From the NCBI RefSeq assembly GCF_014192015.1, contig NZ_JACHXJ010000003.1, positions 857,200-921,199 on the forward strand: DNA of 64,000 nucleotides. Direction: 5' to 3'. Positions 1 through 64,000 of the stretch are shown here, one piece after another (the first letter of the stretch is position 1; every line of letters starts with the position of its first letter). Under the pieces are notes generated by a model. It was not told where the DNA came from and searched no databases. It was given only the letters and a program-made list of their open reading frames with translations. The stretch comes from Paenibacillus rhizosphaerae (GTDB lineage: Bacteria; Bacillota; Bacilli; Paenibacillales; Paenibacillaceae). The translations under genes were made by a program, and so were the position numbers.

Positions 1-354
1 CATTTTCAACAGACCAGCTTTGTGATGGAAGAAAAAGAGAATGGAGAACTTGTCGCCTTCCTGATCGGTTTCCAGTCCCAGACGCATCCGAACGAGGCGT
101 ATATCCATTTTGTCGGCGTCCATCCGGATTATCGCAAGCAGGGCACGGCCCGGACGCTGTATGAGCTGTTTTTTGAAAAGGTCCTTCTGCTCGGCTGCGA
201 TACGGTGCGCTGCATTACCTCGGCTGTGAACGAAACGTCCATTAAATTTCACACCCGCATGGGCTTTAAGCTGACGATGGCTAAAGACTATGCAGGTCCC
301 GGGCAAGATTACATCTTATTTGAAAAGATGCTGCATATAGACAGTGAAAAATAA
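1..354 (+). CDS. GNAT family N-acetyltransferase, 3' part
   Basis: C-terminal part of a GCN5-related acetyltransferase; the frame is open from base 1, so the true start lies outside the window. The acetyl-CoA binding region is visible as VGVHPDYRKQGTA, with the R/Q-x-x-G-x-A loop, followed by an amphipathic helix and a late RMGF segment typical of the end of the fold (FHTRMGFKL). The acceptor substrate cannot be told from this. A GTG and ATG at 22-27 are internal to the open frame and are unlikely starts. The gene ends 8 bases before a strong terminator hairpin. Confidence 0.85.
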   Translation, partial: HFQQTSFVMEEKENGELVAFLIGFQSQTHPNEAYIHFVGVHPDYRKQGTARTLYELFFEKVLLLGCDTVRCITSAVNETSIKFHTRMGFKLTMAKDYAGPGQDYILFEKMLHIDSEK

Positions 355-361
355 GCACACA

Positions 362-388
362 AAAAGCTGCCGCTAACCGGCAGCTTTT
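362..388. terminator. Bidirectional rho-independent terminator
   Basis: An 11-bp perfect stem, AAAAGCTGCCG paired with CGGCAGCTTTT, with a 5-base loop and A/T tracts on both sides. It lies between convergent genes and can serve both. Confidence 0.9.
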
Positions 389-407
389 CTTTTTAGATTT
401 CATTTTT

Positions 408-668
408 TCATTTATATTTACGCCAGTCCATGCTGCTGTTCTCCAGCAGATGTTCAAAATCGTTATCCAGGCGCTTCTGTTCCGCTTTGCGCGCTTCGGC
501 CGCTTGTCTCTCCTGCTCTTCCTTCTGCTTCTGCTGCTCCGCCTTCAGATCGCTGGACTGCTGCTTCAGCTTCTCCAGCACCTCGCTGCTCAGGAGATCC
601 TTCAGCGTCGCCGGTTTATCCGAGACTTGCGGCTTGCTCGGGGCTTGGTTTCGGTTCTTCTTAGCCAT
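408..668 (-). CDS. YqkE-like DUF3886 family protein
   Basis: Small, highly charged, 86-residue cytoplasmic protein of the Bacillus YqkE type (DUF3886): a basic N-terminus (MAKKNRNQ), a TLKDLLSSEVLEKLK segment, a long Lys/Glu/Gln-rich helix likely to form a coiled coil, and a tail with the family ending NSSMDWRKYK. Its function is unknown. The ATG at 668 is chosen because GGAG sits 8 bases upstream; the frame stays open for 8 more codons, but those overlap the ribosome binding site. It is monocistronic, with an extended -10 promoter just upstream and a shared terminator behind it. Confidence 0.8.
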   Translation of the reverse strand: MAKKNRNQAPSKPQVSDKPATLKDLLSSEVLEKLKQQSSDLKAEQQKQKEEQERQAAEARKAEQKRLDNDFEHLLENSSMDWRKYK

Positions 669-692
669 CGTATCATCTCCGTTTCCACCCAC

Positions 693-698
693 ATTATA
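693..698 (-). promoter_or_regulatory. Extended -10 promoter for the yqkE-like gene
   Basis: On the minus strand the sequence reads TGCTATAAT, a perfect -10 hexamer with the TG extension. A weak -35 (ATGACG) lies 17 bases upstream, about 25 bases before the ribosome binding site. Confidence 0.6.
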
Positions 699-843
699 GC
701 AGGTTTCCCAGGCTCCGTCATGCCCTGGAACCGCCCTTCCGGCCTTTTTGATCCTTGTTCTCCCGCCGGTTTTACGTTACAATTTGGTCGCTTGCCTGTA
801 TTGCGCAGGCCGATCGTACGAACCGTGAAAGGAATGACATCAT

Positions 844-1746
844 TTGAACCGCTCCCGTATTGCCGACCTCAGTCTGCTCATCGTGGCGATGATGTGGGGA
901 TGTACCTTTTTGATCGTGCAGCATGCGGTCCGGGTCCTGCCTCCTCTGGCCTTCAACGGCATCCGCTTCTTGGGTGCTGCGGTGCTGCTGGCCCTGATCA
1001 TTACGTTCTTCTACCGCAGCCAGTGGCGGGACATTTCCGGCAGGATGCTGCTCCACTCGTGCCTGCTGGGCCTTTTTTTGTTTCTGGGCTATGCCTTTCA
1101 AACCGTGGGACTGCTGTACACGACTACTTCGAACGCCGGTTTTATCACCGGCTTGTCCGTCGTGTTTGTTCCGTTTCTGGCACTCCTGCTGCTGAAAAGC
1201 CCCATTTCCCGTTATACGTGGATCAGCGCGCTGCTGGCCGCCGCCGGCTTGTACCTGCTGGCCTTCGCCGGCACCGCCCTTTCACTGAACAAAGGCGACT
1301 TTCTCATCTTCCTGTGCGCAGTCGCGTTCGCTCTGCATGTCGCGTATACGGGCGTGTTTGCGCCCCGCTATTCCGCGCTGCCCCTGGCTGCGATGCAGAT
1401 GGCTGTTGTTGGGCTGCTCAGCATCTTCTCTTCGCTGCTGTTCGAGGATGTGGGCCCGTTGACGCAGGTGGCGGATCGTCTGCTGAAGCCGGAAGTAATC
1501 TGGGCGCTGCTAGTGTCGATCGGTCCGACCAGCGCGTTTGCCTTTTGGATTCAAACCGTGTGCCAGAAATATACGAACCCGTCGCGGGTTGCCGTTATTT
1601 TTGCCATGGAACCGGTCTTTGCGGCATTGACGGGCGTCACCTTCGGCGGAGAGGTGCTGGGCGCCGCGGCGGGACTGGGATGTATTTGTATTTTTGCCGG
1701 AATGATCCTCGCGGAATTGAAATCTGCCCCGCGTGAGGTACAATGA
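844..1746 (+). CDS. EamA/DMT-family transporter
   Basis: Integral membrane protein of 300 residues with about ten hydrophobic helices in two EamA repeats, the architecture of the drug/metabolite transporter superfamily. The first repeat starts with MMWGCTFLIVQHAV and the second with HVAYTGVFAPRYSA. The conserved helix-9 to helix-10 region (NPSRVAVIFAMEPVFAALTG) is typical of RhaT/YdcZ-like exporters. The substrate is unknown; such proteins usually export amino acids or metabolites. The start is TTG at 844 with AAAGGA about 10 bases upstream; an ATG at 834 is out of frame. A second family member lies at 12226-13137. Confidence 0.85.
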   Translation: MNRSRIADLSLLIVAMMWGCTFLIVQHAVRVLPPLAFNGIRFLGAAVLLALIITFFYRSQWRDISGRMLLHSCLLGLFLFLGYAFQTVGLLYTTTSNAGFITGLSVVFVPFLALLLLKSPISRYTWISALLAAAGLYLLAFAGTALSLNKGDFLIFLCAVAFALHVAYTGVFAPRYSALPLAAMQMAVVGLLSIFSSLLFEDVGPLTQVADRLLKPEVIWALLVSIGPTSAFAFWIQTVCQKYTNPSRVAVIFAMEPVFAALTGVTFGGEVLGAAAGLGCICIFAGMILAELKSAPREVQ

Positions 1747-1868
1747 TAGGAGCCATACTGTGCAGGAACGTTTAGAGAGTTGCCCTTCCTGCGATAGAGA
1801 GAACATGGACAAGCCGTTCTGCGCCCTTATAGGCAGAGAGGTTCGCCATGACCAAAGGAGAGAGAACC

Positions 1869-2666
1869 ATGTACAAATTGATCGCGATCGACATCGACGA
1901 TACTCTGATTAACGACGATAAAGAGGTGACCCCGGGCACCCAGCAGGCGCTGGAGCAGGCGGTCGCCAAAGACGTAGTCGTCACGCTGGCCACGGGCCGG
2001 GCCTATGCCTCCGCCCAAGCCATTGCCCGTCAAACGGGGCTGAACGTGCCGATCATTACGTACCAAGGGGCGCTCGTCAAAAACCTGATGGACGAAAAAG
2101 TGCTTTACGAGCGCTACGTGCCGAAGGATGCGGGCTACAAGCTGTTCCAGTACTGCATCGAGCATAACCTTCATTTGCAAGTTTATATTGACGACAAGCT
2201 GTACGCCCGCGAAGAAAACCAGAAGCTGAAGGATTACAGCGAATTGAACCGTACGCCTTACTATATCGAGCCGGATTTTGAAAAGCTGATCGCCCAGAAA
2301 ACGCCGAAAATGCTCATCATCGACGATCCAGCCTACCTGGATCAGCTGATCCCGATTCTGCGCGACCTGCTGGGAGACGAAGTGCACATTACCAAATCGA
2401 AGCCGCACTTCCTTGAAATCATGCACCGCGAAGGCACAAAAGGCCACGCCCTCACCTTCCTCGCCGGCCACTTTGGCTGCGACATGTCCGAGACGATCGC
2501 CATCGGCGATTCCTGGAACGACCATGAGATGCTGGAAGCGGCAGGTCTGGGCATTGCGATGGGCAACGCCATCCAGGCGCTGAAGGACATCGCCAATTAT
2601 GTGACGTTAAGCAACAACGACGAAGGCGTGAAGGCCGCGATCGAGAAGTTCGTGCTGAACGTATAA
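1869..2666 (+). CDS. Cof-type HAD phosphatase
   Basis: Haloacid-dehalogenase-like hydrolase of 265 residues. Motif I is DIDDT, with nucleophile D8 and acid D10; motif IV is the C-terminal GDSWND, followed by GLGIAMGNA, as in Cof/YidA sugar-phosphate phosphatases (subfamily IIB). The region between holds the alpha/beta cap. It probably dephosphorylates a small phosphorylated metabolite; the exact substrate cannot be inferred. The ATG at 1869 is preferred over one seven codons upstream because AAAGGAGA is placed correctly for it and lies inside the longer reading. A bidirectional terminator follows. Confidence 0.88.
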   Translation: MYKLIAIDIDDTLINDDKEVTPGTQQALEQAVAKDVVVTLATGRAYASAQAIARQTGLNVPIITYQGALVKNLMDEKVLYERYVPKDAGYKLFQYCIEHNLHLQVYIDDKLYAREENQKLKDYSELNRTPYYIEPDFEKLIAQKTPKMLIIDDPAYLDQLIPILRDLLGDEVHITKSKPHFLEIMHREGTKGHALTFLAGHFGCDMSETIAIGDSWNDHEMLEAAGLGIAMGNAIQALKDIANYVTLSNNDEGVKAAIEKFVLNV

Positions 2667-2700
2667 TTCGGTCGAATATTTAGAGATAGGCAAGATCTAA

Positions 2701-2752
2701 AAAAGACAGCTGCGAATCAGGATCACCGATCCTTGCTCGCGAGCTGTCTTTT
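2701..2752. terminator. Bidirectional terminator
   Basis: Outer stem AAAAGACAGCT paired with AGCTGTCTTTT, plus an inner GCGA/TCGC and AGGATC/GATCCT stem, flanked by A and T tracts. It lies between the convergent HAD and GH4 genes. Confidence 0.85.
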
Positions 2753-2791
2753 CGTTTGCCGGCTGGGTTCTACCAGCTGTTGGTTTACAGT

Positions 2792-4300
2792 TTACTGAAC
2801 CGCCTTGGCCCGGTCCTTGCCTTTATCCGATTCGCCGGCGTTTTTGTTCGCGGCTTCCCGGTCCTGCTGCATTTCCTCTACCGTCTTGACCTTAAGGCGA
2901 GCCGCTCCGCGGTAGCCTTCCCGGGTCGGAATCAGATTGCCGGAAGCCAGACGGACCGACGCCTCGGCGATGGCATCCCCGTATTGCGGGAGCCACTGCT
3001 CCTGTGCGACGAGCATTTCGTCGACCATCTGCCAAATTTCGTTCGGGTTGCACACCGCGCCGACCAGCGGGTCCATCATAAACGCCTGGCGGAGGAGCTT
3101 ATCGTCGCCATGCACTGCTGCTTCCACTGCCAGCCGCTGCACGGAAATGCTCGCATTGCAGACCGCTGCCGGTCCGAGCGGCAGATCCCCAACCACCGGC
3201 ATGGAGATGCCGTTGCGGTCGACGTATCCCGGCGCCTCGATGATCGCGTCATCCGGCAGGTTGGTGATCACTCCGTTGTTGACCACGTTGAAATGTCCAC
3301 GGTACACCCGCCCCGTTTCCAGGCCCTCGATAATGTATGAGCCATGCTCATGGCTGCGCTTGTCCTGCTTGTATTCGAAAGGCTTCTCCTTCATCCAGTT
3401 GGGAAAGTCAGTCTCAAACCAGTTGCGCCCTTCCGTGCAGACGCGAAGGTATCCTCCGGTCTCCCCGTTGATCCAGCTGCCGAGGTCGATCCAGTCGTTG
3501 ATTTCGTCGGCCCGCTTGCGGTACCACGGCACATACTCGCTCAGATGGCCGTTCGATTCCGTGCTGTAATAGCCGAAGCGGCGCAGCATGTCGATCCGTA
3601 CCTTTTCCGTCCGGCTGAAATCCGGATGCTTCTCGAACGCTTCCAGCAGCTTGCCGGTCAGGTCCTCCCCGTTATGGCGGATCTGGATATACCAGGTCTG
3701 GTGGTTGATGCCCGCGCAGATGATATCCACTTCTTCCTGCTTCAGGCCAAAAGCTTCAGCAATCTGCCAGTGGCCGCCCTGCACCCCATGGCACAGTCCG
3801 ACCGTGCGGACCCCGCCGTACTTGTTGCAGGCCCACGTAAGCATCGCCATCGGATTGGCGTAGTTCAGCAGCAGCACATCCTTGGACGCCATTTCGCGGA
3901 TGTCCTTGCAAATGTTCAGCATCTCGGCGATGCCGCGCTGTCCGTACATGATACCGCCTGCGCACAGCGTGTCGCCAACGCATTGATCGACGCCGTATTT
4001 CAGCGGAATGTCCACATCCGTCGCGAACGCCTCCAAGCCGCCCACGCGGATCGTACAGATAACGTATTTGGCATCCTTCAGCGCCTCGCGGCGGTCCGTC
4101 GTCGCGTGAATGTGAATGTCCAGCCCGTTCTCCCGAATGTCCCGCTGGCACAGCTCGGTTACCATGTCCAGGTTGTGCGGATTGATGTCCGTAAAAGCAA
4201 CTTCCACGTTATGAAATTCCGGAACGGACAACAGGTCGCGCAGCAGTCCGCGGGTAAAGCCGATGCTTCCCGCCCCGATAAAAGCAATTTTAAATGACAC
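2792..4300 (-). CDS. melA: Family GH4 glycosidase (alpha-galactosidase MelA-like)
   Basis: 502-residue NAD- and Mn-dependent glycosidase of family GH4. Seen: an N-terminal Rossmann loop (FIGAGSIGF, residues 7-15), the NYANPM segment near 146-151, the metal/active-site motif C170-H171-G172-V173, and the GINHQTW segment around H200. GH4 enzymes cleave by a redox-assisted elimination mechanism. The four-residue CHxx motif separates non-phosphorylated alpha-galactosidases and related uronidases from the phospho-glycosidases, so a MelA-like role is likely but the sugar is not certain. The GTG start follows AGGGAGGCGG. The tail, from about residue 480, is charged and lysine-rich. The gene lies downstream of an AraC regulator and a cre-like site; no sugar transporter is adjacent. 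Confidence 0.8.
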   Translation of the reverse strand: MSFKIAFIGAGSIGFTRGLLRDLLSVPEFHNVEVAFTDINPHNLDMVTELCQRDIRENGLDIHIHATTDRREALKDAKYVICTIRVGGLEAFATDVDIPLKYGVDQCVGDTLCAGGIMYGQRGIAEMLNICKDIREMASKDVLLLNYANPMAMLTWACNKYGGVRTVGLCHGVQGGHWQIAEAFGLKQEEVDIICAGINHQTWYIQIRHNGEDLTGKLLEAFEKHPDFSRTEKVRIDMLRRFGYYSTESNGHLSEYVPWYRKRADEINDWIDLGSWINGETGGYLRVCTEGRNWFETDFPNWMKEKPFEYKQDKRSHEHGSYIIEGLETGRVYRGHFNVVNNGVITNLPDDAIIEAPGYVDRNGISMPVVGDLPLGPAAVCNASISVQRLAVEAAVHGDDKLLRQAFMMDPLVGAVCNPNEIWQMVDEMLVAQEQWLPQYGDAIAEASVRLASGNLIPTREGYRGAARLKVKTVEEMQQDREAANKNAGESDKGKDRAKAVQ

Positions 4301-4352
4301 GGCAAAAACCGCCTCCCTCAAGAATAGTCGCCAGGTTCACCCTGATACAGGT

Positions 4353-4385
4353 ATTGTAGCAACCCTTCTTGGGAAAACGTTATCA
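4353..4385 (-). promoter_or_regulatory. Promoter region with cre (CcpA) site before the GH4 gene
   Basis: On the minus strand TGATAACGTTTTCC (4372-4385) matches the Gram-positive catabolite-responsive element pattern TGWNANCGNTNWCA at 13 of 14 positions. A TACAAT -10 (4353-4358) follows. The cre overlaps the place where the -35 would be, and no good -35 exists there. This suggests an activator-dependent promoter (the AraC protein) that is repressed by CcpA. Confidence 0.6.
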
Positions 4386-4441
4386 AATTCATGACCTCTT
4401 TGCCGGAAAAGTGTCAACGATTCTCACTTTTTAGATTTGGG

Positions 4442-5389
4442 TTAGTTCACGTCCCGGGAATCCACGTACCCTGCGATCCGGGAAGCCTTCCGGTACTCGA
4501 CCGGCGTCTGGCCGGTATGCTTCTTGAACATCAGATGCAGATACTGGCGGCTGCCGATCCCCACATAATCCGCGATATCCGCCACCGGAATTTCCGTCTG
4601 CCGCAGGAGCATCGCCGTTTTGTCCATCCGGTAGGCATTCAGGTATTCCATGATCGACATGCCTGTCTTCTGCTTGAATACCCGTTGTAAATACCCGGGG
4701 TGAAGCCGGACATGCTCGGCGGCGTCTTTTACCTGGATGCTGCGGTCATAGTTCTGATACAGGTACTCGATGCACTGCCGCACGTACATGCTCTGCGTAT
4801 CGGGACCGGCCTCCACGAATTCCTGATGCAGCCGGGCGATCCGGATCAACAGCTCGGCAAGCATCAACTGCGGCATCAGCTCCTGTCCGGATTCGGCGGC
4901 GTCCAGCTCGAGAACGAGATTTTTCAGCAGCTGATGCACGTCATGAAACTCCCTCAGAACCACATAGGGAGCCGGGTTCCGGAACAGCGCCGCCAGCGCC
5001 TCCTCTCCCTCGGCCAGCTGCTTCGTCGACGGCAGCACCCCATCCCGCTCGACAAAGCGGAATTCGATGTTGAGCATCCGGCAGCGCCCTGTCACTAACA
5101 AACGATGGGGTACGGTTCCGTCCAGCAGGATAAAGCCGCCCTTGGTCAGATGCACGACCGCCTCGTTTTCGTCAGACGGCTTCACCCCGACCGAGCAGTT
5201 CCCGTCCATGACATACATGATTTCGGAGGATTCATGGGTATGCAGGGCCATGTCAAAACCGTTCCACTCTTTAAAATAGTAGGCGCTCACCTCCGGACGG
5301 CAGTCCGCCAGCATCAGCTTGTCGGGAAATAATCCGCCGAGCCCACGGCCGTCCAGTTCGCTGCCATTCCATCCGCCGGCGTTTGCCAT
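4442..5389 (-). CDS. AraC-family regulator with N-terminal cupin
   Basis: 315-residue regulator. The N-terminal half is a cupin sensor domain (LHTHESSEIMYVMDG, then HLTKGGFILLDGTVPHRL). The C-terminal hundred residues hold the double helix-turn-helix of the AraC/XylS family (IQVKDAAEHVRLHPGYLQRVFK and VADIADYVGIGSRQYLHLMFKKHTG). The ATG at 5389 has GGGAGG 9 bases upstream; an in-frame TTG touches the ribosome site and is rejected. The GH4 gene follows 141 bases downstream in the same direction, so this protein probably senses a sugar and activates that gene. No terminator is visible between them. Confidence 0.85.
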   Translation of the reverse strand: MANAGGWNGSELDGRGLGGLFPDKLMLADCRPEVSAYYFKEWNGFDMALHTHESSEIMYVMDGNCSVGVKPSDENEAVVHLTKGGFILLDGTVPHRLLVTGRCRMLNIEFRFVERDGVLPSTKQLAEGEEALAALFRNPAPYVVLREFHDVHQLLKNLVLELDAAESGQELMPQLMLAELLIRIARLHQEFVEAGPDTQSMYVRQCIEYLYQNYDRSIQVKDAAEHVRLHPGYLQRVFKQKTGMSIMEYLNAYRMDKTAMLLRQTEIPVADIADYVGIGSRQYLHLMFKKHTGQTPVEYRKASRIAGYVDSRDVN

Positions 5390-5420
5390 GAATGCCAACC
5401 TCCCTTTTTTCCCTTAACGG

Positions 5421-6197
5421 TCAGCCCAACTCAACCTTCATCCCGGCCACGGCTAACGTCACCTGCGGAGGAAGCGGATAAGGCCGGTTCAGGTCGATAT
5501 CATGCGACATATGCGTGTAGAACGTTCGCAGCGGCTTCACCTCTTGCAGCAGCTCTGCCGCTTCCTTCATATCGTACACGGACCGGGTAGGATAAGGCGC
5601 CTTCTCATGGAAAAAGCTCGTCCCGAGCACCAGCAGATCCAGGTCGTGCAGCGGCCTTTTCTCCTCCTCGTTCAGACCGATGGAATCCGAGCAGTACACC
5701 CAGCGGAAGCCGGGTTTCTCCAGCCGGTATGCATAGGCATAACCGTTCGCGCCATGCGTCACCTTCCAGGTGGTGATGTTCCAGCCCCCAAGCTCGATTC
5801 CATCGTTCGCGGGAATCATTTGAAGCTGCCGGTGGATCCACGGAAACTGCCGCTGAATTTGGTCGAGCACCTCCTGCGGGGCATACAGCTCCCCTTTGGC
5901 GTGACGCCAGCGGCATTCATCCGCCCACTCCGGCAGTCCGCCGATATGGTCAAAATGCGCATGCGTCACCAGCATCCGTACCGTCGCCCGCTGCCCGATC
6001 GCCTCCATCTGGCTGCGCCAATCCGGCCCGCAATCGATGAGAAAGCTGCCGCCTTCCTCCTGCCCTTGGACGAGCACCGAAGAACGCAAGCGGCGGTTCA
6101 TCCCCGTTGTCCGGGCCTCTTCGCACACTTCGCAGCTGCAGTACACGCGCGGAACCCCCATTGCGTCCCCGGTTCCCAAAAAGATCAATGCGTCCAT
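5421..6197 (-). CDS. PhnP-like MBL-fold metallohydrolase
   Basis: 258-residue metallo-beta-lactamase-fold enzyme. The N-terminal FLGTGDAMGVPRVYC and clustered cysteines C20, C22 and C25 resemble the zinc-binding insert of PhnP-type cyclic phosphodiesterases. The metal motif is H79-A-H81-F-D83-H84 (THAHFDHIGG), and a final ligand region reads THMSHDID. The family hydrolyses phosphodiesters (tRNase Z/PhnP branch), but no phosphonate genes lie nearby, so the substrate stays open. Two starts are possible: ATG at 6209 directly abuts AAGGAG, while ATG at 6197 lies 12 bases after it and gives the usual family N-terminus. Confidence 0.8.
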   Translation of the reverse strand: MDALIFLGTGDAMGVPRVYCSCEVCEEARTTGMNRRLRSSVLVQGQEEGGSFLIDCGPDWRSQMEAIGQRATVRMLVTHAHFDHIGGLPEWADECRWRHAKGELYAPQEVLDQIQRQFPWIHRQLQMIPANDGIELGGWNITTWKVTHGANGYAYAYRLEKPGFRWVYCSDSIGLNEEEKRPLHDLDLLVLGTSFFHEKAPYPTRSVYDMKEAAELLQEVKPLRTFYTHMSHDIDLNRPYPLPPQVTLAVAGMKVELG

Positions 6198-6547
6198 TGC
6201 GTCGGTCATCTCCTTATTTTCCTATGTATGTAGGGTGGTGGTTATATTCCTGGTCCATTACAGCTATGATACCATATTCGACTTTCCGAGAGTTCTCGGT
6301 CCAGAGACCGACTTCAAAATCATTCCAGCGGCGATTTTTGCCGGCCCTTTATTCGAGTACACTGAGATTAAAGCTGCGAACGACGGACGCATCAGGCACC
6401 GCTGTTAAAACTGCCCCCTGACCGGCGCAAGCCGGACACGGATGATCGGATGAACCGCATGATGCGGATGCCCGGGTGAAGTCCTTCAGCCATTCCAAGT
6501 TCGCCATCGTTGTAACGTAAAATTCGAGAAGAAACGAGGTCACCTGC
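6198..6547. other. Divergent intergenic region
   Basis: About 350 bases between two divergent genes. It contains a short palindrome TCGGTC-CAGA-GACCGA (6296-6311) and A/T-rich stretches that could hold promoters for both sides. No convincing gene, T-box or S-box element was seen. Confidence 0.5.
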
Positions 6548-7807
6548 ATGGAGCTTTTCCGCAATGCCACATTTGTTAAAATGTTTTTGGCCAACTTCGC
6601 GTCCCAGCTTGGGTCGATGGTTGGCAGCATGGCTTTCGCCTTTTATCTCGTCGACCGCTTCAGCAACCAGCCCGCCTACGCGACGTTAGCCGAGCTGATG
6701 TATTCTCTGCCGACGCTGGTCGTGTTCCTGTTCGTCGGCGTGCTTGCCGACCGACTCGACCGCAAACGCATCGCCGTCAACAGCGACTGGATCCGCGCGG
6801 TCCTCTCCCTGGTCCTGCTGTTCGCGATATCTGAAAATTGGATCGTCGGCGCGTTTGCCCTTCTATTTCTGCGCAGCGCTATCTCGAAGTTTTTTGCGCC
6901 TGCCGAAATGAGCCTGCTCCAGGGGGTAATGAAGCCCGAACAGTATGTGCAGGCCTCCAGTCTGAACATGTCCATCTCGGGCGTATTCATGCTCTTCGGC
7001 ATGAGCCTCGGATCGGCTGCTTACTATTACCTCGGCATTGAAGGCGCCATTCTGATCGACTTGGCCAGCTTCGTCATCTCCGCCCTGCTTCTCATGTCAT
7101 GCCGTTTTCCGCAGCATGTCTCCCAGCCTAATGGTAAAGTGCGTTTAAAAGACCTGAATCTGAAAAGCATCACCGCCGACTTCGGCATGGGCTTTCAATA
7201 CATCGTCCGTTCGCGCCTGCTGCTGGCGATTATCCTCGGATTTTTCTTCTTCGGCATCGTCAACGGCGTGTTTTCGATCCTGCCCCTCTTTACGATGAAA
7301 TACAAGCTCAGCCCGGAGCACTACGAAGTGTACACACCGCTGGTGATGGTGTTTCTTGGGATCGGCTACCTTGTGGGCAGCGCCATCAGCACCCTGCTCA
7401 TCAAAAAAATCGGAAAAGTCGGCGTGCTGATCACCGGACTGTTCCTCATCGGCATCATTACGCTGGTCGCCGGCGGTTTCCACCACATTCAGCTGTACTT
7501 GGGCACGATGGTGCTGCTCGGCGTGATCCTCGCACCGATCAACGTTGTGCTGGGCGGATGGCTGCCGGAGCTTGTCGATCCCCAAAGCATGGGCCGTGTC
7601 AGCGCCTGGATCGAACCGCTCAACACGACCGGCCAGGCGATCGCGCTCGGATTTCTGGCCGTCGCCTTCCCCGGCCTGGTATCCGTCACCGCACTGTACT
7701 GGATCCTGGCGGCCAGCGTCTTTATCGTCAGCGTCTATTACCTCGCCGTCCTGCCTTCGCTCAGCCGCAGGCACCAGCAAGAGATGAACGTCGACATGCC
7801 CGGCTGA
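6548..7807 (+). CDS. MFS transporter (MFS_3 type)
   Basis: 419-residue major facilitator with about twelve hydrophobic helices. The cytoplasmic loop 2-3 motif is seen as GVLADRLDRKRIAV, the classical G-x-x-x-D-R-x-x-R-K/R signature. The layout resembles the MFS_3 group, which contains enterobactin and macrolide exporters. The substrate is unknown; export of a small hydrophobic compound is most likely. The ATG has GAGGT 7 bases upstream. The gene is monocistronic, and its stop codon lies in the loop of its own terminator hairpin. Confidence 0.85.
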   Translation: MELFRNATFVKMFLANFASQLGSMVGSMAFAFYLVDRFSNQPAYATLAELMYSLPTLVVFLFVGVLADRLDRKRIAVNSDWIRAVLSLVLLFAISENWIVGAFALLFLRSAISKFFAPAEMSLLQGVMKPEQYVQASSLNMSISGVFMLFGMSLGSAAYYYLGIEGAILIDLASFVISALLLMSCRFPQHVSQPNGKVRLKDLNLKSITADFGMGFQYIVRSRLLLAIILGFFFFGIVNGVFSILPLFTMKYKLSPEHYEVYTPLVMVFLGIGYLVGSAISTLLIKKIGKVGVLITGLFLIGIITLVAGGFHHIQLYLGTMVLLGVILAPINVVLGGWLPELVDPQSMGRVSAWIEPLNTTGQAIALGFLAVAFPGLVSVTALYWILAASVFIVSVYYLAVLPSLSRRHQQEMNVDMPG

Positions 7808-7821
7808 TGCCGGGCTTTTTT
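7798..7821 (+). terminator. Terminator overlapping the MFS stop codon
   Basis: GCCCGGC paired with GCCGGGC around a TGAT loop that includes the stop codon, followed by six T. Confidence 0.9.
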
Positions 7822-7874
7822 GCTGAGTGGGGATATACCTTCGTCCGCCTACTGGCCATTCTTGCCGCCGGGCA

Positions 7875-7910
7875 CAAAAAAAGCAGGCCCCGCCAAGCGG
7901 TCACCTGCTT
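7875..7910 (-). terminator. Terminator of the sulfate-transport unit
   Basis: On the minus strand, AAGCAGG...CCTGCTT with an inner GACCGC-rich stem, followed by a run of T. It lies 30 bases after the binding-protein gene. Confidence 0.85.
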
Positions 7911-7940
7911 CAACCCATTTACTGCTCCGATTCCTGCCAC

Positions 7941-9026
7941 TCAAATCCCCGCCAGCACCTGGTACCACACGCCCCGCTTGGAGTAGAGCGTGCTGCGCAC
8001 CTCGTCCCAGCCGCCGAGGTAGTTGATATCGAACAGCCCTTTCGGCACCGGATACTTGGCCGCGTTGGCCTTCAACACCTCGTCGTCGACGGGGCGAAAG
8101 CCGTGTTCAGCGAAGATTTCCTGCGCTTCCTTGCTCCACAGGTACTTCACGAACGCCTCGGCTACCTTGGTGGTGCCGTGCTTCTTGGCAAAAGCGTCCA
8201 CGACGGCGGCCGGATTCTCGATCAGAATCGTGTTCTCCGGAATGACGACGTCGTATTTGACGCCCTGCTGGATGCGCGCCAGGAGCTCATTTTCATACGT
8301 CACGATCACGTCGCCCACGCCGTACTCGAACGCCGCCATGGACGCCCGGCCGCTCTTGTCGAGCGACTCCACGTTCTTGTGCACCTGCTCCAGGAAAGCC
8401 TTGGCCGCGGCAGGATCCTTGTGTCCCTGCTGCTGCTCCGAGGCCTTAAGGCCAGCACCGTAAATCGCGTTGATGTCCCACTGCGCTCCTCCCGAAGTCT
8501 TCGGGTTGGGGTACAGCACTTTGACCCCCGGCTTCGTCAGATCCTGAAAATCCTTGATCCCCAGCGGGTTCCCTGCCCGCGTGCCCAGCACGGCGATCGA
8601 CCGGGTAACCATGCCCTGGTCCGGGTTTTTCGTCTTCCAGTCCTTGTCGATGAGCCCCGCGGTGACGAGCTTATCGACGTCTCCTTCCATCGCGAGCAGG
8701 GTGACGTCGGCCTCAAAGCCGCCGGCAATCGCGCGCGCCTGGGTTCCCGACGCCTCATAGGCCTCCTGGAACTTGACGGTCTGCCCGGTCTCCTCCTTCC
8801 ACTCCTCCTGAAACTTCGGCAGGATGTCGGCCATCGCATCCTTCGCCACGCTGTACGCGCCGATCACCAGGGTGACGTCGCCGCCAGCCGCCGATACCGT
8901 GCCGTTCACCGGCGCATCCTTGCTGCAGCCGGTAAAGACGAGAATGCAGGCCAGCAGCAAAGCGCCGAGAAGACCCGGGCGGAGTGCCGGCTTTCTATCG
9001 TAATTTTGCATCGTCTGCTTTCGCAT
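7941..9026 (-). CDS. sbp: Sulfate ABC transporter substrate-binding lipoprotein
   Basis: 361-residue periplasmic-type binding protein anchored as a lipoprotein: basic N-terminus, hydrophobic segment (residues 18-32) and lipobox VFTGC with C34. The mature part carries the sulfate/thiosulfate binding signatures ASGTQARAIAGGFEADV, YPNPKTSGGAQW and VGDVIVTYENE, as in Sbp/CysP. It delivers sulfate or thiosulfate to the CysT/CysW permease. The ATG at 9026 has AAAGGAG 9 bases upstream. It is the last gene of the transport cluster and is separated from cysA by 196 bases containing hairpins, which is unusual because the binding protein is generally encoded first. Confidence 0.92.
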   Translation of the reverse strand: MRKQTMQNYDRKPALRPGLLGALLLACILVFTGCSKDAPVNGTVSAAGGDVTLVIGAYSVAKDAMADILPKFQEEWKEETGQTVKFQEAYEASGTQARAIAGGFEADVTLLAMEGDVDKLVTAGLIDKDWKTKNPDQGMVTRSIAVLGTRAGNPLGIKDFQDLTKPGVKVLYPNPKTSGGAQWDINAIYGAGLKASEQQQGHKDPAAAKAFLEQVHKNVESLDKSGRASMAAFEYGVGDVIVTYENELLARIQQGVKYDVVIPENTILIENPAAVVDAFAKKHGTTKVAEAFVKYLWSKEAQEIFAEHGFRPVDDEVLKANAAKYPVPKGLFDINYLGGWDEVRSTLYSKRGVWYQVLAGI

Positions 9027-9222
9027 CGTCTGCCACTCCTTTAGGCTGAAACTTGCCGTGTTTGCCGCATCAGCCTGCCGGGGGGCAGGCTGGAATCGTA
9101 ATATGGATGATCTTCACCGAGGCAGTATTGCTGTGTCGGCTCCTAATCACGGAAATATCCGTGTTAAGTAAGTATTTGTCGAGTCCAAGATGAGATTTCA
9201 TAGCAATGGTACTCGGATCCCT
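9027..9222 (-). promoter_or_regulatory. Gap with two stem-loops between cysA and sbp
   Basis: On the minus strand, stem CACGGA-TATT-TCCGTG (9148-9163), and nearer sbp, CAGCCTGCC paired with GGCAGGCTG around four C (9071-9092). Neither has a T tract, so they are not simple terminators. They could stabilise a processed sbp mRNA or flank an internal promoter. No SAM or T-box consensus was recognised. Confidence 0.45.
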
Positions 9223-10287
9223 CTAAATAATGACCGGCATCGGATCAACCTTGAGCCGGTTCTCTTCAATCCAGCTGTGCTCGTCGTTAAACAGGTAAGC
9301 ACGGTGCACCAGCACCCGTACCGGCTGACCCGGCTGCAGCGTATCCTTTTCCAGCGAGCGGTACGTCATCAGCTTGTGGCCGCCGACTTCGACCTCCACC
9401 ATCCACTCGCTGCCGCGGAAATGCAGATGGCGCACGATACCTTCCTCCGTCGCCGACAGCACCCGGAATTCGTCTGGCCCGCCGACTTCGATGTACTCCG
9501 GCCGGATGAGCGCCCGGGTGCCGCCGCCCCCGGCAGCTTCCTCGAAGCCTTTCAGCTCGCGGGCATTTTCTACCACGGTGGACTCCCCGATAAAGGTCGC
9601 GACGAACGGCGTCTTCGGTTCTTTGTAAATATCCCACGGGGTGCCCTTCTGTTCCAGACGTCCCTGATTAATGATCATGATTTCGTCGGCTACCTCAATC
9701 GCCTCGTCCTGGTCATGCGTCACGAAGATCGACGTAATACCCACCCTCTCGATCAGCTCCCTGAGCCAGGAACGGAGCTCCTGCCGGATCTTGGCGTCGA
9801 TCGCCGCAAACGGCTCATCCAGCAGCAGCAGCTGTGGCTCCGGCGCCAGCGCCCGGGCAAAGGCGACCCGCTGACGCTGCCCGCCAGAGAGCTGCTGCGG
9901 GTAACGCTTCTCAAAGCCCGCCAGTCCGGTCAGCTCGACAAGCTCCATGACCCGGTCCTTGATCTGCGACTTCGGCGTCTTCTTCACTTTCAGGCCAAAC
10001 GCGATGTTGTCGAACACCGTCATGTGCTTAAACAGGGCGTAGTTCTGAAACACAAACCCGATGCCCCGCTCCTGCGGCGGAAGCGCGTTGACCAGCTCTC
10101 CGTGGAAGCGAATTTCCCCGCTGTCCGGCGACTCCAGCCCCGCAAGCATCCGCAGAATCGACGTTTTGCCGCCGCCGCTCGGCCCGAGCAGACCGATCAG
10201 ATGGCCCTTTTCAATCCCAAAATGCACATCCTTTACGGCATGAAAATCACCAAAATGCTTGTTCAATCCGCGAACTTCCACATGCAT
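9223..10287 (-). CDS. cysA: Sulfate/thiosulfate ABC transporter ATPase CysA
   Basis: 354-residue ABC ATPase of the sulfate importer type. Walker A is GPSGGGKTS (residues 35-43), the signature is LSGGQRQRVAFARAL, Walker B is LLLLDEPFAAID and the switch histidine is in VTHDQDEA. After residue 235 comes the C-terminal TOBE/regulatory domain of CysA/ModC proteins. It powers import through CysT-CysW. It begins one base after the cysW stop, consistent with one transcript. The third Walker A glycine (GGG rather than GSG) is a mild variation. Confidence 0.93.
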   Translation of the reverse strand: MHVEVRGLNKHFGDFHAVKDVHFGIEKGHLIGLLGPSGGGKTSILRMLAGLESPDSGEIRFHGELVNALPPQERGIGFVFQNYALFKHMTVFDNIAFGLKVKKTPKSQIKDRVMELVELTGLAGFEKRYPQQLSGGQRQRVAFARALAPEPQLLLLDEPFAAIDAKIRQELRSWLRELIERVGITSIFVTHDQDEAIEVADEIMIINQGRLEQKGTPWDIYKEPKTPFVATFIGESTVVENARELKGFEEAAGGGGTRALIRPEYIEVGGPDEFRVLSATEEGIVRHLHFRGSEWMVEVEVGGHKLMTYRSLEKDTLQPGQPVRVLVHRAYLFNDEHSWIEENRLKVDPMPVII

Positions 10288-10288
10288 A

Positions 10289-11086
10289 TCAGCGCACTTC
10301 CCTTCTTTTTTTGGCCCATTCCATCAGGAGGAGCAGACTTACCGAAAAAGCAGCCAGAACCAGCGCAACGCTGTTGGCCGAAATGACGTTAAAATTTTCG
10401 ACGTCCTGGTACACCAGCGTCGTCGCCGTTTGGGTCCTGTTAATGATATTACCCGACACGACGAGCACCGCCCCGAACTCGCCCAGCGAGCGCGCCACCG
10501 TCAGCACGATGCCGTAAATGACCGCCCAGCGGATCGACGGCCAGGTTACCTTCCAAAACGTCGTCCAGCCGTAGGCTCCCAGCGTCGAGGCAGCTTCTTC
10601 CTGCTGAGCCCCGATCTCCTGCAGCACCGGCATCACCTCGCGCACCATGAGCGGAAAAGTGACGAACAGCGTGGCAATGACCATCCCCGGAAAGGCATAC
10701 ACGATTTTAAAGCCAATATCTTCGAAAAACGCCCCCACCGCGCTTCCCGGCCCCAGCAGGAGCACGATCATCAGCCCCCCAATGACGGGGGACACCGCAT
10801 ACGGCAGGTCGACGATGCTGTTCAGAAATCGCCGGAGCCCGCCGCTCATCCAGCTGCCGCGAACGAGATAGATGGCCATCATCATGCCGAGCAGCGTGTT
10901 CAGCACCGTCACGGTGACGACGATGAGCCCTGTCATCATCAGAGCGTGCAGCGCCTCAGGCCTTGCCAGGGCATCGCCCAGACCGCCCAAACCACCTTCG
11001 AAGGCACCCATGACCATTTTGCCGAGGGGAGCGATCAGCAGCAGGAAAAAGACCAGGTATGTCAGCGTAATCCACAGTTTCTTCAT
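10289..11086 (-). CDS. cysW: Sulfate ABC transporter permease CysW
   Basis: 265-residue inner permease subunit with about six membrane helices. The EAA loop that contacts CysA is QQEEAASTLGAYGWTTFWKVTWPS. Other CysW-type signatures are ARSLGEFGAVLVVSGN and the NRTQTATTLVYQDVENFN segment. It pairs with CysT to form the membrane channel. Its ATG overlaps the cysT stop by four bases, giving translational coupling. Confidence 0.92.
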   Translation of the reverse strand: MKKLWITLTYLVFFLLLIAPLGKMVMGAFEGGLGGLGDALARPEALHALMMTGLIVVTVTVLNTLLGMMMAIYLVRGSWMSGGLRRFLNSIVDLPYAVSPVIGGLMIVLLLGPGSAVGAFFEDIGFKIVYAFPGMVIATLFVTFPLMVREVMPVLQEIGAQQEEAASTLGAYGWTTFWKVTWPSIRWAVIYGIVLTVARSLGEFGAVLVVSGNIINRTQTATTLVYQDVENFNVISANSVALVLAAFSVSLLLLMEWAKKRREVR

Positions 11087-11898
11087 GCTCTCTTCCCCTT
11101 CGTCTGCACAAAATTCACGACCCAGAGTATGACAAAAGACAGCGTCAGCAGCAGAATCGACACGGCGGCGGCCCCGGCGGTATTGTCGCTCTCAACCTCC
11201 CCGTAAATAAACACGGAGGCGATCAGCGTCCGGCCCGGAATGTTGCCGGCGACGAGCACGACGGCCCCGAACTCCGCCAGCGCCCGGGAGAAGGCCAGCA
11301 TCCCCCCGCTGAGCATACCCGGCAGCATGGACGGCAGCACGACTTTGAAAAAGATTTTGGTGCCCGAAGCCCCCAGCGTACGCGCCGCCTCCTCCTCGGA
11401 AGGATCGATTTCCTCCAGCAGCGGCTGTACTGCGCGGATAACGAAAGGAAACGTGACGAACACCATGGCGATGACGATCGCCGGCTGATGGAACACAATT
11501 TCGAAGCCGAGCGCCTCGGCGGCTCCGCCGATCAGGCTGCCCGGTCCGAGCAGAAGCAGAATCATGAGGCCCCCGACCGCGGTCGGCAGGGCAAACGGGA
11601 GATCCACCAGGCTGTTCAGCAGCGATCTGCCCGGAAAACGGTAGCGGACGATCACCCAGCCGATCATCGTACCGATCAGAACGTTAATCATCGTGGCCAC
11701 GAGGGCCAGTTTCAGCGTAAGGAGCACGGCTTTCCATGCGATCGGGTCTTTCACGCTTTCGGCAAAAGCGCTCCATCCCAGCGAGAACGAATGATAATAC
11801 ACTCCCAGCAAAGGGAGCACGACCAGCAGTACAAAATAAAGAAGAACGGTGCTTCGAAAACCCCAGGTCCAGCCTTTATGTCGCAGCAGTGTATTCAC
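11083..11898 (-). CDS. cysT: Sulfate ABC transporter permease CysT
   Basis: 271-residue permease subunit, first gene of the sulfate operon, with about six membrane helices. The EAA motif reads EEEAARTLGASGTKIFFKVV, and the later ALAEFGAVVLVAGNIPGRTL is the CysT counterpart of the CysW motif. The GTG start lies just after GGGAGGGG. A promoter region with A/T-rich inverted sequence precedes it. Confidence 0.92.
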   Translation of the reverse strand: MNTLLRHKGWTWGFRSTVLLYFVLLVVLPLLGVYYHSFSLGWSAFAESVKDPIAWKAVLLTLKLALVATMINVLIGTMIGWVIVRYRFPGRSLLNSLVDLPFALPTAVGGLMILLLLGPGSLIGGAAEALGFEIVFHQPAIVIAMVFVTFPFVIRAVQPLLEEIDPSEEEAARTLGASGTKIFFKVVLPSMLPGMLSGGMLAFSRALAEFGAVVLVAGNIPGRTLIASVFIYGEVESDNTAGAAAVSILLLTLSFVILWVVNFVQTKGKRA

Positions 11899-11949
11899 TT
11901 GACCCCTCCCTGCCTCCGGGAATCGGCCCGGTCGGCGCTTGAACGATTG

Positions 11950-12038
11950 ATGATTTCCATTATAGATTAAATTATTCCTATTTGACTACTTGGTTTTTGC
12001 TTATCAGTACTTTACCAAAAACTGTCTCACACCGTCAA
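11950..12038 (-). promoter_or_regulatory. Promoter region of the sulfate operon
   Basis: Two candidate promoters on the minus strand: TTGACG (12033-12038), 18 bases, then TAAAGT (12009-12014); and a perfect TATAAT nearer the gene, preceded by AATAGGAATAATTTAATC. That A/T-rich block overlaps the promoter and could be the operator of a sulfur regulator such as CymR (inference). Confidence 0.45.
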
Positions 12039-12081
12039 TACAAAAATAGATTTATTTCCAGTCTTTATTTACGCCGCGAAG

Positions 12082-12107
12082 AAAAGGGCCTGCACGAGTG
12101 CAGGCCC
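12082..12107 (-). terminator. Terminator behind the EamA gene
   Basis: A 10-bp perfect stem GGGCCTGCAC/GTGCAGGCCC, followed on the minus strand by TTTTC. Confidence 0.8.
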
Positions 12108-12225
12108 TGTATTTTTCAGTCCGAAACATCCGGCCCATTTCGGGGCAAAGTTAAGGCTAACCGTAATGATCCTTTGCCTGCCTCATCGAGGCCGTGTACG
12201 ACGGAATTCCCAGCATTCCACTCTG

Positions 12226-13137
12226 TTATCGCTTCACCACGGACATCTGGAGTTGATCGGCATGCGCATTTCCTTTCGAGCGTCTTTGGAACGTCGCCAG
12301 GATAACGCCGCAAACAATCAACACCGAACCCGCAACTTGCATATAGGTAACCGGCGTACCTAGGATGAAATAGCCCGATACCATCGCAACGAATGGCTGC
12401 AAATTTAGAAACAGGGACGCCGTCGCGGCGCCCACCTTGCGAATTTGTGCGTTCCAGACAATTGCGCATAATCCTTGGATAAGCAGCGCGGATCCAATTA
12501 AGGCAAGCCACCACCCGTAGTACGAAGGCAGTTCAGCGTGCGGTTCGCTCCAGAGCGATACCGGGAGTACCGCAACACAACCCAGTACCGTAGAGTAAGC
12601 CGTTGCCGCTAGCGGATCCATGCGCTCTGTCAGCTTTTTCATAAGAATGACTGAACCGGAAAAAGCCAGCATGCAAATCAGCATCCATCCAATCCCGGAC
12701 GAGATGCGAAGCATGAAACCTGCGCCATTTACCACAACGAAAAAGACACCGGCAAAAGCGACGACCGATCCGATCGTCATCCGAAGCGTAAACGATTCCT
12801 TCAGAAACAAGCGGGCAAACAGCGCAGTGCAAATCGGTGATAACGATAATACCAATGAAGCCGTCGTCGCATCGACCGTGCGCAGCCCCGTAAAGAAGGA
12901 GACCTGATGCAGCAGCATCCCCACTAGAGCATACGGTATGAGGTACACGGCATCCCGCAGCGTAACCTGCCCCCATCGCCGGGTCACAATCAAATAAACG
13001 AGCAGGAACACCGAGGAGACGGCAAGCCGATAGGCCGATAGATGCAACGCGGGAAAAGCTTGCAGCAAAAGCGACCCCAGCACGAAGTTGCTACCGTAGA
13101 GTGATGCGCAAACCAATAGAAGCAGATAGGATCGCAA
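12226..13137 (-). CDS. EamA/DMT-family transporter
   Basis: 303-residue ten-helix transporter with two EamA repeats. The N-terminal SLYGSNFVLGSLLLQ and the repeat-end segments SLSPICTALFARLFL and LQPFVAMVSGYFIL are typical of the family. The tail is short and polar. It probably exports a metabolite. TTG is the likely start, with GAAGG about 8 bases upstream. It shares orientation with the hydrolase/MBL pair behind it but is separated from them by a terminator, so it may have its own promoter. Confidence 0.83.
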   Translation of the reverse strand: MRSYLLLLVCASLYGSNFVLGSLLLQAFPALHLSAYRLAVSSVFLLVYLIVTRRWGQVTLRDAVYLIPYALVGMLLHQVSFFTGLRTVDATTASLVLSLSPICTALFARLFLKESFTLRMTIGSVVAFAGVFFVVVNGAGFMLRISSGIGWMLICMLAFSGSVILMKKLTERMDPLAATAYSTVLGCVAVLPVSLWSEPHAELPSYYGWWLALIGSALLIQGLCAIVWNAQIRKVGAATASLFLNLQPFVAMVSGYFILGTPVTYMQVAGSVLIVCGVILATFQRRSKGNAHADQLQMSVVKR

Positions 13138-13169
13138 ACGATTCGCCTTCTTTCAAAAAGGTGGGTACG

Positions 13170-13199
13170 AAAAATAGCCTGCGGCAGCATGCCGCAGGC
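13170..13199 (-). terminator. Terminator of the hydrolase-MBL unit
   Basis: A 10-bp perfect stem GCCTGCGGCA/TGCCGCAGGC with a 3-base loop, followed on the minus strand by TATTTTTC. Confidence 0.85.
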
Positions 13200-13238
13200 C
13201 TCGGTTAGGCATATGAAGCTTTAGGCACTGCGCCCGGG

Positions 13239-14237
13239 TTATTTCGCCGGGATGTACGTTTCGTCCAGGAAGACGCGAATAGCTTGGAAAGCCTGCATCC
13301 TGTTTTTCTCCAGCAGCACCATGTGCGTTCCTTCCCCAATCTCTACCCAGCGGCGATAAACGGCGCCGGTCAGTGACGTGAAGAAGTTTTGCGCCAATTC
13401 AAGGGGCACATCGATGTCCCATTCCGCGTGAACAAGAAGGACAGGCACCGCGATCTCCTTGGGTTCATAAAAAGCTCTGTTAGCCGTCCAGTATTGACGG
13501 ATGTCCAGAATCGGACCATTGGTCGCCCGAATATGTCCCGGGTGGGCGCTTTGGCTCCCCGGGTCGGAGGCTAACGTCGCTTCGGTCCATTGCTCGAACC
13601 AGCCTTCCGGAATCAGATCGCCGCGTTTATCTTCAGGGGCAGCGCTTAGCCAGCGTTCCTTCGTGCTTCCGACCGGGACGAGACGATAGGAGCCAAGCGC
13701 ACCTCCGGTATCGATAGGGACCGGTTTCGTACTCAGCCACTGAGGTGCGACAAGAATAAGCTTATTTACTTTATCGTTGTTTCGGCTCGTATACGCCCCG
13801 GCAACCGTTCCGCCCCAGGACATTCCCAGAATGTTGACCTTCGATAAATTTCGATGTTTTATAACGAAGTCTACCGCCGAGCCCAGGTCGCGAACCCCCG
13901 TTTCCGTGCGAACCAGCGGAGGGTTGGAGTCAGCGGGCTGCTCCATTTCAGGGGGTCTCGTCGAACCCCCGTAGCCGCGTACATCCACGGCATACACGTC
14001 GTAACCATGGCTGGCCAAATAGTCCAAGAACGTGAAACCATCCAATTCAACGTCATACAAACTGCCGATCGGATATGTGGCACCGTGAACCATGACAATC
14101 GTTTTCTCGTTCGTGAACGTGTTCATGGAAGCCGGACGTTTGTTGCGTACATAAAGCTCGATTCCGGACGTATCGCTGGGGATACGATGGTCTTCGGTCA
14201 AAATCGGTATATCGTGCCTAAAATCGTTTGCCGTCAT
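13239..14237 (-). CDS. Alpha/beta-fold hydrolase
   Basis: 332-residue hydrolase with the full alpha/beta signature: an oxyanion HGATYPIG at 51-58, the DVRGYGGS loop, nucleophile elbow G-M-S140-W-G-G, an acid in HAEWDIDVP, and a late histidine in GEGTHMVLLEKN. No signal peptide is seen. The substrate is unknown; haloalkane, ester or lactone hydrolysis are all possible. ATG at 14237 has GAGAGGTG 8 bases upstream; the longer TTG reading overlaps the ribosome site. It follows the lactonase-like gene by 37 bases, so the two probably form one operon. Confidence 0.82.
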   Translation of the reverse strand: MTANDFRHDIPILTEDHRIPSDTSGIELYVRNKRPASMNTFTNEKTIVMVHGATYPIGSLYDVELDGFTFLDYLASHGYDVYAVDVRGYGGSTRPPEMEQPADSNPPLVRTETGVRDLGSAVDFVIKHRNLSKVNILGMSWGGTVAGAYTSRNNDKVNKLILVAPQWLSTKPVPIDTGGALGSYRLVPVGSTKERWLSAAPEDKRGDLIPEGWFEQWTEATLASDPGSQSAHPGHIRATNGPILDIRQYWTANRAFYEPKEIAVPVLLVHAEWDIDVPLELAQNFFTSLTGAVYRRWVEIGEGTHMVLLEKNRMQAFQAIRVFLDETYIPAK

Positions 14238-14274
14238 GGTGTCAGCACCTCTCAATGTGATTTATGGTAGTTTA

Positions 14275-15159
14275 TTAGATGAATTCCCATTTGAATCCGT
14301 TGCCGTCACGAGTCACGTACCCCGCAGAACTCCCCGGAAAGTGGGTACTGAAATAAATGATGGGCCGATCCGCGACATACTCCAGTACTCTGCGCCGGGA
14401 AACGCGTGCTTGTTCCGTGAATTCGCAATACATGGAATTCCACTCGGGACGATATACCTGAAACGGATGGTGCATCACATCTGCGCCGAACAAAGCTTCT
14501 TCTCCGCCGGACATGAGGCTGATCGACATTTGACCGATGCTATGGCCGGGAGTCGGAATAAATTTGAACATGTCGAGGAACTCTCCCCCCTCGGGAGGGA
14601 TCGTTTTCACCAGTCCAGCTTTGACGACAGGCAAAACGCTCTCTTCGTATGCGTTAAAATTAGGTTCGTTTTCTTTATTATGACTGGCCGGGCTGGAGTA
14701 ATATTGTTGTTCCGAAAGCGGAAATACATAGGTGGCGTTCGGAAACGTCGGTACCCATTTACCGCCTGCTAGCCTTGTATTCCAACCGACATGATCCACA
14801 TGCAAATGCGTCAACAGGACATAGTCCACGTCTTCCGGCGTAACCCCCGCCTCTTGAAGACTTTCGAGGTAGGGCAGCTTTAGGTTGGACAATTCCGGAT
14901 TATACGGAAGATTTTTATCGTTTCCCGTCGCGGTATCAATAAGGATCGTATGGTCCGGAGTCTTCACGACCCAAGTTCCAATACTAACGACAAGCTGGGA
15001 ATCCCCGTCGATTAGACCGGAAGGCAGGGTATCCCGATTCTTTTCCAGAAACGCCGGGTCCCACGAGCCCGCAAAATAAATTTCCGGCGGGACGCCGCTC
15101 AGCGTCATTTCCGTGACACGGGTTACGGTCGCGTCGCCTACTTTATAGACTTTGTTCAT
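14275..15159 (-). CDS. Lactonase-like MBL-fold hydrolase
   Basis: 294-residue metallo-beta-lactamase-fold enzyme with H118-L-H120-V-D122-H123 (THLHVDHVGW), a third histidine in PTPGHSIGQ, the bridging aspartate in FGADVMH, and a last histidine in FSTHFPG. This ligand set and length fit the AHL-lactonase/methyl-parathion-hydrolase branch. The biological substrate is not known. ATG with GGAGG 7 bases upstream. First gene of a two-gene operon, divergent from an XRE-cupin regulator that probably controls it. Confidence 0.82.
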   Translation of the reverse strand: MNKVYKVGDATVTRVTEMTLSGVPPEIYFAGSWDPAFLEKNRDTLPSGLIDGDSQLVVSIGTWVVKTPDHTILIDTATGNDKNLPYNPELSNLKLPYLESLQEAGVTPEDVDYVLLTHLHVDHVGWNTRLAGGKWVPTFPNATYVFPLSEQQYYSSPASHNKENEPNFNAYEESVLPVVKAGLVKTIPPEGGEFLDMFKFIPTPGHSIGQMSISLMSGGEEALFGADVMHHPFQVYRPEWNSMYCEFTEQARVSRRRVLEYVADRPIIYFSTHFPGSSAGYVTRDGNGFKWEFI

Positions 15160-15389
15160 TTGAAATCCTCCGGTTTTCGTTCTGAATCGTAGATCGCTTG
15201 GGACAACTATCGTATCGTATTTATAATGGGACCTTCATCTATCCCGAGAATTTCGTTCTATATGGAAATGGTTGATGGAATTCATAAATACCCGGGTATG
15301 AGGCTGCACATCAACCTTGATATAATAGTAGTTCTTAAACCCTGATATTTCAACGCTTTTACAGCGTAATTCCCTATGTTTCAAAATGC

Positions 15390-15435
15390 TTGATACCACT
15401 GCAAATATCCGATATGATACACGTAAAAATTACGT
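15390..15435 (+). promoter_or_regulatory. Promoter and inverted-repeat operator of the XRE gene
   Basis: TTGATA (15390-15395), 17 bases, TATGAT (15413-15418). Directly after it, at the expected transcription start, is the perfect inverted repeat ACGTAA-AAA-TTACGT (15421-15435), well placed for autorepression. The rest of the 310-base divergent gap is A/T-rich and should hold the opposite promoter, which is less clear. Confidence 0.6.
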
Positions 15436-15469
15436 TCACAGCGAAATTTTCAGGTGAGGAGGACTTCTG

Positions 15470-16015
15470 ATGAATTCAATCGGCGATACCATTCGAAGTA
15501 CGAGAAAAAAACAAAGATTGACGCTTAAAGAGGTTTCCACCATGGCCTCCATCTCTTTGTCTTTTCTTAGCGAAATCGAACGCGACAAGGTGAATCCATC
15601 CCTAAGCGTTCTCAAGCGCATAGCTAACGCTCTGGGCGTGAATTTTACCGATCTGTTCGGCGAGGAGAAACGAAGTATCATTATTAGAAAAAACGAACGA
15701 AAACCTCTCGTTCATTCCGAGGGTTCCAGAATCACTTGGTATGCACTCAGTCATGGAAGCAGCAACAAGATGGGACCGATTTGGGGGGTTCTTGAAAAAG
15801 GTGCAACATCAGGGGACGTCGGCGTTGGACATCCCGAAGGGGAGGAATTTCTTTTTATCCATACCGGACGTTTGGAGTTTATCCTCGGAAATGAGCGGTT
15901 CACACTCGAAGAAGGCGACAGCATTTATTACGATGCCCGAACGCCGCATAGCTACAAAAATATCGCCGAAGGGGAAACCCTGTTGATTGCCGTTCCCTCT
16001 CCGGCTTCGTTCTAG
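15470..16015 (+). CDS. XRE-family regulator with C-terminal cupin
   Basis: 181-residue two-domain regulator: an N-terminal Cro/CI helix-turn-helix (LTLKEVSTMASISLSFLSEI, ending with NALGVNFTDLF) and a C-terminal cupin barrel (GHPEGEEFLFIHTGRLEF, then EGDSIYYDARTPHSY). Such proteins bind a small ligand in the cupin and often regulate the divergent neighbour. Here that is the lactonase-hydrolase pair. ATG with GAGGAGGAC upstream. A small inverted repeat sits at its own transcription start. Confidence 0.86.
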   Translation: MNSIGDTIRSTRKKQRLTLKEVSTMASISLSFLSEIERDKVNPSLSVLKRIANALGVNFTDLFGEEKRSIIIRKNERKPLVHSEGSRITWYALSHGSSNKMGPIWGVLEKGATSGDVGVGHPEGEEFLFIHTGRLEFILGNERFTLEEGDSIYYDARTPHSYKNIAEGETLLIAVPSPASF

Positions 16016-16143
16016 ATTAGCTTTATCCTGTGGATGAATAGGCTAGCCGTTCATTGTGCATGCGGCGCGGCAGTTGTATCATAGGCTTATGACATGTCCA
16101 ATATCAGGTAAAAAAATACACTTTAGGAAAGGAGACATACGAC

Positions 16144-16545
16144 ATGCTGCATACCCTTGAATTAAGTACGGCGTCACGGGACGAAATGAGGGATATTACC
16201 CGTGAGATTATTTCGCTGGTTCATCAGAGTGGGGTCAAGGAGGGGACGGTGCTGATTTACTGCCCGCACACAACCGCCGGCATTGCCATTAACGAAAACG
16301 CCGATCCGGACGTCAAGCATGATGTGCTGCTGCGTTTGGATGAGGTGTATCCGTGGGAGCATCCAAAATACCGCCACGCCGAAGGCAACACGGCTTCCCA
16401 TTTGAAGTCGATCACCTGCGGGCCTTCGCAAACGGTGATCATCACGGAGGGCGAGCTGCTGCTCGGACGCTGGCAGGGGATTTATTTTTGCGAGTTCGAC
16501 GGGCCGCGCCGCAGACAATACCATGTGAAAATTATGAAGGGATAA
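16144..16545 (+). CDS. yjbQ: YjbQ/UPF0047 family protein
   Basis: 133-residue protein of the UPF0047 family. It shows the conserved IYCPHTTAGIAINENADPDV, the HLKSITCGPS segment and the C-terminal GELLLGRWQGIYFCEFDGPR. Family members have been given a weak secondary thiamine-phosphate synthase activity, but the true role is unsettled. AAAGGAG lies about 10 bases before the ATG. It has no obvious partner nearby. Confidence 0.88.
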   Translation: MLHTLELSTASRDEMRDITREIISLVHQSGVKEGTVLIYCPHTTAGIAINENADPDVKHDVLLRLDEVYPWEHPKYRHAEGNTASHLKSITCGPSQTVIITEGELLLGRWQGIYFCEFDGPRRRQYHVKIMKG

Positions 16546-16712
16546 GGAAACCACCGTCCGTATCCCCAAAAGCAGGCATGACAAAACAGGTGTCGGGGTG
16601 TGAGGCATTTCTGCATGCCCTCCCCTTCACCTCATGATCCTCCATCTGCCCACACTCACCACAGCATTTATACGTTGGCGCAATACCAATTCACCGTTAT
16701 AAAGTAAGTACC

Positions 16713-16737
16713 TAAAAAAATTACCGCAGACTGCGGC
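16713..16737 (-). terminator. Terminator overlapping the end of the TetR gene
   Basis: On the minus strand CCGCA-GTC-TGCGG, then TAA and seven T. The stem includes the last codons, and the stop codon lies just before the T run. Confidence 0.6.
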
Positions 16738-17305
16738 AGCATATCTTCACATGCGTGATGGCCGCGGGTTTGATCTCCTCAAAAGTCACGCGATCCTGGA
16801 TGTAATACGATATGAATCCGTGCATGGACAAAAATAACGTTAACGGCAGATTGCGGCAATGATCGGGGCCGTGCTCCTCCTCGTTCATGTAACGTCGCAC
16901 CATGGAGGCAAACAGTTCGAAGCAGCGCCCCTGCTCTGAACGGCAGTAGGACAGCAGTTCTTCGTCCCGGATCATGAACATGATCTCGTACTGATAAGGA
17001 TGGTCCAGGCCGAAACGGATGAATTCCAGCATGAGCTGTTCCACCTTGGTCAAGTCCTGGGTCGGAGCGACCTTGAGCACCTTATTCAGCTGTACAGCGA
17101 GATTGTTGAAATCCTCTACCACGATGGCGTAGAACAATTCTGCCTTTTCCTTGAAATGATAATATAAGGAACCATGACTGTAACCTAAATGCTGACCAAT
17201 ACTGCGCATAGAAATGGCCCGGTATCCCTTGGTCACAAACAAATGCCTGGCCGCTTCCAGAATCCTCTCCCTCGACAACTCCTGTTCCACTGCTCTTCTT
17301 GCCAT
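16721..17305 (-). CDS. TetR-family regulator
   Basis: 194-residue regulator with the TetR N-terminal helix-turn-helix (ERILEAARHLFVTKGYRAIS, then MRSIGQHLGYSHGSLYYHF). The C-terminal ligand domain is all-helical and not assignable; it has several cysteines near the end. It starts 5 bases after the yigZ stop and is therefore likely cotranscribed with it. Its target is unknown. Confidence 0.85.
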   Translation of the reverse strand: MARRAVEQELSRERILEAARHLFVTKGYRAISMRSIGQHLGYSHGSLYYHFKEKAELFYAIVVEDFNNLAVQLNKVLKVAPTQDLTKVEQLMLEFIRFGLDHPYQYEIMFMIRDEELLSYCRSEQGRCFELFASMVRRYMNEEEHGPDHCRNLPLTLFLSMHGFISYYIQDRVTFEEIKPAAITHVKICCRSLR

Positions 17306-17310
17306 AGACC

Positions 17311-17943
17311 TTATTCCCCTTCAATAAAATAAAGCTTTTCGCCCTCCGTAATCAGGGATTGCCCCTGCGTCAAATCCACCATCCACGACATAAACGTCTC
17401 CGCTTCGCGGTCTTCCGGCAGGCACGTCAGCCGCACCTTATCCGTAAACACCGTTTCCCCCATTCGGACCTCGCGGCCCCGAAGCTCGTTCTCGACCTTC
17501 CCCAGCCAGGTATAGTCGATCTCTACAAAAACCTCGCGGTGCAGCACACACGTAATGGCTTCACCCGCTTCAATCGCCGCCACGGCACCGTCCGTATATG
17601 CCCGGATCAGTCCTCCCGCCCCCAGCATAATGCCGCCGAAGTACCGGGTCACGACGATCGCCACATTTTTCAAACCTTGATTCCGGATCACCTCGAGAAT
17701 CGGCTTGCCCGCCGTTCCACTTGGCTCTCCGTCATCCGACTGCTTCTGGATTTCATCCCTCTCCCCGATCATGTAGGCGGAGCAGTTATGCGTGGCGTTC
17801 CAATGCAGCTTCTTGATTTCTTCAATAAAAGCGTTTGCATCATCTTCGCTGTCCACCGGTTTCACATGGCCGATAAAGCGGGACTTCTTAATGACAATTT
17901 CCTTGGATCCCGCCCCCCGGACGGTCCGATAGCGATCAATCAT
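17311..17943 (-). CDS. yvyE: YigZ/IMPACT family protein
   Basis: About 210 residues, of the YigZ/YvyE family. The N-terminal IMPACT-type domain shows KKSRFIGHVKPV, HNCSAYMIG, SDDGEPSGTAGKPIL and VTRYFGGIMLGAGGLIRAY; the C-terminal half is a DUF1949 ferredoxin-like domain. The family is proposed to act on translation, by analogy with eukaryotic IMPACT, but the bacterial function is not established. The ATG at 17943 has GGG 7 bases upstream; the ATG at 17949 lies almost on the ribosome site. Confidence 0.88.
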   Translation of the reverse strand: MIDRYRTVRGAGSKEIVIKKSRFIGHVKPVDSEDDANAFIEEIKKLHWNATHNCSAYMIGERDEIQKQSDDGEPSGTAGKPILEVIRNQGLKNVAIVVTRYFGGIMLGAGGLIRAYTDGAVAAIEAGEAITCVLHREVFVEIDYTWLGKVENELRGREVRMGETVFTDKVRLTCLPEDREAETFMSWMVDLTQGQSLITEGEKLYFIEGE

Positions 17944-17968
17944 ATTCATGCCCTTTCATATTTGCTAA

Positions 17969-18008
17969 GAAAGCAGTCCCCCGCTGTTGATTAACCGGTG
18001 AACTGCTT
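17969..18008 (-). terminator. Possible terminator behind pgi
   Basis: AAGCAGT pairs with ACTGCTT around a 24-base loop; the T tract on the minus strand is weak (TCTTAG). Confidence 0.35.
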
Positions 18009-18050
18009 CCCTAGCCTTGTATGTCTATTCAAAAGTTGCTGATGTTATTC

Positions 18051-19406
18051 TTATTCGGACAGTCTTGCTTCCAGCTTCGCTTTTTCTTCTTCATAGCCCG
18101 GTTTGCCGAGCAAAGCGAACATGTTCTTCTTATAGGCTTCCACGCCAGGCTGGTCAAACGGATTGACGCCAAGCAGATAGCCGCTGATACCGCACGCCTT
18201 TTCAAAGAAGTACACCAGATATCCGAAGGAATACGGAGTCATATCCGGTACGGTTACGATCAGGTTAGGAACCTGTCCGTCTGTATGTGCCAACATCGTG
18301 CCTTGGAAGGCTTTTTTGTTGACGAAATCCATCGTTTTGCCAGCCAGGAAGTTCAGGCCGTCCAAATCGTCCGGATCGCTTTCGATCGTAATTTGCTTCG
18401 CTACATTGTCCACCTGGATGACGGTTTCGAAAATGTTGCGGCTGCCTTCCTGAACGAATTGTCCCATGGAGTGCAGATCGGTCGAGAAGTCGACGGATGC
18501 CGGATAGATACCCTTGTAGTCCTTGCCTTCGCTTTCGCCGTACAGCTGTTTCCACCATTCGGATACGAAGTGAAGAGAAGGCTCGTAGTTCACGAGAATC
18601 TCGATGGCTTTGCCTTTGCGGTACAGTGCGTTACGCACGGCAGCGTATTGGTAGCTGAGGTTCTCATGCACGTTCGGGTTGCTGAATTCCTTGGAAGCGT
18701 CAGCGGCACCCTGCATCATCTCTTCGATGTTGATTCCGGCTGAGGCAATTGGCAGCAGGCCAACCGCAGTCAGTACGGAATATCTTCCGCCCACGTCGTC
18801 CGGAATGATAAAGGACTCATAGCCTTCTTCATTCGCAAGCTTCTTGAGGGCTCCTCTTTCCTTATCGGTTGTTGCATAGATGCGCTTGCGGGCTTCTTCC
18901 TTGCCGTATTTCTTCTCCAGCTCGGCTTTGAAAATACGGAATGCAATCGCAGGCTCCGTCGTTGTGCCGGACTTGGAAATGACGTTCACGGAAAAGTCCT
19001 TGCCTTCGATCAGATCGAGCAAATGCGCCACGTAAGTGGAGCTGATGTTGTTGCCGGCGAAATAGATCTCAGGCGTCTTGCGCTTGTCCTTTGGTAATAC
19101 ATTATAGAAGGAATGGGACAGAGCTTCAATCGCCGCGCGTGCGCCGAGGTAAGATCCGCCGATTCCGATGACGATCAGAACGTCAGAATCGCTTTGGATT
19201 TTTGCTGCTGCTTTTTGGATGCGTGCAAATTCTTCCTTGTCGTATTGGGTAGGAAGATCGATCCATCCCAAGAAGTCAGAACCGACGCCTGTCTTGTTAT
19301 GAAGCTGCTCGTGAGCGAGTCGGATCGGCTCCGCCAGATAATCCACTTCGTGCTGACCGATAAAGGAGAGCGCCTTACTGTAATCGAAATTTAATTTGGT
19401 AGACAT
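18051..19406 (-). CDS. pgi: Glucose-6-phosphate isomerase
   Basis: 451 residues, the usual length of the compact Bacillus-type enzyme. It interconverts glucose 6-phosphate and fructose 6-phosphate. Seen: the phosphate-binding [22 protein letters not shown], signature one [17 protein letters not shown], and the C-terminal region [20 protein letters not shown] containing the catalytic lysine. ATG at 19406 with AGGAGG 12 bases upstream, a slightly long spacing. It stands alone among central-metabolism genes. Confidence 0.97.
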
Positions 19407-19619
19407 ATCTAATGTAAACCTCCTAGTTTGGCTTCATCTCTATTCTATTTACGCTCCGAAAAAAACAGCTTTAGAATAGGATACTGTAATTGGACTGCAT
19501 TTGGCAAGGACAATATGAAGCTTATCCACCCACAATTTCACTTCTTCCCCCATGGATTGTCGCATGGCCTCATGGTACACTTAATGAATGCTTATATCTC
19601 ACAGGAAAAGGTGATTCTC

Positions 19620-20519
19620 ATGAAAAAAATAGGCTTCATCGGACTGGGCACCATGGGAGCGCCCATGGCTTCCAATCTGTTAAAACAAGGTTACGAGGTA
19701 ACCGTCTATAACCGCACGGCTTCCAAGTCCGAGCCGCTTGTCCGGGAAGGCGCGTCCCAAGCCGCCACACCTGCCGAAGCGGCCGCAGGACAGGACGCGG
19801 TCATCACGATGGTCAGCAATGACGATTCCATCCGCGAGGTGTTTTACGGCGAGGATGGCATTCTGAAAACGCTGGCTCAAGGCACCACCGTCATTGACAG
19901 CAGCACCATTTCCCCGGGGCTCGTAAAAGAGCTGGCCGCCGAGGTTCACAAGCTCGGAGCCAATTTCCTCGACGCACCGGTTACCGGCAGCAAGCCGGCG
20001 GCCATCGACGGCACACTCGTATTTATGGTCGGCGGAGAAGCTTCCGTGGTGGAAGCCGCATCCGGCCTGTTTGATACGCTGGGCAAGAAGGTCATCCATA
20101 TGGGACCAAGCGGCAGCGGTTCCGTTGCCAAGCTCGCCCATAACACGATGGTCGGCATCAACAACCTGGCCCTGGCGGAAGGCTTCGCCATCGCCGCCAA
20201 ATCCGGTATTCCTGCGGACAGCTTCCTTGAGCTGGTACAGCTCGGTTCGGCCGGCAGCAAGGCTGCGGACCTGAAAGGCCGCAAAATCATCGACCACGAC
20301 TTCAGCAACCAGTTCTCCCTTGCGCTGATGCTCAAAGACCTGAAGCTTGCCTCCTCCCTCACCGACGCCACCGGCGTGCCGTCCCCAATGCTGAACCTGG
20401 CGAAAAGCCTGTTTCAAGCCGGACAGACGCAGGGCTTCGGAGATGAGGACTTGTCCGCTGTCGTCAAATGCTATGAAGCATGGATCGGACAGACGATCGG
20501 CGGCAAGCCGCTGCAATAA
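19620..20519 (+). CDS. 3-hydroxyisobutyrate dehydrogenase-like oxidoreductase
   Basis: 299-residue NAD(P)-dependent beta-hydroxyacid dehydrogenase. N-terminal Rossmann motif FIGLGTMGAPMASNLLKQGY, substrate loop DAPVTGSKPAAIDGTL and catalytic lysine region KLAHNTMVG. The family reduces or oxidises 3-hydroxy acids such as 3-hydroxyisobutyrate, tartronate semialdehyde or 6-phosphogluconate-like compounds; which one applies here cannot be told. ATG at 19620 with AAGGTG 6 bases upstream; the open frame runs on 64 codons further but without family similarity. Confidence 0.88.
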   Translation: MKKIGFIGLGTMGAPMASNLLKQGYEVTVYNRTASKSEPLVREGASQAATPAEAAAGQDAVITMVSNDDSIREVFYGEDGILKTLAQGTTVIDSSTISPGLVKELAAEVHKLGANFLDAPVTGSKPAAIDGTLVFMVGGEASVVEAASGLFDTLGKKVIHMGPSGSGSVAKLAHNTMVGINNLALAEGFAIAAKSGIPADSFLELVQLGSAGSKAADLKGRKIIDHDFSNQFSLALMLKDLKLASSLTDATGVPSPMLNLAKSLFQAGQTQGFGDEDLSAVVKCYEAWIGQTIGGKPLQ

Positions 20520-20603
20520 TTGGGACAGGCTCCTTCCATATACAGCCATAGGTTGAATGGAACGGCACCAAATTATGCAGAAAAGATGAGTTTAACCGGA
20601 GAG

Positions 20604-20642
20604 AAAAGGGTAAGTCCGCCAGATGACGGACTTACCCTTTTT
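20604..20642. terminator. Bidirectional terminator
   Basis: A 15-bp perfect stem beginning AAAAGGGTAAGTCCG with an 8-base loop, ending in a T run. It lies between convergent genes. Confidence 0.92.
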
Positions 20643-20644
20643 CG

Positions 20645-20962
20645 TTACTCCGCCGGGTAGGAGCAGCAGTAATCGGTTACGCTGAACACTTCCAGAGCGA
20701 ATTTGGAATGGGCAGGCACGTGAAACGTGTGTGCTCCCTGAATTTCTTGCCAGGATTCTTCACCGGGAAGAAGGACCTTCAGGTGGCCGGACAGGATTTC
20801 CATAATTTCAGGACCGTCCGTCCCAAATTCATACGTGCCCGGAAGCATGATTCCGAGCGTAACCTTGCTACCATCTTCCAGAATGACGGTGCGGCTGGTC
20901 ACCTGGCCGTCATAATAGACGTTGGCTGCTTTGACGATGGTGGCATTGCTGAACTGCGACAT
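20645..20962 (-). CDS. ppnP: Pyrimidine/purine nucleoside phosphorylase PpnP
   Basis: 105-residue single-domain cupin of the YaiE/PpnP (UPF0345) family: [31 protein letters not shown], then [15 protein letters not shown]. The family phosphorolyses several nucleosides to base and ribose 1-phosphate. The start at 20962 has AAAGGAG 10 bases upstream; the longer open frame reaches into the end of tkt. It lies 49 bases behind transketolase in the same direction; both touch pentose-phosphate metabolism. Confidence 0.88.
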
Positions 20963-21011
20963 GTGCTCACTGCTCCTTTTGAACTCAAAATATGAATGAA
21001 ACGGCTGGACC

Positions 21012-23057
21012 TTACAGCAGCGCTTTGACACGGCTGACTACATTGTCCACCGTAAATCCGTATTCTTCGATGACGCGGTTGCCAGGAGCGGATGCGCCAA
21101 AGATGGAGATGCCGAGAATGTCGCCTTTGTCGCCGACATAACGTTCCCAACCGAATGGAGAAGCCATTTCGATGGCAAGACGCGCTTTGACGTCAGGCAG
21201 CAGGACGGAATCTTTGTAAGCTTGGTCTTGTTTCTCGAACAGATCCCAGCTTGGCATGCTGATAACGCGAACTTCGATGCCCTCTTTGGACAGCGCTTCG
21301 GCGGCTTTCACAGCCAACTGTACTTCGGAACCCGTAGCGATGATTTGCACTTGAGGTTTGCCGTTCTTCGCGTCGGCTACCACATAAGCACCGCGCTTGA
21401 TACCTTCGCGTGCACCCTCGGCTGTAGCGGCCAGGATCGGCAGGTTTTGGCGCGTCAATACGAGCGCTACAGGGTTCTCTTTATTTTCAACCGTGTAAGC
21501 CCAGGCAGCCGATGTTTCGTTGGCGTCAGCCGGACGGATCACAGTCAATCCAGGAATGATGCGCAGCGATGCCAGCTGTTCGATCGGTTCATGGGTAGGA
21601 CCGTCTTCACCAACCGCAATACTGTCATGAGTCAGAACATAAGTGACAGGCAGCTTCATGATGGAAGCCAGACGAACCGCCGGACGCAGGTAATCGGTAA
21701 ATACGAAGAACGTACCGCCGAATACTTTCAGTCCGCCGTGCAGCGTCATGCCGTTCATCACTGCAGCCATCGCGAATTCGCGTACGCCGAAGTAGATGTT
21801 ACGGCCTTCGCGGCTGTCAGGCGTGAAGTTGGACAAATTGTTCAGGTGAGTCATCGTGGAGCTTTCCAGGTCAGCGGATCCGCCCAGAAGCTGAGGTACG
21901 CCGCCAGTAAGACCGTTCAGGGCGTTACCGGAAGCGACGCGTGTGGATACGGCTTTGTCTTCCACGGAATACTTCGGAAGATCCTTATCCCATCCTTCGG
22001 CAAGGTCGCCGGCAACGGCTTTTTCGAATTGAGCGGCCAGTTCAGGATAAGCTTTCTTGTAAGCTTCGAACTGCTCGTTCCATTCTTTGTTGACTTTCAC
22101 GCCGTGTTCTTTCACTTTCGCGAAATGAGCGCGAACTTCTTCAGGCACGTAGAAGTCTTCTTCGTATACCCATTTGTAAAATTCTTTGGTCAGCTTGGCT
22201 TCTTCCGCACCCAGCGGAGATCCGTGAGTACCGCCATGGCCGCCTTTACCTTGTTTGTTCGGGCTTCCGTAACCGATGACGGTCTTCACTTCAATCAGAG
22301 TCGGCTTGCTCGTTTCGGCTTGCGCTTCCGCAATGGCTTTCTCGATGGCCGGAAGATCGTTGCCGTCTTCCACGCGCAGCACTTGCCATCCGTATGCTTC
22401 GAAACGCTTCTGTACGTTTTCGGAGAAGGACAGGTTGAGTTTACCGTCGAGGGAAATGTCATTGGAATCGTACAGCATGATCAGCTTGCCGAGCTGTTGA
22501 TGGCCCGCCAAGGAAGCAGCCTCGTGCGAGATGCCTTCCATCAGGTCGCCGTCGCCGCAGATCGCGTACGTATAGTGATCAACCACTTTGTAGTTGTCTT
22601 TGTTGTAAGTTGCCGCCAGCTGTTCTTCAGCCAGTGCCATACCAACAGCCATAGCCACGCCTTGTCCAAGAGGACCTGTCGTTGCGTCAACGCCAGCGGT
22701 GTGACCGAACTCTGGGTGACCTGGAGTCAGGCTTCCCCATTGACGGAATTGCTTCAGTTCTTCCATCGGAAGATCGTATCCGCTCAGGTGGAGCAGGCTG
22801 TACAGCAGCATGGAGCCGTGTCCGGCGGAGAGAACAAAACGGTCGCGGTTAATCCAAGTCGGATTCTCCGGATTGTGGTTCATCGTCTTTGCGAACAGCT
22901 GGTATCCCATTGGCGCAGAGCCCATCGGCATACCCGGATGTCCGGAGTTGGCTTTCTCGATCGCATCGATCGCGAGGGTACGGATCGTCGTAATCGACAG
23001 ATTATCGATGGTCGCGTTCTCGGCCTTGTCAATCGCTTGATTCTTGTCAGTCATGGT
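21012..23057 (-). CDS. tkt: Transketolase
   Basis: 681 residues. This thiamine-diphosphate enzyme moves two-carbon units between sugar phosphates in the pentose-phosphate pathway. Seen: [14 protein letters not shown], the [20 protein letters not shown] signature, the ThDP/metal motif [18 protein letters not shown] through the N in [10 protein letters not shown], and the pyrimidine domain [12 protein letters not shown] and [21 protein letters not shown] at 23057 has GAGGAGG 6 bases upstream; 15 further codons in frame lack a ribosome site. A good extended -10 precedes it. Confidence 0.97.
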
Positions 23058-23165
23058 TATCCTCCTCAGTATTTCTGGGAAATTAACATGAAGCGGGCAC
23101 ACTTGAAAGCACGGAAAAACCCGGCGGCTTAGAAGAACATCCGCTTGAATGTTTCATTTTGACTT

Positions 23166-23174
23166 ATTATAACA
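23166..23174 (-). promoter_or_regulatory. Extended -10 promoter of tkt
   Basis: Minus strand TGTTATAAT, a perfect -10 with TGn extension, about 110 bases before the tkt start; the -35 is poor. Confidence 0.6.
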
Positions 23175-23418
23175 CTTGCCTTTCTTCTTTTCCATAACCT
23201 TTATCACCATTCCCCATGAAGAAGGTCATTATGCGGATCAAATCAGATCGGAGGAAGGGGCGGCAGATCCCCGTCGAAGCCATGAGCCGGGCGGGATTGG
23301 GCGAGGTTTCCCCCGCCCTCCGTCTGGCAATAGTTTCAAACATTTTTCATGTACCCTGCCGGTTGACGCGTCTTCCATCTATGACCCGCGCTGTCCGGTC
23401 CTGAAACAGCAAAAACCA

Positions 23419-23447
23419 TTGGAAACGGCCGTTTCTTCGAGTATGAT
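23419..23447 (+). promoter_or_regulatory. Promoter of the response-regulator gene
   Basis: TTGGAA (23419-23424), 17 bases, TATGAT (23442-23447), 42 bases before the start codon. The rest of the 430-base gap (23058-23489) holds the tkt promoter and no visible gene. Confidence 0.5.
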
Positions 23448-23489
23448 AGTTCGTAATTCAACTGCATGTAACCGAGGTGAAAACGACAA

Positions 23490-24182
23490 ATGAACGGAAA
23501 TACGCACATCCTGGTCGTGGAGGACGACAACGACATCAGCCGCCTGCTCTGCAGCGTCGTCCGCCGCGGCGGTTATACCGCACAGCCCGCCTTTTCCGGA
23601 ACCGAGGCCCTCATTTATTTGAAGCAGCAGCCCTGGGACATGGTCCTTCTGGATTTGATGCTTCCGGGCTTATCCGGCGAGGAAGTGCTGAACGAAGTTC
23701 GGGAACACGGCGCTCCGCCGGTGATCATCATATCCGCCAAGGGCGACCAGTCCGGAAAAATCGCCGCCCTCCGCGGCGGTGCCGACGACTATATCACAAA
23801 GCCGTTCGATATCGAGGAAGTGTCCGCACGCATCGACTCGCATTTAAGGCGGGTCCATCGCGCCGCGAACTCCGCCAAGCCGGTGACCTATTCGCATAAA
23901 AATTTGGTCCTCGACCCGGAAGCCAAAACCGTTCACGCCGACGGTGAGCCCATTTCCTTGACCGCCCGTGAATTCGACATCCTTCATCTGCTCATGGCAT
24001 CGCCCAAAAAGGTATTTTCCAAATCCAATCTGTATGAGAGCATCTGGGGCGAGGAGTTTCTCGGGGATGACAATACCGTCAACGTGCACATGAGCAATCT
24101 GCGCAGCAAGCTGGCCAAGGCTGTTCCCGGCGAGGAATGGATCGAAACCGTCTGGGGCATCGGCTACCGGCTGAAGCCGTGA
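23490..24182 (+). CDS. OmpR-family response regulator
   Basis: 230 residues. Receiver domain with acidic pocket E11-D12, phospho-acceptor D55 (VLLDLMLPG) and K104 (DDYITKPF). The C-terminal winged helix (SLTAREFDILHLLMAS, then DNTVNVHMSNLRSKL and GIGYRL) is of the OmpR/PhoB type. It is followed by an ABC transporter and then its likely partner kinase at 26114. A pair of CTTAA-type boxes in front of the transporter gene is its probable binding site. Confidence 0.93.
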   Translation: MNGNTHILVVEDDNDISRLLCSVVRRGGYTAQPAFSGTEALIYLKQQPWDMVLLDLMLPGLSGEEVLNEVREHGAPPVIIISAKGDQSGKIAALRGGADDYITKPFDIEEVSARIDSHLRRVHRAANSAKPVTYSHKNLVLDPEAKTVHADGEPISLTAREFDILHLLMASPKKVFSKSNLYESIWGEEFLGDDNTVNVHMSNLRSKLAKAVPGEEWIETVWGIGYRLKP

Positions 24183-24272
24183 GGAACCGATGGACTTAGG
24201 GGCGCAGCCTTCGCCCTGCAACCGCATGGCGTTATCCGCTGCAGTCCGGTACCGGACGAAGCACGGCTTCAG

Positions 24273-24312
24273 CTTAATCCTTTCTTAAGAATTGCCTTAA
24301 ACTTCTCTTACG
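24273..24312 (+). promoter_or_regulatory. Tandem CTTAA direct repeats, likely response-regulator binding site
   Basis: Four half-sites start at 24273, 24284, 24296 and 24307: CTTAAT-N5-CTTAAG, then CTTAAA-N5-CTTACG. The spacing is one helical turn within a pair and two between pairs. A weak -10 (TACACT, 24323-24328) follows with no -35, as expected for an activated promoter. The pattern equals the PmrA-box arrangement known for OmpR-family regulators. Confidence 0.6.
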
Positions 24313-24352
24313 CTTTCCGCAATACACTGAGCCTATCACTGGAGGGAGGCTG

Positions 24353-24367
24353 ATGAGAAAATCATGA
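24353..24367 (+). other. Four-codon leader ORF coupled to the ABC ATPase gene
   Basis: ATG-AGA-AAA-TCA-TGA has GGAGG 7 bases upstream. Its stop overlaps the ABC gene start as ATGA. The ABC gene start itself is 18 bases from that Shine-Dalgarno sequence, too far for direct use. Confidence 0.4.
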
Positions 24368-25284
24368 GCGAATATGTTCTTCGCACCACGGATCTCACCA
24401 AAACGTTCAAAAACGGCATCGCTTTGGACAAGGTGAATCTCTCGATCAAACGGGGATCCATTTACGGATTCATCGGGCAAAACGGAGCCGGCAAATCCAC
24501 GCTCATCCGCATAGCCGCAGGACTGGCCTTTCCAACGGAAGGCGCAGTGGAGTTGTTCGGATACAGCGGTCCTGCGGAAACGATCGAAGCGCGCAAACGC
24601 ATCGGATCGATCATTGAAAGCCCGGCGCTGTTCCCGCAAATGACGGCGGAGGAGAATGTCGAAGCCAACCGGCTTCTGCGGGGCATACCCGGAAAGGATA
24701 TCGTAAAACGATCGCTCGAATGGGTGGGCCTGGAAGAGACCGGCCGAAAAAAAGCGAAAAACTTCTCGCTGGGCATGAAGCAGCGTTTGGGTCTGGCAAT
24801 CGCCCTGCTGGGTGATCCGGAGTTTCTCATTCTGGACGAGCCCACGAATGGGCTTGACCCCATGGGCGTCGTCGAAATGCGCGAGCTTCTCAAGCGGCTG
24901 AACCAGGAACGGCGGATCACCATCCTGATTTCCAGCCATATTTTAAGCGAGCTGCATCTGCTGGCCACCCATTACGGTATCATTCACCGCGGCGTCCTGC
25001 TCGAGGAGCTGACGGCCAAGGAACTGCAGGAGAAATGCCGGCAGTTCATTCATATCAAAGTCAACGACCCTGCCGCGGCAGCATCGGTCCTGCAGAACCG
25101 GCTGGACACCACGGAATTCGAAGTGATGCCGGACGGTTCCATCCAGCTCTACGATCATTTGGAGCATCCCGGGCGCGTATCGACCGCACTCGCCGCATCC
25201 GGCCTGGAGATCGAGCAGTTTATGCCGAAAGGCGAAGACCTCGAGACGTTTTTCACGAAACGGATCGGAGGTGTGCAGCCATGA
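24364..25284 (+). CDS. ABC transporter ATP-binding protein (BcrA/lantibiotic-immunity type)
   Basis: 306-residue ATPase. Walker A GQNGAGKST (K44), signature FSLGMKQRLGLAIAL, Walker B FLILDEPTNGLDP, switch region SSHILSEL. The C-terminal extension of about 80 residues is typical of BcrA/NatA-like ATPases of bacitracin or lantibiotic immunity transporters. It pairs with the permease that overlaps its stop codon by four bases. The start at 24364 is fixed by alignment to the family but is far from the Shine-Dalgarno sequence, with a four-codon leader in between. Confidence 0.9.
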   Translation: MSEYVLRTTDLTKTFKNGIALDKVNLSIKRGSIYGFIGQNGAGKSTLIRIAAGLAFPTEGAVELFGYSGPAETIEARKRIGSIIESPALFPQMTAEENVEANRLLRGIPGKDIVKRSLEWVGLEETGRKKAKNFSLGMKQRLGLAIALLGDPEFLILDEPTNGLDPMGVVEMRELLKRLNQERRITILISSHILSELHLLATHYGIIHRGVLLEELTAKELQEKCRQFIHIKVNDPAAAASVLQNRLDTTEFEVMPDGSIQLYDHLEHPGRVSTALAASGLEIEQFMPKGEDLETFFTKRIGGVQP

Positions 25285-26030
25285 GCAACGTCATCAGAGC
25301 AGAATGGTTCAAGCTGCGCAAGGACCTCTCGTTCCGGACTCTGTTCCTGTGCATTGCGGCGGCCGCCATCGTGTACCCCCTGCTCATCATCATGGACCAT
25401 ACCGCCGGCGAGCCGGAAATCACGAGCCTGGCGTTTATGCAAAATGTGCTGGCCGGCAACGCCTATGTGCTGAAATTTTCCGCCGCCCTGCTGGCCGGTT
25501 TCTTTATTTCCAGCGAATATTCGACCGGCGTCATGAAATGTATCGCCTCTTCCGGCAACAGCCGGATCCGGCTGTTCATCGCGAAGCTGCTGGTCTTCAC
25601 CGTCGGTGCCGTCATGCTTGCGCTTGTCCTGCCTGTGGTATCGACAGCCGTGATGGTGATCGCAAGCGGGGACGCAGGATCGTTACCGCTGCCTTTTGTC
25701 CTGCGCGCCCTGGGATTTACCGTCCTCTATGCGGCCGGATTTGCCGGCATCGCCGCCTTGTTCTCCACTCTGTTGACCGACAGCGGCAAATCGATCGGCT
25801 TCCTGTTTATCCTGTTCCTACTGGCCGATTCCCTGTTCGCCGGAGCCGGTGGATACATTCCTTTCATCGGAACACTCTACGACTACTCCGTCTTCAAGCT
25901 GGTCAATAACGTGCCGATCCTGGAACGAAGCAGCGGACAGCTCACCGCCATGACCGTTGTTCCGGTCGTCTGGTTCCTGATGTTTGGAGCTTTGGGGATT
26001 CTGGCCTTCCGGAAGAAGGAGATTAAGTAG
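25281..26030 (+). CDS. ABC-2 type permease
   Basis: 249-residue membrane protein with about six hydrophobic helices and the N-terminal NVIRAEWFKLRKDLSFRTLF characteristic of the ABC2_membrane_4/lantibiotic-immunity permeases. It contains GFFISSEYSTGVMKCIASSG, the conserved cytoplasmic coupling stretch. It forms the transporter with the preceding ATPase (ATGA overlap). Substrate unknown; an antimicrobial peptide or cell-envelope compound is the usual cargo. Confidence 0.86.
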   Translation: MSNVIRAEWFKLRKDLSFRTLFLCIAAAAIVYPLLIIMDHTAGEPEITSLAFMQNVLAGNAYVLKFSAALLAGFFISSEYSTGVMKCIASSGNSRIRLFIAKLLVFTVGAVMLALVLPVVSTAVMVIASGDAGSLPLPFVLRALGFTVLYAAGFAGIAALFSTLLTDSGKSIGFLFILFLLADSLFAGAGGYIPFIGTLYDYSVFKLVNNVPILERSSGQLTAMTVVPVVWFLMFGALGILAFRKKEIK

Positions 26031-26113
26031 AAACAACTCCCTGCGGTAGATTTGCTGCAATAAGTGAATTTCTTTTCGTGGGGAACCATTTCACCTAAGG
26101 AGGCGGACAAACG

Positions 26114-27025
26114 ATGCTCTACCTCACGATAGTCGCTATCGCCGTAATCGCTCTGCTCGTCGTCCGCCTCCTGCGGATGCGCAGGGAACTTCGGCGAGTA
26201 ACCGTCCAGCTGAAAAGCTACAACGAAGGCAGATCCGGCAAGAAAACCGATTTGTCCTATTACGAAAAAGGTCTTGAAACGCTTGCGGCTGAAATCAACC
26301 GTTTGATAGACCGGGTGACCGAGAGCGGCGCCCTGCAGCGCCGAACGGAAAACGAGCTGAAGCAGGCGATCGCCAACATGTCTCATGATATCCGCACGCC
26401 GTTGACGTCGATCTTCGGTTACATCCAGCTGCTCGAGGCCGATGATCTCAGTCCCGAAGAAAGGCATGCCTATTTAAGCGTCATAAAACACCGTTCGCAG
26501 CGTCTGCAGGCGCTGCTGAACGATTTTTTCGAGCTGTCCGTGATCGAGTCCACCGATTACGAGCTGAAGCCGGCGCGCATCCGTTTCGTCCCGGTGCTGC
26601 AGGGTGTCATCATGAGCCTGTACGACCAGTTCACCGACTGCGGCATCACCCCATTGCTGGAGTTTCCTGAAGAGGAGATCATCGGGTTCGCGGATGAGTC
26701 GGCCGTCAAACGGGTCATCGAAAACCTGCTGCTCAATACGATCAAGCACACGCGCGGCGAAGTCGGCATCGGGCTGAAGCGGCAAAATAACGAGGCCGTG
26801 CTGATCATCCGCAATGATGCCCCGCATCTCGCCGGAACCGATCCCTCCCTGCTGTTTGACCGCTTCTATACAGCGGACCAAACGCGCTCCGGTAAAGGGA
26901 CCGGCCTCGGCTTGTCCATCGCCCGCAGCCTGATGGAGAAGATGGGCGGCCGGCTGTCCGCCGAGCTGAGCGGGGACGTGCTGACGATGACGTGCCGCTG
27001 GGGGCTTGCCGGCGGGAATTCTTAG
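26114..27025 (+). CDS. Sensor histidine kinase
   Basis: 303 residues. A single N-terminal membrane helix (residues 2-20), no extracellular domain, then a coiled linker and the HisKA domain with H91 (NMSHDIRTPLTS). The HATPase domain has VIENLLLNTIKH, LFDRFYT and GTGLGLSIARSLMEKMGG. It is the natural partner of the regulator at 23490. With no sensor domain outside the cell, it probably reads the state of the ABC transporter or a membrane signal (inference). AAGGAGG lies 10 bases before the ATG. Confidence 0.92.
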   Translation: MLYLTIVAIAVIALLVVRLLRMRRELRRVTVQLKSYNEGRSGKKTDLSYYEKGLETLAAEINRLIDRVTESGALQRRTENELKQAIANMSHDIRTPLTSIFGYIQLLEADDLSPEERHAYLSVIKHRSQRLQALLNDFFELSVIESTDYELKPARIRFVPVLQGVIMSLYDQFTDCGITPLLEFPEEEIIGFADESAVKRVIENLLLNTIKHTRGEVGIGLKRQNNEAVLIIRNDAPHLAGTDPSLLFDRFYTADQTRSGKGTGLGLSIARSLMEKMGGRLSAELSGDVLTMTCRWGLAGGNS

Positions 27026-27081
27026 GGGATGTTGAGGGATGTTGATCACCTTATAGGAGATGCTGTACGGGTTGACGTTTA

Positions 27082-27147
27082 TACAAAAAAGAACCCCTTG
27101 GAATGGCTCTGCCGGGCTTCAGCCCTCCTGCCACCAAGGGGTTCTTT
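27082..27147 (-). terminator. Terminator of the MoxR-VWA locus
   Basis: A 14-bp perfect stem AAAGAACCCCTTGG/CCAAGGGGTTCTTT with a structured 32-base loop; T run on the minus strand. Confidence 0.9.
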
Positions 27148-27220
27148 GATTGGCGTGTATATGGGTATGCGCGAGTTCTGCTATTAAGCGCACGGCAGAC
27201 AGTCATGTCTGCTGCGGGCC

Positions 27221-30160
27221 CTAGCGCGAGTTCCGCTTGCGGGCGGCCAGCAGGCGGTCCATCGCTGCGGACCGCCCTTCTTCCGGCTGCGGCGGGCTTT
27301 GCGCCGCAGCTTCCTTGCCCGGCCCGGCCTCCGTCGGCCGGGCTGCAGGCGCCCCGCGCGGCGGCGAAGGCGAAGCCGCCGGGCGGGACGCCCCCGAAGC
27401 CGGACGCTCCGCTCCGGCTTCCTGCGGGCTGCGCCCGCTGGCGTCGGCCGCGCCGCGCTCCGCGCGCGCCTGCGGCGCCGGTGCCGGCGGCCCGGCCGAG
27501 CGGCCGCCGTAGAAGGCGGCGGTGCGCTGCTTGCGCGCCGCCAGCCGGCCCAGGCCGGCGTCCGGGGCCTCTGCCCCGCCGGCCGGTGCTTGCCGCCGCC
27601 GCAGGATGGCGGCGGCCCGCGATGCGATGGCGCCCCATGGGAGCGCCAGGCGGCGGACGGCAATGTCCGCCACCCACAGCACCAGGGCGGCGGCCAGCAG
27701 CGCGTAGCTCCAATCATGGAGCTGGCGGCTCGGCTTGGCTTTGGCGGCAAACACCTGCTCCGGATGGTCGATCGACAGCATCCGGCCGCCGGTCAGCTCA
27801 GCCAGGCGCTGAAGCTCCTGATCCGCATTCCCGTCCGCAATCCGGTATTCCGGGGAGTAAGGGACGACCAGCCCGCTGCCGGGCGCGGCCGGCTTGCCGC
27901 TGCCATCCAGCAGCGTCATCAGATACGAACCGGACTGCTCCACCGGCAGCTCTCCGGTATAGCTTCCCGGCGCCTCCTGAACGAGATCCACCTTATGCTC
28001 CTGCAGATCATCCCCGGTAATGACCGCCTGCAGTTTATCCGTGCCAGCCGTATCCGATTTGACTTCAAAACGAACCTGATTTCCCTCGATCTGCGTGCTT
28101 ACCTCATAAGGGGAAGCCGTAAACTGCGGGAAGGTCCACTTCACCATCTGGGTCACGACATTAGAGAAGGCGGGCCAGGCTACCCAGTCCTTCGACCATT
28201 TGCCCATCAGATCGCTCGTCCAGGCAACGGATCGGCCGGATCCGTACTGCCACCTCGCCAGCAGGGGGTCGGGCTCCGGACTGGTCAACACCGTCTGCGC
28301 CCCCTGCTTCGGCGTCGTGGCGACATAGCCGTAAATTTGCGGCACGCCGTTTTCAAACAAAGACGTCCAGTCTCCGCCGTTTTGCAGGGCCGGTACAAAC
28401 GGCTTGTCCACGATGTAGGACTTGGACATCATCGCGGCTTCACGGCTGAAAATCGCCGGTATCGACGAAGCGTCATCCACGAAGTAGTAACGTCCCTTGG
28501 CTTCATCTGCCAGCGACTGCAGCAGATTGACGTCCGCGTCCATCCCGACCGCAACCGTGGACATCGTGATTTTGCCGCCCTTCATCTGCTCGATCAAATC
28601 GCTGTACCCGCCGTTTCCGGCCGACTGCCCGTCGGTCATCAGAATGATATGCTTCCGCTGGGCCTTGACCTTCAGCATTTCCTCCACGGCAGACGCCGCG
28701 GCCGGGTAAATATCGGTCCCGCCCTCGCTTTGGATGGATTGGATCTGCGATATGACGTCTTCTTTGCCGTTCGCCAGGGGCTGAGGGGTCACCACCCACC
28801 ACGGCTGGGAATCAAAAGCGACCACGCCGACCGTATCCTTGGATCTCAGCATCTCCACCGTACGGATCGCCGCTTCCTTGGCCAGCTCCATTTTGTCCCC
28901 GCTCATGCTGCCCGAACGGTCGATAACCAGGATCAGGCCGAGGGACGGGATCTCCCGCTTGCCCTCAAGCTCCATGGAGACGGGCAGCAGTTTTTCGATC
29001 GGCGTCTTGAAATAGCCGCCCATGCCGTAACTGTCCTCACCTCCGGTCATCATAAGGCCGACCCCGTAGGTGCGGACCGCCTGTTCGATCATGGCCATCC
29101 GACGCTCGCCGACCTGGTCACCGGATACGTTGTTAAAAACGATGGAATCATACGCCGCATACTTTGCCGGCTCCAGCGGCAGAACACTCGGATCGATCCG
29201 GTCGTACTGAACCAGGCCCGATGACAGGGCCGACGCAAGATTGGCCGCGTTCCCCTTCTCGCCTTCCACGATCAGCACCTTGGGCGGACCGTCCACCCGG
29301 GTAAAGGCGTATCCCGCATTGTTGGCCGACTGGCGGTCGCCGTCCATGAAAATTTCGGCACGATAGCGGTGAAGCCCCGTTTTTTTCGCCAGCCCCTTCA
29401 CGGCATACCGGTTGTCTCCCGGGGTCACGTCCACCGACTCGCGTCCGATCTCCGCGTTGTCTTCATACAGCCGGAGCTCGCCCTTGCCTTTATAGGTGCT
29501 CCGCACCAGCACTTCGATATAATAGGACTCTGCTTGATAGAGCTTCTCCGGGACTTTGACCTCTTCCACGGAAACGTCCTGCTGTTCGGACGAAGGCATC
29601 TCCAGCACGTCAACCGGGATGCCCTGGTCCTTCAACAGCCGTCCGGCCGACAGCATGCTGCCGACATTCTCCTCTCCGTCGGTGATCAGGACGATCCGGG
29701 AATCCGACCGGCTGTCCAGCATGCTCCCGGAGAGTGTCATGCCGGCTTCCAGATTCGTGTACTCCCGCTTCAGGTCCGCATTAAGCCGAAGGGAGCCCGG
29801 AACCTCGCGTGTCTCTTTTTGTTCAACAGCCGCGTCCAGACCCGTTGATACCACCGCGATGGTGTCCTTAGGTTCCTTTCCCTTGGCCGATTGTCCGATA
29901 AACGCTTCGGCGCTTTCCGTGTCCGTCATGCTCATCGAGCGGTCGACGACATATACAACCTTCTTTTGGTGCAATACGGTGTAAGACTGCAATCCGGACA
30001 GCATCAGCACAAGCAGCAGCAGGATCACGGAACGGATGGCGATCGCCCAGGTCTTGCGGCGGCCGGACAACCGAAAATCCGATCTGTACGCATACACCAT
30101 CAGAAGCGCCAGCGGCAGGACCAGCAGCAGCAGCCAAGGGTGATTAAATTGAACGCCCAC
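27221..30160 (-). CDS. Membrane protein with two VWA domains and amidotransferase-like domain
   Basis: 979 residues. Two membrane helices at the N-terminus (about 8-25 and 40-58), a first VWA domain with MIDAS DRSMS, a glutamine-amidotransferase-like Rossmann domain (PPKVLIVEGEKGNAANL to MMTGGEDSYGMGGY) without a catalytic cysteine, a second VWA domain with MIDAS DRSGS and TDIYPA, a further beta-rich region, a last membrane helix near 808-830, and a cytoplasmic tail of about 135 residues that is very rich in Ala, Pro, Gly and Arg. VWA domains bind partners through the metal site. Function unknown. Last gene of the locus; its start overlaps the preceding gene by 17 bases. Confidence 0.85.
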   Translation of the reverse strand: MGVQFNHPWLLLLVLPLALLMVYAYRSDFRLSGRRKTWAIAIRSVILLLLVLMLSGLQSYTVLHQKKVVYVVDRSMSMTDTESAEAFIGQSAKGKEPKDTIAVVSTGLDAAVEQKETREVPGSLRLNADLKREYTNLEAGMTLSGSMLDSRSDSRIVLITDGEENVGSMLSAGRLLKDQGIPVDVLEMPSSEQQDVSVEEVKVPEKLYQAESYYIEVLVRSTYKGKGELRLYEDNAEIGRESVDVTPGDNRYAVKGLAKKTGLHRYRAEIFMDGDRQSANNAGYAFTRVDGPPKVLIVEGEKGNAANLASALSSGLVQYDRIDPSVLPLEPAKYAAYDSIVFNNVSGDQVGERRMAMIEQAVRTYGVGLMMTGGEDSYGMGGYFKTPIEKLLPVSMELEGKREIPSLGLILVIDRSGSMSGDKMELAKEAAIRTVEMLRSKDTVGVVAFDSQPWWVVTPQPLANGKEDVISQIQSIQSEGGTDIYPAAASAVEEMLKVKAQRKHIILMTDGQSAGNGGYSDLIEQMKGGKITMSTVAVGMDADVNLLQSLADEAKGRYYFVDDASSIPAIFSREAAMMSKSYIVDKPFVPALQNGGDWTSLFENGVPQIYGYVATTPKQGAQTVLTSPEPDPLLARWQYGSGRSVAWTSDLMGKWSKDWVAWPAFSNVVTQMVKWTFPQFTASPYEVSTQIEGNQVRFEVKSDTAGTDKLQAVITGDDLQEHKVDLVQEAPGSYTGELPVEQSGSYLMTLLDGSGKPAAPGSGLVVPYSPEYRIADGNADQELQRLAELTGGRMLSIDHPEQVFAAKAKPSRQLHDWSYALLAAALVLWVADIAVRRLALPWGAIASRAAAILRRRQAPAGGAEAPDAGLGRLAARKQRTAAFYGGRSAGPPAPAPQARAERGAADASGRSPQEAGAERPASGASRPAASPSPPRGAPAARPTEAGPGKEAAAQSPPQPEEGRSAAMDRLLAARKRNSR

Positions 30161-32153
30161 GCTGGTACACCCCCCATTCGGTCACAATCATCAGCAGCAC
30201 GACGGCCGCGGCCAGCCACATGAGCGAGTAGCGGCTCTGACCGATTTTCCCATCCGCTCCGTGATTCCCTGCCTGTTCTCCGGCAGCTGCCGCCGCCCTG
30301 CCTGTATCGTCGTCTTGGCCTGATTTCAAAACAACCGGCTTAGAGGAGGCAAAGGACCCCTCAAAAGGATCGGCAGCCGCCTCCACCAGATAGCTGGTGG
30401 TGTTGCCTTGATTGTTCCGCTCTTCGAAAGCATATAATCCGGGTACTTGCGGCGCCGTCTGCAGGGAGGATATCCCCCGCTCCCGCTTCTGCACCTCCGG
30501 AACCAGCGCTCCCGCACCAGGCACTCCGGTATGCTGCACCTTCCATTCCGCTTGCTCCGCATCCGCCGCGATCGGCACCTCCATGCCCGATCCGGCGATT
30601 ACCCTGCCGAGACCCGTGCCTTCGCCTTCGTTCAGCCAAGACACCGCGTTATGGACGAGGATCGGAAATTCCGCCGATAGCGGCAGATCCGTGTCCTGCA
30701 GCCGGAACAGAAACGACAGGCGCGGATGTCCCGCCTCCTTGCCCGCATATATTGCCGGCGTACCGCCGATCGTCACCAGCGGCTCGGCCCAGGCCGGCAG
30801 CGGTTTCTTGTGCAGCGCACCCACGTAGAGGCCTTTCAGCGTGATGTACCGGTTTACCGGATGATCGGATACTTTAGGCTCCTGACCGTTCACCTTGACT
30901 TCCGGACCGCTGCCGCCGATCGACCACAGCGGGGTTTCTTCAAGCAGCTGCTTCCAGGAACCTTCCTTCGTAAAAGCAGGCGCCTGCCCGTCCACAACAA
31001 TCAAATCCGGCGGATCCTTGGGAACCTGTGGAACAGACGCATGGTTTCCTGAATCCGCTGTTTTTGCGGAATCGCTGGATGCCACCTCTTCCGTCGTCAT
31101 CCGGGTCACCTGCGCTCCGGTCAACTGCAGCGCCTTCTCCAGAAACAGATTGCCCGGCGTCAGCAGCAGAATGCTCGGCTCCCGGCTGCTTTTCCCAAAA
31201 GCGTAAGCTGCGTTGTCCGCGGCATATCCGTCATCGCCATCCAGCTCAATCCGGTAAACATCCGCCGGCGCCAGAGACTGCAGGACCAGCGTGGCGCTGT
31301 GCCGGGTAAGATCGGCCGATTCGGTAAGCAGCAGCTTGTTGTCCCCGTAAATGCGCACTTCGACCGGCGTATCCCATGTCCCGCTCGAGCCGAGCACGGC
31401 CACCGCATCATTGCCTTCCTTGCCCTGCTGAATGCCAAACTGCTGGATGCCGGCATTTTTCACCGGACCGCTTCCAACCAGGACCGTGTGGGCCGGAACT
31501 TCAAACGTCACCTGGTCGCTGGTGCCCTTCCATTCGCCGTCCGTAAAAAGGACAACCTCCGCCTTCTGCTCCTCCCGTGTAAGCGCAGAGGCCAGCGATA
31601 GCGTCTCATTATACGCCGCCTGTCCGTAGTAAGGCGTGAGGCCGTCAATCGCATCCTGAATGCGCTTCACATCCTTTTCCCGGGAAATGACGACGTCGGG
31701 CTCGGATTTCATACTGAGCAGGGTAACCTCGCTGCCACGGGCATGCTTCTTCACATATTGCTTCATCTCGGATTTCATCCGTTCGATCCGCGTCTCCTGC
31801 GGGTTCTGGGAAGGCTGTTCTGCATTGCCGGCCGGTGGCCCAGCTGTTGCGCCCATGCTCCCGGATGTATCGGCAACGAAAACGATATGCCCCCCGCTAT
31901 TTCCGGATACCCACAGATAAGGCTGCAGCAGGGCAAAAACGAGCAGCGCGGCGGCAAGCAGCTGGAGCCACATCAGCAGACGATTTTGCAGCTTCTGCCA
32001 CGGGCGGTTGGCTTCGATATTCTTCAGCACCCGGTCCCACAGCAGGTGGCTGGGCACGGTGGTGTCTATAAACTTGCGTTTGAGCAAATACATCAGCAGA
32101 ATCGCCGGTATGCTGAGCGCAAACCACAGCCCTGCCCATGAACCGATTCCCAC
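30144..32153 (-). CDS. BatA/VWA-domain membrane protein
   Basis: 669 residues with GTG start after AAAGGGGGG. The N-terminal SWAGLWFALSIPAILLMYLL with the following short loop is the BatA-type aerotolerance-regulator N-terminal domain; a second helix spans about 58-78. The VWA domain starts HIVFVADTSGSM (MIDAS DTSGS). A Rossmann-like segment (PSILLLTPGNLFLEKAL, DLIVVDG) resembles the amidotransferase-like folds of the neighbouring proteins. The C-terminal helix is SLMWLAAAVVLLMIVTEWGV. Together with MoxR and DUF58 it forms the classical MoxR-VWA set; the client is unknown. Confidence 0.85.
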   Translation of the reverse strand: MGIGSWAGLWFALSIPAILLMYLLKRKFIDTTVPSHLLWDRVLKNIEANRPWQKLQNRLLMWLQLLAAALLVFALLQPYLWVSGNSGGHIVFVADTSGSMGATAGPPAGNAEQPSQNPQETRIERMKSEMKQYVKKHARGSEVTLLSMKSEPDVVISREKDVKRIQDAIDGLTPYYGQAAYNETLSLASALTREEQKAEVVLFTDGEWKGTSDQVTFEVPAHTVLVGSGPVKNAGIQQFGIQQGKEGNDAVAVLGSSGTWDTPVEVRIYGDNKLLLTESADLTRHSATLVLQSLAPADVYRIELDGDDGYAADNAAYAFGKSSREPSILLLTPGNLFLEKALQLTGAQVTRMTTEEVASSDSAKTADSGNHASVPQVPKDPPDLIVVDGQAPAFTKEGSWKQLLEETPLWSIGGSGPEVKVNGQEPKVSDHPVNRYITLKGLYVGALHKKPLPAWAEPLVTIGGTPAIYAGKEAGHPRLSFLFRLQDTDLPLSAEFPILVHNAVSWLNEGEGTGLGRVIAGSGMEVPIAADAEQAEWKVQHTGVPGAGALVPEVQKRERGISSLQTAPQVPGLYAFEERNNQGNTTSYLVEAAADPFEGSFASSKPVVLKSGQDDDTGRAAAAAGEQAGNHGADGKIGQSRYSLMWLAAAVVLLMIVTEWGVYQRGRSI

Positions 32154-32187
32154 AATGCTTCCCCCCTTTCTCTGTAAGCCTGGCCCG

Positions 32188-33117
32188 TCAGGCGATGACA
32201 AGACCTGCCCCCGCCATGACGCCAAACACCGCCTTTTGCAGGCTCATATCTGTCGAAACCCGGATGAAGGTCATGCCGCGATCCGCAGCCAGCTTCATTA
32301 GGTATTCCTGATACCGTTCAAGCTCGTCCCGGTAGGCTCGTAACACTTTGCCGGTGAAGGCGATATCCTTACCGGTGCGCAGTTCGCTGTCGATCAGCCT
32401 CAGGTCGCCGCTGTAGGCCGGATCAATTTCCTCCGGGGCCAGCACCTGAACGAGCACGACCTCCTGCCCTGCCCCTCTTAGGCGGCTCAGCATGAGCCCG
32501 AGATCCTCTTCCCGTTCATCCAGCCAGAAGTCCGAGAAGATCCAGGTCATGCCCGGCAGCCTGGGCATCGCTCCCGGTGCGCCGAAGGCTGCCGCCAGGC
32601 TTCCTTCTTCTCCGGGTGCTGCGTCCTGAAAAAACCGAAACAGGCGATGGGCCGCCCCGCGCCCGCGGAGCACGGGCAGGCGGGAGTCGATCTGGCTGCT
32701 GAAGCAGCAGGCCTGCAGCCTTTCATAAGAGCTCAGCGCGATATATCCGATGCTGGCGGCCAGCTGCTTCGCATACCGCAGCTTGGAGGGAACCGCTTCA
32801 TTCCCTTCCCGTCCAGGGGTCCCGCCTGCAAAATCCATCGAAGCGGAGCAGTCCACGTACAGGCTGACCATCAGCTCCTGTTCGTCCATAAACTGCCGGA
32901 CGAACGGTTTGCCTGTCCGCGCATACACGCCCCAGTCGAACCGGCGGATGTCATCCCCGGGAGCGTAAGGCCGATAATCGGCGAATTCGAGCGAAGAGCC
33001 GAGCCGGCTGGAGCGCCGTTTGCCCTGGAGGGTACCGGCCACGCGTTTCGCGGAGCCAAGGCTCATCCGCTCCAGCCGTACCATCCAGTCCGGGGGCAGC
33101 AGGTATTCCGCGCTCAT
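32188..33117 (-). CDS. DUF58 domain protein
   Basis: 309 residues, the usual partner of MoxR ATPases. The DUF58 signature is EFADYRPYAPGDDIRRFDWG, followed by VYARTGKPFVRQF and a VWA-like strand with MIDAS DCSAS. No membrane segment is clear. It overlaps the MoxR gene by four bases (ATGA), indicating coupled translation. Confidence 0.9.
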   Translation of the reverse strand: MSAEYLLPPDWMVRLERMSLGSAKRVAGTLQGKRRSSRLGSSLEFADYRPYAPGDDIRRFDWGVYARTGKPFVRQFMDEQELMVSLYVDCSASMDFAGGTPGREGNEAVPSKLRYAKQLAASIGYIALSSYERLQACCFSSQIDSRLPVLRGRGAAHRLFRFFQDAAPGEEGSLAAAFGAPGAMPRLPGMTWIFSDFWLDEREEDLGLMLSRLRGAGQEVVLVQVLAPEEIDPAYSGDLRLIDSELRTGKDIAFTGKVLRAYRDELERYQEYLMKLAADRGMTFIRVSTDMSLQKAVFGVMAGAGLVIA

Positions 33118-34103
33118 CCCTGCGCCTCCGCCCGCTCCAGCATCTCGCGGATCACCTGGTCTGTCGTAATACCCATGGCCTGGCCTTCAAAGTTCAAAAA
33201 TATCCGGTGCCGCAATGCCGGCACCGCGACGGCATGGATATCGCTTGTGGACAGGTGCATCCTTCCCTGGCAGACCGCCCGGACTTTCCCCGCCGAAATG
33301 ATCGACTGGATGCCGCGCGGTCCCGAACCGAAGCGAACGTACTTCTTGACGCCCTCCGGCGCCGATGCCTCTTCCGGATGGGTCATCATCAGCAGCCGGG
33401 CCGCATAATCCAGCACTTCATCGGCGACCAGCACTTCCCTTGCCCCCTGCTGGATTTCCAGCAGCTCTGCGGCACCGGCCTGCTTCCGCACCTCGGGCTG
33501 ACGGTTCGTCGTCGTCCGCCGGACGATTTCCTTCAGCTCCTCGCTTCCCGGATATGGCACGAGAATTTTGAGCAGGAACCGGTCCAGCTGGGCTTCCGGC
33601 AGCGGATAGGTCCCTTCGTTTTCAAGCGGGTTTTGCGTCGCCAGGACGAAGAACGGTTTTGGCAGAACATGTGTCTCGCTGCCGACCGTCACCGTTTTCT
33701 CCTGCATCGCCTCCAGCAAAGCGCTCTGCGTTTTCGGGGTGGCCCGGTTGATCTCATCCGCCAGCACGATGCTGCTGAAGAGCGGCCCGCGCTGAAAAGA
33801 CATCGAAGTCTCCCCCTGCCGGCCGAAAGAAATAACCTGCGTACCCGTAATGTCGCTTGGCATTAAATCCGGCGTAAACTGGATGCGCGAGAACGACAGG
33901 TCGAGCGTGTCGGCAATCGTACGGACCAGCATCGTCTTGCCCAGACCGGGAATGCCTTCCAGAAGAGCATGGCCCCCCGCAAAGATGCACCACAGCATCT
34001 GCTCGACGACCTCCTGCTGGCCCACGATCACCTCGGCGATCTGCTCCCGTACCCGGGATATCGTCTCTTTCCAAGCTTCCGGTTGAATTTGCGTATCCAG
34101 CAT
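33114..34103 (-). CDS. MoxR-family AAA+ ATPase
   Basis: 329 residues. Walker A GIPGLGKTM, Walker B IVLADEINRATPKTQSALLE, sensor ATQNPLENEGTYPLPEAQLD and arginine finger region DRFLLK identify the MoxR family. MoxR proteins act as chaperone-like ATPases with VWA/DUF58 partners in maturing protein or metal complexes. GAGGAGG lies upstream of the ATG. Placed between a coiled-coil membrane protein and DUF58. Confidence 0.94.
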   Translation of the reverse strand: MLDTQIQPEAWKETISRVREQIAEVIVGQQEVVEQMLWCIFAGGHALLEGIPGLGKTMLVRTIADTLDLSFSRIQFTPDLMPSDITGTQVISFGRQGETSMSFQRGPLFSSIVLADEINRATPKTQSALLEAMQEKTVTVGSETHVLPKPFFVLATQNPLENEGTYPLPEAQLDRFLLKILVPYPGSEELKEIVRRTTTNRQPEVRKQAGAAELLEIQQGAREVLVADEVLDYAARLLMMTHPEEASAPEGVKKYVRFGSGPRGIQSIISAGKVRAVCQGRMHLSTSDIHAVAVPALRHRIFLNFEGQAMGITTDQVIREMLERAEAQG

Positions 34104-34126
34104 TAGCCTTCCTCCTCAATTGTGGA

Positions 34127-35821
34127 TCAGGGATTCGGATTGATTCCCGTAAAATACTCCTCGACCAGGCCCTGCATCTGCTGCGGCAGGTCGCTGCGCC
34201 CCAGCGACTTTTTGGCCTCGGCCTCATATTCTTTGTACACTTCCTCGTAAGGACGGCTCGCTCCCTCGACTCCCGGGGCCACGCCGCCTTTCTGGACCGT
34301 TCCGCCGCCACCTTGAATTGGACCGTTGTCTGCCTGCACGTTCCCTTTGCCGGCAAATTCGCGCGGCGTCGTGACGAGCTCGCGACCGCCTTGGCCCAGG
34401 CCTGCACCGGAACCGCCAGGCCCCTGGCCTGAGCCGCCGCGCCCGGATCCGCCTTGACCTGCGCCGGAACCGGATCCGCTTCCTGATCCGCTGCCGGATC
34501 CCTGGCCGGGGCCGTTGCCTTGCCCACCGGCTGAGCCCGCTCCGCCAGCCGGCTCCGATGCATCGCCCCCGCCGCTGTCCGAAGGCTCGCCCATCCCGGC
34601 CGACTCCGCCAGGGCCAGCTGTTCCGCCGCGCCGCCGGTGGCCCAGGCATCCGATACGGGCATGCCGGCCGCCGTCATCTGCGAAGCCAAGCCGAGCCCC
34701 TGCGATGCCAGGCTGGCAGCCATTGCCGAAGCGGCGTCGGATTGGCTGGAAGACGCCAGGCTTGCGGCAATCGCTTTAGCCAGTTCATCCTCCAGCCCCT
34801 TCAAGGCTTCGTCCAGCTTGGAAGGGTCCGTGCCGGCCAGCGCCTGCTCCGCTTTGTTGAGCGCTTCCTGAAGGGCCCTGGTGTCCTGCTTCTTCGCGGC
34901 CTCTTCGGCCATCTTCTTCAGAGCCTCCCGCAGCTGCTCCTTCTCTTCCGGCGACAGCTTCTGGATTTGCTTCTTCAGCTGGTCCAGCGCTTTCTTCATC
35001 GCAGCCTGATCTTTCTGCTCCAGGCTCTTCCCGATGGAAGACAGCTGGGGCGTCTGCTGCATCTTCCGGCCCAGCTCCGACAGGTTCCGCGCCTTCTCTT
35101 CCTGCTGTTTGGCCGTCTGCTCCATGGCCTTCATCGTTTTCTCCAGCTGCTCCAAGGCCCGGTCCGGATCCTTGGTCCCGCGCAGTTCCTTTTGCAGCGA
35201 TTTGAGGTGGTCGGCCAGCGGTTTTTTCGCCGTCAGATCCAGCTTCTTCGTCTCGAGCTCTTTCACCAGATCTTCCGTTTTCTTCCGCTGTTCCTGAACC
35301 CACTGCTTCTGCTCCGCCGCCTGGGCAAGCTTGTCGTCCATCGGGCTTGGCAGCAGTGCCAGAGCAAGGCATACAGCAAGTCCCCCACCGCAGCCAGCCC
35401 ACCACTTCGTCAGCTTCGGCCTGCTCAGCCTTGTCTTCAGCTGTGCCGTAAACAGGCGGCCGTATTCGGCGGCCTGGGTCCGCTGCCACCGAGCCGCCGC
35501 CGAATCGTTCCCGGCAAAAGACAATGCGGTCACCATCATGTCGCTTCGCTCCGCGCTGCCGCTGGCGAGGTCCATCGCCTCAGCCGCTTCCTTCACACGG
35601 ATGCGGTGCAGCAGCCCGGCGGCCAGACCGGCAGCCGCCCCTGCTATCACAAGCCCGGCAGCGGCCAGCTGGTAGAAAGGAATCGGCCACAGCCTGGCGG
35701 CGAGCAGGAGAAGCAGCGCTGCCGTCAAACCACAGAATAACCCGTATGCCAAATACCTCTGCATTCTGAAGACCTGCAGACGGGCGCGGGCCCGGTGAAT
35801 CGCCTGCATGATCGGGTCCAT
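34127..35821 (-). CDS. Coiled-coil membrane protein with Gly/Ser linker
   Basis: 564 residues, not assigned to a known family. Two membrane helices at the N-terminus (about 25-70) and a third near 145-158 (GGGLAVCLALALLPSP), then a long Lys/Glu/Gln-rich region (about 165-330) predicted to be a coiled coil, an Ala/Ser-rich stretch, and a low-complexity linker with repeated Gly-Ser (about 425-475) before a conserved-looking tail with YEEVYKEYEAEAKKSLGRSD. Such proteins are often seen beside MoxR in Bacilli. AAAGGAGGTG precedes the ATG. Possible scaffold for the VWA proteins (inference). Confidence 0.75.
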   Translation of the reverse strand: MDPIMQAIHRARARLQVFRMQRYLAYGLFCGLTAALLLLLAARLWPIPFYQLAAAGLVIAGAAAGLAAGLLHRIRVKEAAEAMDLASGSAERSDMMVTALSFAGNDSAAARWQRTQAAEYGRLFTAQLKTRLSRPKLTKWWAGCGGGLAVCLALALLPSPMDDKLAQAAEQKQWVQEQRKKTEDLVKELETKKLDLTAKKPLADHLKSLQKELRGTKDPDRALEQLEKTMKAMEQTAKQQEEKARNLSELGRKMQQTPQLSSIGKSLEQKDQAAMKKALDQLKKQIQKLSPEEKEQLREALKKMAEEAAKKQDTRALQEALNKAEQALAGTDPSKLDEALKGLEDELAKAIAASLASSSQSDAASAMAASLASQGLGLASQMTAAGMPVSDAWATGGAAEQLALAESAGMGEPSDSGGGDASEPAGGAGSAGGQGNGPGQGSGSGSGSGSGSGAGQGGSGRGGSGQGPGGSGAGLGQGGRELVTTPREFAGKGNVQADNGPIQGGGGTVQKGGVAPGVEGASRPYEEVYKEYEAEAKKSLGRSDLPQQMQGLVEEYFTGINPNP

Positions 35822-36040
35822 GGTTTCACCTCCTTTTTAAATCGGTTTATCTCCTCATCATATCGTCCGCCAAAAGCGGCTCAAGTCAGGTGCCATTTAT
35901 TGCGATCTCAACCGCCTGCCAGCGTGTTTATTGACGCCAGGTTCACCTGTACTCAACCATCTGAATCATTGTCGGCCCCATAAATACTCGGCAGCTGTCC
36001 TTATAATTCCGTCCTGTCTCCTTACAATCCCGCCTAGCGC

Positions 36041-36976
36041 TCACTTCACGGGCTTCATCGTTGCTCCGCCATCCGTGCCGTCTGTCTCTGCCTGCTTCCT
36101 TCTCCGGCGAACGGGACGAATCCGGCGGATGCTGATCCAGAGCGACACGATGATGACCACGCTGTACACCACCACAAATTCCTGCCACAGCTGAATCGGC
36201 GCATCCGCGTTGAGCGTCGTTCCCCGGACGAGGAAAGCCTGTTTGGAGAAGCTCGGTTCGAATAAGCTGATCAACGCCGCCGCCGGATTCAAGCCGAGGA
36301 TAAAACCGACCCAGGAGTAATCCGGCTGCAGTACTGATTGTGCATTTTGATGCTGAACCATGCTCAGTGCGAACAGATACAGTAGTCCGGTCAGCAAAAA
36401 GATGCACAATCCCACGCCATAGGTCACGATCACGGAGATCATCGTCCGCTTCAGCAGGGTGGAGAAAAGAACCCCCAGCGATCCCAGCATCAGCATAATG
36501 AACAGATAGAACAGGAACAGTGAGACCAATTGATTCAGGGAGATGCCGCCATACATAAATACGATGCTATACACCGGCAGCGTCGCTACCACGATCAGCG
36601 CCATAAAGCTGAGCGAGGATACCAGCTTGCTCAAAATAATCGTCGACGAGCTCTGTTGGGTGGTAAGCAGCATGCTGAGCGTCTGCTTTTCCCGTTCGCT
36701 GCTGATGACGCCCGCCGTCAGCGCCGGTGCCATGAATGCAATCAGCACCAGCTGGGCAAAGCTCAGCACATAGAACATGATCTGCCCCATGTTCGAGTTG
36801 AATCGGGTCTGCCCGCCGCCGTTCCCCAGGTACATGCTTACATAAATAAAGCCCAGGGCAATCAGCCCGAGAACCAAAATATACACCATCAAGGAAATCG
36901 CCGACCGAGGGGTCCGCATCCGCAGCCGAAACTCCTTATCCAGCACGGGATTGATCCATTTGCGCGTCCAATTCAT
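36041..36976 (-). CDS. ABC-2 type permease (GldF-like)
   Basis: 311 residues with about six membrane helices. The start at 36976 (MNWTRKWINPVLDKEFRLRM) has AAAGGAGG 9 bases upstream; the N-terminus with DKEFRLRMRTPRSA and the segment GVISSEREKQTLSMLLTT are the hallmark of ABC-2 permeases that couple to an ATPase. It overlaps the ATPase gene by four bases. A 219-base space with no visible terminator separates it from the coiled-coil gene, so the locus could be one transcript or two. Confidence 0.88.
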   Translation of the reverse strand: MNWTRKWINPVLDKEFRLRMRTPRSAISLMVYILVLGLIALGFIYVSMYLGNGGGQTRFNSNMGQIMFYVLSFAQLVLIAFMAPALTAGVISSEREKQTLSMLLTTQQSSSTIILSKLVSSLSFMALIVVATLPVYSIVFMYGGISLNQLVSLFLFYLFIMLMLGSLGVLFSTLLKRTMISVIVTYGVGLCIFLLTGLLYLFALSMVQHQNAQSVLQPDYSWVGFILGLNPAAALISLFEPSFSKQAFLVRGTTLNADAPIQLWQEFVVVYSVVIIVSLWISIRRIRPVRRRRKQAETDGTDGGATMKPVK

Positions 36977-37902
36977 GTCGCGGGCCCTCCTTTCGTAATT
37001 TCGAGGAATACGTCTTCCAGGTTGGTCTGCGCCTCGTGAAACGATAGCACGGGGTAACCCCATGAGACGATTCTCTGCAGCAGCGCTCCCTGATCCTCAT
37101 CCCCGCCGCCGAAATGAACATGGATGCCGGTATTGTCGGCAAGCACGCCGCTGACGTAAGGTTCATCCCGCAGCCGTGCCGCAAGCTCCTCTTCCTTATC
37201 CAGCGAACGGATGTGCAGCACTTTTTTGACGCGAAGACGATTCTGGATATCGGCCACCCGGCCTTGGGCGACCATTTGCCCGTGCTCGATGACGCCGATT
37301 TCATCGACCATTTCCGCCAGCTCGGGCAGGATGTGCGAGGAGATGATGATCGTTTTGCCCATCAGCTTCAGTTCCTTCAAAATTTCGCGCATTTCGATGC
37401 GCGCCCGCGGGTCGAGCCCGGATGCCGGTTCGTCGAGAATGAGCACCTTCGGGTCATGCACCAGACATCTGGCCAGGCACAGCCGCTGCTTCATCCCCCG
37501 GGACAGACTGTCAACGTAGGTGTCCGCTTTGTCGCTCAGGTTGACGAGCTCCAGCAGCTGGGGAATCAGTTTGTCCCGCTCCCCGCGCGGGATGTTGTAG
37601 CTGGCTCCATAAAAGTGCAGGTACTCCGTCGTTTTCAGCTGGTCATAGACCCCGAAGAAATCCGGCATGTAGCCGATTCTTTTGCGGACCTCCTTGGGGT
37701 TTTCGGTCACTTCAAAGCCGTCTACCCGAGCGGTGCCCGAAGTGGGCAGCATGAGCGTGGCCAAGATCGACATTGTCGTCGACTTGCCAGCGCCGTTCGG
37801 GCCGACGAATCCGAAGACCGTTCCCTGCGGAATGTACATATTAATATCTTTTAACGCCTGAAAGCTCCCATATGTTTTCGTTAAATGTTCAATTTCGATC
37901 AT
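36973..37902 (-). CDS. ABC transporter ATP-binding protein
   Basis: 309-residue ATPase. Walker A GPNGAGKST, signature LSRGMKQRLCLARCLVHDP, Walker B LILDEPASGLDP, switch SSHILPELAEMVD, then a C-terminal regulatory part ending in an LEDVFLEITKGG motif usual in ABC-2 ATPases. It forms a transporter with the permease behind it. Its start overlaps the preceding membrane protein gene by four bases; the open frame continues upstream into that gene without meaning. Confidence 0.92.
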   Translation of the reverse strand: MIEIEHLTKTYGSFQALKDINMYIPQGTVFGFVGPNGAGKSTTMSILATLMLPTSGTARVDGFEVTENPKEVRKRIGYMPDFFGVYDQLKTTEYLHFYGASYNIPRGERDKLIPQLLELVNLSDKADTYVDSLSRGMKQRLCLARCLVHDPKVLILDEPASGLDPRARIEMREILKELKLMGKTIIISSHILPELAEMVDEIGVIEHGQMVAQGRVADIQNRLRVKKVLHIRSLDKEEELAARLRDEPYVSGVLADNTGIHVHFGGGDEDQGALLQRIVSWGYPVLSFHEAQTNLEDVFLEITKGGPAT

Positions 37903-40271
37903 GGCTTCTCCGCCCCCTTCAGGCTGATCTCCGGAAGTTTCAACTGGACATGCTCCTGGGCTGTCAGCATCAGGCGGATCCGGCCACCCGCCAAGTATTG
38001 CTGGACGTTCTTCTCCGCCTTCCACTGCTTGGTGGCATCCCAGGTTACCGGGTCCCACGTCTGCTTGTCATTGTTGAAAATCCGGTATTCCGTTTTCTTC
38101 CCGGGGTTGTTCGCACGGAGAGTCAGCACGGCAGAGGCACCCTGCTTCAGCGCAGGCACCGTATATTCAAACGTGATGCTGCCTTGATCCATTTCGGTGG
38201 ATCCGCTCGGATCCTCATACCATCCCGGCGACGATATTTGCGTAACCTTCGGCTGAATAAAGCCGAAAGGAATATTGAGCTTCCCGTCCTGCGCCCAGTC
38301 GATGGAAACGGGCTGAGCCCACAGGTTCAGCTGATTGCCTTCCAGCTTCTTACCCTCCATGGTGTAGCTGACCAGCGGATCCTTGCTCCACGCCATTACG
38401 TAGGAGCCTGACTGATACCATGCCGTATTCGGAACCGAGGTCATGAGAATTTCCCGCTCCCGCGTAAATTCGTCCGCCTGTCCTCCGGTCTGGTTGCCAA
38501 AGATTTGGTTGGCCATATTGTACGTCTGGATAGAGGTCGGTTTGCCGGCAGCCGACAGCGGCTTGGTTTCCCCCTTGCCGAGGTCGTCAAGTTCAAAGAG
38601 GCTGCCGCCTAGCACCAGCACCGCATGATTCATGTTATACGAAGTGTTGTTCGTCACCTGGCCGCCGATATTGCCCTTGGCGTCCAGCTGGATCTTTACC
38701 TCGAACTGGCCGACCTTCCGGTTCTCCCGGCGATCGGACCATACCTTTGCGAGGGACCACTGCGGCATATCACTTAAGGTCAGGCGGGTCGCCTGATCAC
38801 CGACCTCCACGAAGCTGCTCGAACGGTTCGAGCTGCCGAAAGCCCCATTGGTCCGATCGACCGTCAGATAGGTATGCGCCGGAAAATCGATCGTGAACTC
38901 CCCGCTTCGGGGCGTAAAGAACGCCGAGGCGCTTACTTCAGAAGCATTGCCCTTCCCGTCCAATTCGAGCATGTTGATGGTATGGGCAAGCTGCTTGGTC
39001 TTATCCGCCGCCCCAATCATGTAGACGGCGCCGCTCGCAATAACGGCGATAAGCGGAATGATCCACCAGGCCCATTCGCGTTTGTCGGCCCTTTTCAAAA
39101 TCCAGTACAGCACGGGAGCCACAATCACTGCATAAATGATGAGCAGCCAGGCCATGGCCGGAAAAGACGGCATTTTCAGCGAAGGAAAATAATCCAGCAC
39201 ATTAATGAGATTATACATCTGGCTTTGCTTCATATTGAACTTGTTGTTCGGCTGATTGGACAGCGCCAGGTGATCCCTCAGCAAATACGACCAGACGGAC
39301 GGGTGACCGCTCCAGGAAGCCAGCGGCTCCATCGACAAATCGTAGGCCGCATAGAGCACGGTGCCCTGCTCAACTTGGCGGGAGGCGATGAGCGGCTTGC
39401 CGCCGGCCTGATACATGACTTCTCCCCCTTCTACCGGAGAAGCGTCGGAGAGCGTGAGCTCACCGCCCAGCTCCAGCGGTTTGCCGCCCAGCTTGGCGAG
39501 CTCCGGAAGGGATGACGCCGTGTAAGTGCCTGTATACTGAACCGGGGCAACCTGCTCGAAAGCGGCCGCCGTCTTCGGATACGCCGCACCGCCGGCAAGA
39601 ACCAGCTCCCCGCCGGAACGCACCCACTGCTCCACAGCTGCGGTCTGCCCTTTGGACAAGGTATCCGAGGCAAAACGGTTCAGCACCATGACGTCAAGGC
39701 TGTCCAGCAGCATCGGATCCTCCGGTAAATCCGTGCTTTTAAGCGGCAGAACGTTCAGATCATACCCGCTGCTCCGCAGCACGTTCAAAAAATTCATGGT
39801 GTCGGGATCCTCCGACAGAACAGCCACATTGGAAACTGTTGCAGACATGCCCTTTAAATACGGCGTGCCGGAGCTGAAGCTGATGAGCCTCCCCTTCTGA
39901 AAGGAATCTTTATAAAAACGGATCTCATTGTTATCCTTGGTGAAGTTGTCCCCCGGCACGCCCATGACGATGACCTTGGCCGTATCCTTCGGCAGCTCGA
40001 CGTGCTGAACGTAAGTCGTCGGGGCCAGCCCGCCGTTGATCTGAATGACCAGATCCCCGGAAATATCCTGGCTGCTGGTGAGGGTTAGTTTGACGGGATT
40101 CCAGCTGCCCATTTTCATTTTGCCGCCGTAGCCGATTTCGGTTTTCAGCGAAATGGAAGGGGCATCCTCCGCGTGTGCGGTGCCGCCCCATCCGGGCAGG
40201 AGCAGCAGCACCCATACGGTAAGCAGTACTGGAAGTACGACCCGCCTTATGTAACGTCGAAATGATTGCAT
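37899..40271 (-). CDS. Exported membrane protein with amidotransferase-like domain
   Basis: 790 residues. Signal peptide (RRVVLPVLLTVWVLLLLPGW, cleavage near AHAED), an extracellular beta-sandwich region, a Rossmann-type domain resembling class I amidotransferases without a catalytic cysteine (TMNFLNVLRSSGYDLNVLPL to QWVRSGGELVLAGG), two membrane helices around residues 365-425, and a large C-terminal beta-rich region. First gene of the locus, with GAGGAG before the ATG. It may be the outer part of a transporter-linked complex; no family function is known. Confidence 0.75.
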   Translation of the reverse strand: MQSFRRYIRRVVLPVLLTVWVLLLLPGWGGTAHAEDAPSISLKTEIGYGGKMKMGSWNPVKLTLTSSQDISGDLVIQINGGLAPTTYVQHVELPKDTAKVIVMGVPGDNFTKDNNEIRFYKDSFQKGRLISFSSGTPYLKGMSATVSNVAVLSEDPDTMNFLNVLRSSGYDLNVLPLKSTDLPEDPMLLDSLDVMVLNRFASDTLSKGQTAAVEQWVRSGGELVLAGGAAYPKTAAAFEQVAPVQYTGTYTASSLPELAKLGGKPLELGGELTLSDASPVEGGEVMYQAGGKPLIASRQVEQGTVLYAAYDLSMEPLASWSGHPSVWSYLLRDHLALSNQPNNKFNMKQSQMYNLINVLDYFPSLKMPSFPAMAWLLIIYAVIVAPVLYWILKRADKREWAWWIIPLIAVIASGAVYMIGAADKTKQLAHTINMLELDGKGNASEVSASAFFTPRSGEFTIDFPAHTYLTVDRTNGAFGSSNRSSSFVEVGDQATRLTLSDMPQWSLAKVWSDRRENRKVGQFEVKIQLDAKGNIGGQVTNNTSYNMNHAVLVLGGSLFELDDLGKGETKPLSAAGKPTSIQTYNMANQIFGNQTGGQADEFTREREILMTSVPNTAWYQSGSYVMAWSKDPLVSYTMEGKKLEGNQLNLWAQPVSIDWAQDGKLNIPFGFIQPKVTQISSPGWYEDPSGSTEMDQGSITFEYTVPALKQGASAVLTLRANNPGKKTEYRIFNNDKQTWDPVTWDATKQWKAEKNVQQYLAGGRIRLMLTAQEHVQLKLPEISLKGAEKP

Positions 40272-40311
40272 GATTGTCTCCTCTCTTCTCTCAAGCTTCT
40301 TTGGTCATTCT

Positions 40312-40339
40312 ACTATAGGGATGCGGCGAAATTGGTAAA
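40312..40339 (-). promoter_or_regulatory. Candidate promoter of the MoxR-VWA/ABC locus
   Basis: Minus strand TTTACC (40334-40339), 16 bases, TATAGT (40312-40317), about 45 bases before the start of the first gene. Confidence 0.4.
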
Positions 40340-40386
40340 ATATTTTCATAATTTTGGATAAATTGTCCGGACTGGGCTAAATCGAC

Positions 40387-40417
40387 AAAAAAAATCCCGC
40401 TCCATGTTAGAGCGGGA
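40387..40417 (-). terminator. Terminator behind purU
   Basis: Stem TCCCGCTC/GAGCGGGA with a 7-base loop and eight T on the minus strand. The 220 bases between it and purU hold no convincing gene. Confidence 0.92.
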
Positions 40418-40640
40418 CGGACATACCTACAGCTTGATGCGCACGGTGATCCCCACAGCTCCATGTTATTCACCCTATTGACGAACGCGGCTGGGTCAAA
40501 CCCTGCATCCACGTCACATCTTCCTGAAACTAGCGAGCCGCTTCACGTACGTAAAAAGCCTGTATTCAATTTTTCGATGATTCATAGACACTGGCTGCCA
40601 TCGCAAAAGTTACGCGCAAAGGGTGCCTGCCGGTTGTGGG

Positions 40641-41540
40641 TTACCCGTTAAATACGACCGTCTTATTCTCGTGCACGAGAATGCGGTCTTCGATATGCCA
40701 TTTCACCGCGCGCGCCAGCACGACACGCTCGATCGTTCGGCCGATCCGCTTCAGCTCGCTGACATCGTCGCGGTGGCTGACCCGCTGAACGTCCTGCTCG
40801 ATGATCGGTCCTCCATCCAGCTCCTCCGTCACGTAGTGTGCGGTCGCCCCGATGATCTTCACCCCGCGCTGGTACGCTTGGGCATACGGTTTGCCGCCGA
40901 CAAAGGCCGGCAGGAACGAATGGTGGATGTTAATAATCCGGTTGCGGTAGTGCTCGATAAAGAACGGCGAGACGATCTGCATATACCGGGCAAGGATGAT
41001 CACGTCGATGTCGCCGCCTACGACTTCAAGCTGGCGCTGCTCCGCCTCCTTTTTCGTATCCGCCGTCACCGGAATGTGATGGTACGGAATGCCGAACGAT
41101 TCGACGTATTCCTTCATATCCGGATGGTTGCTGACCACCATGGCGATTTCGGCATCCAGGTCGCCAGCCTGCCATTGCCACAGCAGCTCGACCAGACAGT
41201 GGTCTTCCTTGGATACGAAAATGGCCAGCTTCTTCTTACGGCTGACGTTCTGCATTTTCCAATCCATCCGGAAGGTCGATGCCACTTCGCTGAATCGGCT
41301 TTCCAGCTCCGGCAGCCTCTTCTCCAGCTCAGGCAGGTCGAATTCAACGCGCATAAAGAACATGCCGCCTTCCGGATCCATTGTATATTGGTCCGACTGG
41401 ACGATATTCGCGCCGTGCTGATGCAGAAAATGCGATACTGCCGCCACAATTCCCGGTCCGTCCGGACAAGAAATCAGCATTCTTGCGCGGTTGGCGTGCG
41501 CATTTCCCGTGTTGCTTTCCTTTTTGACATGCAATTCCAT
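40641..41540 (-). CDS. purU: Formyltetrahydrofolate deformylase
   Basis: About 299 residues. It hydrolyses 10-formyltetrahydrofolate to formate and tetrahydrofolate, balancing one-carbon pools. N-terminal ACT domain (MLISCPDGPGIVAAVSHFL), then the formyltransferase fold with INIHHSFLPAF and GATAHYVTEELDGGPIIEQD, which contain the Asn-His-Asp catalytic region. Start is uncertain: ATG 41540 lies 12 bases after GAGAGGA, ATG 41552 lies right next to it. It follows nfo in the same direction. Confidence 0.94.
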   Translation of the reverse strand: MELHVKKESNTGNAHANRARMLISCPDGPGIVAAVSHFLHQHGANIVQSDQYTMDPEGGMFFMRVEFDLPELEKRLPELESRFSEVASTFRMDWKMQNVSRKKKLAIFVSKEDHCLVELLWQWQAGDLDAEIAMVVSNHPDMKEYVESFGIPYHHIPVTADTKKEAEQRQLEVVGGDIDVIILARYMQIVSPFFIEHYRNRIINIHHSFLPAFVGGKPYAQAYQRGVKIIGATAHYVTEELDGGPIIEQDVQRVSHRDDVSELKRIGRTIERVVLARAVKWHIEDRILVHENKTVVFNG

Positions 41541-41610
41541 GTGTAAATCCATTCCTCTCTCTCGTGTTCTCTCTCTTAAACCGTATGGCCCCTCTGTGAT
41601 TCCGTTCGGC

Positions 41611-42732
41611 TTACGCCAAAATCCCTTTACCCGCAAGCCATGCGGTCAGGCGCAGATTGATCTGCTCCTCGCTGAGCTCAGGGAACAGCCCCGCTTCCAT
41701 AATCATGTCGTACAGCCGCTCCAACGGCTCGCGCGGATCGGCCTTCTTCGCCTTGGCGTCGGTCTTCAGCACATTCCACACGTCCAGCACATATTGGCGT
41801 GGATCGATTTCCTGTTTGTCAAAGAAGGAATGCATCTGTTCAACTTGTCCGAGGAACTCGGAGCCGAACCGTTCGCCGACATTGCCGCGAAGGAGCGCAA
41901 TCTCCACCTCGTACATCGGCCGCTGCGTCTTGGCATCCTTGCCGATCCACGGCGTTTCCAGAATGAACGGGAGCCCTTGCAGCTTCTCATGGTGGACAAC
42001 GCGGTTGATGGCGTCAAAGCCGATCCAGCCCGATCCGATTGGCGTATGGCGGTCTTTGGCGGCGCCGCGCGGATTTTTACTGTCATTGATATGAACGACG
42101 CCGATCCGGTTCAGACCGATGATCCGGTCGAACTCTTCCAGCACGCCATCAAGGTCGTCCACGATATCATAACCGGCGTCATGAATGTGGCAGGTGTCCA
42201 AGCAGATCGTCAGGCGTTCATTTTGCTTGACCTTGTCGATCATTCGGGCGATCTCGTCGAACGTACGTCCCATCTCCGTGCCTTTGCCGGCCATCGTCTC
42301 CAGTGCGATATGAACATCCGTCTCGTTGGTTCCGTCAAGCACTTCATTCAAACCGTCGGCGATGCGCTGAATGCCGTATTCGGCATCCATGTCGGTGTAG
42401 GCGCCGGGATGCAGCACGATGTTTTTGACACCGATGGCATGGGTGCGCCGGATTTCCTCCTGCAAAAAGTTTACGGCGAGCTCAAACGTATTCGACTTAT
42501 AAGAGCCGAGGTTAATAATGTAAGGCGCGTGAACGACGATTTCGTCGATGCCGCTCTCTTTCATTTGGGCTTTGCCTTCTTCGATGTACATCGATTCAAT
42601 GGGCTTGCGCCGCGTATTCTGCGGTGCGCCCGTATATATCATAAACGAACTCGATCCATAGGTGTCCGCTTCTTTGGTTGCAGTTAACAGGCCCTTGTCC
42701 GAAAAGGACACGTGAGAACCAATTTTGAGCAT
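41611..42732 (-). CDS. nfo: Endonuclease IV with C-terminal extension
   Basis: 373 residues. This AP endonuclease cuts DNA at abasic sites in base-excision repair. The TIM-barrel metal ligands are visible: H68 (VVHAP), H108 (VLHPG), E145 (ALET), D179 and H182 ([13 protein letters not shown]), H214 (VVHIND), DRH near 227-229 and E259 (ILETPW). The usual enzyme ends near residue 285; this one continues about 90 residues with a predicted helical tail ([14 protein letters not shown] to [12 protein letters not shown]) of unknown role. Start ATG at 42732. Confidence 0.92.
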
Positions 42733-42855
42733 GGTTTATCCCCCTTAAACGAATTATCCCTTATTTTATCGTGGATAATGAAATAAATCTATAAATGCGT
42801 TATAATTCTAAAGAATGGAATATAACTGCGATCAACGATTTATAGAGGTGAAAAT

Positions 42856-43326
42856 ATGCATAGTTCACTGGGCACAAAGTTGCTGACTGCAACGGCGCCG
42901 TCCAACACGTTTATGAATTCCATATTTGTGTGGGCCATCATTTTGCTCGTGTGCATGGTGATCGGCGGATTTTTCATGATCCGCAAATTTCTGAAGGTGC
43001 TGCCGAAGAATGACGGCAAGTCCAAGCTGGACTGGCAGAATTACTGGGTCGAAACCAGCCGGCATCTGTGGACGGACGAATCCAAGGCGTTTCTGGACAA
43101 ACTGGTGAAGCCGGTACCGGGTCCCTTCCGGGATATCGCCAAGCATTCGATCGCGGCCGAAATCGGAAAAATTGCGGTGGAGAGCGGAGCCAAGGAAGTG
43201 ACGCAGGATCACTGCATCCAAGGATATATTAAAGCAACGCCAAAGCGGGACAATAAATTCCTGGTAGCCTTTCTGAACAAGAACCAGATTGACTATACGC
43301 CTTACAAGCATCTGATGGATAAATAA
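42856..43326 (+). CDS. DUF2621 family protein (YneK-like)
   Basis: 156-residue protein with one membrane helix (about 22-43, FVWAIILLVCMVIGGFFMI) and a cytoplasmic domain starting KLDWQNYWVETSRHLWTDES, the pattern of Bacillus YneK (DUF2621). The rest, PVPGPFRDIAKHSIAAEIG, resembles a PCP_red-like helical module. The function is unknown. GAGGTG lies 6 bases before the ATG. Confidence 0.8.
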   Translation: MHSSLGTKLLTATAPSNTFMNSIFVWAIILLVCMVIGGFFMIRKFLKVLPKNDGKSKLDWQNYWVETSRHLWTDESKAFLDKLVKPVPGPFRDIAKHSIAAEIGKIAVESGAKEVTQDHCIQGYIKATPKRDNKFLVAFLNKNQIDYTPYKHLMDK

Positions 43327-43523
43327 TCCGCAGCTGGGCCTGGGTTTTCAGGACCTCTTATGGAAACCCGGGATTGGAAAAAGAATAGCGCTTATAGACG
43401 GAACACCCCCGTGCAAGAGTACTCACATTGAAGAAATGGGTTCATTTCGACAGTCTGATCTCTCGCCGGGGGTTATTTATATACATATCACAAAATGAGA
43501 TCAACTTCGGAGGAGAGGATAGG

Positions 43524-44429
43524 ATGAGAGTCGCCATTTGCGGAGGAACCGGCTTTATCGGCAGCGCGCTGTCGGAGCATTTGCTTAAAAACGGGCATGA
43601 GGTGACCGTGGTCACCCGCAGGATTCCGCCCGATCATAAACGCGACCCCAGGCTGGTGTTGTATACGTGGGATGAGATTGCGAGCCATCCCGAATGGATG
43701 GAGGGCATGAATGCGGTGGTCAATTTGGCCGGTTCTTCATTAAGCCAAAGATGGACCGCCAAGGCAAAGGCCAGCATCATCCACTCCCGTCTCACTACCG
43801 TGGCTGCCGTCGCCAAGCTCGTGAAGGAGCTGCACAGCAAGCCCGGGGTTGTTATCCAGGCCTCAGCTATTGCCGTTTACGGCACCTCATGGACCGACAC
43901 TTTTGACGAAAACAGCCCGAAGCGGGCCATGGATTTTCCTTCAGATGTCGTCAGCCAGTGGGAAGACGCCGCCGACACCATCCAGGGCGTGCGGCTCGTC
44001 AAGCTGCGCATCGGAGTCGTGCTTGGAAATCAGGGCGGAGCCTTCCCGATCATGCGCCTCCCCTACCGGCTGGGGGTCGGCGGCAGAATCGGCAGCGGCC
44101 GGCAGTGGCTGTCGTGGATTCATTTGGAGGACATCGTCCGGCTGATCGAGTTTTGCATGACGCATCCGGCGGCCGAGGGTCCGGTGAATGCCACGGCACC
44201 CGAACCGGTAACCAATGATCAATTCGGGCAAGCCGTGAGCCGTGCGTATCACAGGCCTCACTGGTTTCCGGTACCCGCTGTGATGATGAAGGCTGCTCTT
44301 GGCGAACAATCCTTGATCATCTTGGAAGGCCAGCGCATTCTCCCGGCCAAGGCGCATGAGCTGGGCTTTGAATTCCGGTATCCCCGTCTTCGGGAGGCTC
44401 TGAACAACCTTGCGAACGAGCAGGGATGA
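43524..44429 (+). CDS. TIGR01777 family epimerase (YfhF-like)
   Basis: 301-residue short-chain-type NAD-dependent epimerase/dehydratase: nucleotide loop GGTGFIGSALSEHLL, VNLAGSSLSQRWT, SAIAVYG and a C-terminal DUF1731 part (PVPAVMMKAALGEQSLIILEGQ). The family includes Bacillus YfhF and E. coli YfcH, whose substrate is not defined. ATG at 43524 follows GGAGGAGAGG; the open frame is longer but unsupported. Convergent with the Tad operon, 17 bases away. Confidence 0.88.
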   Translation: MRVAICGGTGFIGSALSEHLLKNGHEVTVVTRRIPPDHKRDPRLVLYTWDEIASHPEWMEGMNAVVNLAGSSLSQRWTAKAKASIIHSRLTTVAAVAKLVKELHSKPGVVIQASAIAVYGTSWTDTFDENSPKRAMDFPSDVVSQWEDAADTIQGVRLVKLRIGVVLGNQGGAFPIMRLPYRLGVGGRIGSGRQWLSWIHLEDIVRLIEFCMTHPAAEGPVNATAPEPVTNDQFGQAVSRAYHRPHWFPVPAVMMKAALGEQSLIILEGQRILPAKAHELGFEFRYPRLREALNNLANEQG

Positions 44430-44446
44430 ACGCTCCCTAAGGACTA

Positions 44447-46516
44447 TCAGGATACCTTGAACGTATAGACCCCGCTGATGATGGTGAAGGTGTCCCCGTC
44501 TTTCAGCGGATACTCCTTATAGGGCACCATAGGCTCACCATGGAGCCTGGTTCCGTTGCGGGAGCCCAGATCCTTGATCAGGTATCCGCCGTCCTTGCTT
44601 CTGGCCAGCTCGACATGCGCGCGCGAAGTGCCCGTGGAGGCTTCAACGTACTGGGCAACCTCCTCCGACCTGCCGATCACGAAGTGCGGCAGCGTCAGCT
44701 CGATCCGTTCGGAGGGGTGCCCCTGCTCCCCTTCGCGAATCAAATAATAGCCGGGACTGCCGGAGCGATGGTTTTTCCTGCCGGCAGCGTCATTCACAGG
44801 CGCGGATAGAAGTACGGTTGCATGACTTTGTCCGGTGCCGAACATAACCGGTCCTTCTTCCGAACGGACATCGTATTCGGCGCTTCCAACCGATCCAGCA
44901 TGCTCGTTGGCCGCACGTTCAACCCTGGCTGCATGGTCTGCCTCAAGGTGGCTCCACAGACGCTGCCGGATGTCCGAATATTCTTCCCGGCCGGCTGAAG
45001 CTTTGGATTCTTCCCGTCTTCCCCTTCCTTCGCTTCCTTCTCGTCCTTCCAGTACGCCCCCCAACTCGCTCCCCAGTCCGCTCCCCCTATGGTTAGAGCC
45101 TACCGGCAAGAAGCTCGGCTCGCTTGTCCTTTGCCCCCTTCCCCTTAGCTCAATACCTGTTGAGGCTGCAAGTAAATCCTGCGAAAACTTCCACTTCCAA
45201 TCCGGCTCTGCGTCCTCTTTACCGTGATCGTCATCATCGCGATCCTTCCGTCTGCTGCCTTTACCGAACCAGCCGGTCAGCTGCTCCACCTGAAACCGCG
45301 GGGTTCTCTTTCGTGAAGGCGCATGGCGATCATCATCGTCGATTTCACCTGACCCGAAATCCGGGATTTCCCCTTCCACCGCTTGTTGCGCAGAGCGGCC
45401 CAGCTTAAGCTTTCCGGTCCACCCAAGCCAAGCCGCCGCACCAAGCAAAACCGTCAACAGGACACTGATCAGCAATGAGCTGGTCGTGGGTTTCGGCATA
45501 TAAATCATCCGCCAGACGACGGCGGCACACAATAGACAACCCAAAGCAATATAAACCTTTGCACCAGACTTTCCGTTTGCTTCCTGCTCATCGTTTGAAT
45601 CTAAGACATCATCACGATCCGGATTCCGGTTCCACTGGTCAAACGCCTCCTGAAGCCCGCCCAATCCCGGAACGGAGTCCCTATCGGGACCCCAGCGGTC
45701 TGCCTGGTTCAGCGGCATGGACCGCAGCCGTTTCCCCTCAGCTGACCTGGTATTTGTTCTGGCTGTATGAAAAGGGACCACGCTGCTCTCTGCAGAATCC
45801 TCTGCTTCTCTTGTTCCTTTTCCCGGCACACGACCGCCGCCTGGTAACCCTTGCCTGTCAGCCTCCTGAATATGATCTTGAAACCCTTCTAACGGCTGGT
45901 CGCCTCCCGAATGGCCGGCATATCCTTGTCCAACATCCTCCTCAGCGGTTAATAGCTCGATCAGGAGCTTTTTAAAGCCAGAGACCGAAAAGTCCTCGCC
46001 CCCGGTGAATTGAAGCAGTCTTTGAACACCGTTTCCCTTCAGCTCCTGTACCGTGGCCATCAGCCGCGTGACTAATTCCTTCAGTCGGATTCGCAGCGGC
46101 CTGTCCTGAAACGGCTCCTCCAGTGGAACATACGTAAAATAAAGCGTTCCCGAGTGCAGGGACCCGTCAACGAAGATGAAATCCTCGTCCAGCACATACT
46201 TATCCGGCTGCAGCATGTAAGACTTGCTGTCTTCCAGCGTCCCGGCCACCTGGCACAAAAGCCCGTAATAATCCGGCATGCTGAGCTTCTCTCCCCTGAG
46301 GATATGGGATAGCATCTTCTTGCCTGTAATGTCATACTGGAGCGTTACCCGGAGATCCATCTCCTTCAGGCGCAGCGGAAGAAATCTGGCGATCCGGGAG
46401 GCCGAAATCATAGATAATTCTATATTGTTTAATTCGTCGGGACTGTACCCTTCAGCAGGGCCAATGACCATAAAGGTTCCGTCATGATGAATAAAGTCAC
46501 GCGTCAGGGACTCCAA
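44447..46516 (-). CDS. FHA-domain membrane protein of the Tad locus
   Basis: 689 residues. An N-terminal DUF6382-like domain (about 1-200), a long polar linker, two membrane helices near 325-370 (YIALGCLLCAAVVWRMIY and SLLISVLLTVLLGAAAWLG), a second charged disordered linker rich in Arg, Glu and Gly, and a C-terminal FHA domain (VIGRSEEVAQYVEA, SRAHVEL, DLGSRNGTRLHG). FHA domains bind phosphothreonine, so pilus function may be tied to Ser/Thr kinase signalling (inference). TTG start at 46516 with GGAGGTG 9 bases upstream. Last gene of the Tad operon. Confidence 0.82.
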   Translation of the reverse strand: MESLTRDFIHHDGTFMVIGPAEGYSPDELNNIELSMISASRIARFLPLRLKEMDLRVTLQYDITGKKMLSHILRGEKLSMPDYYGLLCQVAGTLEDSKSYMLQPDKYVLDEDFIFVDGSLHSGTLYFTYVPLEEPFQDRPLRIRLKELVTRLMATVQELKGNGVQRLLQFTGGEDFSVSGFKKLLIELLTAEEDVGQGYAGHSGGDQPLEGFQDHIQEADRQGLPGGGRVPGKGTREAEDSAESSVVPFHTARTNTRSAEGKRLRSMPLNQADRWGPDRDSVPGLGGLQEAFDQWNRNPDRDDVLDSNDEQEANGKSGAKVYIALGCLLCAAVVWRMIYMPKPTTSSLLISVLLTVLLGAAAWLGWTGKLKLGRSAQQAVEGEIPDFGSGEIDDDDRHAPSRKRTPRFQVEQLTGWFGKGSRRKDRDDDDHGKEDAEPDWKWKFSQDLLAASTGIELRGRGQRTSEPSFLPVGSNHRGSGLGSELGGVLEGREGSEGRGRREESKASAGREEYSDIRQRLWSHLEADHAARVERAANEHAGSVGSAEYDVRSEEGPVMFGTGQSHATVLLSAPVNDAAGRKNHRSGSPGYYLIREGEQGHPSERIELTLPHFVIGRSEEVAQYVEASTGTSRAHVELARSKDGGYLIKDLGSRNGTRLHGEPMVPYKEYPLKDGDTFTIISGVYTFKVS

Positions 46517-46573
46517 AACGATGTTCACCTCCAAAAACATCTCTAGGAACTTATCTTTTCGTAAACTTGAGGA

Positions 46574-47080
46574 TCAGAAATACATGCACACGCATATAAA
46601 GCCAGGCAGCACGGCAAGCATAAACGGAAAATGAAGCTGCTCTTGCCGGTTCCCCCTCAAGCTGGTCAGACTCCTTAATACAAAAAATCCGGAAAGGCTA
46701 CCGACAGCCTGGCGCAGCCTCTTCATTGCGTCCCTTCTCCACAAGGAGATCAAGAGCCCGATGATTCCCGCAAAGATGACCGAATAGACCACGCACTGAA
46801 CCGCAAACAGAACGCCCATCCAGGCGCCGATCCCGGCAAACAGCTTCACATCTCCCGCTCCGACTGCCCCCATCCAGTACATGACGAGCAAAATCAGGAA
46901 TCCGGCGGCCATCCCTTTCCCTGCAAACGCGAGCCCGGACCAGCCGTTCCAAATTCCGTGGAAGGTTATCCCCGCGATGATTGCGCTGAAATTAAGCTTA
47001 TTCGGAATCTTCATCGTCCGGATGTCGGTCACAAAAGCAGCGGCAATCAGCACTGCACATCCAAATATGGCTGGATTCAC
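46574..47080 (-). CDS. tadV: A24 prepilin peptidase (TadV/CpaA)
   Basis: 168-residue membrane aspartic peptidase. The two catalytic aspartates are D19 (VTDIRTMKIPN) and D77 in the GxGD motif (GAGDVKLF). The short form without the methyltransferase domain is typical of Tad systems. It should process the Flp pilin and the TadE-like proteins of this operon. Confidence 0.92.
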   Translation of the reverse strand: MNPAIFGCAVLIAAAFVTDIRTMKIPNKLNFSAIIAGITFHGIWNGWSGLAFAGKGMAAGFLILLVMYWMGAVGAGDVKLFAGIGAWMGVLFAVQCVVYSVIFAGIIGLLISLWRRDAMKRLRQAVGSLSGFFVLRSLTSLRGNRQEQLHFPFMLAVLPGFICVCMYF

Positions 47081-47142
47081 GGTACAACTTCCCCCTTTCC
47101 CCTTCTTTTTATTGAAGTTAATACATCCCCCGCGGTTCTGAG

Positions 47143-48174
47143 CTATCCCTTTACGACGGTAAACATGACTTCCAGCCGCTGGCCGTCCGAAGTCGTGATG
47201 ACGAAGGGCCAGGTCCCGGGTGTCGTATTAGGTCCGACCCACCATTCCCACTCGATGGTTCCGTCCGCGTCAGCCTGCTTTTCTCCCAAGTATTTGGCGG
47301 TGCTTTGACCGCTTTTATAAAACACGGATAAATTCGCCGATCCGTTTGGAGCGATCTTGGCACGAACCTTGGCCTTTTTGCCGACATATGCGGGATCCGG
47401 TTTGGATAAAATGCTGATGGTATTGTGTCCCTCACCATCCCCTTCACCTTCTCCGGAGCCTTCTTCATCGGTCGCGCCGATCCACAGGCGTTCTTGCGCT
47501 TTGGCCTGGATCACAATCTTCCTATTGATAAAAGGGACCTTCATTGGCAGCTCATAGCTCAGTTCAATGCCAAAGTACGGATCCGTCCTTTTCTTGAGGT
47601 CAGGGATTTGAATATTGGAAACATGAATTCGCTCGTAGCTTAGAAAATGGCTTTGCATCTGTGGCTTCAATATCGGTTTGACCACCGGATCGAGCACCGC
47701 CTCTGCCGTCTGATTTTTTAAATTCTGGAGCGGGGCTTCAGCCCGCCCCACTGCCTCATTCGTCCATTCCTTCAGGGGAGACGGGAGAGCCCCCGTATAT
47801 TGGGAAGCCCATTCGCTCAGCGACAGCTCGGGAACAGACCAGCTCCCGGAGTCACGCTCCTTGGATTCGTCTCCCGTCCCTGCGGATGCTTCCGGCTGAA
47901 TGGCTAAAGCCACCGGATATATATGGGAAGATACCAGCTTGACGGTATCCGAAGCGGTGCTCTGCAGCGCCGTAGAAATGAGTGTCATCTGAACGATATA
48001 AATCAGAAAAATGACGAAGAACAAAAAAACAGGCAGCACCAATGAGGCTTCCAGGACGATGCCGCCCAGCTCCCGCTTCTCCAGCTTCGGAAACGCCTTG
48101 GCGATAACAGAAGCTTTCCCCCAATTCATGCGGTGCAGCCGATCAATAAGCAAAATCCGCCTTTTTCGTAACAT
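47143..48174 (-). CDS. TadE-like pseudopilin with long C-terminal domain
   Basis: 343 residues. N-terminal polar region, then a prepilin-like signature G37|G-I-V-L-E42 followed by a hydrophobic helix (ASLVLPVFLFFVIFLIYIVQ). The extracellular part of about 280 residues includes a helical domain and a C-terminal beta-sandwich (AYVGKKAKVRAKIAPNG to TVVKG) that resembles a carboxypeptidase- or bacterial-Ig-like module. Unusually large for TadE. ATG at 48174 lies inside the end of the previous gene, with AAGGAAA 8 bases upstream. Confidence 0.78.
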   Translation of the reverse strand: MLRKRRILLIDRLHRMNWGKASVIAKAFPKLEKRELGGIVLEASLVLPVFLFFVIFLIYIVQMTLISTALQSTASDTVKLVSSHIYPVALAIQPEASAGTGDESKERDSGSWSVPELSLSEWASQYTGALPSPLKEWTNEAVGRAEAPLQNLKNQTAEAVLDPVVKPILKPQMQSHFLSYERIHVSNIQIPDLKKRTDPYFGIELSYELPMKVPFINRKIVIQAKAQERLWIGATDEEGSGEGEGDGEGHNTISILSKPDPAYVGKKAKVRAKIAPNGSANLSVFYKSGQSTAKYLGEKQADADGTIEWEWWVGPNTTPGTWPFVITTSDGQRLEVMFTVVKG

Positions 48175-50377
48175 AGTAACGGTTTCCTTCCACATTATCC
48201 GGACTGCCTCCGGCATAACCCGCCATTTTGATCACGCCGGGCAGGAACCACAGGCTCATTCCGATCCGGACTTCGCCAGACGTATACGTGGCGCGTTCTG
48301 CGGGATTAATTCCCGTATTCAGACGAATCAGAGCCAGCATTCTGGACATTTTCTTCTCATTGTCGCTGTGGATCAGCAGAAACAATCTCAAGTAGTCGCG
48401 GTAAGTCATTTGAAGCTTGACGTAGCTGGACAGCTCTACGGATCCATCTTTGCAGAGCTTCACCATGTCTGCCATAGCCATCTCTACTCCGTACAGCAGA
48501 GCTGCTGCGAGCACGAGCAGCGGATTTCCCAGTTTGCTGTTCTTCACCAGCCCCTCCATGGTCCGAACCGCCAGCCGTGCCGCAAAAATTTCGGCATAGG
48601 CCGCTGACACATTGCCCACCGGGTTATGGAGGCCGTACACGATATACTCCAGCTCTTGATGGTTAACGCTCATCTCATCGGCAACCGCATCCCCAAGCCG
48701 GCTTCCCGGGCTTGCCGCCGCCTCTTTCAGCAGTCCAAGATCAAAATGGGTAAAATACAGCGCTGCATATTCATTCTGGAACAGCTCATCCTTGATGCCC
48801 GACACCATCCCCGCCATGGATCCATACACTGAGTCCGTCTGCTTCATGGCCGATTTGCCCGCATCATAGGGGTCATGGTCCAGATCGGTCCCTTTATACT
48901 CGCTGCCTGGGTCTTTCTTATTAAAGGTCAAGCTATCGTCGTAATACTGCTGAAGCTCCTGGTATTCCTCCTTGTGCTGCTTCACTTTCTGGTCCAGCTT
49001 ATTAATGCTTTCCAAAATGCCTGCCGCTTCGGACAGCTTGGCCTTACTCTGTTTCTCTTTTTCTTTCCTTTCCTTGTCGGATTCCCGATGCTCCTGCAGC
49101 TGACCCGCCACCCGGTCAAGCTTATTCCCGCTGCCTGAAAGAGCGTAATCCTGGGCATAACGGTCAGCGGCGCGTACTCCCTGGATCACCTCATTTTTCA
49201 TGCGCCCACTGCTTCCTTGAACACCGGAAGACTCGGCAAGGGAAGATAAAAGGGTGGATAATCGGTTGTTAACGGCACTGTAATCTTGTTTTTGGGTCTC
49301 AATTACATCATTCAATTCCTGAAGCAGACGGTCGGACAGAAGCAGTTGGTCTATGCCGTCCCGGATGCCATGAATCGCCGCTGGATCGCTTCCGGACGCT
49401 TCCGGTGCCGCACCCGGAATCACGGCGCTCCCAACTTGATCGTAACCTTCGGTCCCGCCGCGCTCCCCGGCTTCTGCAATCACTTCCTCCATCTTATCGT
49501 TGATGCTTCGGGCCTCCTCCCAATACTCCCGGGCATTCTGGAGTTCCTTCGCGTGGCTCTTGGCCGCCGAGGACTGGATGCCCTGCAGGCGGGAGACGAC
49601 CTTTCCTGAGCTGCGGTTATACTCCCGGATTTCCGAGCTGTACTGCTCCTCTTCGTCTTCACCGCGGTTAGCATCCTCATTGACCTTCTCCACGTAATCC
49701 TCATATTGTGAGGCGATATCGGCCGCGGTGACCACTTCCGAAGAACCGAGCAATTGGTCCGGTATCGCCCCTCCGGCAGGGCTCATGATCATATCCGGAG
49801 CATCCTTCAGGCTTTGACCGGCCTTCCTCTGGGACGCCAGCATCTGATCGAGGGCCTCCTCACGCTTGTCATACAGCTTCTGCAGCTTGCTCAGCACATC
49901 CACCGTATCCGAAGCTTCCTTCATGGATTCGGACAGCGGCTTGAATCGGCTGACGAGCTCCAGAGAAAAGTCGATGGGCGCTTTATACTTCATCTCCTCG
50001 CTGACTTCCCTATTAAAAATGTCATACTCCCCCAGCATCCGTTCCATCTTGAGCGATGAGGTGTCCAGCTGAAGCGGAAGCAGATCAAACCGATCGCTGC
50101 GGTCACCCTTGTCCATCATGCTGTTAAGCACGCCTGCCATAATCTGATCGCCGCTCGTGGTGCCGTATGCAAAGAGTCCGTACCTTTCCTGCAGTTCAGG
50201 GTCGTACGACGACATGACCGACCGGACAGCCGCGCGGACCAACCGCTCGCTCTGCGCTTTCATCGCCGCAATCCGGGCGTAATCGATAAATAGCGCGACA
50301 AACGCAAAAATCAATGCCAAAACTCCAATAAGAAAGATGGATACCGAACCACTTTCCGAGCGTCTCATGCCGAACAC
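48143..50377 (-). CDS. TadG-like protein (DUF5702)
   Basis: 744 residues. N-terminal hydrophobic helix (VSIFLIGVLALIFAFVALFI) after RRSESGS, then a very long Glu/Lys/Gln-rich extracellular part predicted to form coiled coils, closing with a helical domain ending in GSPDNVEGNRYYVTKKADFAY. This fits the TadG/DUF5702 proteins that replace the classical TadG in Firmicutes. It lacks the +5 glutamate of the other pseudopilins. GTG at 50377 is chosen since AGGAGG is 8 bases upstream. Confidence 0.8.
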   Translation of the reverse strand: MFGMRRSESGSVSIFLIGVLALIFAFVALFIDYARIAAMKAQSERLVRAAVRSVMSSYDPELQERYGLFAYGTTSGDQIMAGVLNSMMDKGDRSDRFDLLPLQLDTSSLKMERMLGEYDIFNREVSEEMKYKAPIDFSLELVSRFKPLSESMKEASDTVDVLSKLQKLYDKREEALDQMLASQRKAGQSLKDAPDMIMSPAGGAIPDQLLGSSEVVTAADIASQYEDYVEKVNEDANRGEDEEEQYSSEIREYNRSSGKVVSRLQGIQSSAAKSHAKELQNAREYWEEARSINDKMEEVIAEAGERGGTEGYDQVGSAVIPGAAPEASGSDPAAIHGIRDGIDQLLLSDRLLQELNDVIETQKQDYSAVNNRLSTLLSSLAESSGVQGSSGRMKNEVIQGVRAADRYAQDYALSGSGNKLDRVAGQLQEHRESDKERKEKEKQSKAKLSEAAGILESINKLDQKVKQHKEEYQELQQYYDDSLTFNKKDPGSEYKGTDLDHDPYDAGKSAMKQTDSVYGSMAGMVSGIKDELFQNEYAALYFTHFDLGLLKEAAASPGSRLGDAVADEMSVNHQELEYIVYGLHNPVGNVSAAYAEIFAARLAVRTMEGLVKNSKLGNPLLVLAAALLYGVEMAMADMVKLCKDGSVELSSYVKLQMTYRDYLRLFLLIHSDNEKKMSRMLALIRLNTGINPAERATYTSGEVRIGMSLWFLPGVIKMAGYAGGSPDNVEGNRYYVTKKADFAY

Positions 50378-50400
50378 CCGCAATTCCTCCTTTTCGGGTC

Positions 50401-51090
50401 CTACGGCTGGCTTCCGGAAGCTTGGAGCTGCTGCAGCACCCCAGCCGCGCTGCCTCGATCCATCCCTTCGCCAGCATCATGCTTCTTGAACTTCGAGCCG
50501 TAGTATCTCATCAGATGGATGCTGCGGATAAATTCTACCGGATCCACGACTAATGAGCTGCCGGAGGTTTGAAGCTCGTTCCCTCCGCCGTCCAGCATGG
50601 CATCGAGCGGCCGAAGGGAGATCATTTGGTGCAGGCTGGCGGTCACCTTCCGTTGCAGCAGAGCATTCTGATAAGTCATATCCCCCTGCATGCCTGCCGG
50701 AATAGCCGAGCCGGTTTTGCTCAGCTTGATCGACGTCAGTGCTCCTTGCGCGGAAGATGTACTTGGAACGAGTACCGTCTGCGAGTTTTCGGCCCCTGCC
50801 CACCCAAATAACGCACCAAGCCATTGATCATCTGTCAATCGCCAATACAGCGGATCGTATTGATTGACCGGCACCGAGCCGTCCAGCGCTTCTTTATGGC
50901 TGTTATCCCAGCTGTAGGCCGTACGCTCCGCGGCTGCGGACGCCGCTTGATGCAGCATGCTCTGCTGATAGATATACAGGGACAGAAACAGCAGAATCAT
51001 CGTCGTGAACAGAACAACCGGCATGACGAGGGAGGCTTCCAGTGTAAAGCTTCCCTCGCATTCTTTTAACCTAGCTCGTAAATTCTTCAC
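50401..51090 (-). CDS. TadE-like minor pilin
   Basis: 229 residues. Processing signature G13|S-F-T-L-E18, then the hydrophobic helix ASLVMPVVLFTTMILLFLSL and an extracellular domain. Glutamate at +5 and the LEASLVMP core are diagnostic of TadE. Start is GTG, overlapping the Flp gene by 20 bases with only a weak ribosome site, so translation is probably coupled. Confidence 0.86.
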   Translation of the reverse strand: MKNLRARLKECEGSFTLEASLVMPVVLFTTMILLFLSLYIYQQSMLHQAASAAAERTAYSWDNSHKEALDGSVPVNQYDPLYWRLTDDQWLGALFGWAGAENSQTVLVPSTSSAQGALTSIKLSKTGSAIPAGMQGDMTYQNALLQRKVTASLHQMISLRPLDAMLDGGGNELQTSGSSLVVDPVEFIRSIHLMRYYGSKFKKHDAGEGMDRGSAAGVLQQLQASGSQP

Positions 51091-51259
51091 TTTTCTTGTT
51101 AACGTTAGCCAGCAGCTTGTTGATCAGCTCCATAATTTGTTTCTTAAATAGAAGCGCTATAATGAGGATTACGACGATAATCAGCAGCATTTCGAGCGTT
51201 CCCAGCCCCTCCTCATCTTTCCATAATTTCATGCCACTTCGTCTTATCATTGTCAGCAT
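51071..51259 (-). CDS. flp: Flp-type pilin
   Basis: 62-residue prepilin with basic leader, cleavage motif G18|L-G-T-L-E23 and the hydrophobic helix MLLIIVVILIIALLF followed by a short charged tail. This is the Flp1-type major subunit of Tad pili, found in the expected place beside TadC and TadE. AGGAGGGG lies just before the ATG. Confidence 0.88.
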   Translation of the reverse strand: MLTMIRRSGMKLWKDEEGLGTLEMLLIIVVILIIALLFKKQIMELINKLLANVNKKSEEFTS

Positions 51260-51270
51260 TTATACCCCTC

Positions 51271-52143
51271 CTACATGTTCATCATCATAAAAGCCGGTGT
51301 GCCCACCAGCACAATCACGATCATAAAAATGACCATCATTGGAAAAACGAGCTTTGACGAAGCCTGCTCTCCCCGTGTCCGGGTAATGGCCTTGCGCTTC
51401 TCCCATAATCCCCGGGACAAGTCGTTCAGAGCCATGGCAAAGTCACTGCCCCCTCGCCGCAAATTTAGAAGTACGGCCGTCGTAAACGCAGACACCTCCT
51501 GCACGGCACAGCGTTTGCTAAAGTTTTCAAACGACTGCTGAAAGGAATATCCGCCTTCCAGATCACCGATCATCCGGATTAGTTCCTTATAAAGCGGATG
51601 ATCCCTTTGGGAATCCTTCTGACGTGCGCACCGCGTGATGGCCTTCTGTACCGTCTCGCCGGCTCCGACGAGCAGGACGATCTTGTTCAGCAGCTCGGCC
51701 AGCTCGATCGTAATATCTTGGTCCCGTTTATCGACCTTTGTGTGCAGGTCCTTAATGATAGCGGCTGGCAAAAGGATGGCCAGCAGTCCTCCAATAACAA
51801 GCCCCGTGTTTCCCCCGGCGGCAAGCGTCAGCAGGCAGCCCAGCATCAGCACTAGCCAGCTGTAACACAGCATCTCTCCGGCATACAGGAGCGTCATCTC
51901 CACGCTGTGCCGCTGCCCATAAATCTTCTGGATCGAGCGCTGGAGCCTGAAGAAGAAGAGCGGAAAACGCGCAGTCAGCTTGTACCGGTCGATGATGCAC
52001 AGCATGGGCCGCATCAAGGCTCTCAGCCGGATCCCTTCCATCGGCAATGTCATCAACCGCTTATACTTGTCGCCGCAGTGCTGGTTCTGCACCACCCAAC
52101 CTCCCGCCAGCAGAGCCAGCATCACGGCAGCCAATAACTTCAT
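51271..52143 (-). CDS. tadC: Tad inner-membrane protein TadC (type II secretion F domain)
   Basis: 290 residues with hydrophobic helices near the N-terminus, middle and C-terminus and the T2SSF domain (ELLNKIVLLVGAGETVQKAI, GYSFQQSFENFSKRCAVQEV). It forms the platform with TadB. GGGGTG lies before the ATG. Confidence 0.9.
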   Translation of the reverse strand: MKLLAAVMLALLAGGWVVQNQHCGDKYKRLMTLPMEGIRLRALMRPMLCIIDRYKLTARFPLFFFRLQRSIQKIYGQRHSVEMTLLYAGEMLCYSWLVLMLGCLLTLAAGGNTGLVIGGLLAILLPAAIIKDLHTKVDKRDQDITIELAELLNKIVLLVGAGETVQKAITRCARQKDSQRDHPLYKELIRMIGDLEGGYSFQQSFENFSKRCAVQEVSAFTTAVLLNLRRGGSDFAMALNDLSRGLWEKRKAITRTRGEQASSKLVFPMMVIFMIVIVLVGTPAFMMMNM

Positions 52144-52156
52144 GACTTCACCCCGT

Positions 52157-53029
52157 TCACACCTTGATATTCATCATTTTCATAATCCATACCAGGCAGC
52201 CGGCCAGACCCGCCAACGCAGCTGTCGAGATCAAGATGCCCATCCCCGTGTACAGCGGCTTCATATAGTCTCCGGCCGTAAAATTCATAAACATCAGCAT
52301 CAGGACGGGCGCAGCCAACAGCGCTCTGGATTCAAATTTCTTCTGGGCAATCATGACCGAGATCTCCTGTTTGATATCCAGCTTCTCGCCAATCACAGTT
52401 GAGGTGTGCCGGACAACCTCGACAAGGTCCCCGCCCGTGCGTTTACACGTCGTAAACACATCCGCAAAATTCGTAATATCCTCCATTGCCGCACGGCGGC
52501 TGAAGTCATTCAGCGCATCTTCGACCGGTTCGCCGTATTCCATCCGTGCGCAGATAATGCCCAGCTCGGTAATCAGGTCATTCTCCGCATCCGGGTCGAG
52601 CATTCGCAGGTCCTGAATGGCCTCCCTAAATCCGTTCTCTACCGATTTGCCCGCAGACAGGGAGGAGGAAAGCGAATACAGCGCCTGCTTAAAATGAAGA
52701 TTCATCGCGGTCCTCCGGCGCTCCAGAAGATGAGCCCTCCAAAACCGTGGAACGATCAACCCGCCGGATGCCATGATGATAGCTATAAGCCAATGATGAT
52801 AGAACAAATAGCCGATTCCGAAGCAGAACAAGCCCCCAATAGCAATGCATGCCGTACGCTGGAACCCGTTCAGATCATAAGTCCGGTAATCCGGAAGCTT
52901 CTTTCCCATGCCCTCTGGAGGGGAGGAGCCGTTCATGCTCCGTCTCATGAGGACCCCGCCTGATTTGGTGGGAGCACCGGCCTCCCGCCGCTTTCCCTTG
53001 CTCTCGGCCCCCTGCTGTTCACGTAACAT
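52157..53029 (-). CDS. tadB: Tad inner-membrane protein TadB (type II secretion F domain)
   Basis: 290 residues with the GspF-type fold: LYSLSSSLSAGKSVENGFREA and FADVFTTCKRTGGDLVEVV. A basic disordered N-terminus precedes the first membrane helices. ATG at 53029 has GGGAGG 8 bases upstream; a TTG ten codons earlier has none. Forms the pilus assembly platform with TadC. Confidence 0.9.
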   Translation of the reverse strand: MLREQQGAESKGKRREAGAPTKSGGVLMRRSMNGSSPPEGMGKKLPDYRTYDLNGFQRTACIAIGGLFCFGIGYLFYHHWLIAIIMASGGLIVPRFWRAHLLERRRTAMNLHFKQALYSLSSSLSAGKSVENGFREAIQDLRMLDPDAENDLITELGIICARMEYGEPVEDALNDFSRRAAMEDITNFADVFTTCKRTGGDLVEVVRHTSTVIGEKLDIKQEISVMIAQKKFESRALLAAPVLMLMFMNFTAGDYMKPLYTGMGILISTAALAGLAGCLVWIMKMMNIKV

Positions 53030-53142
53030 CGCTTTTACCTCCCTGGTGAGACTACTCAACTAATCATTCAGGCTTATTTTTTTGATGCTGAGACAAGCAG
53101 CTGGCGACCCTAAAATGTTCATAACCTGAGACTAAATCTGCC

Positions 53143-54366
53143 TCACCTCTTTGCAGCGATCCCCGCAGCCTGAAGCTTGCCGCCATGAATCAGCCTGTTT
53201 CCCGTCGGCTCCAGCTCCCCTTCGACCCTTCCCTCCTTCTCCCCCGTCTCCCGAAAACGGAACAGCGGATTCAGAACCACCTCGCCGTTCTCCAGCCCGG
53301 CCACCTCGCTGATTTCAGTGACCTTCCGTGAGCGGTCGCGCATCCTGGACAGATGGACAAAAATATCGATCGCCGAGCTGATCTGCTGGCGTACGACCGG
53401 CACGGGCAGATCCGCTCCGCTCAGCACCATCGTCTCCAGCCGGCTGATCATATCGCGCGTGCTGTTCGCATGGCCGGTCGATAAGCTTCCATCATGGCCG
53501 GTGTTCATTGCCTGCAGCATATCGAGCGCCTCGCTCCCCCGGACCTCGCCGACCACAATCCGGTTGGGACGCATCCGAAGGGAGGAGCGGATCAGATCCC
53601 GTATGGCGATTTCCCCTCTTCCCTCGGTGTTGGCGTTACGGGTCTCCAGAGCGACCAGATTGGGGACGGTGACAATCTGAAGTTCAGCCGAATCCTCAAT
53701 CGTAATCACCCGTTCATCCGGCGGGATGAATTGCGACAGGGCGTTGAGGAACGTCGTTTTGCCGGAGCCTGTCCCGCCGCTGATAAAGATGTTGTATTTC
53801 CCCACCACAAGCTGCTGCAGAAACTCGGCCGCCTCCTGACTCAGTGCTCTCCGGAAGATCAAGTCCTGCATCGTCATCGGCGATTCGGGGAACTTCCGGA
53901 TCGTCATTGTGGGCCCCTTCAGCGCAACCGGCGGCAGGACGATGTTGACCCGCGAGCCGTCTTTCAGCCTGGCGTCCACGATCGGCGAAGACTCGTTGAC
54001 GACGCGGTTCACGCCGGCGACAATCGACTGGATGATGTCTTCAAGCCTCGACCTCGACTCGAACTTCAGCGGCAGCCGGGACACCACGCCGTCCTGCTCT
54101 ATAAAAATATCCTCGTGGCTGTTGATCATAATTTCGGTAATCGCAGGATTATCCACTAAAGGCTGCAAAATGTCGAGCCCGCGGAATGAATCGAAGATCC
54201 GCCGGATCAGGCTTCGCTTCTCCTGCGCGGTCAGCTCGCGAAGCTCCTGCCTCCTGAGCACCGTCCGCTCGATATACTGCATCAGCTCCCGGTTGCCTAG
54301 CGCGGAAGTCACGTCCAGTCCGGACCGGATTTCTTGGCGAAGCTCGCGGAACAACTCCTCATCCAT
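53143..54366 (-). CDS. tadA: Tad assembly ATPase TadA/CpaF
   Basis: 407 residues, secretion/assembly ATPase. Walker A GGTGSGKT (197-204), Asp box TIEDSAEL, Walker B GEVRGSEALDMLQAMNTGHDG, His box STGHANS. N-terminal domain with DNPAITEIMIN. It drives pilin polymerisation. Its start overlaps the tadZ stop by eight bases. Confidence 0.95.
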   Translation of the reverse strand: MDEELFRELRQEIRSGLDVTSALGNRELMQYIERTVLRRQELRELTAQEKRSLIRRIFDSFRGLDILQPLVDNPAITEIMINSHEDIFIEQDGVVSRLPLKFESRSRLEDIIQSIVAGVNRVVNESSPIVDARLKDGSRVNIVLPPVALKGPTMTIRKFPESPMTMQDLIFRRALSQEAAEFLQQLVVGKYNIFISGGTGSGKTTFLNALSQFIPPDERVITIEDSAELQIVTVPNLVALETRNANTEGRGEIAIRDLIRSSLRMRPNRIVVGEVRGSEALDMLQAMNTGHDGSLSTGHANSTRDMISRLETMVLSGADLPVPVVRQQISSAIDIFVHLSRMRDRSRKVTEISEVAGLENGEVVLNPLFRFRETGEKEGRVEGELEPTGNRLIHGGKLQAAGIAAKR

Positions 54367-55519
54367 ATCCCCTCACCCCGGAATCACTGACAAATGAATC
54401 CCCCAGAAGGGACTTGCACAGCTTGAGGATATCCCGCTGGTAGATCGGCGAGCTCAGCAGCAGCTCTTCGTTGCTGTTCTGCTTCCAGGAAGGGATATAC
54501 GGCAGAACGCCGTCCACCTCCGGTATGCACGGGGGCAGCGGATTGGTCAGCTGCCCGGTGAACCGGTTGACTACGTACCGGCTCTTCCGGGCCAGCTCGG
54601 CGAACAGCTCCGGCTGGCTCCGCTCCATAAACCCGAACCACTGCCCGTTTTTGTACAGGTTGGCGATATCGTCCAGCATCAGCCAGACCAGGTGGCGGCA
54701 TCCTTCCAGGACGGCGGCCAGGCGTTCGTTCGGTACGGAATCCGTGTCGGCGATCACCACGTCGTACCGGCCGCTGGCCGCGATGCTCTGCAGCAGCTTA
54801 CGCGTATCGGCTTTACCCAATTGAACCAGCTCTTTCAAATTGGTGACGGGTTTGAACCAATCCGCACGAATTCCCGGATGATGGACGGTATACGGCTCCG
54901 GAGATACCAAAGTCTGCGCATGCTTCTCCTCCTGGGCCGCTTTCAGCACATACAGCATTCCGGGCAGCCCCTCGGCACTCTCCGCACCGCCTCCCGGTCT
55001 GGGAAAGATTCCGCTGCTGTTCACAGTTTCCAGGTTCAGATAGAATACGGACAGGCCGGCGGCCCCCAGCTGTTTGGCCATATTTACAGCAGCGGTCGTC
55101 TTCCCGCTCCCGCCCACGACGGAGACGAAGCCGATCGTCACGGCCTCTCCCTCCGCCATCGGCAGCGTACGACGCTGACCTTCCCTCCGGCATAATCCGA
55201 GAATGGACGCCATCAGCTCCGGAAGGGGCTGATATTTGGGGAGAACCGGTCCTTGTATTGAGGCTGCCTCTCCATGTCCGAGCAAAATCCAGTTTGGCGT
55301 ATCGCCGTTCTTCCGGGCAAGCCAGGGTTCTAGAAAAGCAGCCTCCCCAACGACGGCGTCGGGCAGCTCCTCACCGTCCAAATACTTCATAAAAGTGTCC
55401 AACTTAGTGAACCCGGATATGTGCAGCTTGTCCCCAAACTCGCTGTTGTGAACATAGTGCAGAATACCCTCCAGATACTGCGCCTCCTTGACCGCAAGCG
55501 TAATTCGGTATGGTACCAT
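54359..55519 (-). CDS. tadZ: TadZ/CpaE-like ATPase
   Basis: 386 residues. N-terminal receiver-like domain (TLAVKEAQYLEGILHYVHN) and a C-terminal MinD/ParA-type ATPase with Walker A VGGSGKTTAAVN and VVIADTDSV. TadZ/CpaE proteins place the pilus apparatus at a cell pole. First gene of the operon. AGGAGG lies 11 bases before the ATG, 30 bases after a terminator-like hairpin. Confidence 0.87.
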   Translation of the reverse strand: MVPYRITLAVKEAQYLEGILHYVHNSEFGDKLHISGFTKLDTFMKYLDGEELPDAVVGEAAFLEPWLARKNGDTPNWILLGHGEAASIQGPVLPKYQPLPELMASILGLCRREGQRRTLPMAEGEAVTIGFVSVVGGSGKTTAAVNMAKQLGAAGLSVFYLNLETVNSSGIFPRPGGGAESAEGLPGMLYVLKAAQEEKHAQTLVSPEPYTVHHPGIRADWFKPVTNLKELVQLGKADTRKLLQSIAASGRYDVVIADTDSVPNERLAAVLEGCRHLVWLMLDDIANLYKNGQWFGFMERSQPELFAELARKSRYVVNRFTGQLTNPLPPCIPEVDGVLPYIPSWKQNSNEELLLSSPIYQRDILKLCKSLLGDSFVSDSGVRGYG

Positions 55520-55547
55520 CCCGAATGATCCCTCCTCGTTTCAGACA

Positions 55548-55598
55548 GCAAAAAAGCACCGTCCAACAACCCGCCAGGCGGGTGTTAAACGGTGCTTC
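55548..55598 (-). terminator. Terminator-like hairpin in the tad leader
   Basis: Minus strand AAGCACCGT paired with ACGGTGCTT around an inner ACACCCGCC/GGCGGGTTGT stem, then six T. It may stop the upstream DCC transcript, or attenuate the tad mRNA, because the first tad gene starts only about 35 bases later. Confidence 0.8.
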
Positions 55599-55627
55599 CG
55601 TTATTGGTAAGTATTAACTTAATTTAG

Positions 55628-55656
55628 AATTTATCACATCCGGGCCGGAAACACAA
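55628..55656 (-). promoter_or_regulatory. Candidate tad promoter upstream of the hairpin
   Basis: TTGTGT (55651-55656), 17 bases, TAAATT (55628-55633) with a TGA extension. At the predicted start is the inverted repeat TAAGT-ATTA-ACTTA (55608-55621). Confidence 0.4.
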
Positions 55657-55706
55657 TACGCTTTCGATAAAGAAAAACGTCGATCGTCCGGTGACGGTTG
55701 ATTTTT

Positions 55707-56129
55707 TCACAAAAAACGGTTCCTGATCTCTGGCGTGGGCAGCAGGCAGGCTTCCTCCTTGCCAAACCAGCGGTACCGGTTGCGCGCAACCCAGCGGTAC
55801 AGCACGTTCCGAAGCGGCGCAGGCACAGCGATGAAAGCGTACAGAAGCGGCCAAGGCTGCTTTAAACGCCGCACAATTCGCAAAGCCGCGGCGGATTCCG
55901 TGTAATAGCGGCCATCTTCAATCAGGACGACGGTATTTAGGGTTCCAACTGGCAGTCCGCCTTCCCGAAGCAGTTTCTCTCCGATCTCGGACTGAAGCGA
56001 GGCAAAATGGAAAAGTCCTGCCGGATCCCGCTGGAGAATGAACTTCGTCAGCCCCTGGCATAAATGACAGACGCCGTCAATCAGGACTATCGCATTTGGC
56101 TTACCTGCGCTTCCTTGCTGCATGGTCAT
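55707..56129 (-). CDS. DCC-family thiol-disulfide oxidoreductase (DUF393)
   Basis: 140 residues with the DGVCHLC motif (C21 and C24) of the DCC/DUF393 family, followed by LQSEIGEKLLREGGL and a C-terminal YRWVARNRYRWFGK stretch. These proteins are small thiol-redox enzymes of unknown partner. ATG at 56129 with GGGAGG 8 bases upstream; the frame is open further upstream but unsupported. Confidence 0.87.
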   Translation of the reverse strand: MTMQQGSAGKPNAIVLIDGVCHLCQGLTKFILQRDPAGLFHFASLQSEIGEKLLREGGLPVGTLNTVVLIEDGRYYTESAAALRIVRRLKQPWPLLYAFIAVPAPLRNVLYRWVARNRYRWFGKEEACLLPTPEIRNRFL

Positions 56130-56259
56130 CGGCGAGCCCTCCCTTACCTCCAGTATCTTCCTTATCGCTTCGTAAATCAAGCCACCATCCATCATTACTA
56201 CCCGAAAATAGAAAAAAGCACGGGATTCATAATCCCGCACCTGTATCTCCTGGATGATA

Positions 56260-56538
56260 TTAATGGGCAAGCGCCTTATCAATCCATTGGTTCTCGACGA
56301 TTTGCTGTTCCAGCTCGCCTGTAAAGCTCTCCATGCATTTGCAAATAAAGTCTTTGCGGCATACAGGACAAGGAGTTTTCTGCAATCGGCTGATGTTAGT
56401 CATTTTCCATTCCGGAAAACGGTTATAGAACGCACGGCACTCTGTTCCGTCAGCCAGGTTGATAATGAATTCGTACAATCCGCTTTTTTCATTGCTGCTG
56501 GCTTCTCTGACGTTCGTAATGATCGGTCTGTAAGACAT
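56260..56538 (-). CDS. Small cysteine-rich protein, unknown
   Basis: About 92 residues, not recognised. The second half has the cysteine pattern CPVCRKDFICKC (C-x2-C-x5-C-x-C), which could bind zinc. A central FIINLADGTECRAFYNRFPEW segment suggests a compact fold. ATG at 56538 follows GGGTG. It sits 130 bases before the DCC gene in the same direction; no shared function can be claimed. Confidence 0.55.
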   Translation of the reverse strand: MSYRPIITNVREASSNEKSGLYEFIINLADGTECRAFYNRFPEWKMTNISRLQKTPCPVCRKDFICKCMESFTGELEQQIVENQWIDKALAH

Positions 56539-56717
56539 ATGCATCACCCGTTTATTTAGTTTTCTTGCCTCGGACAATAGTACGTAACAAGTACTTAGAC
56601 ATATTAAATGAATTTTATATATCATGTCAACAAAGAAGGGTATGTAATTCATGTATTTGTCCCCAATATGTCTCTACAGTACCGATCGCTTTCGCTTCCC
56701 TTCAAAATAAAGGATGC

Positions 56718-56963
56718 CTAACTCTCAAAGAGAATATCCAGAATCGTGCCAAGCTGGCCCTTATTTTTCCCTTCCAAAATATCGGGATTAAACACCTCGA
56801 CATTCCCACAATGCTTGCAGGAAACAAATAAATAATGGATATGCTGGATCTCGAACATCTTGCTGAGGCCGGTTCCCGTCATGGAAACCTCACGGATGTC
56901 GCAGATCCGCCCCTTGCACTTGGCGCATACAAAACGATCCTCGATAGTGTCCTTGATTCTCAA
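56718..56963 (-). CDS. Zinc-ribbon protein (DUF2082-like)
   Basis: 81-residue protein with two CxxC pairs (FVCAKCKG and VSCKHCGN) and the sequence TGTGLSKMFEIQHIHYLFVSC of the DUF2082 zinc-ribbon family (PF09855). Usually described as nucleic-acid binding, but function unproven. TTG at 56963 has GGGGAG 6 bases upstream; the open frame is longer on the 5' side but unsupported. Confidence 0.75.
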   Translation of the reverse strand: MRIKDTIEDRFVCAKCKGRICDIREVSMTGTGLSKMFEIQHIHYLFVSCKHCGNVEVFNPDILEGKNKGQLGTILDILFES

Positions 56964-57053
56964 GCTGATCTCCCCTTTCCTTTGGTGGCTAACTATTTTA
57001 CGCCCGGGCAGTGGAAATCGTTCCAGGGATATGGTTATGCCGAAAAAGGATAC

Positions 57054-57103
57054 GACAAAAAGCCGGAAGCAGCCGCCACCGCGTGGTGAGCCCCCGGCTT
57101 TTG
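57054..57103. terminator. Bidirectional terminator-like hairpin
   Basis: CAAAAGCCGG paired with CCGGCTTTTG, inner CCACC/GGTGG-type stem; T-rich on both exits. It lies behind the ohr gene on the minus strand. Confidence 0.7.
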
Positions 57104-57225
57104 TTACGATGATACAGTTCAGCGGAGCTGAGCCATTCCATAATCGCAAAGAAAACGTCCGCGAAGAAGCGGCCTGTTTTCTATGAAGGTATGTCGATCG
57201 ACGTTCTGATGCATCATGTCGATAC

Positions 57226-57645
57226 TTAAATCACGTTCAGCTCAACATCGATATTCCCCCGTGTGGCTTTGGAATACGGGCAGAATTCATGCGCCTTTTT
57301 CGCAAGCTCTTCCGCTTGTTCGCGTTCAATTCCGGGAAGCTTAATATCGAGACGGGCCGCAAGGCGGAAACCGCCGTCGCTCTCGTCTTTGCCGATCATA
57401 ACGTTGGAAGTGACCTCCACATCGTTCAGCTTCACGCCGGCCTGACGGGCCACATTGGCCAGTGCGCTTTCGTAGCAGGCACCATACCCGGCCGCAAACA
57501 GCTGCTCGGGGTTGGTTCCATTGCCGCCGGCTCCGCCCAATTCTTTGGGCATACTGAGTTCATGCTTCAGGACACCATCGGAGGATGCGACCGAACCCTC
57601 CCGGCCGCCATGGACCGTTGCCGTTGCCGTATATAGAGCTTTCAT
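57226..57645 (-). CDS. ohr: Organic hydroperoxide resistance protein (Ohr)
   Basis: 139-residue OsmC/Ohr-fold peroxidase. The redox pair is C57 (AAGYGACYESAL) and C122 (FCPYSKATRGN), with R15 and E47 in the positions usual for Ohr. It reduces organic hydroperoxides to alcohols. ATG at 57645 lies 9 bases after AAAGGAG, while the ATG two codons earlier is only 3 bases away. No MarR-type OhrR gene was seen nearby. Confidence 0.92.
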   Translation of the reverse strand: MKALYTATATVHGGREGSVASSDGVLKHELSMPKELGGAGGNGTNPEQLFAAGYGACYESALANVARQAGVKLNDVEVTSNVMIGKDESDGGFRLAARLDIKLPGIEREQAEELAKKAHEFCPYSKATRGNIDVELNVI

Positions 57646-57802
57646 CTTCATCGACTCCTTTTCCTGAATTTAACCTACCTTCATTAATTAAAGCGATCCT
57701 TCTTATTTGAAACGGGATCTTTCGGGTAATGGCAATTCAGAAAATGCGCATCCCATTCTTGTGTGCTCCAAAAATAATTGTACAACCACATAAAAGTTTC
57801 CC

Positions 57803-57830
57803 TAGACAAACAAATTTGTATGAGTACAAT
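57803..57830 (+). promoter_or_regulatory. mntH promoter with MntR-type operator
   Basis: TAGACA (57803-57808), 16 bases, TACAAT (57825-57830). Overlapping the -10 is TTGTA-TGAG-TACAA (57816-57829), an inverted repeat close to the MntR recognition form with a central TGAG. Confidence 0.55.
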
Positions 57831-57882
57831 GAATAGTAGAACGTTTATTACATTACAATAATTTTAACAAGGTGTGATGCAT

Positions 57883-59232
57883 ATGAAAGACACCGAAATC
57901 ATACATCCTTCCAAGTCCAATACGTGGGAGAAACCGAAGGAAAGAACTTCGCTGTCTGACGTAAACCAATCCATGAAAGTCCCGGTGAACGCCTCGACTT
58001 TTCGTAAATTTCTGGCCTTTGTCGGCCCCGGATATCTGGTTGCTGTAGGTTATATGGACCCCGGAAACTGGGCGACGGACATCGCGGGGGGCTCCCGGTT
58101 CGGCTACTCCCTGCTCGCCGTGATCCTGCTGTCGAACCTGATGGCTGTCCTGCTCCAGTCGCTGTGCAGCAAGCTTGGCATCGCTACGGGCCACGACCTG
58201 GCGCAGGCATGCCGGAGCCATTACAGCAAACCGGTCAGCATCGTGCTGTGGGTGCTGTGCGAGCTGGCCATCGCGGCCTGCGATCTGGCCGAAGTCATCG
58301 GTTCGGCGATCGCCCTGAAGCTGCTGTTCGGGATTCCGATCCTGTACGGGGTGCTGATCACCGCCCTCGACGTCCTGCTCGTGCTGCTGCTGCAGCACAA
58401 GGGCTTCCGGGCGATCGAGACGCTCGTCATCGTGCTGATCGTGACGATCGGGCTGTGCTTCGGGATCGATCTGTGGCTCTCCAAGCCGGATGCCGCCAGT
58501 ATCTTCACCGGGTTCATCCCGACGGCCGATCTGGTGACTGATCACCAGAAGCTCTATATCGCCATCGGCATCCTGGGAGCGACCGTCATGCCGCATAACC
58601 TGTACCTTCACTCATCGATCGTGCAGACCCGGCAGTATGAAAATACCGACAAGGGCAAGCGGGAAGCCATTAAATTTTCCGTCTGGGATTCAACGATCGC
58701 CCTGACGCTGGCCTTGTTCATCAACGCGGCGATCCTGATCGTGTCGGCGGCCACATTCCACAAGGCAGGCATGACCACCGTCGCCGACATCAGCGATGCG
58801 TACCATCTGCTGACGCCGCTGCTCGGAACGACGCTCGGAAGCATTTTGTTCGCCGTTGCCCTGCTGGCATCGGGCCAGAACTCGACCCTGACGGGCACGC
58901 TCGCCGGACAGATCGTCATGGAGGGCTTCCTGAACCTGCGGCTGCCGTCCTGGCTGCGCCGGCTGATCACCCGGATGATCGCCATCATCCCGGCGGTCAT
59001 CGTGACGGCCATCTACGGCGAGAGCGGCACCGAGGATCTGCTCATTTTGAGCCAGGTTATCCTGTCCCTCCAGCTGCCGTTTGCGGTGGTTCCGCTGGTC
59101 AAGTTTACTAGTGACAAGAAGATTATGGGCAAATTCGTCAATCCGGTTTGGGTCAAAATATTGGCCTGGGTCGTGACGGCATTCATCATTGTCCTGAACG
59201 TGTACCTTCTTGTTCAGACCATTTTCGGTTAA
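57883..59232 (+). CDS. mntH: Nramp-family manganese transporter
   Basis: 449 residues, about eleven membrane helices. Metal site motifs D59-P-G-N62-W (helix 1) and the helix-6 motif [18 protein letters not shown]; the region [19 protein letters not shown] is the Nramp transport signature. It imports Mn2+ or related divalent ions with protons. ATG at 57883 has AAGGTG 8 bases upstream; an in-frame GTG three codons earlier overlaps it. A probable MntR box lies in the promoter. Confidence 0.93.
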
Positions 59233-59246
59233 TAAGAACGGACACA

Positions 59247-59288
59247 ATAAAAGCCCCGTATCTCATGGATTCCATGGATACGGGGCTT
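59247..59288. terminator. Bidirectional terminator, mntH and kdpC
   Basis: A 12-bp stem AAGCCCCGTATC/GATACGGGGCTT with inner CATG pairs, better T tract on the minus strand. Confidence 0.88.
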
Positions 59289-59295
59289 GTCATTG

Positions 59296-59913
59296 TCAGG
59301 ACTTGCCAAGCTCACTCAAGGCCAGGTTCAGCTTCAGCACATTGACCCGCTTCTCGCCGAATACGCCGAGGTCCCGGCCCTCCGTGTACCGCTCGACGAG
59401 AAGGTTCAGCTCATCGACCGAAACGCCGCGAAGCTTGCTGATCCGCGGTACCTGGGCTTTCGCTGATTCGGGCGTAATATGGGGATCAAGCCCGGAGCCC
59501 GAGTTGGTGATCAGGTCCACCGGAAGCTCGCTCACCGGCACGTCCGGGTTGTTCTTTTGCCAATCCGCGATCGAGGCTTGAACCCGCTTCAGCAGCTCGG
59601 GATTGGATGGGGCATAGTTGTTCGATCCCGAACCTTCTGCCTGGTAATCAATGCTGGAAACCCGCCCCTGGAAGAAGGAAGGATCCGTAAAGGACTGGCC
59701 GATCAGCTCGGAACCCACGACCCTCCCCGTGCTGTCCTTTACCATGCTGCCGTCCGCCTGGCTCGGGAAGATTAGCTGAGCCAAGCCGGTGCACACCAGC
59801 GGGTACGCAATCCCGCATAGGACGATCAGCACCAGACTCGTGCGCAGCGCGACACCCCACAAGGAACCGTTCCACTTTTCTTCGCCGACTGCCGTCGTCA
59901 CCGTCGTTTTCAT
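59296..59913 (-). CDS. kdpC: K+-transporting ATPase subunit KdpC
   Basis: 205 residues with one membrane helix (about 27-48, VLIVLCGIAYPLVCTGLAQL) and an external domain with GSELIGQSFTDPSFFQGR and the C-terminal NSGSGLDPHITPESAKAQV region. It supports KdpB and KdpA in high-affinity potassium uptake. Last gene of the kdp cluster, with a terminator behind it; 35 bases from kdpB. Confidence 0.96.
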   Translation of the reverse strand: MKTTVTTAVGEEKWNGSLWGVALRTSLVLIVLCGIAYPLVCTGLAQLIFPSQADGSMVKDSTGRVVGSELIGQSFTDPSFFQGRVSSIDYQAEGSGSNNYAPSNPELLKRVQASIADWQKNNPDVPVSELPVDLITNSGSGLDPHITPESAKAQVPRISKLRGVSVDELNLLVERYTEGRDLGVFGEKRVNVLKLNLALSELGKS

Positions 59914-59948
59914 ATCGTATCATCCTTTTTTCAAAATCTTTCGTTTGA

Positions 59949-61979
59949 TCAAATCCACAAATGAACCGCCAGATCAATCAGCTTGATGCCGATAAAAGGC
60001 GCAATCACGCCGCCAAGGCCAAAGATCAGCAGGTTGCGGCTGAGCAGGCGCGACGAGCTTATCGGCTTGTAGGCCACTCCTTTCATCGCCAGCGGGATCA
60101 GCAGCGGGATAATGACCGCATTGAAAATCAAGGCGCTCAAGATCGCCGAGAGTGGTGAGCCGAGATTCATGACGTTCAACACGTTCATTTCCGGGATGGC
60201 AGCCATGAACATCGCGGGGATGATGGCAAAATATTTGGCCACATCGTTTGCGATGCTGAACGTGGTGAGCGCGCCGCGGGTCATCAGCAGCTGCTTGCCG
60301 ATGGCCACCACCTCGATGATCTTCGTCGGATCGGAATCGAGGTCGACCATGTTCGCCGCTTCCTTCGCGGCCGCCGTGCCGCTGTTCATCGCCAGCCCGA
60401 CATCGGCCTGTGCCAAGGCCGGCGCGTCGTTCGTGCCGTCGCCGGTCATGGCGACCAGCTTGCCTTCGGCCTGCTCGCGGCGGATGACCGCGATTTTGTC
60501 CTCCGGCTTGCTCTCGGCGATAAAGTCGTCGACGCCTGCCTCCCGGGCGATCGTAGCCGCAGTCAGCGGGTTATCGCCGGTACACATGATCGTCTTGATG
60601 CCCATCTGCCGGAGCTGGTCAAAGCGTTCCTTCATGCCGGGTTTGACCGTATCCTTCAAATGAATCAACCCGTAAATGCGATTGTCCACGGCGATTGCCA
60701 GCGGCGTCCCGCCTTCCGACGCGATTTTATCGGATTCCACATCCAGATCTGCCGGAATACTTCCGCCTTGGGCCAGCACCCAGCGCTTCACCGCGTCCAC
60801 CGCCCCTTTCCGGACATGACGTCCGTCGGCAAGGTCGATGCCGCTCATCCGCGTCTCCGCCCTGAACTCGATAAACTCTCCGGCCGCTGCCGCCCCCGGA
60901 TGTACCTCCATCGACTGCTTCTTCACCAGCTCCAGCACGGAGCGGCCTTCCGGCGTCTCGTCTTTAACCGAGCTGACGGCCGCCCAATAGGACGTTTCCG
61001 TGTAATCCGCGCCCCCTACCGGAATGAACTGGCTCGCCATCCGGTTACCGAAGGTAATCGTACCCGTTTTATCCAAAATGATCGTGTTGATGTCGCCCGA
61101 AGCCTCGACGGCTTTCCCCGACATGGCCAGCACGTTGAACTGGGTGACCCGGTCCATGCCTGCGATGCCGATGGCAGACAGCAGCCCGCCGATCGTCGTC
61201 GGGATGAGACACACGAGCAGGGAAATCAGCACCGGGATATCCAGCGAAATGCCGAAATGCTTGGCAATTGGCGCCAGCGTAACGACCACGATCAGAAAAA
61301 TTAGCGTCAGTGTTGTAAGCAGCGTGTTAAGCGCAATCTCATTAGGCGTCTTCTGCCGCGCGGCTCCTTCAACCAGCGAAATCATCCGGTCCAGGAACGA
61401 TTCGCCCGGGTCGCTGTTGATCATCACATTGATCTGATCGCTTACGACGCGGGTTCCCCCGGTGACCGAGCTGAAATCGCCGCCGGCTTCTTTGATCACC
61501 GGTGCCGATTCGCCGGTAATCGCCGATTCGTCCACCGACGCCAGGCCTTCGACGACTTCCCCGTCACCCGGGATCATCTCGCCTTGGGAGACGATGACGA
61601 CATCGCCTTTACGCAGCTCGGCCGAACTGACGACCTTGACTTCGCCGCCCACGATTTTGTTCGCCGTCATTTCTTTTTTGCTCTTCTTGAGCGTATCGGC
61701 TTGGGCCTTGCCCCGCCCTTCCGCCAGCGCCTCCGCGAAATTCGCGAACAGGACCGTGAAGAGCAGGATCAGAAACACGGTCAGATTAAACCCTATCCGT
61801 TCCCCGGTATGAAAATACGAAGGAAAAAGGACCATCAGCAGCACCACGAAGGTGCCCACCTCTACGACGAACATGACCGGATTTTTCATCATTACGGCCG
61901 GGTTCAGTTTCATCAAGCTGTCTTTTAGCGCCTGTTTGGCAATGCCGCCAGACAGCAGGCTTTTGCGTTGTCCGCTCAT
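59949..61979 (-). CDS. kdpB: K+-transporting P-type ATPase subunit KdpB
   Basis: 676 residues. P-type ATPase with TGES (155-158), phosphorylated D303 in [17 protein letters not shown] hinge and an HPGA-like region in the nucleotide domain ([13 protein letters not shown]). It energises the KdpFABC pump. Start ATG at 61979 has GAGGTG 9 bases upstream, while the in-frame GTG four codons earlier overlaps it. 16 bases behind kdpA. Confidence 0.97.
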
Positions 61980-61995
61980 GACTTGTTCCACCTCT

Positions 61996-63675
61996 TTAGT
62001 TCAGTGTCAAAAATTCGGCGACCGGCCCCAATACGAGGACCGGAAGGAAAGTCAGCGCCCCGATCAGCAGCACGGTTCCGGTCAAAATGCCGGCGAACAG
62101 CTTGTTGTCGGTCCGGAAAGTGCCTGGAGTCTCGGCGACTTTCTGCTTCACTGCCAGCGAACCCGCAACAGCAAGCAGCGCGATAATCGAAATATAGCGG
62201 CCAAGGAGCATCACGAGGCCGGTGCTGACATTCCAGAATACGGTATTGTCCGCCAATCCCTCGAATCCGGAGCCGTTATTCGCCGCCGAGGAGGTGAACT
62301 CATAGATCGACTGACTCAAGCTGTGATACGAAGGATTGGAGAAGGCGTCGGTTCCCAGGTGCGTCATAAACGAAATCGCCGTCGGCGCAAGAATAATGAA
62401 GGGATGCATCAGGATCGCCACCGCAATCAGCTTCATCTCCCGGGCTTCGATCTTCCGCCCCAGAAATTCCGGCGTCCGGCCGACCATCAGGCCGCAGATA
62501 AATACACCGAGAATCGCATACATGATCATATTGACGAAGCCGACCCCCTTGCCGCCGAACACGACGTTCAGCATCATTTCGGCCAGAGGCGCAAGTCCCC
62601 CCAGCGGCGTCAGCGTATCATGCATATTGTTGACCGACCCCGTCGTTGCCGCGGTGGTGACGGTCGTAAACAACGCGGACTGCGCGATGCCAAAGCGCAC
62701 CTCCTTGCCTTCCATACTGCCGCCCGAGCTGTTGATTCCCAATTGGTTGATCAGCGGATTTCCGGCTTTTTCCGAGAAATACGTCAGGCACAGGAACGCT
62801 ACGAACAGGGTCATCATGACGCTGGAAATCATCCAGCCCTGCTTCTTGTTCCGGGCGAACCGTCCGAACGTGTAAGGCAGCGACGCCGAAATCGTCCACA
62901 TGCTGAGAATTTCGATCACGTTGGTCAGCGGGCTCGGGTTCTCGAACGGATGGGCCGAGTTGACGCCGAAGAAACCGCCCCCGTTCGTTCCAAGGTGCTT
63001 GATCGATTCCAGCGAGGCTACGGGGCCCAGCGGAATCTGCTGCATGCCGCCTCCCAATGTTTGCACGGCCCGCATCGGCTCCAACGTCTGCGGCACTTTG
63101 AGCCCGACCAGCAGCAGGGTCACGATGAAGGCGAGCGGCAGGAACAGGCGGACATGCGCCTTGATAAAGTCCTCGAAGAAGTTCCCGAGTCCCTCACCCC
63201 TGCGGGTGATGCCGCGCATAAAAGCAATCGCGATGGCAAGACCCGAGGCTGCCGATGTGAACATCATCATCGTGATGACGATCATTTGGCCAAAATAAGA
63301 CATGCCGCTCTCACCGCTGTAATGCTGGAGGTTCGTGTTCGTCATAAAGCTGATGACCGTATTGAAGGACAGGCTCGCCTCCATATTGCCGATGCCGCTC
63401 GGGTTGCCCGGCAGGGCGCCCATCGTCCGGAGCAAAATATAGCTGACCGCCACCAGAACAATATTGGTTGCGATCATGCTGAGCGCGTACTTTTTCCAGT
63501 TCATGCTGCCCCGCTGCTTCAGCCCGATGATCCGGTACAGAAATCTCTCCACGCCGCCAAAGATCCGGTCCGTCCGGTTTGGTTCATTGGAGAAAATATG
63601 ATAAACGTAAGTGCCTACCGGCTTCACAAGCAGCAGGAGCACAAAGATCACGATACAAATTTGCAAAATATCCAA
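61996..63675 (-). CDS. kdpA: K+-transporting ATPase subunit KdpA
   Basis: 559 residues, about ten membrane helices. This is the potassium channel-like subunit, with four selectivity-filter-like repeats (for example [50 protein letters not shown]). TTG at 63675 has GAGGGGG 9 bases upstream and starts at the usual [12 protein letters not shown]; the longer open frame has no support. It lies 58 bases behind kdpF. Confidence 0.97.
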
Positions 63676-63733
63676 GGCTGGCTTCCCCCTCTTACGAGCA
63701 TGTTCTGCTATCACCCCATAGGGCCTGGCAGAA

Positions 63734-63811
63734 TTAAAATTTTTCAGGATGGATCAAGGCATAAACCAAATAGACAAACACAAGCACGGCGAATGCTCCA
63801 ACGACGATCAT
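63734..63811 (-). CDS. kdpF: Small subunit KdpF
   Basis: A 25-residue single-helix peptide ending YALIHPEKF, matching the KdpF tail (xYxLxxxxxPEKF). It stabilises the Kdp complex. GGGGG lies 9 bases before the ATG, and its ATGA overlaps the stop of a 35-codon ORF. Confidence 0.85.
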   Translation of the reverse strand: MIVVGAFAVLVFVYLVYALIHPEKF

Positions 63812-63915
63812 CGGTCCCTGCCCCCTTCCTCCACCACTCGGCCGCACCAATGAAGAAATAACAAGAACACGCCATAGGTGGCAGCGAGCGCAAGTATCAT
63901 ATATACATCCATCAT
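63808..63915 (-). CDS. Putative 35-residue membrane peptide ahead of kdpF
   Basis: Open frame MMDVYMILALAATYGVFL continuing LFLHWCGRVVEEGGRDR. One hydrophobic helix (about residues 4-22) and an Arg/Glu-rich tail. AAAGGAG lies 11 bases before the first ATG. Its stop overlaps the kdpF start (ATGA), suggesting translational coupling. Similar tiny ORFs are known in front of kdpF in other bacteria from general knowledge; a role in the pump or merely in coupling is inference. Confidence 0.55.
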   Translation of the reverse strand: MMDVYMILALAATYGVFLLFLHWCGRVVEEGGRDR

Positions 63916-64000
63916 CGTCTCCGTCTCTCCTTTGCATGGTTGAACTCATCTTTATTTCAATAAAAATCCGACCTCGCCGTTTAAGGTATAAATGATGTGA
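63916..64000 (-). other. Incomplete kdp leader at window edge
   Basis: Only 85 bases are available. An A/T-rich stretch without a clear promoter is seen; kdp regulatory sequence or a riboswitch could lie just beyond. Confidence 0.3.

What the first reader, a model, noticed from the sequence alone, without database searches (positions are those of the whole stretch)
46574..51259. Three Tad proteins share one prepilin cleavage signature, the TadG-like protein does not
G|LGTLE in the Flp pilin, G|SFTLE in TadE and G|GIVLE in the 343-residue protein all have Glu at +5, directly before a hydrophobic helix. The 744-residue TadG-like protein has G|SVSIF without Glu. So the peptidase at 46574 probably makes one pilin and two minor pilins, and the large protein is anchored instead.
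Basis: partly seen in the sequence, partly recalled or inferred. Interest (0 to 1): 0.52.

Follow-up and report, generated by a model that had tools for sequence, protein, structure and literature searches.

The report
Tad pilus tip proteins in Paenibacillus

Summary
Observation correct: Flp (G|LGTLE), TadE (G|SFTLE) and the 343-residue protein (G|GIVLE) have Gly(-1)/Glu(+5); the 744-residue protein (G|SVSIF) lacks Glu(+5). The inference that the large protein is therefore uncleaved and merely anchored is not supported. The peptidase cuts after Gly/Ala(-1), and in the large protein Gly(-1) is kept in 99 of 99 aligned sequences, while +5 is never Glu and is aromatic in 92. It is the only invariant column before +43. 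Distant relatives mostly show the same. A Glu5-less minor pilin, ComGG of Streptococcus sanguinis, is cleaved and modelled as tip cap (PMC10790768, passages); TadG-type proteins of Myxococcus and Caulobacter have predicted sites and are modelled at Tad tips (PMC12075869, PMC12607857, passages). Best reading: TadV, the only A24 peptidase found in the genome, matures four proteins: the Flp pilin and a TadE1-TadG-TadE2 tip complex capped by the Glu5-less TadG. Cleavage and position are inferred, not shown. The large protein belongs to Pfam DUF5702, a name no held paper contains. New member of a known kind, modest interest.

The parts
46574..47080 (-). TadV-type prepilin peptidase, 168 aa, A24 domain without the N-terminal methylase half
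   Evidence: Pfam PF01478 E 4.8e-17; only A24 match in the genome at E<=0.001; both catalytic Asp in 99 rows holding the columns, of 102
47143..48174 (-). TadE2: 343-aa TadE-like minor prepilin with long alpha-1 helix and C-terminal Ig-like domain
   Evidence: TadE PF07811 E 0.028, under the curated cut-off; iterated profiles of TadE1 and TadE2 gather the same number of hits, 199 in 99 loci each; model helix 39-92 starts just after the predicted cleavage site
48049..48066 (-). TadE2 cleavage signature G|GIVLE
   Evidence: sequence; Gly(-1) 96/100, Glu(+5) 99/100 in the window plus relatives
47146..47433 (-). TadE2 C-terminal Ig-like beta-sandwich (residues 248-343)
   Evidence: VIA-align best Z 11.5 over 93 residues, rmsd 2.6
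48143..50377 (-). TadG-like / DUF5702 protein, 744 aa, GTG start
   Evidence: Pfam PF18960 E 1e-7; N-terminus matches Pfam Tad PF13400 proteins, hhalign probability 90%, E 1.7e-6
50333..50350 (-). TadG-like predicted cleavage signature G|SVSIF, no Glu(+5)
   Evidence: Gly(-1) 99/99, +5 F54 Y35 W3 other 7, Glu 0; all four Gly codons used, 22/33/29/15
48428..50026 (-). mostly helical region of the TadG-like protein (residues 118-650) lying between predicted beta-strands
   Evidence: AlphaFold2 model, mean pLDDT 81.9
50401..51090 (-). TadE1 minor prepilin, 229 aa
   Evidence: Pfam PF07811 E 2.5e-8
51037..51054 (-). TadE1 cleavage signature G|SFTLE
   Evidence: Gly(-1) 97/98, Glu(+5) 97/98
51071..51259 (-). 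Flp-like major prepilin, 62 aa
   Evidence: Pfam Flp1_like PF16982 E 3.3e-17
51191..51208 (-). Flp cleavage signature G|LGTLE, Met rather than Tyr at +6
   Evidence: Gly(-1) 100/101, Glu(+5) 101/101; +6 is I40 M38 L12 V11
51271..52143 (-). TadC platform protein
   Evidence: T2SSF PF00482 E 1.3e-10
52157..53059 (-). TadB platform protein
   Evidence: T2SSF PF00482 E 4e-8
53143..54366 (-). TadA/CpaF ATPase
   Evidence: T2SSE E 4.4e-54; TadA-family model TIGR03819 E 1e-86, 291 bits, under its cut-off of 373
54359..55519 (-). TadZ/CpaE-like protein
   Evidence: weak CbiA 9.2e-5 and Actinobacterial CpaE model TIGR03815 3.2e-4, both under cut-off; position in the operon
44447..46540 (-). DUF6382 + FHA protein at the end of the operon
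   Evidence: PF19909 E 3e-22, PF00498 E 1.5e-11; hits in 97 of 101 loci

Best explanation
This is a Tad (type IVc) pilus operon of a Paenibacillus. TadV cuts after Gly(-1) in four prepilins: the Flp major pilin, TadE1, TadE2 and the 744-residue TadG-like (DUF5702) protein. The three Glu5-bearing proteins can dock under a preceding subunit, their Glu5 neutralising the N-terminal amine of the subunit above. The TadG-like protein usually has an aromatic residue at +5 and so cannot make that contact. It is most likely the first, capping subunit of a TadG-TadE1-TadE2 tip complex that primes Flp polymerisation and carries a large helical head outward, with TadE2 adding an Ig-like domain. Shown here: motifs, their conservation, gene order, the single peptidase found, profile kinship of the N-terminus to Pfam Tad (TadG) proteins, a predicted continuous helix from about the cut site. 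Inferred: cleavage, tip position, order within the tip, head function.
For: Gly(-1) 99/99 and Glu(+5) 0/99 in the TadG-like family; a second, organism-named set gives 79/79 Gly and F78/Y1 (species overlap with the first set is likely). Gly(-1) is one of 12 invariant columns among 714 and the only one before +43, with all four Gly codons in use. Outside the window's family, the 13 genomes with a DUF5702 match read G (12) or A (1) at -1 and F10/L2/Y1 at +5 (my reading). Of 30 Pfam-Tad loci, 29 show Gly(-1) and no Glu(+5); one was out of register (my reading). TadG proteins on two Rhizobium plasmids and one Arthrobacter plasmid read likewise (assignment as TadG partly mine). The N-terminal profile matches Pfam-Tad proteins with Gly(-1) in register, E 1.7e-6. 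The model has a helix at 8-57 and long strands at 102-114, 696-708 and 733-743 that bracket the helical region. Order Flp-TadE-TadG-TadE-TadV holds in 94 of 101 loci. Passages: ComGG lacks Glu5, is cleaved and modelled as cap; GspK and PilX lack Glu5; KilN/TadG and CpaL are tip minor-pilin candidates with predicted sites, CpaL consensus G/A-X4-F/E.
Against: I saw no experiment showing cleavage of a TadG; in the passages seen the sites are predicted. Two reviews list TadG as a cytoplasmic-membrane component rather than a pilin (PMC10191384, PMC6916266). The model's strands have only moderate confidence (block pLDDT 60-79) and their pairing is inferred from secondary structure, not seen. No fold match tests the pilin part: Foldseek gave none at E<=0.001 and VIA-align rows covered mainly 148-433. 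TadG and TadE2 profiles do not match significantly (E 0.036, probability 1.4%). The Pfam-Tad sample is the best-scoring 30 of a profile that begins at the Gly, so that count is biased. Glu5 does not sort all Tad proteins cleanly: in one Rhizobium leguminosarum plasmid locus the small Flp-like protein (G|DMAQI) and a protein annotated TadE/TadG (G|ALLGT) lack it too. A paper on TcpB lists 50 uses of Glu5 (listing only); as I recall, a tip-initiating pilin there has Glu5.
Confidence: 0.7

Rival explanations
1. One reading: TadV cleaves Flp, TadE1 and TadE2 only; the TadG-like protein keeps its N-terminus as a signal anchor and works as a fixed membrane part of the assembly machine.
For: It lacks Glu5; reviews class TadG as a membrane component; the title of Tomich 2006 names only Flp1, TadE and TadF as maturing through TadV (title seen in the reference lists; paper not held).
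Against: Gly(-1) 99/99 with no other invariant column before +43 has no evident use in an uncleaved anchor; Glu5-less ComGG is cleaved; A. actinomycetemcomitans TadG is said to be found in pilus preparations (PMC12607857 passage).
Confidence: 0.15
2. The TadG-like protein is cleaved but does not become the cap: it stays in the membrane as an assembly factor, or sits elsewhere in the tip complex.
For: Cleavage and incorporation are separate steps; its large helical head could act at the membrane or wall; in Caulobacter, cpaL loss has a different phenotype from cpaJ/cpaK loss (PMC12607857).
Against: In T2SS, T4aP and Com systems the processed subunit without Glu5 is placed at the tip; Kil and CpaL models place TadG-type proteins at the tip.
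Confidence: 0.13
3. The four motifs are chance or the cluster is decayed.
For: The TadE2 Pfam score is under its cut-off.
Against: Motifs and gene order are conserved across the sampled loci, TadC homologues occur in 289 of 296 genomes of the order, the frames are open.
Confidence: 0.02

Closest known systems
Tad/Flp pilus locus, 'widespread colonization island' of Paenibacillus polymyxa A18 (PMC6465253, passages)
   Same: Same gene order TadA-TadB-TadC-small protein-TadE-large protein-third protein-TadV-FHA protein.
   Different: There the Flp, TadG-like and TadE2 genes are listed as hypothetical proteins; no signature or tip role is given in the passages seen.
Kil Tad pilus tips of Myxococcus xanthus, KilL/KilM/KilN (PMC12075869, passages)
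   Same: Three TadE/F/G-type minor pilins with predicted cleavage sites, the TadG-type one large with an exposed extra domain.
   Different: The KilN4 head is described as a large beta-scaffold with two long helices; here the head is almost wholly helical and the Ig-like domain is on TadE2. The main text holds 'glutamate' once, about KilP, and 'Glu5' not at all.
CpaL of Caulobacter crescentus (PMC12607857, passages)
   Same: TadG orthologue with pilin-like module and site of the form G/A-X4-F/E, as in G-SVSI-F here.
   Different: CpaL carries a vWA domain; no vWA family was listed for the window protein at E<=1.
Competence pilus tip complex ComGD-GF-GE-GG, and GspH-J-I-K of the T2SS (PMC10790768 passages)
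   Same: One operon-encoded, peptidase-cleaved subunit lacks Glu5 and is placed as cap of the complex.
   Different: Different filament class; sequence kinship was not tested here.

Membership tests
Tad (type IVc) pilus system | TadA-type ATPase, TadB and TadC platform pair, TadV-type short A24 peptidase, Flp-type pilin in one locus | tested here: met
   the TadA model TIGR03819 matched below its own cut-off, T2SSE above it
Tad (type IVc) pilus system | Flp pilin with Glu+5 and Tyr+6 | tested here: not met
   Glu+5 present, +6 is Met (I/M/L/V in relatives); this is the 'Flp-like' class without Tyr+6 described for Gram-positives (PMC3244431 passages)
TadV prepilin peptidase | A24 domain with both catalytic Asp, no methylase half | tested here: met
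   168 aa with A24 at residues 9-109
TadE minor pilins | TadE1: Gly(-1), Glu(+5), hydrophobic helix, TadE profile over cut-off | tested here: met
   (34.3 bits against 22.9)
TadE minor pilins | TadE2: TadE profile over its cut-off | tested here: not met
   15.0 bits against 22.9; 20.7 bits in the genome search; but its iterated profile gathers 199 hits in 99 loci, as TadE1's does, and it has the motif
TadG / Pfam Tad (PF13400) | PF13400 N-terminal domain over cut-off | tested here: not met
   no match in the own genome at E<=0.001
TadG / Pfam Tad (PF13400) | homologous N-terminal leader-helix region by profile comparison | tested here: met
   hhalign 90%, E 1.7e-6, Gly(-1) and Asp(+22) in register; 15 TadG-like sequences against 11 of the 30 Pfam-Tad loci; in two other genomes PF13400 and DUF5702 fall in one frame (G448, G474)
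DUF5702 | PF18960 over cut-off | tested here: met
   31.7 bits against 26.0
Type 4 minor pilin (processed, filament-borne) | cleaved by the prepilin peptidase | not testable with these tools
   needs N-terminal mass spectrometry or blots
Type 4 minor pilin (processed, filament-borne) | pilin fold (long alpha-1 plus beta-sheet) | tested here: inconclusive
   helix 8-57 and three long strands predicted with moderate confidence; no fold match covers this part
Glu5-less tip cap (GspK/PilX/ComGG type) | peptidase residue kept, Glu5 absent in one subunit of the set | tested here: met
   99/99 Gly, 0/99 Glu; the other three keep Glu or Asp at +5 in every aligned sequence
Glu5-less tip cap (GspK/PilX/ComGG type) | located at the filament tip | not testable with these tools
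   needs pilus preparations and labelling

The most novel reading that the evidence does not exclude
The DUF5702 family, named as of unknown function, is the cleaved, Glu5-less capping minor pilin of Gram-positive Tad pili. The rule 'one cleaved subunit per machine lacks Glu5 and caps the tip', described for T2SS, T4aP and Com pili, then extends to Tad pili, with an aromatic residue at +5 as its usual mark in this branch. A head of about 500 mostly helical residues set between the strands of a pilin module would be a new kind of tip head.
Probability: 0.5. Interest if true: 0.5.

Novelty: new member of a known kind. Interest (0 to 1): 0.33.

Why it matters
It corrects a plausible but faulty reading rule (no Glu5, therefore no cleavage) and gives a testable job to a family of unknown function that lies in a pilus operon common in this order (TadC homologue in 289 of 296 sampled genomes). 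This genome shows one prepilin peptidase and no other type 4 filament system by the three profiles tried, so it would be a clean place to test whether TadG is cleaved, a point on which the reviews and the 2025 Tad tip papers differ.

Tried and rejected
Rejected: Glu5 as cleavage signal. Rejected: chance motifs. Considered and not supported: shared use of TadV with competence pili; no ComGA over cut-off (the only hit is TadA itself; 2 of 14 control genomes were over the cut-off), no N_methyl pilin (8 of 14 controls over the cut-off), no second A24 peptidase (12 of 14 controls).

Led nowhere: structure searches with the TadG-like model. Foldseek gave no PDB match at E<=0.001. VIA-align rows are helical bundles and other helical proteins covering mainly residues 148-433, best Z 14.2 to a designed bundle, within what its own notes describe for helical models. 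The profile search of PDB sequences gave 20 matches up to E 1, best 2.8e-4 to a designed bundle, the rest mostly helical proteins. No pilin-fold hit was listed, and these searches do not test the pilin part well. TadG against TadE2 profiles gave no significant match, though Gly fell on Gly. DUF5702 in papers: 0 held papers. A search for TadG, Glu5 and minor pilin gave 34 papers with at least two of the terms, 20 listed; the two holding all three are the reviews that treat TadG as a membrane part. Supplements were not searched, so a statement in print elsewhere is possible. My first regex count in the named set was off register for Flp and TadG and was replaced by profile columns. A regex reading of the Pfam-Tad loci mostly failed and was replaced by reading at the match position. 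In one search two TadG codons were misread by one codon; corrected. A rough motif count for the TadE2 Ig-like domain (38 of 100) was not relied on. The 30 loci were used only for their coordinates.

Dropped rows: two loci (L110, L123) showed no TadG; two TadG fragments and one TadE1 without the motif region. In the Pfam-Tad set L279 was out of register. On the Arthrobacter plasmid the gene annotated TadG-related is cut by the end of the stretch and its N-terminus was not seen; I read the 490-aa 'pilus assembly protein' as TadG.
Full report
What was checked. The window lies in a 7.55-Mb genome (G000). The closest named relative in the one scan made is Paenibacillus cellulositrophicus, 94% identity over the large protein (records very near the window may be left out there). 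On the minus strand the window holds a Tad operon: TadZ-like, TadA, TadB, TadC, Flp-like pilin, TadE1, a 744-aa protein, a 343-aa protein, TadV, and a DUF6382/FHA protein. The four N-terminal motifs are as reported: G|LGTLE, G|SFTLE, G|GIVLE and G|SVSIF.

Is it more than chance. Of 296 sampled genomes of the order, 289 have a TadC homologue at E<=1e-10; a second search of 64 of these gave places that the first list had cut. I took 100 stretches of about 11 kb from 99 genomes, chosen by hand for spread. In the window plus these 100, the order TadB/C-Flp-TadE-TadG-TadE-TadV-FHA holds exactly in 92 of 101, and 2 more differ only by a second FHA hit. Motif columns by profile alignment: Flp Gly(-1) 100/101, Glu(+5) 101/101; TadE1 97/98 and 97/98; TadE2 96/100 and 99/100; the TadG-like protein Gly(-1) 99/99, Glu(+5) 0/99 (F54, Y35, W3, L2, M2, A1, S1, T1). 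The exceptions at -1 are Ala (5 in all) and one gap; at +5 in the first three they are Asp (2). A second set of 79 named loci gave Gly(-1) 79/79 in all four proteins, Glu(+5) 79, 79 and 75 (+4 Asp), and F78/Y1 in the TadG-like protein; its species probably overlap the first set.

Why the interpretation changes. In the TadG-like alignment, Gly(-1) is one of 12 fully conserved columns among 714 with at least 80 residues and the only one before position +43. Its four codons are all in use (22, 33, 29, 15), so the amino acid and not the DNA is kept. Prepilin peptidases cut at the Gly or Ala before the hydrophobic stretch (PMC3244431 passages); Glu5 pairs with the N-terminal amine of the neighbouring subunit in the filament (PMC10191384 passages). 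In S. sanguinis, ComGG lacks Glu5 but is cleaved by ComC, found in pili and modelled as the cap of the tip complex (PMC10790768 passages); S. pneumoniae ComGG, M. xanthus PilX and GspK also lack Glu5. So the missing Glu5 points to a tip cap rather than to an uncut anchor.

How wide the pattern is. DUF5702 matches occurred in 16 of 299 genomes of the phylum; in the 13 outside the window's family the N-terminus reads G (12) or A (1) at -1 and F (10), L (2) or Y (1) at +5. Pfam Tad (PF13400) matched 150 of 299 genomes; of the 30 loci fetched, the best-scoring ones, 29 show Gly(-1) without Glu(+5) and one was out of register. That sample is biased because the profile starts at the Gly. On plasmids of two Rhizobium and one Arthrobacter, the proteins I read as TadG begin G|YVIAL, G|FLSPI and G|ASLLI, while TadE/TadF-type proteins beside them read G|AVLAE, G|VSLVE, G|LASIE and G|AAAVE. 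Against a clean rule: in the R. leguminosarum locus the small Flp-like protein (G|DMAQI) and a protein annotated TadE/TadG (G|ALLGT) also lack Glu5. PF13400 itself does not reach threshold in the window's genome, but profile comparison links the two N-termini with Gly(-1) and Asp(+22) in register (90%, E 1.7e-6), and in genomes G448 and G474 both families match one frame.

Structure. The TadG-like model (49 sequences, mean pLDDT 81.9, pTM 0.71) has an unbroken helix from residue 8 to 57, then a strand (102-114), about 530 mostly helical residues, and two strands near the C-terminus (696-708, 733-743). Since the long strands have few other partners, I infer that N- and C-terminal strands form one sheet with the helical part as an insertion; confidence there is moderate and coordinates were not inspected. 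The TadE2 model (42 sequences, mean pLDDT 75.4, pTM 0.49) has a helix 39-92 starting just after Gly37, three strands, and a C-terminal Ig-like sandwich (Z 11.5). Searches found no known fold for the TadG head beyond generic helical bundles.

One peptidase for all. The genome shows one A24 peptidase, two TadE-domain places, both in this operon, plus three hits at E 0.66-0.94 that I did not inspect, no N_methyl pilin and no ComGA over the cut-off. If the profiles missed nothing, the four proteins of this operon are the whole substrate list of TadV.

Known context. P. polymyxa A18 has the same locus with Flp, the large protein and TadE2 listed as hypothetical (PMC6465253 passages). Herrou et al. 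2025 propose that TadEFG-type minor pilins form Tad tips generally (PMC12075869 passages), and Charrouf et al. 2025 propose a tip minor pilin role for CpaL with the site G/A-X4-F/E (PMC12607857 passages). The 2019 and 2023 reviews list TadG as a membrane part. What is added here is the count for a Gram-positive order, the link of DUF5702 to TadG, and the Gly-kept/Glu-lost contrast.

Verdict. Observation confirmed; interpretation half right. Four substrates rather than three is the better reading, at 0.7.

Noticed in passing
window 47146-47433: TadE2 ends in an Ig-like domain (Z up to 11.5). TadE2 lengths from the Gly vary among relatives (quartiles 211 and 307), so the domain is probably absent in part of the order.
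   Followed up: partly
window 44447-46540: A DUF6382 + FHA protein follows tadV; hits in 97 of 101 loci, so a phosphothreonine-reading partner of the pilus is likely but unexplained.
   Followed up: partly
whole genome G000: No ComGA over cut-off, no N_methyl pilin and no second A24 peptidase were found, so the Tad pilus may be the only type 4 filament here.
   Followed up: yes
window 51191-51208: The Flp pilin has Met, and relatives I/M/L/V, at +6 instead of the Tyr of classical Flp pilins.
   Followed up: yes
window 48143-48174, 51071-51090, 54359-54366: Gene overlaps at TadG/TadE2, Flp/TadE1 and TadZ/TadA suggest translational coupling.
   Followed up: no
window 48146-48148: The TadG-like protein keeps a C-terminal Tyr in all 93 sequences that hold that column, and invariant Glu, Gly, Asn, Pro, Tyr and Arg positions between residues 536 and 679, unexplained.
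   Followed up: no
L145, L115: In these relatives the TadG-like frame is found in two pieces, possibly frameshifts or sequencing errors.
   Followed up: no
L265 11103-11306 and 9723-10520: In a Rhizobium leguminosarum plasmid Tad locus the small Flp-like protein and a TadE/TadG-annotated protein lack Glu5.
   Followed up: no
window 59296-61991: ORFs upstream of the operon look like KdpC and KdpB by reading the sequence; recalled, not searched.
   Followed up: no
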